DNA from: a virus
IMG/VR virus record: IMGVR_UViG_3300009183_005033
Coordinates: 1-21,315 of that record
Reading direction: 5' to 3' (one strand)
DNA: 21,315 nucleotides
Positions 1 through 21,315 of the stretch are shown piece by piece. A model generated the notes under the pieces. The model ran no database searches and was not told the origin of the DNA. It saw nothing but the letters and a program-made list of their open reading frames with translations. Positions within the stretch are counted from its first letter, which is position 1. Every line of letters starts with the position of its first letter. A program made the translations under genes and the position numbers.

Positions 1-252
1 CAAGGCGCTGAATTAGATGTACTAAAAGGATCTAAAGAAGCCTTAAAAAATTGTAAAGATTTAATATTAGAATTGCAAATAGTGGAATATAACAAAGGTG
101 CACCACTAAGAGATGAAGTAATTAAGTATGTTGAGAATTTAGGTTTTAAATTAATTTCAGGACCTTTTTGTGATAATGGCCCAGACGGAGATTATCATTT
201 TTCAAAAAACAATATTGAAATAAAAATACCTACAAATAAATTTTTTGATTAA
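1..252 (+). CDS. FkbM-type methyltransferase, C-terminal fragment
   Basis: The last 83 codons of a gene whose start lies outside the window. The fragment opens with QGAELDVLKG, which matches the conserved (D)xQGxExxVLxG segment of FkbM-family SAM-dependent methyltransferases. It continues with a strand (DLILELQIVEY) and ends at TAA 250-252. FkbM enzymes usually O-methylate sugars or small molecules, and phages and surface-polysaccharide clusters often carry them. The SAM-binding part is not visible, so activity cannot be judged. The stop codon overlaps the stop of the opposing structural gene by 3 nt. Together with the enzymes from 883 onward it suggests that the modification cassette extends to the left of the window, with two structural genes in between. 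Confidence 0.75.
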   Translation, partial: QGAELDVLKGSKEALKNCKDLILELQIVEYNKGAPLRDEVIKYVENLGFKLISGPFCDNGPDGDYHFSKNNIEIKIPTNKFFD

Positions 253-596
253 GAAGTATAAGCAGAAACTACGCCAGGATAAACAGTAATAATACCTTCC
301 ACCACACGAGTTACTGTACTATCGAGATTATTAGTTATCTCTACATCATATACCCAACGGCCATCTTCTAATAGAGCTGTTGTAGCTGGGTCTAATTTTA
401 TAGTTACAATTCCATCAGCTTCATAAACCGTAATATCAAAATATACTCTTTCATAATTATTAGAATATCCTTTGGACATTTTTCCTTGAGCCGTGTGATT
501 AGCTAAATTAAAAGTTGTACCATCACTATTTTGAACTGTAACATCACTTGAAAAAGATGCTCCAGCATCAAGATATAAATTTGCAATGTATGCCAT
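249..596 (-). CDS. Small beta-rich virion protein, BppU-N/Ig-like
   Basis: A 115-residue protein with no signal peptide or membrane segment. It is predicted to be all beta and shows the pattern of phage baseplate-upper-protein N-terminal domains: an early DAGASFSSDVTVQNSDGT segment, a middle VTIKLDPATTALLEDGRWVYD segment, and a terminal strand VTRVVEGIITVYPGVV. Such domains in tailed phages attach receptor-binding parts to the baseplate; that role is inferred from the pattern only. Its start (ATG at 594-596) lies 3 nt after the stop of the upstream 70-residue gene, so both are probably read from the late promoter at 847-854. It has no clear Shine-Dalgarno and may be translated by coupling. 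Its end overlaps the FkbM stop. Confidence 0.6.
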   Translation of the reverse strand: MAYIANLYLDAGASFSSDVTVQNSDGTTFNLANHTAQGKMSKGYSNNYERVYFDITVYEADGIVTIKLDPATTALLEDGRWVYDVEITNNLDSTVTRVVEGIITVYPGVVSAYTS

Positions 597-599
597 TTT

Positions 600-812
600 T
601 TATTCTTTTATTTCTTCTTTTGGTTCTTCTAATTTTTTTAATTCTTCATTAATTTTAGCATTATAATAGTTTGTAAGAACGTCAATCTTTTCAAGTTCCA
701 TAACTATATTAATTCTATTGCCTTGTATTTGTTGTCTTGCTATGATGTAATTTTTTAATATTTCATCAAAAGTAGTTTCGTCATATTCAGTACCATTAAT
801 TGTAATTGCCAT
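600..812 (-). CDS. Small MAITINGTEYD-type phage protein
   Basis: A 70-residue protein starting MAITINGTEYDETTFDE, followed by a charged, probably helical region (about residues 20-65) ending in KKLEEPKEEIKE. The short beta-hairpin opening plus helix resembles small marine-phage proteins with a T-I-N-G-x-E-Y start (DUF6447-like), whose function is unknown to me. An AAGGAG-type ribosome site (complement of 822-827) lies about 9 nt before the ATG and fixes the start. A consensus late promoter at 847-854 gives a leader of about 28 nt. It is first in a two-gene transcript with the beta-rich virion protein, so a tail-associated or assembly role is plausible but unproven. Confidence 0.6.
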   Translation of the reverse strand: MAITINGTEYDETTFDEILKNYIIARQQIQGNRINIVMELEKIDVLTNYYNAKINEELKKLEEPKEEIKE

Positions 813-821
813 TGTAAATCA

Positions 822-826
822 CTCCT
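822..826 (-). promoter_or_regulatory. Shine-Dalgarno for the 70-residue gene
   Basis: The minus strand reads AAAGGAGT here, about 9 nt before the ATG at 810-812. It is one of the few clear ribosome sites in the window; most plus-strand cassette genes lack one. Confidence 0.7.
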
Positions 827-846
827 TTAATTAATTTTATTAATAC

Positions 847-854
847 TATTTATA
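847..854 (-). promoter_or_regulatory. T4-type late promoter, leftward
   Basis: The minus strand reads TATAAATA, the exact T4 late promoter -10 word recognised by the gp55/gp33 sigma system. With the usual spacing the transcript would start near 841 and carry a leader of about 28 nt with a Shine-Dalgarno before the gene at 600-812. It lies back to back with the rightward promoter, with 3 bp between them. Confidence 0.8.
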
Positions 855-857
855 CTA

Positions 858-865
858 TATAAATA
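858..865 (+). promoter_or_regulatory. T4-type late promoter, rightward
   Basis: The plus strand reads TATAAATA. With standard T4 late spacing, transcription would start near 871, about 12 nt before the ATG at 883. It would serve the whole 883-5439 operon, whose genes are 10 nt apart or overlap. The word pairs with its mirror at 847-854 to form an inverted repeat around CTA. Confidence 0.8.
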
Positions 866-882
866 TTACTATATAACAAAAA

Positions 883-1359
883 ATGATAATTATGGAACCA
901 TTATTACACCTAAATTATGAACTTGATAAAAGTCTAATTTTAAAAGAATCAGAAGAAGCTAAAAAAGAGAGAAGGTTTTATACTGATACTCGTTATCCTA
1001 AAAGATTATACATAGAATGGTTATTAAGTTTATACAAAGGTAAGTATATGTATAAAGTTATGAAAGATTTTGAAGTTAAAGGACAACCTAAATTTTACTG
1101 GCTTAAACCTAATTACACTTTACCCACACACGTTGATAATGGAACAACCTGTTCATTAAATTTTTTATTAAGTGAAGATAATACTGCCATAACAATAAAT
1201 GGGAAAGAATATTTTTATAAAAATGCTTTATTAAACACCCAACAACCTCATAGTGTTAAAAACGGAAACAAAGAAAGATTGTTATTTAAGATTTCAATAT
1301 TTAATGAAAGTTTTGAGTCAGTTGCAAACAAAATAATAAAAAAAGGTTATAGTGTTTGA
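883..1359 (+). CDS. 2OG/Fe(II) oxygenase-like protein (HxD...H)
   Basis: A 158-residue protein with a jelly-roll oxygenase signature: H83-x-D85 in THVDNGTTCSLNFLL, distal H123 in QQPHSVKNG, and R132 in KERLLFKISIF, placed where the 2-oxoglutarate-binding arginine sits. Enzymes of this type hydroxylate or otherwise oxidise amino acids, peptides or small molecules using Fe(II), O2 and 2-oxoglutarate. The substrate is unknown. It is shorter than most family members and may be a minimal core. Two ATGs are possible (883 and 892); neither has a Shine-Dalgarno, and the first was taken because it still leaves a leader of about 12 nt from the promoter at 858. It is first in its operon and its end overlaps the following methyltransferase by 8 nt. 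Confidence 0.65.
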   Translation: MIIMEPLLHLNYELDKSLILKESEEAKKERRFYTDTRYPKRLYIEWLLSLYKGKYMYKVMKDFEVKGQPKFYWLKPNYTLPTHVDNGTTCSLNFLLSEDNTAITINGKEYFYKNALLNTQQPHSVKNGNKERLLFKISIFNESFESVANKIIKKGYSV

Positions 1360-2005
1360 TATAGATAAAGATATACCTGGTTGGATGAGTATAAAAGAAT
1401 TATTTATATTATCTTCACTAGCTAACATGTGTCCGGAAAATGAATCTATTTTAGAAATAGGATGTTTTTTAGGAAGATCGACAACAGCATTATATAAAGG
1501 AAAACGTCCATCTGTTCAATTAGATGTAGTGGATCATTTTCAAAGAGCAGAACTACATGAACAATATTTTAAAAAAACAAACAAGTATCCTTGGCGACCT
1601 ACTGTTGGTGACTTAGAAATATATAACGATGCTATAAAAATTGCCAATACACACGGATGGCAAGAAGCATTCAAATTTTGTATAGGAGAAGAAATTTATA
1701 ATAATTTAAATGTACATCCTACAACAAGTAGAGAATTTAGAAGAAATAAATTATATAATTTAGTGTTTATAGATGGTTCACATTTGTATGAAGATATTTT
1801 TCACGACATCAAAAAATATTCAGGTTCTCATACTTTATTAATAGGCGATGATTTTGACTTTAATTATCCAGACATAAGCAAAGCAATAAATGTATTAAGA
1901 AATGGCAGAACACTTTGGGTATTTGAAAACACAAAATTATGGGCATTAATACCCAAACTAGGACATTGGAAAGACAAATTTAATAGTAAAATGTTTTTAT
2001 TTTAA
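1352..2005 (+). CDS. Class I SAM methyltransferase (Methyltransf_24/TylF-like)
   Basis: A 217-residue protein with the order of a Rossmann-type methyltransferase. Motif I is ILEIGCFLGRST (residues 33-44), an acidic residue ends the next strand (LDVVDHF, about 58-63), a FIDGSHLYED loop lies at 139-148, and LLIGDDFDF at 162-170 looks like a metal or substrate loop. Members of this group methylate hydroxyls of sugars and small molecules. The chosen start is GTG at 1352, which keeps the usual IPGWMS lead-in before the first helix; ATG at 1385 in the same frame would lose it. The start overlaps the oxygenase-like gene by 8 nt, which suggests coupled translation. The acceptor is unknown. Confidence 0.75.
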   Translation: MFDIDKDIPGWMSIKELFILSSLANMCPENESILEIGCFLGRSTTALYKGKRPSVQLDVVDHFQRAELHEQYFKKTNKYPWRPTVGDLEIYNDAIKIANTHGWQEAFKFCIGEEIYNNLNVHPTTSREFRRNKLYNLVFIDGSHLYEDIFHDIKKYSGSHTLLIGDDFDFNYPDISKAINVLRNGRTLWVFENTKLWALIPKLGHWKDKFNSKMFLF

Positions 2006-2015
2006 TATAAAATAT

Positions 2016-2636
2016 ATGAACAAACTTAAAATATTACAAATAGATAGTAAAAATTGGAAAGAATATGAAAATGTTTTAAAGGACATTTATAAACAATCAA
2101 AACAAGACTATAGTAAAGCTTCTGAAAATATGGTTTGGGAAGATTGGGAAAATAATTCAAAATCTTTAATGAACACTTTAGTTAAACAAAAAAGATATGA
2201 CCATCCTAAAGGTATTTTCAATATAGCGATTAAAGACAATACTATAATATATTGTAGTGGTTGTTATGAAAGCGATTGGTCAAAAGATGTTTTAATTATA
2301 GGAGTAAGAACTTGGACACATCCTGAATATAGAAAAGAATGGTGGAAAGGAAATCCAATAATACCTATACAATTAGAGTTCGCTAAAAAGAATAATTACA
2401 AAGCTGTTATATTTACTTTTAATGAATACAATCTATGGCTAGCAAAAATAATGGATAGAACAACTAAAAATAAAGCAATTGTTTTAGGTCGCAAAAATTC
2501 TAACATATATAAAGATTTTTATTTACTTGATAAATATTATTTGATAAAAAATACAAAGCAAAAAATATCTGTTAATTTACTAAATTGTACTATGAAAGAA
2601 TTTCAACAAAATTATTTACCAAAAGAATATAAATGA
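2016..2636 (+). CDS. GNAT-like acyltransferase
   Basis: A 206-residue protein whose centre fits a GNAT fold: strands FNIAIKDNTIIYCSGCYE (about 68-85) and VLIIGVRTWTHPEYRK (92-107), then a helix (IPIQLEFAKKNNYK) and strand AVIFTFNE. The canonical QxxGxG/A acetyl-CoA loop is not obvious, so the donor is uncertain. The motif W-T-x-P-x-Y-R (100-106) recurs in the C-terminal half of the double-GNAT protein at 6264-7415, so the two are probably related. An N-acyl or aminoacyl transfer role would fit an amino-sugar or peptide pathway, but this is inference. It starts 10 nt after the methyltransferase, without a Shine-Dalgarno, and its end overlaps the following gene by 4 nt (ATGA). Confidence 0.5.
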   Translation: MNKLKILQIDSKNWKEYENVLKDIYKQSKQDYSKASENMVWEDWENNSKSLMNTLVKQKRYDHPKGIFNIAIKDNTIIYCSGCYESDWSKDVLIIGVRTWTHPEYRKEWWKGNPIIPIQLEFAKKNNYKAVIFTFNEYNLWLAKIMDRTTKNKAIVLGRKNSNIYKDFYLLDKYYLIKNTKQKISVNLLNCTMKEFQQNYLPKEYK

Positions 2637-3328
2637 TTGATTACAAAAAATATTTTAAAATAATAGAAGAACTTAAAACTATACCTCATTTAGATTTATT
2701 AAAACAATATGATATTTCCAAAGTTAAAAATGAAGCAAATCAAATAAAAGAATTTATAAAATATAAATCTAAAGACAATCTTTCTAAAGATCCTTACGTC
2801 AAAACTTGGTCTGGCGTATCCTTATATGGATTAAATGGTGATCAATACCAACCTTATATGGCCAATTGGCCAAAGGAATTTAATCCATACACAGAAGCTG
2901 GTATAAAAAATATGTCAATTACACCTATAGGTAAAATTTGTCCGTATATAATGTCTGTAATGCAAGACTTAGGTATTGAAAAAATGTTAAGTAGGATTAT
3001 GAGAATTTCTCCCAATTCTAGTTTAGAGTTTCATTCACATAGTTTAAAACATGGCCAACCAGATAATATATTAACAGTACAAATACCAATCTATGTTCCT
3101 GAAAAATTTAAATATGTAGTAAAAAGCATAAATGACAACAAGACATATGAAGAAACATATAAAGAAGGAAGAGCTTATATATTTAATAGTTATCATTATC
3201 ATAAGGTAGTTAATGAATCTAATAAACGCAGATTGTCAATTGTGGCTTATATGGATTTAACAGAAAACAAATGTTTAGATATAGTAGAAAATGCTATATT
3301 GAATTATAAAGGACCAAAAATATTATGA
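2633..3328 (+). CDS. Asp/Asn beta-hydroxylase-like oxygenase, copy 1
   Basis: A 231-residue protein resembling the aspartyl/asparaginyl beta-hydroxylase (Asp_Arg_Hydrox) fold. It has a lead strand RIMRISPNSSLEFHSHS (121-137), a strand ILTVQIPIYVP (146-156), the turn EGRAYIFNSYHYHKVVN (178-194) and RRLSIVAYMD (199-208). Likely metal ligands are H134 and H188 or H190, and R200 is a likely 2-oxoglutarate contact. The usual HxD acid is replaced by H136, giving H-S-H. AspH-type enzymes can work with only two histidines, so this need not mean loss of activity. The ATGA overlaps at both ends indicate coupled translation. A near-identical second copy follows directly. The substrate is not known. Confidence 0.65.
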   Translation: MIDYKKYFKIIEELKTIPHLDLLKQYDISKVKNEANQIKEFIKYKSKDNLSKDPYVKTWSGVSLYGLNGDQYQPYMANWPKEFNPYTEAGIKNMSITPIGKICPYIMSVMQDLGIEKMLSRIMRISPNSSLEFHSHSLKHGQPDNILTVQIPIYVPEKFKYVVKSINDNKTYEETYKEGRAYIFNSYHYHKVVNESNKRRLSIVAYMDLTENKCLDIVENAILNYKGPKIL

Positions 3329-3336
3329 AACTACCA
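2645..3336 (+). repeat. Tandem duplication unit, copy 1
   Basis: Nearly all of the first hydroxylase-like gene plus the first 12 nt of the following frame. It aligns with copy 2 at 3337-3998 with an offset of 692 bp at the left and 662 bp at the right; the 30-bp difference is ten codons missing from copy 2. Perfectly matching blocks include 2909-2961, 3065-3126 and 3243-3336 (53, 62 and 94 bp by hand count). Confidence 0.85.
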
Positions 3337-3990
3337 AAAAAATATTATAAAATAATAGAAGAAATTAAAACTATACCTCATTTAGATTTGTTAAAACAAT
3401 ATGATGTTTCTAAACTTAAAAATGAAGCAAATCAAATAAAAGAATTTAAATATTATGTTTCTAAAGATATTGAGGTTAAAGCTTGGTCTGGATTATCTTT
3501 AGTTGGAACAAATGGTGATCCATACAAAGATTTATCATACGATAATCCAACCCCAGAAATTAAGTGGGATAATATGTCAATTACACCTATAGGTAAAATT
3601 TGTCCGTATATAATGTCTGTAATACAAGATTTAGGTACTGAAAAAATGTTAAATAGGATTATGAGAATTTCTCCCAATTCTAGTTTAGGATGGCATTCGC
3701 ATAGTTTAAAACATGGTCAACCAGAAAATATATTAACAGTACAAATACCAATCTATGTTCCTGAAAAATTTAAATATGTAGTAAAAAGTATAAAAGATAA
3801 TACCCTATACGAAGAAACATATAAAGAAGGAAAAGCTTATATATTTAATAGTTATCATTATCATAGTGTTTTTAATGAATCTAATGAATATAGATTAACA
3901 ATAATGGCTTATATGGATTTAACAGAAAACAAATGTTTAGATATAGTAGAAAATGCTATATTGAATTATAAAGGACCAAAAATATTATGA
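3325..3990 (+). CDS. Asp/Asn beta-hydroxylase-like oxygenase, copy 2
   Basis: A 221-residue paralogue of the preceding protein with the same fold markers: RIMRISPNSSLGWHSHS (111-127), ILTVQIPIYVP, the H178-x-H180 turn and R190. It also has H-S-H (H124, H126) in place of HxD. From residue 83 onward it is almost identical to copy 1; residues 41-82 differ strongly and are ten residues shorter, so a substrate-facing N-terminal part may have diverged. Its first residues MKLP match the start of the next gene (3987) rather than copy 1, because the duplication carried the start codon of that gene. ATGA overlaps at both ends. A small reading frame on the opposite strand inside it is not considered real. 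Confidence 0.65.
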   Translation: MKLPKKYYKIIEEIKTIPHLDLLKQYDVSKLKNEANQIKEFKYYVSKDIEVKAWSGLSLVGTNGDPYKDLSYDNPTPEIKWDNMSITPIGKICPYIMSVIQDLGTEKMLNRIMRISPNSSLGWHSHSLKHGQPENILTVQIPIYVPEKFKYVVKSIKDNTLYEETYKEGKAYIFNSYHYHSVFNESNEYRLTIMAYMDLTENKCLDIVENAILNYKGPKIL

Positions 3991-3998
3991 AACTACCA
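3337..3998 (+). repeat. Tandem duplication unit, copy 2
   Basis: Second copy of the unit at 2645-3336. The last 94 bp (3905-3998) are identical to 3243-3336, covering the end of the hydroxylase-like gene and the ATGAAACTACCA that starts the next one. An A-tract (CCA followed by AAAAAATATT) at the junction could be the microhomology used to form it. Confidence 0.85.
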
Positions 3999-4754
3999 GT
4001 ATGGGCTAATATAAATTTTGATTTTGATCAACAAAAAATAAAAGAAGAATTGCTAAATAATAATATTTTTGATAAAGGCGTGGTTGCAACGACTGATTAT
4101 AATAATGAAGGTCGTAGTCGTTGGGATCCAAATGGAGATATTTTTCCAGAAGAAATTTTTAAAAAGAATAAACTTATACATCACTATAAACAAAAAAACG
4201 GTGAAAGAGAATTAGTTAAAGGTCAATATAATACCTTTCAAATGTTAAATTTAACTTATTTACCAGAAAAAGAAATAACAAAACAACAATCGTGGGAAGG
4301 AAGTTTAGAAAAAAAAGATAAACGACCTTTATGGATTAAATATAGACAACCTTGGTCTTGGAGAGAGGATTTAAATATACCTTATACAAAAAAAATTATT
4401 GAATCTTTACCTATAGAATATGTTTTAACTGTTCGTTGTATATTGCAAGAACCACCTAGTATAGGCGTTGTACATAAAGATAATGGCCCTATTACAAATA
4501 AAGATTTCTTTGATAGTGGTTTTTGTTCTTTAACGTTAAACATAGCAGATGGTGGAGCAAATTTATGGGCTCAAAGTTATAAAACAGAAAAAAAGTTTAA
4601 AATAGATGAAAGCAAATATAAAGCTTGGCACTTTGATGATGCTTGTTTACATTGCACGTCTGAAGTAAAAAGTCGTAGAATACAATTGAGAATATTTGCT
4701 AAATTAAATAAACCCTACACTGAAATATTGGATTTAAAAAATGCTGAATATTGA
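3987..4754 (+). CDS. 2OG/Fe(II) oxygenase-like protein (HxD...H...R)
   Basis: A 255-residue protein. The C-terminal half has the oxygenase core: H163-x-D165 in IGVVHKDNGP, a strand CSLTLNIADGGANLW (180-194), H222 in AWHFDDACLHCTSEV, and RRIQLRIFAKL (230-240) with arginines placed to bind 2-oxoglutarate. The N-terminal 140 residues are polar and tryptophan-rich, and I do not recognise them; they may form a substrate lid. It follows the duplicated hydroxylase-like gene with a 4-nt ATGA overlap, and its first 12 nt are the ones duplicated upstream, so it was already the downstream neighbour before duplication. It shares little sequence with those copies beyond the fold signature. Substrate unknown. 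Confidence 0.6.
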   Translation: MKLPVWANINFDFDQQKIKEELLNNNIFDKGVVATTDYNNEGRSRWDPNGDIFPEEIFKKNKLIHHYKQKNGERELVKGQYNTFQMLNLTYLPEKEITKQQSWEGSLEKKDKRPLWIKYRQPWSWREDLNIPYTKKIIESLPIEYVLTVRCILQEPPSIGVVHKDNGPITNKDFFDSGFCSLTLNIADGGANLWAQSYKTEKKFKIDESKYKAWHFDDACLHCTSEVKSRRIQLRIFAKLNKPYTEILDLKNAEY

Positions 4755-5439
4755 AAACTATAAAAAATTATTGTTTTGTCCTTTAGATTTTCCAATCCCT
4801 CCTGAAGTGGATTATAATAAATTTAATGAATGGCACTTAGAACAATTAGAATATAATAAAAAACATAATAAGACAGCCTTAGTAGCTAATGGAAAAGATG
4901 ACTATCCTTGGGAAGTAAGTTGGGCATTATGGTGGAACACTTATGATAAACCAAATCCTTGGATATGTGATTTTGATAAAAAATTTCCTGAATTGATAGA
5001 ATATATAAAAGAGTATCCTTTTGTACAAGCAAAAAGTATTAGTTTTTTAAATCAAAAAGAAAGTAGAGATGTTTATTTACATACTGATCCTGATAATAGG
5101 TGGGGTATGAGGTTTTATTTAAAAAATGGTTTGGGTGAAAAACTATATTTTGTTAAAAGTTTAAAACCAAGAGAAGAACGTTTAAAAACAATGAAAGATG
5201 GTAAGTACAATGATCTATGGGAAAATAGTCAAAAAGAAAAATTATATGCCAAATTTCCTAATCAAAGATGTGCTTGGATGTTAAACAGTATGGATGCTTT
5301 TCATGGAGTTGAAAAAAATCCTAGTCCAGTAGGTAATAGAATTAGTTGTGTACTAATAGGTGATTATGATTATAAAAAATTATTTGAGTTATTTGATCGC
5401 AGTATTAAAAAATACAAAGACTATGCTATTTGGTATTAA
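4741..5439 (+). CDS. 2OG/Fe(II) oxygenase-like protein (HTD...H...R)
   Basis: A 232-residue protein with H114-T-D116 in VYLHTDPDNRWGMRFYL, distal H188 in SMDAFHGVEKNPSP, and R200 in GNRISCVLIGDYD: the order and spacing of a jelly-roll Fe(II)/2-oxoglutarate enzyme. A charged insertion (about 140-170) separates the two halves of the core. The first 60 residues are rich in aromatic and proline residues and are not recognised. The start overlaps the preceding gene by 14 nt. The end overlaps the oppositely oriented desaturase by 14 nt, so no terminator separates them. It is the last gene of the first plus-strand operon. Its specific reaction cannot be named from sequence. Confidence 0.6.
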   Translation: MLNIENYKKLLFCPLDFPIPPEVDYNKFNEWHLEQLEYNKKHNKTALVANGKDDYPWEVSWALWWNTYDKPNPWICDFDKKFPELIEYIKEYPFVQAKSISFLNQKESRDVYLHTDPDNRWGMRFYLKNGLGEKLYFVKSLKPREERLKTMKDGKYNDLWENSQKEKLYAKFPNQRCAWMLNSMDAFHGVEKNPSPVGNRISCVLIGDYDYKKLFELFDRSIKKYKDYAIWY

Positions 5440-6232
5440 TTTTTTTATCAGTTCTAATTAAATCTATAATAAAAGCAGTTATATCAAATTCCCACCACTT
5501 TTTTTTAAACGTATAACTTCTTGTATTATAGTGATGATTATTATGCCATCCTTCTCCCCAAGTCATAAAAGCAACTAAAGGATTATTAACAGAATCGTCT
5601 TTAATAATAAAATTTTTATATCCACCTGGAAACCATTTTGAATGATTTATATAATTGCTTAGTACACTAGACCATACTTGACATACTATGGGCATAGCAA
5701 ATAAAAAAACAAATCCAGCTGATCCAAATAATAAGGTTAACAATAATGCCCAAACAATTAGTATTAAAAAATAATAACTATGTAAAAAGAAATGATATCT
5801 ATTAACTATTAAATCTCTTACTGTAAATTTATTACCATTCGTTATATAATTAGGAAACAACACTTTCCAACCTTGATATTTGGGACTGTGTGGATCGTGT
5901 TCATCATCACTATGTTTATGATGTTGTCTGTGTATTGCAACCCAACCTATACTAGAACCAGTACCACCTACACAACCAAAAAATGTGAATACGTATTCTA
6001 ACCATTTAGGCATTTTAAAACTTTTATGGCTTAAATATCTATGAAATGTAAGAGTAATACCTAAACAACCAGTTATAAAATAACAAAATAGGCCAATTAA
6101 CCACCACTGCAAACCATAGTTACCAAATATAAAAGCTAACAATAATGTAATTGTTAATAATATTTGAATAAATGTAAAATATCTTGTATTTGCAATAAAC
6201 AGTTTTTTCATGTTTTTATATAAAGTTGACAT
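5426..6232 (-). CDS. Acyl-lipid/acyl-CoA delta-9-type fatty acid desaturase
   Basis: A 268-residue membrane enzyme with all three histidine boxes of the stearoyl-CoA desaturase class: HRYLSH (64-69), HRQHH (101-105) and HNNHH (230-234), plus the extra NYINH (193-197) that contributes to the di-iron site. Hydrophobic spans at about 22-62 and 148-190 would form the four membrane helices. It has no cytochrome b5 domain, as in bacterial and cyanobacterial DesC enzymes of similar length. It would introduce a double bond into host fatty acids and raise membrane fluidity or alter lipid precursors. It is the only minus-strand gene inside the plus-strand cassette and has its own late promoter at 6255-6262. 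All key residues are intact, so it is probably functional. Confidence 0.9.
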   Translation of the reverse strand: MSTLYKNMKKLFIANTRYFTFIQILLTITLLLAFIFGNYGLQWWLIGLFCYFITGCLGITLTFHRYLSHKSFKMPKWLEYVFTFFGCVGGTGSSIGWVAIHRQHHKHSDDEHDPHSPKYQGWKVLFPNYITNGNKFTVRDLIVNRYHFFLHSYYFLILIVWALLLTLLFGSAGFVFLFAMPIVCQVWSSVLSNYINHSKWFPGGYKNFIIKDDSVNNPLVAFMTWGEGWHNNHHYNTRSYTFKKKWWEFDITAFIIDLIRTDKKINTK

Positions 6233-6237
6233 AATAG

Positions 6238-6245
6238 TATAAATA
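6238..6245 (+). promoter_or_regulatory. T4-type late promoter, rightward
   Basis: Plus-strand TATAAATA. The predicted start is near 6251, about 13 nt before the ATG at 6264, which supports that ATG as the start of the double-GNAT gene. It faces the leftward promoter at 6255-6262 across 9 bp. Confidence 0.8.
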
Positions 6246-6254
6246 GTGTATACT

Positions 6255-6262
6255 TATTTATA
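6255..6262 (-). promoter_or_regulatory. T4-type late promoter, leftward, for the desaturase
   Basis: The minus strand reads TATAAATA. The predicted start is near 6249, giving a leader of about 17 nt before the desaturase ATG at 6230-6232. The predicted start points of the two facing promoters are only about 2 bp apart. Confidence 0.8.
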
Positions 6263-6263
6263 C

Positions 6264-7415
6264 ATGATTACTAGGCGACTAAATTATAACGATCTTGATA
6301 AAATTGATGAATTGATAGATTTACGATGGAAACAAGTACATAAAAAAAGAAGTTCAACTCACAATATTACATTAAAAAAAAGAATTAGAGAATATATATT
6401 ATTGTCTAATAATATTGATAATAATAAAAACATTGAAGGCCTAGGACAAGTATTTGGATGTTTTGATGATGAAGGTTTTTTGATATCCTTTTTAACTCAA
6501 AAATTTTGGGAAAAAATGCCTATTCACTATCTAGGCAACATGACAGTTAGGCCAAAAGTTTCTAATTTATATAATATTGAATCTATAGGATTAGGTAAAT
6601 GCTGGGACGATGCTGTTAAATTTGCAGAATCAAATAAATTTTATCAATGGTATTGGATTACTGAAATAAGAGGATGGAATAAAAGAGAAGAAGAATGGTT
6701 TAAAAATAGTTCAGCATTTAAAAAATACCATATTTTTATAGATAGTATGTATCATAAAGATGAAGTAGGAAAGTTTAAGTATCAAAATATGATGTTAGGA
6801 GAAGAAGGAATAGCAAATACTACAGTTGCAATTAAATATGCTATATTAAAACCTAAATTTTTACACAATATGTTTCAACAAAAAGGCTATTTAAAAGATG
6901 ATTTTATTCCTATTCAATATAGTAACATAGATGAAGAACAAATAATCTACAAAGAAACAAATGATTTTAATGAAATTGTTAAAGTTACTAAAGATGAAAG
7001 TAATATGTTAGTTGAAAAAGAATATTATCAAAAAAACTTTCCAGATATTGCAGAAGGAGAACACAAACATTTTGGCGCTTACAAAAACGAAAAATTGATA
7101 GGAACCAGTTCAATGATTAAATATTATGATAATGAAGATAATAAAAATAAAATATATCATTTATGGTCTTGGACACAACCTAATTATAGACGCAAAAAAA
7201 TTTGGTTAAATTTAATGAAAATCAAAGCAAACTATGCTAAACAAAATAACTGGTGTGAAGATACCACTCTAAATATTGTTGCTGTTTCAAAAGAAGATAA
7301 CCGATATAAAAATATAGGTTGGTCTAAAGCCTATGAAATTGACAAAACATATAAAGAAAAATCATTAAAAAAAACCATATGGTATAGTTTATGGAAAAAT
7401 TATAAAAATATATGA
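6264..7415 (+). CDS. Two-domain GNAT-like acyltransferase
   Basis: A 383-residue protein that appears to contain two GNAT-like units. The N-terminal unit (about 1-180) has VFGCFDDEGFLISFLTQKFW followed by HYLGNMTVRPKV. The C-terminal unit (about 225-365) has HFGAYKNEKLIGTSSMIKYY (269-288), then IYHLWSWTQPNYRRKKIWLN, a helix, and a final NIGWSKAY of the type that closes a GNAT fold. The W-T-x-P-x-Y-R motif (302-309) also occurs in the protein at 2016-2636. The ATG at 6264 was chosen because the alternative GTG at 6246 lies before the predicted transcript start. It is first in the second plus-strand operon. Acyl donor and acceptor are unknown; an aminoacyl-transferring role is another option. 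Confidence 0.55.
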   Translation: MITRRLNYNDLDKIDELIDLRWKQVHKKRSSTHNITLKKRIREYILLSNNIDNNKNIEGLGQVFGCFDDEGFLISFLTQKFWEKMPIHYLGNMTVRPKVSNLYNIESIGLGKCWDDAVKFAESNKFYQWYWITEIRGWNKREEEWFKNSSAFKKYHIFIDSMYHKDEVGKFKYQNMMLGEEGIANTTVAIKYAILKPKFLHNMFQQKGYLKDDFIPIQYSNIDEEQIIYKETNDFNEIVKVTKDESNMLVEKEYYQKNFPDIAEGEHKHFGAYKNEKLIGTSSMIKYYDNEDNKNKIYHLWSWTQPNYRRKKIWLNLMKIKANYAKQNNWCEDTTLNIVAVSKEDNRYKNIGWSKAYEIDKTYKEKSLKKTIWYSLWKNYKNI

Positions 7416-7425
7416 GCAATTGATA

Positions 7426-8457
7426 ATGTTTGAATATACAGAAAATAATCATTTTAAATTTGGTTACGATAATCAATGGTTTATTGATAGGCCAAACGTA
7501 AATAATAAATGGTCGGTTCAATATGGTCAGTGTAAAAGGCCTGTTCAAAATTGGAGAGAGGAATGTAAACTAGCCGCAAGCAAAATATACGATCAAAGAA
7601 AAGGGTTACCTATAGATATTTTGTTTTCAGGAGGAAAAGATAGTGAAATAACATTAAGGTCTTTTTTAGAAATTAAAGTGCCAGTTAATGTTCATTTTGT
7701 TGATTATGATTTTTATAATATGTACGATAAAAGATGGGCAACAAAAATCTGTGAGTTTTTTAATATAAAACTCAATATACACAATTTAGACATAAGAAAA
7801 TTTTGGCGATCTGATGAATGTATGCAGATAGCTAATTCAAGTAAATCAGTTAGTCCTCAATTAATTTCTCAACAATGGTTGATGGGTCAAGTAGACGGTA
7901 TTCCTGTATTAGGTTCAGGTGAATGTTATACTGCCAGAAGTGATATAGCTATTCAAAAAAAAATTGAAAAAGGACATAGAAATTTGACTAATGTTAATTG
8001 GGTATTAGTAGAAAGAGAAAAAATTGCTACTTGGTATCGGTATTTAATATCAAATAATAGACCAGGAATTCCTGGTTTCTTTCAATATACACCTGAACTA
8101 ATGTTGTCTTTTTTAGAAGATCCTATATGTCAAGATTTGCATAGTAATATAACAAAAGGAAAATTAAGTAATTCTAGTTCAAAGTCTAGTATATGTTTAA
8201 AACATTGGCCTGAAGTTAAAAAAAGATATAAAAAAACAGGATTTGAAAATTTACGTGATGAGGATTATGTATTAAGAACAATATTAATGAAAAAATATGA
8301 AAATTATCATTATGAATATTGGAGTGAAGTAAATGAATTAATAGAGTATCTTAAAGGAAATACAAACAAGATGCCAGACAATATGGCTCCTAATATAACA
8401 GATCCCTGCGATTCTATTACAACCTACTATAATAATATAAAAGATGAACAATTTTAA
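7426..8457 (+). CDS. PP-loop ATP pyrophosphatase, asparagine-synthetase-like
   Basis: A 343-residue protein with a clear N-type PP-loop, DILFSGGKDSEITL (SGGKDS at 68-73), followed by the expected alternating strands and helices (VNVHFVDYDF, LNIHNLDIRKF). There is no N-terminal glutaminase domain and no catalytic Cys2, so if it transfers an amide it must take ammonia or an amine directly. Such enzymes adenylate a carboxylate or carbonyl. Related stand-alone forms amidate sugars in O-antigen clusters or close lactams. The ATG at 7426 is preferred over an in-frame TTG at 7420; neither has a clear ribosome site. It lies 10 nt after the GNAT gene and overlaps the next gene by 14 nt. The family assignment rests mainly on the PP-loop. 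Confidence 0.65.
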   Translation: MFEYTENNHFKFGYDNQWFIDRPNVNNKWSVQYGQCKRPVQNWREECKLAASKIYDQRKGLPIDILFSGGKDSEITLRSFLEIKVPVNVHFVDYDFYNMYDKRWATKICEFFNIKLNIHNLDIRKFWRSDECMQIANSSKSVSPQLISQQWLMGQVDGIPVLGSGECYTARSDIAIQKKIEKGHRNLTNVNWVLVEREKIATWYRYLISNNRPGIPGFFQYTPELMLSFLEDPICQDLHSNITKGKLSNSSSKSSICLKHWPEVKKRYKKTGFENLRDEDYVLRTILMKKYENYHYEYWSEVNELIEYLKGNTNKMPDNMAPNITDPCDSITTYYNNIKDEQF

Positions 8458-9097
8458 ATTCTTAAAATATAATTTTTCAATTTTAAAGAAAGAAGCGGAA
8501 GATGATTTATTATTAAAATATTCTCATCAAGCACATTTTGGATATAACGTCTTTGCAGAAAATATAGAACATTATATTAATGAAGAATTGCTAAATTTAT
8601 TATTGGATAATAATTTAAAACCAAAATTAATTGTTTTATTTAAAGGAATCTCTCCAAGTAGAAATACAGAAAAAGCATTATTACATTCTGACGTTTATTA
8701 CGATTTTAAAGATAAAAAATATAAATTTCATTATTGCGGATTAAATCAAGAATTGTATAATACTAAAGCTATCTTTCACTGGTGGGAACCAATAAACGCA
8801 AAACCAGTTTATCCTTCTATAGCTAATATCGTAAATTACGATTTAAAATATTTGGATGGTGTACATTACGAATCAAGATCAAAATATTTTAAGAATCCAG
8901 AGGAAAAATTTAAATTGTTAGAATCTACCAACTATGATAATAAAAAAATAATTTTGGCAAGAACAGATATACCTCACAGCGTAATATATGACACCAATTT
9001 AGAGAATCATCCTAGAGTTTCTGTTAGTCTTAGATTTGATACATCATTATTTAATAGTTGGAATGATGTTATAAATAGATTTGAAAGATTATTATGA
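8444..9097 (+). CDS. 2OG/Fe(II) oxygenase-like protein (HSD...H...R)
   Basis: A 217-residue protein with H81-S-D83 in KALLHSDVYYD, distal H178 in RTDIPHSVIYD, and HPRVSVSLRFD (189-199) carrying R191 and R197. This matches the HxD...H...R layout of jelly-roll Fe(II)/2-oxoglutarate enzymes. The stretch between the two halves is long and includes FHWWEPINAKPVYPS. It lies between the PP-loop enzyme (14-nt overlap) and the unknown protein at 9094 (ATGA overlap), which suggests a joint pathway with the ATP-dependent enzymes. The core is plausible, but overall similarity to named families is not evident to me and the substrate is unknown. Confidence 0.55.
   Translation: MNNFKFLKYNFSILKKEAEDDLLLKYSHQAHFGYNVFAENIEHYINEELLNLLLDNNLKPKLIVLFKGISPSRNTEKALLHSDVYYDFKDKKYKFHYCGLNQELYNTKAIFHWWEPINAKPVYPSIANIVNYDLKYLDGVHYESRSKYFKNPEEKFKLLESTNYDNKKIILARTDIPHSVIYDTNLENHPRVSVSLRFDTSLFNSWNDVINRFERLL
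9070..9077 (+). promoter_or_regulatory. Internal T4-type late promoter
   Basis: TATAAATA inside the last codons of the oxygenase-like gene. The predicted start near 9083 leaves an 11-nt leader before the ATG at 9094, the same spacing as at 858 and 6238, which argues against chance. It would boost the 9094-10942 gene pair separately. Confidence 0.6.
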
Positions 9098-9816
9098 CAA
9101 GTGAAGAATTTAAAAATCAAGTTAAATATAAATCAATAACTTCTGAAACAAATGCTATTGATATCAAAAACGATCCTTCGGAAGTTCATTCTTTATTTGA
9201 TAATGAAACAAATAGATTATTAGCTGTAAGTAGATGGACATATACTATATCCGCATTAAACGAAGCTAACGAAAACACCTATTCAAGACATTGCCTTAAT
9301 AAAATATATGATCTGAAAAGTTCCAATTTTGAAGTAATATCTACAAAATGTTTTTTGGTTCGTTTCTATAATGATAAATGGGAAAAAGATGAAGATAATT
9401 TTACTTTTGATGAATTATATAATTTTCACTTAAACATAGAAAAGGCAGCAGTTTTAGATTATTTAAATTTTAGAATAAATTTACATAGACGTTCTATGCT
9501 TAATGGATTACTTTTACAAGAACCAATTTATAATTTTAAACAACAAGAAGCTGAAGAAATACAAAAAAATTCTGAAATTGTTGATGAAACTAATTTTCCT
9601 TTTTTAAGAGAATACGCCGAATCAAAAAATATAGATTTAAAAACTGCAGCAAAAGAAGTTTTAATACAAATAAAAATATATAAAACAAGATTAAATAATA
9701 CAGAAACTATGCGTTTAAAATATAAAAATTTAATAAAAGAATGTAATGATATTACAAAAATGGATTCTATATTTAATCAATTTTTACGTGAAAGCTCAAT
9801 GTATGCCAGAATATAA
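9094..9816 (+). CDS. Unknown protein with helical tail-like C-terminus
   Basis: A 240-residue protein I do not recognise as a whole. The N-terminal part (1-140) is mixed alpha/beta with no clear catalytic motif. Residues 168-215 form an amphipathic helical stretch (FPFLREYAESKNIDLKTAAK and onward, ending in a charged ETMRLKYKNLIKE helix). This resembles the P-L-L-x-x-E-A-x-x-x-G-x-S-x-x-x-L-A module at the C-terminus of small tail or fibre-associated proteins in many phages. If that resemblance holds, this is a tail-related gene inside the enzyme cassette. It has its own late promoter at 9070 and overlaps the asparagine-synthetase-like gene by 14 nt. No membrane segment or signal peptide is visible. 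Confidence 0.5.
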   Translation: MTSEEFKNQVKYKSITSETNAIDIKNDPSEVHSLFDNETNRLLAVSRWTYTISALNEANENTYSRHCLNKIYDLKSSNFEVISTKCFLVRFYNDKWEKDEDNFTFDELYNFHLNIEKAAVLDYLNFRINLHRRSMLNGLLLQEPIYNFKQQEAEEIQKNSEIVDETNFPFLREYAESKNIDLKTAAKEVLIQIKIYKTRLNNTETMRLKYKNLIKECNDITKMDSIFNQFLRESSMYARI

Positions 9817-10942
9817 TCTTATATGGTATAGTGCTGTTGATATATTTCATAGCACAAGAGGTACGCATACACCAATATTTCAAAACAAACCTGGTTTTAA
9901 TTTTATACGTCATGTTATTAAATTTTTTGGTTCTCAAATTTCAATGATGGATAGAACTGAAACAATAAAAGTTCCTATAAATTGTAAAATTTTGCCTTTT
10001 TTAAAATTACCAGAATTTAAAAAAGTAAACACAAATTTTGAAGAACTATGTGAAAAAAGAGCAAGATTGTTACTAGACAAAGCTATATCAACAAATAGAA
10101 AACTAACAATAATGTATAGTGGAGGTATTGATAGTACATTAATTATGGTTAGTTTATTAAAAGTTGCAACAGACAAAGAACTAAAAGAGCATGTTATTGT
10201 TTTATTAACACATGCCAGTATTTTTGAAAATAAGAATTTGTTTAAAAACTATATATTAAAAAAATGTAATATAGAAAGCACTTTTGATTTTACTCACTTT
10301 TTAGGAAATAACAAATATATAGTTGTAACAGGCGAAACAGGAGATCAATTATTTGGTTCTATGGCCACTAGAAACTTTTTTATTAAATATGGTAAAGAAT
10401 TTGTTTTTGGTGAAGCTTCATATGATAAAATAGAAAGAATATTTTTAGATACACATTTAACAGATGAAAATTTAGGCAAAAAAGAAGCTAGTAAAGTAAT
10501 AATGCCTTTATTTAAAGTTGTTGAAAAAGCACCTTTAAAGATAACAAGTGTTTATCATTTTTTTTGGTGGTTGAATTTTACATTAAAATGGCAATCAGTA
10601 TATACAAGAACATTAGCATACACAAAACAAAAGTATGAAAAAACTTTAAAAATGGAAGATAACTATTTTGCTTTTTTTAGTGATGAAGAAATGCAACTAT
10701 GGGTTATGAATAATCCCGATAAATTAATTAGAGATGATTATAAATCTTACAAATATATTGCAAAAGACATAATATACAAATTTGATAAAAATGAAGATTA
10801 TTGGAAAAATAAAGTTAAATGGGGAAGTTTAGCTGGTGTTTTTATGACACGTGTTCCAGCAAGATACATAGATGATAAAATCAATTTTGGCAGAAATGAC
10901 ATACCTGAAAGTATCTGGAACGATAACAATTCCTTTGTATAA
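9803..10942 (+). CDS. Asparagine-synthetase-like enzyme without glutaminase domain
   Basis: A 379-residue protein with the synthetase half of the asparagine synthetase family. The ATP PP-loop is LTIMYSGGIDSTLIM (SGGIDS at 106-111) and the second conserved motif is VTGETGDQLFGS (175-186). The 100 residues before the loop replace the glutaminase domain and lack an N-terminal catalytic cysteine (the start is MPEYNLIW). Enzymes of this build form an AMP-ester on a carboxylate and then an amide or lactam. ATG 9803 is chosen over upstream frame extension to 9746 because it gives the same 14-nt overlap as other genes here and removes a hydrophobic, unlikely leader. Product unknown; sugar or amino-acid amidation is the simplest idea. 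Confidence 0.75.
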   Translation: MPEYNLIWYSAVDIFHSTRGTHTPIFQNKPGFNFIRHVIKFFGSQISMMDRTETIKVPINCKILPFLKLPEFKKVNTNFEELCEKRARLLLDKAISTNRKLTIMYSGGIDSTLIMVSLLKVATDKELKEHVIVLLTHASIFENKNLFKNYILKKCNIESTFDFTHFLGNNKYIVVTGETGDQLFGSMATRNFFIKYGKEFVFGEASYDKIERIFLDTHLTDENLGKKEASKVIMPLFKVVEKAPLKITSVYHFFWWLNFTLKWQSVYTRTLAYTKQKYEKTLKMEDNYFAFFSDEEMQLWVMNNPDKLIRDDYKSYKYIAKDIIYKFDKNEDYWKNKVKWGSLAGVFMTRVPARYIDDKINFGRNDIPESIWNDNNSFV

Positions 10943-10945
10943 ATA
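10938..10945 (+). promoter_or_regulatory. T4-type late promoter, possibly leaderless
   Basis: TATAAATA overlapping the stop codon of the preceding gene (TAA 10940-10942). Standard T4 spacing would place the transcript start at or next to 10951, the A of the cupin ATG, so the message could lack a 5' leader. Confidence 0.55.
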
Positions 10946-10950
10946 AAAAT

Positions 10951-11562
10951 ATGGTAAGTTATAATTTTTATAATATAAAAGAAAATGTGGTTTATGAATC
11001 TAAACCTTACGACTTGTATCAATATAAAGTTTTCATAGGCAATCACACAATTCAAACAAATACAAAAAGTAGCTATTGGTACTTAAAAGAAAATATAGTT
11101 ATATCTAAAACTGGCGACAATCAAATAATTGAAAGTGATAAAATGTGTGTTGAGTTATTTGGTTACACACCAGAAACTAGAACTAGTACATACGATAGAC
11201 TATCAGATTTACCTTATATCAATGGTTGTAGCACAAAACAATTAATTAATCCTAACAGACTTGGTGATCCTACTTGGCAATTATTATATATTCCACCATA
11301 TTCAGCAGAACAAGCACATCACGTTCACTCTACAGCAAGAGTTGTGTATGTACATCAAGGTAAAGGAAAAAGTCATATTGGTCAAGATGATAAAATTAAG
11401 ACTTACGATTTAATACCGGGAACAGTTGTTATATTAGATAAAATGGTACCTCATCATTTTTCAACTGATGAAGAAGGTCTTATAGTTTTACCTATTCATA
11501 TTTTTTCAAGCACATCATTAGAAAATAACCATCCAATGTTTTCAGGAACTCACAAAGTCTAA
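10951..11562 (+). CDS. Cupin-domain protein
   Basis: A 203-residue protein whose C-terminal half is a cupin barrel. Motif 1 is AHHVHSTARVVYVHQGKG (122-139, metal-type H124-x-H126). Motif 2 is PGTVVILDKMVPHHFST (156-172, H168 or H169). The usual motif-1 glutamate is replaced (position 130 is Arg and 131 Val), so metal binding may be altered. The N-terminal 100 residues (TRTSTYDRLSDLPYINGC and around) may form a second, degenerate barrel. Cupins act as dioxygenases, sugar isomerases or small-ligand binders, and the exact role cannot be chosen. It is the last plus-strand gene; its stop overlaps the stop of the opposing glycosyltransferase-like gene. A late promoter ends 5 nt before its ATG. Confidence 0.7.
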   Translation: MVSYNFYNIKENVVYESKPYDLYQYKVFIGNHTIQTNTKSSYWYLKENIVISKTGDNQIIESDKMCVELFGYTPETRTSTYDRLSDLPYINGCSTKQLINPNRLGDPTWQLLYIPPYSAEQAHHVHSTARVVYVHQGKGKSHIGQDDKIKTYDLIPGTVVILDKMVPHHFSTDEEGLIVLPIHIFSSTSLENNHPMFSGTHKV

Positions 11563-12251
11563 ACAAACTTATTGTAGTCAATCCATTCGTGAGGTTTATT
11601 TACTGCACTAGTAAAATGCACTAACTTTATATCTTTATGAAATTCTCCACCCAAATATATATAATCATTATTTGTTAAATCTTTATATTTCTTTGTAATA
11701 CTAAATTGCCAACGGGGTAGATACACTCCATCAATACTATCGTTAGAACACCATCGAGTAATCCAGCTATCCGGCACGGTAATTAATTCTAATCTTTCTT
11801 TAACACTATCCTCAACAAAACATTGTTCACCATTTACTGGACCTGTTGTTGTGCCATTTTTTATATAATAAGATTGCCAGTAATCAATATCTTTCATAAA
11901 CTTATCATAGATATATTTACAATCTTTAGGATAGTATTTAAAAAAACCACCATTAATTTTATAATTTTTTTCGTTTCTCCACCACCCAGGTATAGTTATA
12001 AACTGGCCGGGTTTAATAGTATAATCAAATAGTTGTTTATAATCATTTACTAATAAAATATCAATATCAATAAAACAAATAGGTTCATTTATGTCCAATG
12101 ACATACCGTACATTTTATTCCACTGAAGTTGTACTCTAGGGTCTATAGGTTCTCTAATAAATTGTAAATCATAAGAAGGAAGTTTTTGTTTAAGATATTC
12201 TTCATATTCGGGGCCGTATTTTTCGCCTATTCTAATAGCAAATATTTTCAT
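11559..12251 (-). CDS. Glycosyltransferase-like protein with DxD motif
   Basis: A 230-residue protein shaped like a small GT-A glycosyltransferase. It starts MKIFAIRIGEKYGPEY, carries CFIDIDILLVND with D62-x-D64 as the nucleotide-sugar/metal motif, a GWWRNEKNYKINGGFF acceptor-side segment (about 89-104), and a terminal KLVHFTSAVNKPHEW with a conserved-type histidine. It lacks a membrane anchor, so it would act in the cytoplasm. Donor and acceptor are unknown. The same DxD strand and GWW segment occur in the protein at 12902-13633, so the two probably share ancestry. The ATG lies 30 nt beyond the upstream gene, and a near-consensus promoter (GATAAATA) is at 12276-12283. No clear ribosome site is present. 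Confidence 0.65.
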   Translation of the reverse strand: MKIFAIRIGEKYGPEYEEYLKQKLPSYDLQFIREPIDPRVQLQWNKMYGMSLDINEPICFIDIDILLVNDYKQLFDYTIKPGQFITIPGWWRNEKNYKINGGFFKYYPKDCKYIYDKFMKDIDYWQSYYIKNGTTTGPVNGEQCFVEDSVKERLELITVPDSWITRWCSNDSIDGVYLPRWQFSITKKYKDLTNNDYIYLGGEFHKDIKLVHFTSAVNKPHEWIDYNKFV

Positions 12252-12275
12252 AATTTACATCCAACTTATATAAAA

Positions 12276-12283
12276 TATTTATC
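12276..12283 (-). promoter_or_regulatory. Near-consensus late promoter GATAAATA
   Basis: The minus strand reads GATAAATA, one mismatch from the T4 late word, overlapping the stop of the upstream methyltransferase-like gene. It would give a leader of about 19 nt before the ATG at 12249-12251. The same 8-mer also occurs in coding DNA elsewhere, so this is tentative. Confidence 0.35.
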
Positions 12284-12908
12284 ATTTTCCTATAACCATA
12301 AATCGTGTCATACCATTATGTAAAACTTTTGAACCTGAAAAATATATTTCTTTTAAATTTGCCTGTTCACTTAATTCTTCAGCACTACTAACACAATTAA
12401 TATGGTCATCATATTTTGTTTCACTAGTTGACTGTAAAACTAATATTGCATCTAAGGCTGGATTCAATTCTTTAATTTTTTTCATAGGAAACATATGTTC
12501 ACAAGCAGTATTAATAATCATATCATAATGTTCTTCAATAGGATCTATAAAAACATTTTTTCCATATACTTTATATTTGCCTCCTTTTTTATATCTTCTA
12601 TTAAACTCACAACTTATTAATCGAGCATCTTCATCTATATCATAATTATGAACCAAATCGACTTTTAAATTATCTATTAATAAAGGTGTAATGTAATGTG
12701 CAAACCAGCCACCAATAATTGCAACCTTCTTGTGATATAAATTTAATTTTTGTAATTCAGTTGTTAACCATAACTTAGATTGCATTTGAGATGATGTTGA
12801 TGAATCTAATAATCTTTTAAATGCCCAAGGTCTTTCAAATTTTGTATCATACCAAGTTTTACTCCAGTCATTTGCCATTTCAGAAGTGTACTTTATATAA
12901 TCTACCAT
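12282..12908 (-). CDS. SAM-dependent methyltransferase-like protein
   Basis: A 208-residue protein with a Rossmann pattern. KVAIIGGWFAHY (61-72) acts as a glycine-rich motif I, VHNYDIDEDA (86-95) ends the next strand with acidic residues that can hold the SAM ribose, and DMIINTACEHMF (129-140) is motif IV. The remainder (LDAILVLQSTSET) fits the next strand. Similar small methyltransferase-like genes occur beside fibre genes in marine T4-like phages. The acceptor is unknown. An AAGGAG sequence lies only 2-3 nt before the ATG at 12906-12908, which is unusually close. The start overlaps the upstream glycosyltransferase-like gene by 7 nt, so translation may be coupled. Confidence 0.6.
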   Translation of the reverse strand: MVDYIKYTSEMANDWSKTWYDTKFERPWAFKRLLDSSTSSQMQSKLWLTTELQKLNLYHKKVAIIGGWFAHYITPLLIDNLKVDLVHNYDIDEDARLISCEFNRRYKKGGKYKVYGKNVFIDPIEEHYDMIINTACEHMFPMKKIKELNPALDAILVLQSTSETKYDDHINCVSSAEELSEQANLKEIYFSGSKVLHNGMTRFMVIGK

Positions 12909-13633
12909 AACTCCTTTATTTCGTCAACTTGATACATGTGTTCTTCTATTTTATCTGCACTATTATTAAATAAACAAATTTTATGATCTGTTCTTAATTT
13001 TTTAATTTCCATGTCGTCTGGAAATATATTTCCTTTATACCAAGAATATATATCTCCTTTTGGATACACATTGAAAAAACTATCTTCTTCTTTCCAAGTG
13101 TTATAAAAAAAATGATTATAATAGTTATCTATAGTTCTATATGTAAAAAATATAACCTCTATATTCTTAACCACGTGTTCGTAAATTGGTTTTAACTGAC
13201 TTCTATTCCAACGAACAACTGATGAATTTAAAATAGGACATTGTATCTTACCATAATTGTTTTTACATTTTCCAATATCATTCCACCAACCTTTTGCAAT
13301 ATAAGGTTTTTCCATATCTAAGTCAAAAAAATATTTTAAATCTTTATGTATTAGTATATCCAAATCTAAGTATAAAAATTTATTTCCTTGTATAGTAGGA
13401 AACAAATCTTCATTAAAAATATATAATTTTCTGTAGGCCCAAAATTTAGTTGGTCTATAATGCTTATCCCAAAAATTGGGTAATGCTATATCGTAGTCGT
13501 TTATTGGATTGTCTGTAAGGCAATAAAAATTAAAAGGAACAGAACAATTTTTTTCTATTTGTTTTTTTAATTTTTCAACATAGCCATTATATTTTGTTCC
13601 CCACTTTACGCATACTATTGTGTTTTCAATCAT
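12902..13633 (-). CDS. Glycosyltransferase-like protein with DxD motif
   Basis: A 243-residue GT-A-type protein. It has an opening strand NTIVCVKWGTKYNGY, a segment FNFYCLTDNP (34-43) typical of this superfamily, and FLYLDLDILIHKDLK (86-100) with D90-x-D92 as the likely metal/nucleotide-sugar site. IAKGWWNDIGK (about 112-122) and the HKICLFN end match the paralogue at 11559-12251. No membrane segment is seen. It lies 18 nt after the structural gene at 13652-14137 on the same strand and heads the glycosyltransferase/methyltransferase/glycosyltransferase triplet. Its position next to fibre genes makes virion or host-glycan modification plausible, but no substrate can be named. Confidence 0.65.
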   Translation of the reverse strand: MIENTIVCVKWGTKYNGYVEKLKKQIEKNCSVPFNFYCLTDNPINDYDIALPNFWDKHYRPTKFWAYRKLYIFNEDLFPTIQGNKFLYLDLDILIHKDLKYFFDLDMEKPYIAKGWWNDIGKCKNNYGKIQCPILNSSVVRWNRSQLKPIYEHVVKNIEVIFFTYRTIDNYYNHFFYNTWKEEDSFFNVYPKGDIYSWYKGNIFPDDMEIKKLRTDHKICLFNNSADKIEEHMYQVDEIKELW

Positions 13634-13651
13634 ACATAATATATAAAAGAT

Positions 13652-14137
13652 TTATTTAATATCTTTTAAACTGTCTAGGACTTCTAATATTGATTTGGCG
13701 TTTCTAATTAATAACTTTTTATCTGCATCTGTACTATTCTTTATAAGGTCTAATTCAAAAACTTTTACTTTTAGTGAAAACAAAATTTCTAAATGTAATT
13801 GGTTTGTAGTATCAAAATTCAGTAAACTATTAGAAAAACCATCTTTTAATTTATTAACTTCCTCTTGAATATCTTTGGCTTCGTCTAAAGCGTCTTGTTC
13901 GTATTTTGAAACAACTTTTTTTAGTTGTGAACGGTATTCATTTAAACGTTCAGTTGTTGATGTTAATAAATTTTCAGAACTATATTCTTTTATTAAATCA
14001 ATAAAATCTGGATGAGAAGGATTATATATTAAATAATAACTAATAGCCTTTTCGCCTTCTTTATATATTACTTCTATAGTATTTCTTTCTTTATTTGTAT
14101 AATAAGCTTCTATTATTTTTCCACTAAAAATTGCCAT
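13652..14137 (-). CDS. Unknown virion-region protein, helical C-terminus
   Basis: A 161-residue protein of unrecognised family. It starts MAIFSGKIIEAYYTNKE and continues with a beta segment (NTIEVIYKEGEKAISYYLIY, about 19-38), then a long charged helical region (about 55-160) that includes LNEYRSQLKKVVSKYEQDAL and LDLIKNSTDADKKLLIRNAK. The small beta head and helical tail look like phage fibre-associated or assembly-chaperone proteins; this is only a resemblance. A GAGG ribosome site lies 8 nt before the ATG at 14135-14137. The gene starts 3 nt after the upstream gene stops, so both are likely read from the promoter at 14474-14481. Confidence 0.55.
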   Translation of the reverse strand: MAIFSGKIIEAYYTNKERNTIEVIYKEGEKAISYYLIYNPSHPDFIDLIKEYSSENLLTSTTERLNEYRSQLKKVVSKYEQDALDEAKDIQEEVNKLKDGFSNSLLNFDTTNQLHLEILFSLKVKVFELDLIKNSTDADKKLLIRNAKSILEVLDSLKDIK

Positions 14138-14140
14138 AAT

Positions 14141-14458
14141 TTAAACCTCTACTGTAGTAACTTTTCTCGTTATATTATTTTGTGTTTCGTATCCTTTTCT
14201 AATTAAAAGAGGAAGTTTTAATTCTTCTTCACGTAAATATGCTTCAAAATCTTCTTTAGTTTTCCATAAGAAAGCATAAGAAAATGTTAATTGATCAGCT
14301 GTTTCGTTTTGAGCTTTAGAAATTAATTGACCACTATCAAGATATTTCTTTTGTATTTTATCAAATGTAGCATTATGAGGTATGCCTATATCCGATAACC
14401 TAAATATTAAAACCTGTGTTGACGGTCTTGTTAATTCTATTGTTTGTAAAAGTGCCAT
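14141..14458 (-). CDS. Small conserved-looking virion-region protein
   Basis: A 105-residue protein starting MALLQTIELTRPSTQVLIF. The pattern continues with IPHNATFDKIQKKYLDSGQL, an aromatic strand LTFSYAFLWKTKEDFEAYL, and a beta C-terminus with NITRKVTTVEV. I do not recognise a named family; the protein is compact alpha/beta and soluble. An AGGAG ribosome site (complement of 14463-14467) and a consensus late promoter at 14474-14481 confirm the start and give a leader of about 10 nt. It heads a two-gene unit with the 13652-14137 gene and follows the three-repeat fibre gene. A structural or assembly role is inferred from position. Confidence 0.6.
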   Translation of the reverse strand: MALLQTIELTRPSTQVLIFRLSDIGIPHNATFDKIQKKYLDSGQLISKAQNETADQLTFSYAFLWKTKEDFEAYLREEELKLPLLIRKGYETQNNITRKVTTVEV

Positions 14459-14462
14459 AATT

Positions 14463-14467
14463 CTCCT
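14463..14467 (-). promoter_or_regulatory. Shine-Dalgarno for the 105-residue gene
   Basis: The minus strand reads TAGGAGAATT directly before the ATG at 14456-14458, with about 4 nt between AGGAG and ATG. It overlaps the stop of the upstream fibre gene. Confidence 0.65.
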
Positions 14468-15401
14468 ATACTTTATTTATACGAAACACATAAGTGTTAG
14501 CTGTTGTTGGTGCTCCATCAGGAAATTCTTGTGCTCTATAATCATCAGCTCCTGCTTGAAAAGTCTGATAATTACCCGTACCTCCTGCTAATATAGTATT
14601 TACTATTGATGATCCTCTGCTAGTACCTGTACCATCAATATTATAAGTTATTGAATTTCCTGAAACAGATGCAGCTGCTTCTGAACGAATATAATTTGAT
14701 AATAATGCTGCAATTTCTACTTGTGAAAATTGTTTTATATTGTTACTACCATCAGCATATAAAGGCACTTGACTTAAAGTAACAGGACTACCATCAATTT
14801 TATGTAAATAATAATTTGTAATTGTGGTTGGTTGATCTAATGCTTCTGGAATTGTAGCAGCTGTATATAAAGAAGTATCAGCTCTTGTATCTGTAAATAT
14901 GGGTGTTGAAGATACTACTGTTGCTCCTGCCTCACTTAAAGTAGTCGAAACAAAATATGTTCCGCCTTGTGATGCAGTTAATGATCCACTTGTTAATGTT
15001 GTAATAGCCGGTGTAATAAACGTATCAATAAAATCAGTAGATGACATATGCTGTAAATTACCACCTGTAGTATAATATAAAGGAAAAGTTTTACCGGTAT
15101 CAGAAGTAGGAGTTACAGATGTAATTGTTTTTAAAATTCTTTGATAACTAACCGTTACAGTATTAGGTTCTGCCGTTGTAGCTTCAGTAGGAAATGCCGA
15201 TACACTCGTTGAAACAGCACCAGCTTGTAATCTTGTATCGTTTATTGAAGTTAAATTTCCTCCAGAACCTACAACTGTTAATGACACTGAAGGATTTAAA
15301 GAATATTCGTAAAGTGCAAGGCTAGAAAGGTCGGCAATCATACCGGCATCCATCTGTCTTAAATTACCTGATACATAATATAATGGTGTTCTCACTGCCA
15401 T
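14466..15401 (-). CDS. Fibre-like virion protein with three repeats
   Basis: A 311-residue, Ser/Thr/Gly/Ala-rich, beta-type protein starting MAVRTPLYYVSGNLRQM. It is built from three imperfect copies of about 85-97 residues: residues 5-89, 106-201 and 212-308. Each opens with PLYY or PLYA, then a G-N-L/N-I-x-x-M/F signature, a helix, a beta stretch, and ends with a strand such as NTVTVSYQRI, ITNYYLHKI or NTYVFRI. This is typical of trimeric fibres or fibre-like decorations in marine T4-like phages, likely for receptor contact. It lies 6 nt after the fibre gene at 15408, with no Shine-Dalgarno, so it is probably translated from the same transcript. Confidence 0.65.
   Translation of the reverse strand: MAVRTPLYYVSGNLRQMDAGMIADLSSLALYEYSLNPSVSLTVVGSGGNLTSINDTRLQAGAVSTSVSAFPTEATTAEPNTVTVSYQRILKTITSVTPTSDTGKTFPLYYTTGGNLQHMSSTDFIDTFITPAITTLTSGSLTASQGGTYFVSTTLSEAGATVVSSTPIFTDTRADTSLYTAATIPEALDQPTTITNYYLHKIDGSPVTLSQVPLYADGSNNIKQFSQVEIAALLSNYIRSEAAASVSGNSITYNIDGTGTSRGSSIVNTILAGGTGNYQTFQAGADDYRAQEFPDGAPTTANTYVFRINKV
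14474..14481 (-). promoter_or_regulatory. T4-type late promoter inside fibre gene end
   Basis: Minus-strand TATAAATA embedded in the codons of the last residues (R-I-N-K-V) of the three-repeat fibre gene. The predicted start is near 14468, giving a 10-nt leader with a ribosome site. Confidence 0.75.
14478..15389 (-). repeat. Three tandem protein-level repeats in a fibre gene
   Basis: Copies are at residues 5-89, 106-201 and 212-308 of the protein. They are diverged in DNA but share the PLY(Y/A)...GN(L)...(M/F) start and the terminal (V/Y)xxx(R/K)I strand. Confidence 0.6.
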
Positions 15402-15407
15402 AATGAA

Positions 15408-16295
15408 TTACGCTCCTGCGCCGTATAAAGTTTTTAAAACTCCTCCAGTTGAGTTTAATATTGATAATGTAACCACACTTTTTAATTTTGCTGCCGCAAC
15501 AGCGCCGTCAGCTATTTTAGCTTCTATTATTGCACTGTCTAATAATTTTCCACCTGTTATACTGCCAGTTAACATTGTGTTTGAAACTGTTTCTGTATCA
15601 GCAGATGTAATTAATGTTCCCGTAATATTAGGTATTGTAATTGTTCTGTCTGCTGTAGGATTAACAACCGTAACTGTTGTTTCAAAAGCATCAGTTGATG
15701 AACCTTCAAAAAGTATTGAAGAATTAAATACAGGAGTAGCATTAAAATCTAAAATTTTATCAGCTCTCAATGATTCAATTGTAGGAAAACCTGCCGTTTC
15801 ATAAAAAGAACCACTACCAGCAGATGTAGAAAATGCATTTGCTCTTAATATATCATTTATTACTAAACGTGTTGAATCTACAGAACGAATTATATTGCCA
15901 CTAATTTCTACTGTGCCTAGAGTGTGAGTTGTGCCTGATGCCGTAATATTTCCACCTGCTGTAAAATTACCAGAAATAGTAACATTAGGCGTTAAACTAA
16001 CAGTTAGTGTGTCAGGATTACTTACAACAGCGTTTATTTGATTTGAAGCGCCTCGAACTTTTAATCTTTCTCCTGGTAATATTTGTTGAAAAGACGAAGT
16101 TACATCTTCAACACCAAATCCAGCTGCCGAGAAAATAGAAGCAGATAATTCTACAACAGCTCCTATAACACTAGTAGCTGATAAACCAGCCGGCCCCAAT
16201 AAAGCAGGATCTCCAAAATCATTTTGAGTTAAGTTATTAATCTTAACTCTTGCCTGTTCTAGTGTATCAGTGGTATTGATTACTGTAAATGCCAT
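15408..16295 (-). CDS. Tail-fibre-like virion protein
   Basis: A 295-residue protein starting MAFTVINTTDTLEQARVKIN, continuing with NLTQNDFGDPALL, LSATSVIGAVVELSASIFSA and a Gly/Ser/Thr-rich beta body with repeats such as ISGNFTAGGNITASGTTHTL and VEISGNIIRSVDSTRLVIND. The final DGAVAAAKLKSVVTLSILNS segment with a YGAGA end is also typical. This whole layout matches fibre-like structural proteins of T4-like cyanophages and related marine phages. The N-terminal helix would attach and the repetitive part would form an elongated trimer. It lies 3 nt after the coiled-coil gene. A long open frame on the other strand (15403-15804) is a shadow of this low-complexity region. Confidence 0.7.
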   Translation of the reverse strand: MAFTVINTTDTLEQARVKINNLTQNDFGDPALLGPAGLSATSVIGAVVELSASIFSAAGFGVEDVTSSFQQILPGERLKVRGASNQINAVVSNPDTLTVSLTPNVTISGNFTAGGNITASGTTHTLGTVEISGNIIRSVDSTRLVINDILRANAFSTSAGSGSFYETAGFPTIESLRADKILDFNATPVFNSSILFEGSSTDAFETTVTVVNPTADRTITIPNITGTLITSADTETVSNTMLTGSITGGKLLDSAIIEAKIADGAVAAAKLKSVVTLSILNSTGGVLKTLYGAGA

Positions 16296-16298
16296 TGT

Positions 16299-16517
16299 TT
16301 ATTTTTTAATTACCTCTTTTAATAATTCTTTTATTTCAAATAATTCTTGTTTTAAAATATTTATCTCTTTTATAGTAGTTCTTATTTGGTCACCTTGTTG
16401 TTCACGTGATTTGATTCTATTCATATACACCTGATATTCACTTTTGTTTGTATTTACAATAGCGTTTGATCTTATATCTCTTACAAGTGAACTATGTCCT
16501 TCAACTTTAATTTTCAT
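16299..16517 (-). CDS. Short coiled-coil protein of the virion cluster
   Basis: A 72-residue protein starting MKIKVEGHSSLVRDIRSNAI followed by VNTNKSEYQVYMNRIKSREQ, then a heptad-like helix (about 45-72) with regularly spaced Ile/Leu. The L-x-R-D-x-x-S/T-x-A-I-x-N-T-x-x-x-x-Y signature recurs in small proteins beside the large structural gene of marine T4-like phages. The role is unknown; the coiled coil suggests oligomerisation or a chaperone/connector. It sits 1 nt after the stop of the giant structural gene and 3 nt before the fibre gene, which points to translational coupling. Confidence 0.65.
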   Translation of the reverse strand: MKIKVEGHSSLVRDIRSNAIVNTNKSEYQVYMNRIKSREQQGDQIRTTIKEINILKQELFEIKELLKEVIKK

Positions 16518-16518
16518 A

Positions 16519-19500
16519 TTATGCTGCTAAAGCTATTCCTCTTAAATCTCTAATAATAGGAGGATAAGAAGAAATACTACCTTTCATAACTATTTTAATT
16601 TGAAATGCCGTAAATGTGTTTATACCTGAAACTGAATATTTGTATTCTTTAAATACGTTATCATTTTCTGCAGGTGTAACACTTATATCTTCTGAACCAT
16701 CTGTATTAAAAGGTGTCCAAGATAAATCGTTTATGTTTCTTACTTCTTCAGCACCTGTAACTCTAAAGAAAACTAAAACTTCTGAACTTGATCTTACGTT
16801 CTGAGTCAATCTAACATCCAAAGCAGTAGATTTATTTTCTAAAGTAATTGGTCTTGTTACGTAAACAGCGGCTGATGATGTTCCTGTAGGACTTGTATCA
16901 GCTACAAAATTTGGCGTATTGCCTGATGTAGGATTATTTAATCTATTTTGTACAGCAACCATACTCATACGTTTAACATCTAATACTGGTGATATTTTTG
17001 TACTAGATGTTGTCATTGTTAAATTTACAAATAAAGATTTACCACCTAACATCTCATTTGTTTCATTTATAGAACTTGCAACAAGTTTAGGTGAAGTAAA
17101 GTAAATATTATCTCCAGGTATTACGCTTATAGCGTTGGTAGCACTTGTTAAACTAAATTCAGTTTCAGAACCGTGAATTGATTTACCTGAAGTTGGTCTC
17201 ATATCATATGTGATTGAAGTACCGGGTACTGTAAGTGTAGATATGTTTAAACAAGATAAATCAAATAATCTATTTTGTGTGGCCGTTACAGTTGTGCCGC
17301 CAACATCTCCTGTAGCAGTTGCCGTACCAGCTGTTGTAATATCATAACTATCTAAAGTTACGTTTGAAATACTTGTATATGTTCCATTAATATTTGCTGA
17401 AGAAATTCCGTTATATGTACCTGCTGCCACGCCAGCTATTGTAACATTATTATTTGAACCGTGCATTCCGTGATTTTTATGAAATACTCTTATTACTCCT
17501 GAAGTGTTTGTTGTTCTTAATGAATTATTTGGTAAAGTTTTTACTGGAACACTATCATTTACAAGTGTTACTGTACCTGTTACATTACTAAATTCTGCAC
17601 GATTAATTTTAAATTTTATATCTTCTTCTTGATCGGCCGTCCAAGTTGAACCGTTTTGTGATTTAAAGAAAACACCGGCATAAGGGTTTTCAGATATTGT
17701 TCTGTTTGAACCGATTTGTGTATCTCCCAATCTTGCAACAAAGGCGTTATAACTATTACAATTACTTAATAAACAAAAACTGTATTCAGTTTTTTCTTGT
17801 AAATAAACTGGAGAAGGAAAAGTAAATTTAGTTGATGTACTTGCATCATCGCTAATATTAACTGAACTTGGATTTAAAACAACTTCACCAAAAGGCACAA
17901 TTGTACGAGAAGGATAACCATTTACAACTTCTCTTATTTGCATTGTAACAGGAATATTAGCATCTTTTGATTGAAAATAACACTCAATAGATGTTACAAA
18001 AACACCATCAGTGTCATCAATTAAAAATGTTTGTGCAATAGGATCAATCCAAGCTACAACTTCTGTTGTTGTTCTAGTTGATGTTCGTGTAATATTTCTT
18101 GTATCATTTACATCTTGTCTAACTAATTGTGGTTCTCTTGTTGACACAATTGTATTTTGCACCGTTTCTAAAGAACCTTTAGCTATATAATCTGCTTCAG
18201 CAGAAGTTTCAACGTCTGTTGTTGAATTTGTAACTGAACTTGTTAATCTGAATACTCTTTGACCGGTTCTCCATCTAGGATTAGAGTCGTTAGTTGCATC
18301 AGGTATAGCAAAAGTTCCTGATACAGCACCATTGGCGTCTGTAACCAAATTACCACTTAATGAACCACCTGTTGGTGTAACATATGCTGTGATAGCTACA
18401 TTATCAAAATAAGGATAAACTCTTGTATTTGGTTTCATTCTTGTAGCAGTAAAATTAATTGTTCTACTTCTAATAAATGGTATGAAAGCTATATTTAATA
18501 CTCTATCACCTAAAGATGTTCTAACAACCTGAGGAACTAAAGATGATCTAATACCTGTTCTAGTTGAAGAAACTGCTTGAGTAGTTGTTGTTGTAACGTC
18601 ACCGAAATCTACTGTCCATCCACCTGACCTTCCTCTTCTAACATTTGATACACTTGAAGTTTCTACTGGCGTACCTTGCCAAAAATCTTGCCATTCATTC
18701 CATACTGTATCTATTTCTATACTATCTAAATTAGGATTACCTAAATTAGCGGCCATTGTATCAAAGGCACCTTGTTCATTAATTAATAAATCAGGAACTC
18801 TATTTGTTTCTTTCCATTCATCGCCTGGAGGATCAAGGGTAACTGAACCTGACCAAGTAAATACATTAAAAGGATTTACATTTACGTATTTGCTTGCATA
18901 TGGTTGATTTATAATTGTAGTTTCAGTGTAAGGTAATGTAATTAAATCTCCTGTTTTTTGATAGTTGGCTGCTGTTCTATCAGCTGCTAATATTGCTGTG
19001 CCATCATCATCTGCTTCAATTAATTGTACAGACTCAGAATTAAATAAAGGTCTAACATAACCGCCGGCCATATCCATAGAAACTTTGTAATCTAAATTTC
19101 CTACATCTCCTATTCCGTGGCCTGTAAAATTATCTACAATAAATCCGTTTTTAAACCTATCAAAACCTTCAGCGTCTTGTATTTGTAAAGATTGTGCTTG
19201 TGTTTCTAGTAGAGATAATTGTGTATAGTACTCTACATTTTCAATTCTTTTTTCTAAACGGCCAATATCTCTCATAGTATATCGTTTATTGTCTTGTTTT
19301 TTAATTATAAGATCAGACGTATTCAAAGTATATGCTTTTAAAAATATAGTATATAAATGCATAGCATTTTCAAGTCCTTTTGGAATTTGTGGACTTAAAG
19401 AGCCGGCACCTTTAAGAACTCTAAACACTCCATCTTTATCTAAAAATATTTTATCAACTCTAGGTAAATAAAATTCTAAATCTGTAGTTACATCTGAATT

Positions 19501-21315
19501 AAATTGCACAATATCAACTGTTGAATTTCCTGTACCACTAAATTGTCTATCTTGTGTTGAACTTGTAACTGTAGATGCATCATCTACTCTAGGCCTAAAA
19601 TCTAAACAATCTCTTAAATCATATTTTACACCTGTTGTATCAGAATTATATGATGGTATATCTTTATAATCTATTACTCCTGAATATGAATCAACATCAA
19701 AATAATCTCCTGAACCGTGTGAAAAGAAATCAAAATTAATTAATAATCTTCCAGTTGGTGCAATTTCGCCTGTTTTTAATTTAATTCTACCTATATCATA
19801 AAAATTATCTCTTTGACCTGTATCCAATTCAAATCTTGACGTAACATTTGTACTACCAGTTGTTGCGGCTGTACTAAAATCTGCTGACATATAAACAGCA
19901 TTTATTTTATAAACATCTGATTTTGCTAACCCTATTGTTCCAGATTGTATTATTGTTTGAGAAGAAATAGCAACTGTTTGATTAATATTTAATGTTTTTG
20001 TTTTTGAACTTGCAACACCTCTTTGAACTGTTGCTAAAATTTTAACTTTATGTCCTGAATAATTAGCACCAAAATCTAAAGTTAATGTTTTTCCTGTTGG
20101 TGAACCACCTCTTACAAATATAGGAAATCCTTCGTGATTATTTCCTGATAAACTTAATACGTTACCCACAGCGCCTGTAACACCTGCACCTAATGTCATA
20201 ATAGAAACTGAAAAATCTTTTTCTGTTAAAGCAGGAAATGTTTCATTTGTACCAGATGTAATTGTTACATCACCATTTGCTGATAATGTACCTGTAAAAT
20301 GTCGTCTTACATTAAAGTTTGTATCTGTAACACCACCATTAGTTGTGGTTTTTAATGTTTTAATTCTTGTATTTGGTAATTGAAATATTGCAATGTTTTT
20401 ATTTGAACCTTGTAATTTACCACGATTTCTAAATGCAACTGTTTTAGTAGAAACATCAGAACCACCAACTGCTGTTAATAATTGTAAACTTGTATTTGAG
20501 AAAATAGATTCAACAATTCTTGTAACTGAACTTCCTGCATCAGTAGTAAATGTAATAGAATCTCCAATTTTTAATTCAGTTAAAAATAAAGTACCAAATC
20601 CTGTAATCGCTGTACCACTATTTGCAATAGATATAGAACCAAATATAGGATATCTTTCTCCATATGTTGAATCTGTAGCAACGTCTGCCGTGTAAGTAGG
20701 AGAACCTGCCATACCGACTTGTTTAACTTGTGTAAAATCAAAAGATTGTACACCTTTAAATCCGTATCTTTCATTTTGTATAACTGCCGTTGCAGCTGAA
20801 GAAGTACCTGTAATTGTTTCTCCTTCTACAAATGTACCTGTTACATTATTTAAAACAGTAACACCGTGTGCGGCCGTAGGCGCTGAACTGTAAGAAGTTA
20901 CGTTAATTGCCGTATCACCAGCGGTATTAAATAATTGAAAAGTGTTTGTAGTAGGATTTTTAACTGTAAATACTGTGCCTGATGCATATGCAGCAGAACT
21001 AATAGCAAAAGAACCACCTGTTAAAGTGATTTGCATTCCTTCTTCAAATGAGTGTGCGTTTAGTGTTACAACTCCAGGATTTGCAACTGAAATACTTGAA
21101 ACTGCTGCTGATTTTGTACTAGATATAGATTGAACAAAACCAAAAGCTCCTGATGTACCGCCTGTTACTTTTTCTCCATTAGTAAAAGCAGACGCTGTTT
21201 TTACGTTTAAATGTGTAAACATTTCTACATCAAATAAAAAATGTTTATAAACTGCACTTGTTAAGGCTGAACTAGAAAATGTGTTTGCACTGGCCGTTCC
21301 GTTATTTAATTCAAA
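16519..21315 (-). CDS. Very large virion structural protein (DUF4815-like), N-terminus cut
   Basis: At least 1598 residues; the frame stays open to the window edge, so the ATG at 21220-21222 is probably internal and the true start lies beyond the window. Ser/Thr/Gly-rich beta domains dominate. Near the visible start are related segments FTNGEKVTGGTSGAFGFVQ and FVEGETITGTSSAATAVIQ. Hydrophilic AHSFEEGMQITL and KNHGMHGSNNNVTI units open two small beta domains. A central helical part holds RDIGRLEKRIENVEYYTQLS. A conserved-type part reads IDPIAQTFLIDDTDGVFVTS followed by the REVVNGYPS region. This matches the giant baseplate or tail-associated proteins of marine T4-like phages. It ends LRGIALAA. 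Confidence 0.75.
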   Translation of the reverse strand, partial: FELNNGTASANTFSSSALTSAVYKHFLFDVEMFTHLNVKTASAFTNGEKVTGGTSGAFGFVQSISSTKSAAVSSISVANPGVVTLNAHSFEEGMQITLTGGSFAISSAAYASGTVFTVKNPTTNTFQLFNTAGDTAINVTSYSSAPTAAHGVTVLNNVTGTFVEGETITGTSSAATAVIQNERYGFKGVQSFDFTQVKQVGMAGSPTYTADVATDSTYGERYPIFGSISIANSGTAITGFGTLFLTELKIGDSITFTTDAGSSVTRIVESIFSNTSLQLLTAVGGSDVSTKTVAFRNRGKLQGSNKNIAIFQLPNTRIKTLKTTTNGGVTDTNFNVRRHFTGTLSANGDVTITSGTNETFPALTEKDFSVSIMTLGAGVTGAVGNVLSLSGNNHEGFPIFVRGGSPTGKTLTLDFGANYSGHKVKILATVQRGVASSKTKTLNINQTVAISSQTIIQSGTIGLAKSDVYKINAVYMSADFSTAATTGSTNVTSRFELDTGQRDNFYDIGRIKLKTGEIAPTGRLLINFDFFSHGSGDYFDVDSYSGVIDYKDIPSYNSDTTGVKYDLRDCLDFRPRVDDASTVTSSTQDRQFSGTGNSTVDIVQFNSDVTTDLEFYLPRVDKIFLDKDGVFRVLKGAGSLSPQIPKGLENAMHLYTIFLKAYTLNTSDLIIKKQDNKRYTMRDIGRLEKRIENVEYYTQLSLLETQAQSLQIQDAEGFDRFKNGFIVDNFTGHGIGDVGNLDYKVSMDMAGGYVRPLFNSESVQLIEADDDGTAILAADRTAANYQKTGDLITLPYTETTIINQPYASKYVNVNPFNVFTWSGSVTLDPPGDEWKETNRVPDLLINEQGAFDTMAANLGNPNLDSIEIDTVWNEWQDFWQGTPVETSSVSNVRRGRSGGWTVDFGDVTTTTTQAVSSTRTGIRSSLVPQVVRTSLGDRVLNIAFIPFIRSRTINFTATRMKPNTRVYPYFDNVAITAYVTPTGGSLSGNLVTDANGAVSGTFAIPDATNDSNPRWRTGQRVFRLTSSVTNSTTDVETSAEADYIAKGSLETVQNTIVSTREPQLVRQDVNDTRNITRTSTRTTTEVVAWIDPIAQTFLIDDTDGVFVTSIECYFQSKDANIPVTMQIREVVNGYPSRTIVPFGEVVLNPSSVNISDDASTSTKFTFPSPVYLQEKTEYSFCLLSNCNSYNAFVARLGDTQIGSNRTISENPYAGVFFKSQNGSTWTADQEEDIKFKINRAEFSNVTGTVTLVNDSVPVKTLPNNSLRTTNTSGVIRVFHKNHGMHGSNNNVTIAGVAAGTYNGISSANINGTYTSISNVTLDSYDITTAGTATATGDVGGTTVTATQNRLFDLSCLNISTLTVPGTSITYDMRPTSGKSIHGSETEFSLTSATNAISVIPGDNIYFTSPKLVASSINETNEMLGGKSLFVNLTMTTSSTKISPVLDVKRMSMVAVQNRLNNPTSGNTPNFVADTSPTGTSSAAVYVTRPITLENKSTALDVRLTQNVRSSSEVLVFFRVTGAEEVRNINDLSWTPFNTDGSEDISVTPAENDNVFKEYKYSVSGINTFTAFQIKIVMKGSISSYPPIIRDLRGIALAA

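Follow-up and report, generated by a model that had tools for sequence, protein, structure and literature searches.

Tandem hydroxylase genes with a chimeric start, placed on a neighbor's start codon in a pelagimyophage cargo island

According to our analysis, the window, that is, the whole stretch of 21,315 bases of a virus record considered here, contains an old tandem duplication of a hydroxylase gene in which the second copy has a chimeric start, and the pair is located at an insertion site on the start codon of the following gene (gene 3987, named after its first position). The mechanism is of a known, ordinary kind, and what is unusual is the completeness of the record. We deem it fairly probable that a hydroxylase gene was first inserted and that a tandem duplication then extended into gene 3987, giving copy 2 the start of its neighbor.

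The two hydroxylase copies are adjacent, have the same orientation, and are each other's nearest relatives (tree support 100/99), with 80 to 81% protein identity and 86% DNA identity over 189 codons, start and tail left out; the duplication is far beyond chance. The copy 1 tail with the start of copy 2 recurs as the copy 2 tail with the start of gene 3987, in a perfect 94-nt repeat at an offset of 662, and the bases on both flanks mismatch. The sequence-only reading had reported this repeat, its end right after a start shared by copy 2 and gene 3987, and the dissimilar start of copy 1, and all of these observations are exact: ATGAAACTACCA is present at 3325 and at 3987, the repeat ends right after it, and copy 1 opens with ATGATTGATTAC (MIDYKKYF), unlike copy 2 (MKLPKKYY). 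After the ATG, the copies agree at only 1 of 9 nt, and the next stretch, where homology sets in at an A-tract (2645 in copy 1, 3337 in copy 2), is about 94% identical. The duplicated unit measures 692 nt and the second unit (3337 to 3998) 662 nt, and the 30-nt gap between them corresponds to the ten-residue gap in protein length (231 versus 221 amino acids). Each start overlaps the preceding stop as ATGA, from copy 1 to copy 2 and from copy 2 to gene 3987.

Features of the hydroxylase pair and its surroundings in the window
Feature	Position	Strand	Remarks
Upstream gene	2016..2636	+	Stops at EYK here; in L003 and L043-L048 ends ...EYN[VD]TSMG
Hydroxylase copy 1	2633..3328	+	231 aa, MIDYKKYF...; PF05118 Asp_Arg_Hydrox, Pfam E 5.6e-9; long branch, 0.23
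Hydroxylase copy 2	3325..3990	+	221 aa, MKLPKKYY...; Pfam E 6.9e-10; pLDDT 87.6; branch 0.026; nearer family consensus
94-nt repeat, occurrence 1	3243..3336	+	Copy 1 tail plus first 12 nt of copy 2
94-nt repeat, occurrence 2	3905..3998	+	Copy 2 tail plus first 12 nt of gene 3987
Inferred duplicated unit	2645..3336	+	Repeat onset 2645/3337; exact-repeat end 3336/3998
Chimeric start of copy 2	3325..3342	+	ATGAAACTACCA fused to A-tract AAAAAA (copy 1 A-tract 2645-2650)
AAAGGA, Shine-Dalgarno-like	3308..3313	+	Within copy 1 tail, 11 nt before copy 2 start
AAAGGA, second occurrence	3970-3975	+	Before gene 3987, likewise 11 nt from start
Downstream gene (gene 3987)	3987..4754	+	255 aa, MKLPVWAN...; in relatives M[LIF]P[VI]WA, no K (alignment)
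Segment missing in relatives	2633..3993	+	Insertion at gene 3987 start codon; edges +/- few nt

In the profile search, both copies match PF05118 (Asp_Arg_Hydrox) at 36.5 and 39.4 bits, compared to a curated cut-off of 22.6; in the family alignment, 19 of 21 members match the profile, at E values up to 0.001. The AlphaFold model of copy 2 shows the double-stranded beta-helix fold of these oxygenases, with fold matches to the nucleoside-antibiotic beta-hydroxylase 7v4m (Z 16.1), to L-proline cis-4-hydroxylase (4p7w; Z 14.2 over 182 residues), and to human AspH (Z about 13); the model of the gene 3987 product was too poor for use (pLDDT 49). H124, H126, and H180 are invariant in the 21 family members and R190 is present in both copies, with the correspondence to AspH residues judged by eye; metal and cofactor roles for these His and Arg residues are suggested by the AspH pattern. 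Both copies probably act as hydroxylases dependent on Fe(II) and 2-oxoglutarate, and their substrates may differ. A PHROG hit linking copy 2 with "DNA endonuclease V" (E of 0.002) was dropped, since the PF05118 and fold evidence is stronger. The residue before the HSH motif (window 3029-3040 and 3691-3702) is F in copy 1 and W in copy 2. Among other family members, a 441-aa frame on the minus strand of L021 holds a hydroxylase in frame with a longer C-terminal part, and the sole cellular match is one Bacteroidia MAG contig.

The large gene at 16519 encodes VrlC, with 65% identity to VrlC of Pelagibacter phage Mosig, whose island adjoining VrlC also carries Asp_Arg_Hydrox and desaturase genes. 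The window represents a T4-type pelagimyophage cargo island beside VrlC, namely the hypervariable host-recognition cluster known from these phages (PMC7029224). The island is mosaic: between the window and L003, the relative aligned over window positions 1 to 9264, dS ranges from 0 to 0.34 gene by gene, and blocks of near-zero divergence alternate with blocks of 10 to 17%, again gene by gene. In the genes at 883, 3987, 4741, and 8444 (window 883-9097), patterns resembling HxD...H...R were noticed by eye, with no significant Pfam match, and 2-oxoglutarate oxygenases may be numerous in the island, which also carries a fatty acid desaturase (5426-6232). The 4741-type gene (window 4741-5439; L043 6109-6807) lies near the desaturase, and its orientation flips between lineages.

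The hydroxylase site is empty in the relatives. L003 matches the window at about 95% DNA identity on either side (window 1-2632 aligned to 2370-4998 and window 3994-9264 to 5002-10287), with window position 2632 joined straight to 3994; no hydroxylase precedes gene 3987 in L043-L048, where its protein is about 77% identical, and the site is also empty in L005, L007, and L049-L054 (about 66%). The empty-site joints of the three lineages read AAAGGAATACAATG-TTACCAGTATGG, AAAGGAATATAATG-ATACCAGTATGG, and ATAATATG-TTTCCTATATGG. These empty sites indicate that the whole hydroxylase pair is an insertion at the gene 3987 start codon, one gain in the window lineage being simpler than three losses. Furthermore, the upstream gene runs 20 nt into gene 3987 in genomes of the L003/L043 type and is truncated earlier in the window; from this loss of overlap, the insertion sits on the old start codon, and copy 1 holds the old start position. 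The sequence-only reading had looked to relatives with a single copy followed by gene 3987; when this comparison was run, all relatives found carried zero copies at this position, and the IMG/VR searches gave no genome with one hydroxylase before gene 3987. Close relatives of either copy were detected neither in IMG/VR nor in the phage records, and the N termini of family members at 30 to 46% identity are too variable to compare with the copy starts.

In the alignment, the gene 3987 product begins with M-[LIF]-P-[VI]-W in the three related lineages and never with MK, so that its ancestral start lacked the K, and the K codon (AAA) is new in the window. Since the gene starts with ATG[T/A]TACCAGTATGG in L003 and L043-L048, only TACCA within the shared 12-mer is ancestral to gene 3987 and ATGAAAC is new; the latter is probably the tail of the insert (ATA TTA TGA AAC), joined to gene 3987's own TACCAG. 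A scan for other genes starting with MKLP[VI]WA found none. The earlier claim that the duplicated unit ran into the downstream gene and borrowed its start therefore stands in part: the unit does end inside the first codons of gene 3987, of which TACCA is ancestral, but ATGAAAC was not the neighbor's old start.

With the tail left out, dS between the copies is 0.20 and dN is 0.15, while between the window and L003 the upstream gene has a dS of 0.20 and gene 3987 one of 0.18; by this measure the duplication is about as old as the split between the window and L003. The tail shows 0 differences in 27 codons. In a permutation test of identity runs, this run gave a p of 0.0006 over all sites and of 0.03 to 0.07 without the hypervariable stretch, so that the perfect last 94 bp are only mildly unusual given the divergence, and the idea that the repeat firmly proves a recent gene conversion was dropped. 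Recent homogenization of the tail is possible, and the tail may also be under constraint, since it contains the AAAGGA and ATG that the following gene requires. The copies have diverged unequally: by branch length copy 1 is about nine times faster, and copy 2 agrees with the outgroups at 22 sites compared to 10 for copy 1. In residues 42-92 of copy 1, dN (0.52) exceeds dS (0.20), in an alignment made uncertain there by indels; part of this stretch is a low-confidence loop in the model.

In the history that we propose, a cargo gene of the Asp/Arg-hydroxylase type would have entered the island precisely on the start codon of gene 3987; copy 1 would thereby have taken over the old start position, and the insert tail (AAAGGA...TTATGAAAC), joined at the ancestral TACCAGTATGG, would have supplied gene 3987 with a new ribosome-binding site and first codons. 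A tandem duplication would then have spanned the segment from hydroxylase codon 5 (the A-tract at 2645) to codon 4 of gene 3987 (3336), leaving copy 2 to open with the MKLP of gene 3987 fused in frame to KKYYK. By inheriting AAAGGA and the ATGA stop-start overlap, copy 2 would have been translatable at once and coupled to copy 1, which would afterwards have diverged the faster of the two. A duplication later than the insertion fits the time available, given that the copies and the flanks show equal dS.

Several observations count against this history. Neither a single-copy intermediate nor a close relative of the copies was found in IMG/VR or the phage records; the junction is nearly without microhomology, compared to the 6 to 10 bp usual in the experiments with T4; and the equal length of MIDY and MKLP is a coincidence. 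The perfect tail hints at a later homogenization which a plain duplication does not need, and the body of copy 2 is more ancestral, so that its MKLP start could be original. In the opposite direction of borrowing, the MKLP start would belong to copy 2 itself, and recombination or gene conversion that carried the copy 1 tail and copy 2 start over the copy 2 tail and gene 3987, resolved at the shared TACCA, would have brought ATGAAAC to gene 3987. Such a single conversion would account at once for the perfect 94-bp repeat and for the new start of gene 3987, and it agrees with the derived start of gene 3987, which lacks the K in all relatives, and with copy 2 being nearer the outgroups. However, it requires that both starts contain TACCA by chance and leaves nine non-homologous nt of copy 2 without an origin, and the support for homogenization weakens once the variable region is removed. 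If the duplication ran into gene 3987, TACCA in the copy 2 start needs no coincidence, and hence the direction given in the sequence-only reading is favored; we regard the reverse as unlikely.

Somewhat less likely still is that the genes were not duplicated in place but arrived by recombination from another phage, as two diverged alleles or a ready-made pair, with the tail taken from one allele. An identical tail on copies that differ at 14% of sites would suit such an origin, as would the mosaic island, with its gene-by-gene range of dS, and the related hydroxylases found at other positions and in other orientations in L005 and L043. Yet each copy has the other as its sister and IMG/VR gave nothing closer, their dS equals that of the flanks, as expected from duplication in place, and the repeat ends inside gene 3987, so that the joint was made at this site. 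The remaining alternative, an assembly artefact at the repeat, had been raised as an objection to the 94-bp identity. The contig is a metagenomic assembly, and an exact repeat of 94 bp is able to mislead short k-mers, but the copies differ by substitutions and indels, reading frames are intact throughout, and a path swap at the repeat cannot make the joint of CTACCA to AAAAAATATT after the hydroxylase tail; we consider such an artefact extremely improbable.

Returning to the duplication in place, the two sides of the junction between CTACCA and AAAAAA overlap exactly by 0 to 1 nt, or by 3 nt (TAC) when an imperfect switch is tolerated, which makes the A-tract, earlier suggested as the microhomology, a weak candidate. 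A later change in the copy 1 start may hide further junction homology.

Tandem copies of this family also occur elsewhere: L019 (3795-5989, minus strand) carries three tandem hydroxylases, each start overlapping the preceding stop, and their sequences vary in the same region as the window copies. This phage is unrelated and its genes belong to another part of the family, and the triple array is independent. The residue before HSH is W in the first of its copies and F in the second and third, and this possible parallel W/F change beside the active site in the window and L019 arrays is suggestive only. A second start-codon seam is seen upstream of the hydroxylase site, where L047 (2589-3383), compared with L043 (3394-3401), has an extra gene inserted on the start codon of a gene that, in L043, comes directly after the preceding one; the product of the extra gene is a weak PF05118 match, below cut-off, and we count the seam in favor of the proposed history.

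Taken more broadly, start codons might be recurrent seams in this island, with cargo swapped exactly at the next gene's ATG, tails carrying the ribosome-binding site and ATGA overlap so that insertions and duplications are born translated, and hydroxylase copies diversifying through a hypervariable loop; we put this forward tentatively, as a possible but doubtful generalization. The window provides a nucleotide-level record of a phage gene gaining a new start, in which an insertion and a duplication each have an end within the first codons of one neighbor, and it suggests a rule, open to testing, by which mosaic phage islands could take up genes while keeping translation intact. The paralogues, one of which evolves about nine times faster, with three copies in an unrelated phage, are a good case for studying the targets of phage Asp/Arg-type hydroxylases.

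Among known systems, the closest parallel is the segmental amplification of dmd-tifA in T4 (PMC9391042), likewise a tandem repeat in a T4-type phage formed by recombination at very short homologies, with ends that vary from case to case. Tandem amplifications in T4 arise at homologies of 2 to 10 bp, typically 6 to 10 bp, in recent copies under laboratory selection (PMC9391042), whereas the present pair is old and diverged, has 0 to 3 nt at the junction and no 6- to 10-bp homology at the unit ends 2645 and 3336, and, unlike the dmd-tifA amplification, has a unit end within the start of the next gene. The pelagimyophage study places a hypervariable host-recognition cluster next to VrlC and lists the Asp/Asn beta-hydroxylase as pelagimyophage core (PMC7029224); our island shares with it the location beside VrlC, the mosaic cargo, and the hydroxylase, while the main text of that study describes no duplication, tandem copies, or paralogues. 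As for the proteins, the profile score above the curated cut-off and the fold match of the copy 2 model to 4p7w place them with PF05118, and they differ from the solved members of this type by an identity of only about 15% and by the variable stretch at residues 42-92, which is modeled partly with low confidence.
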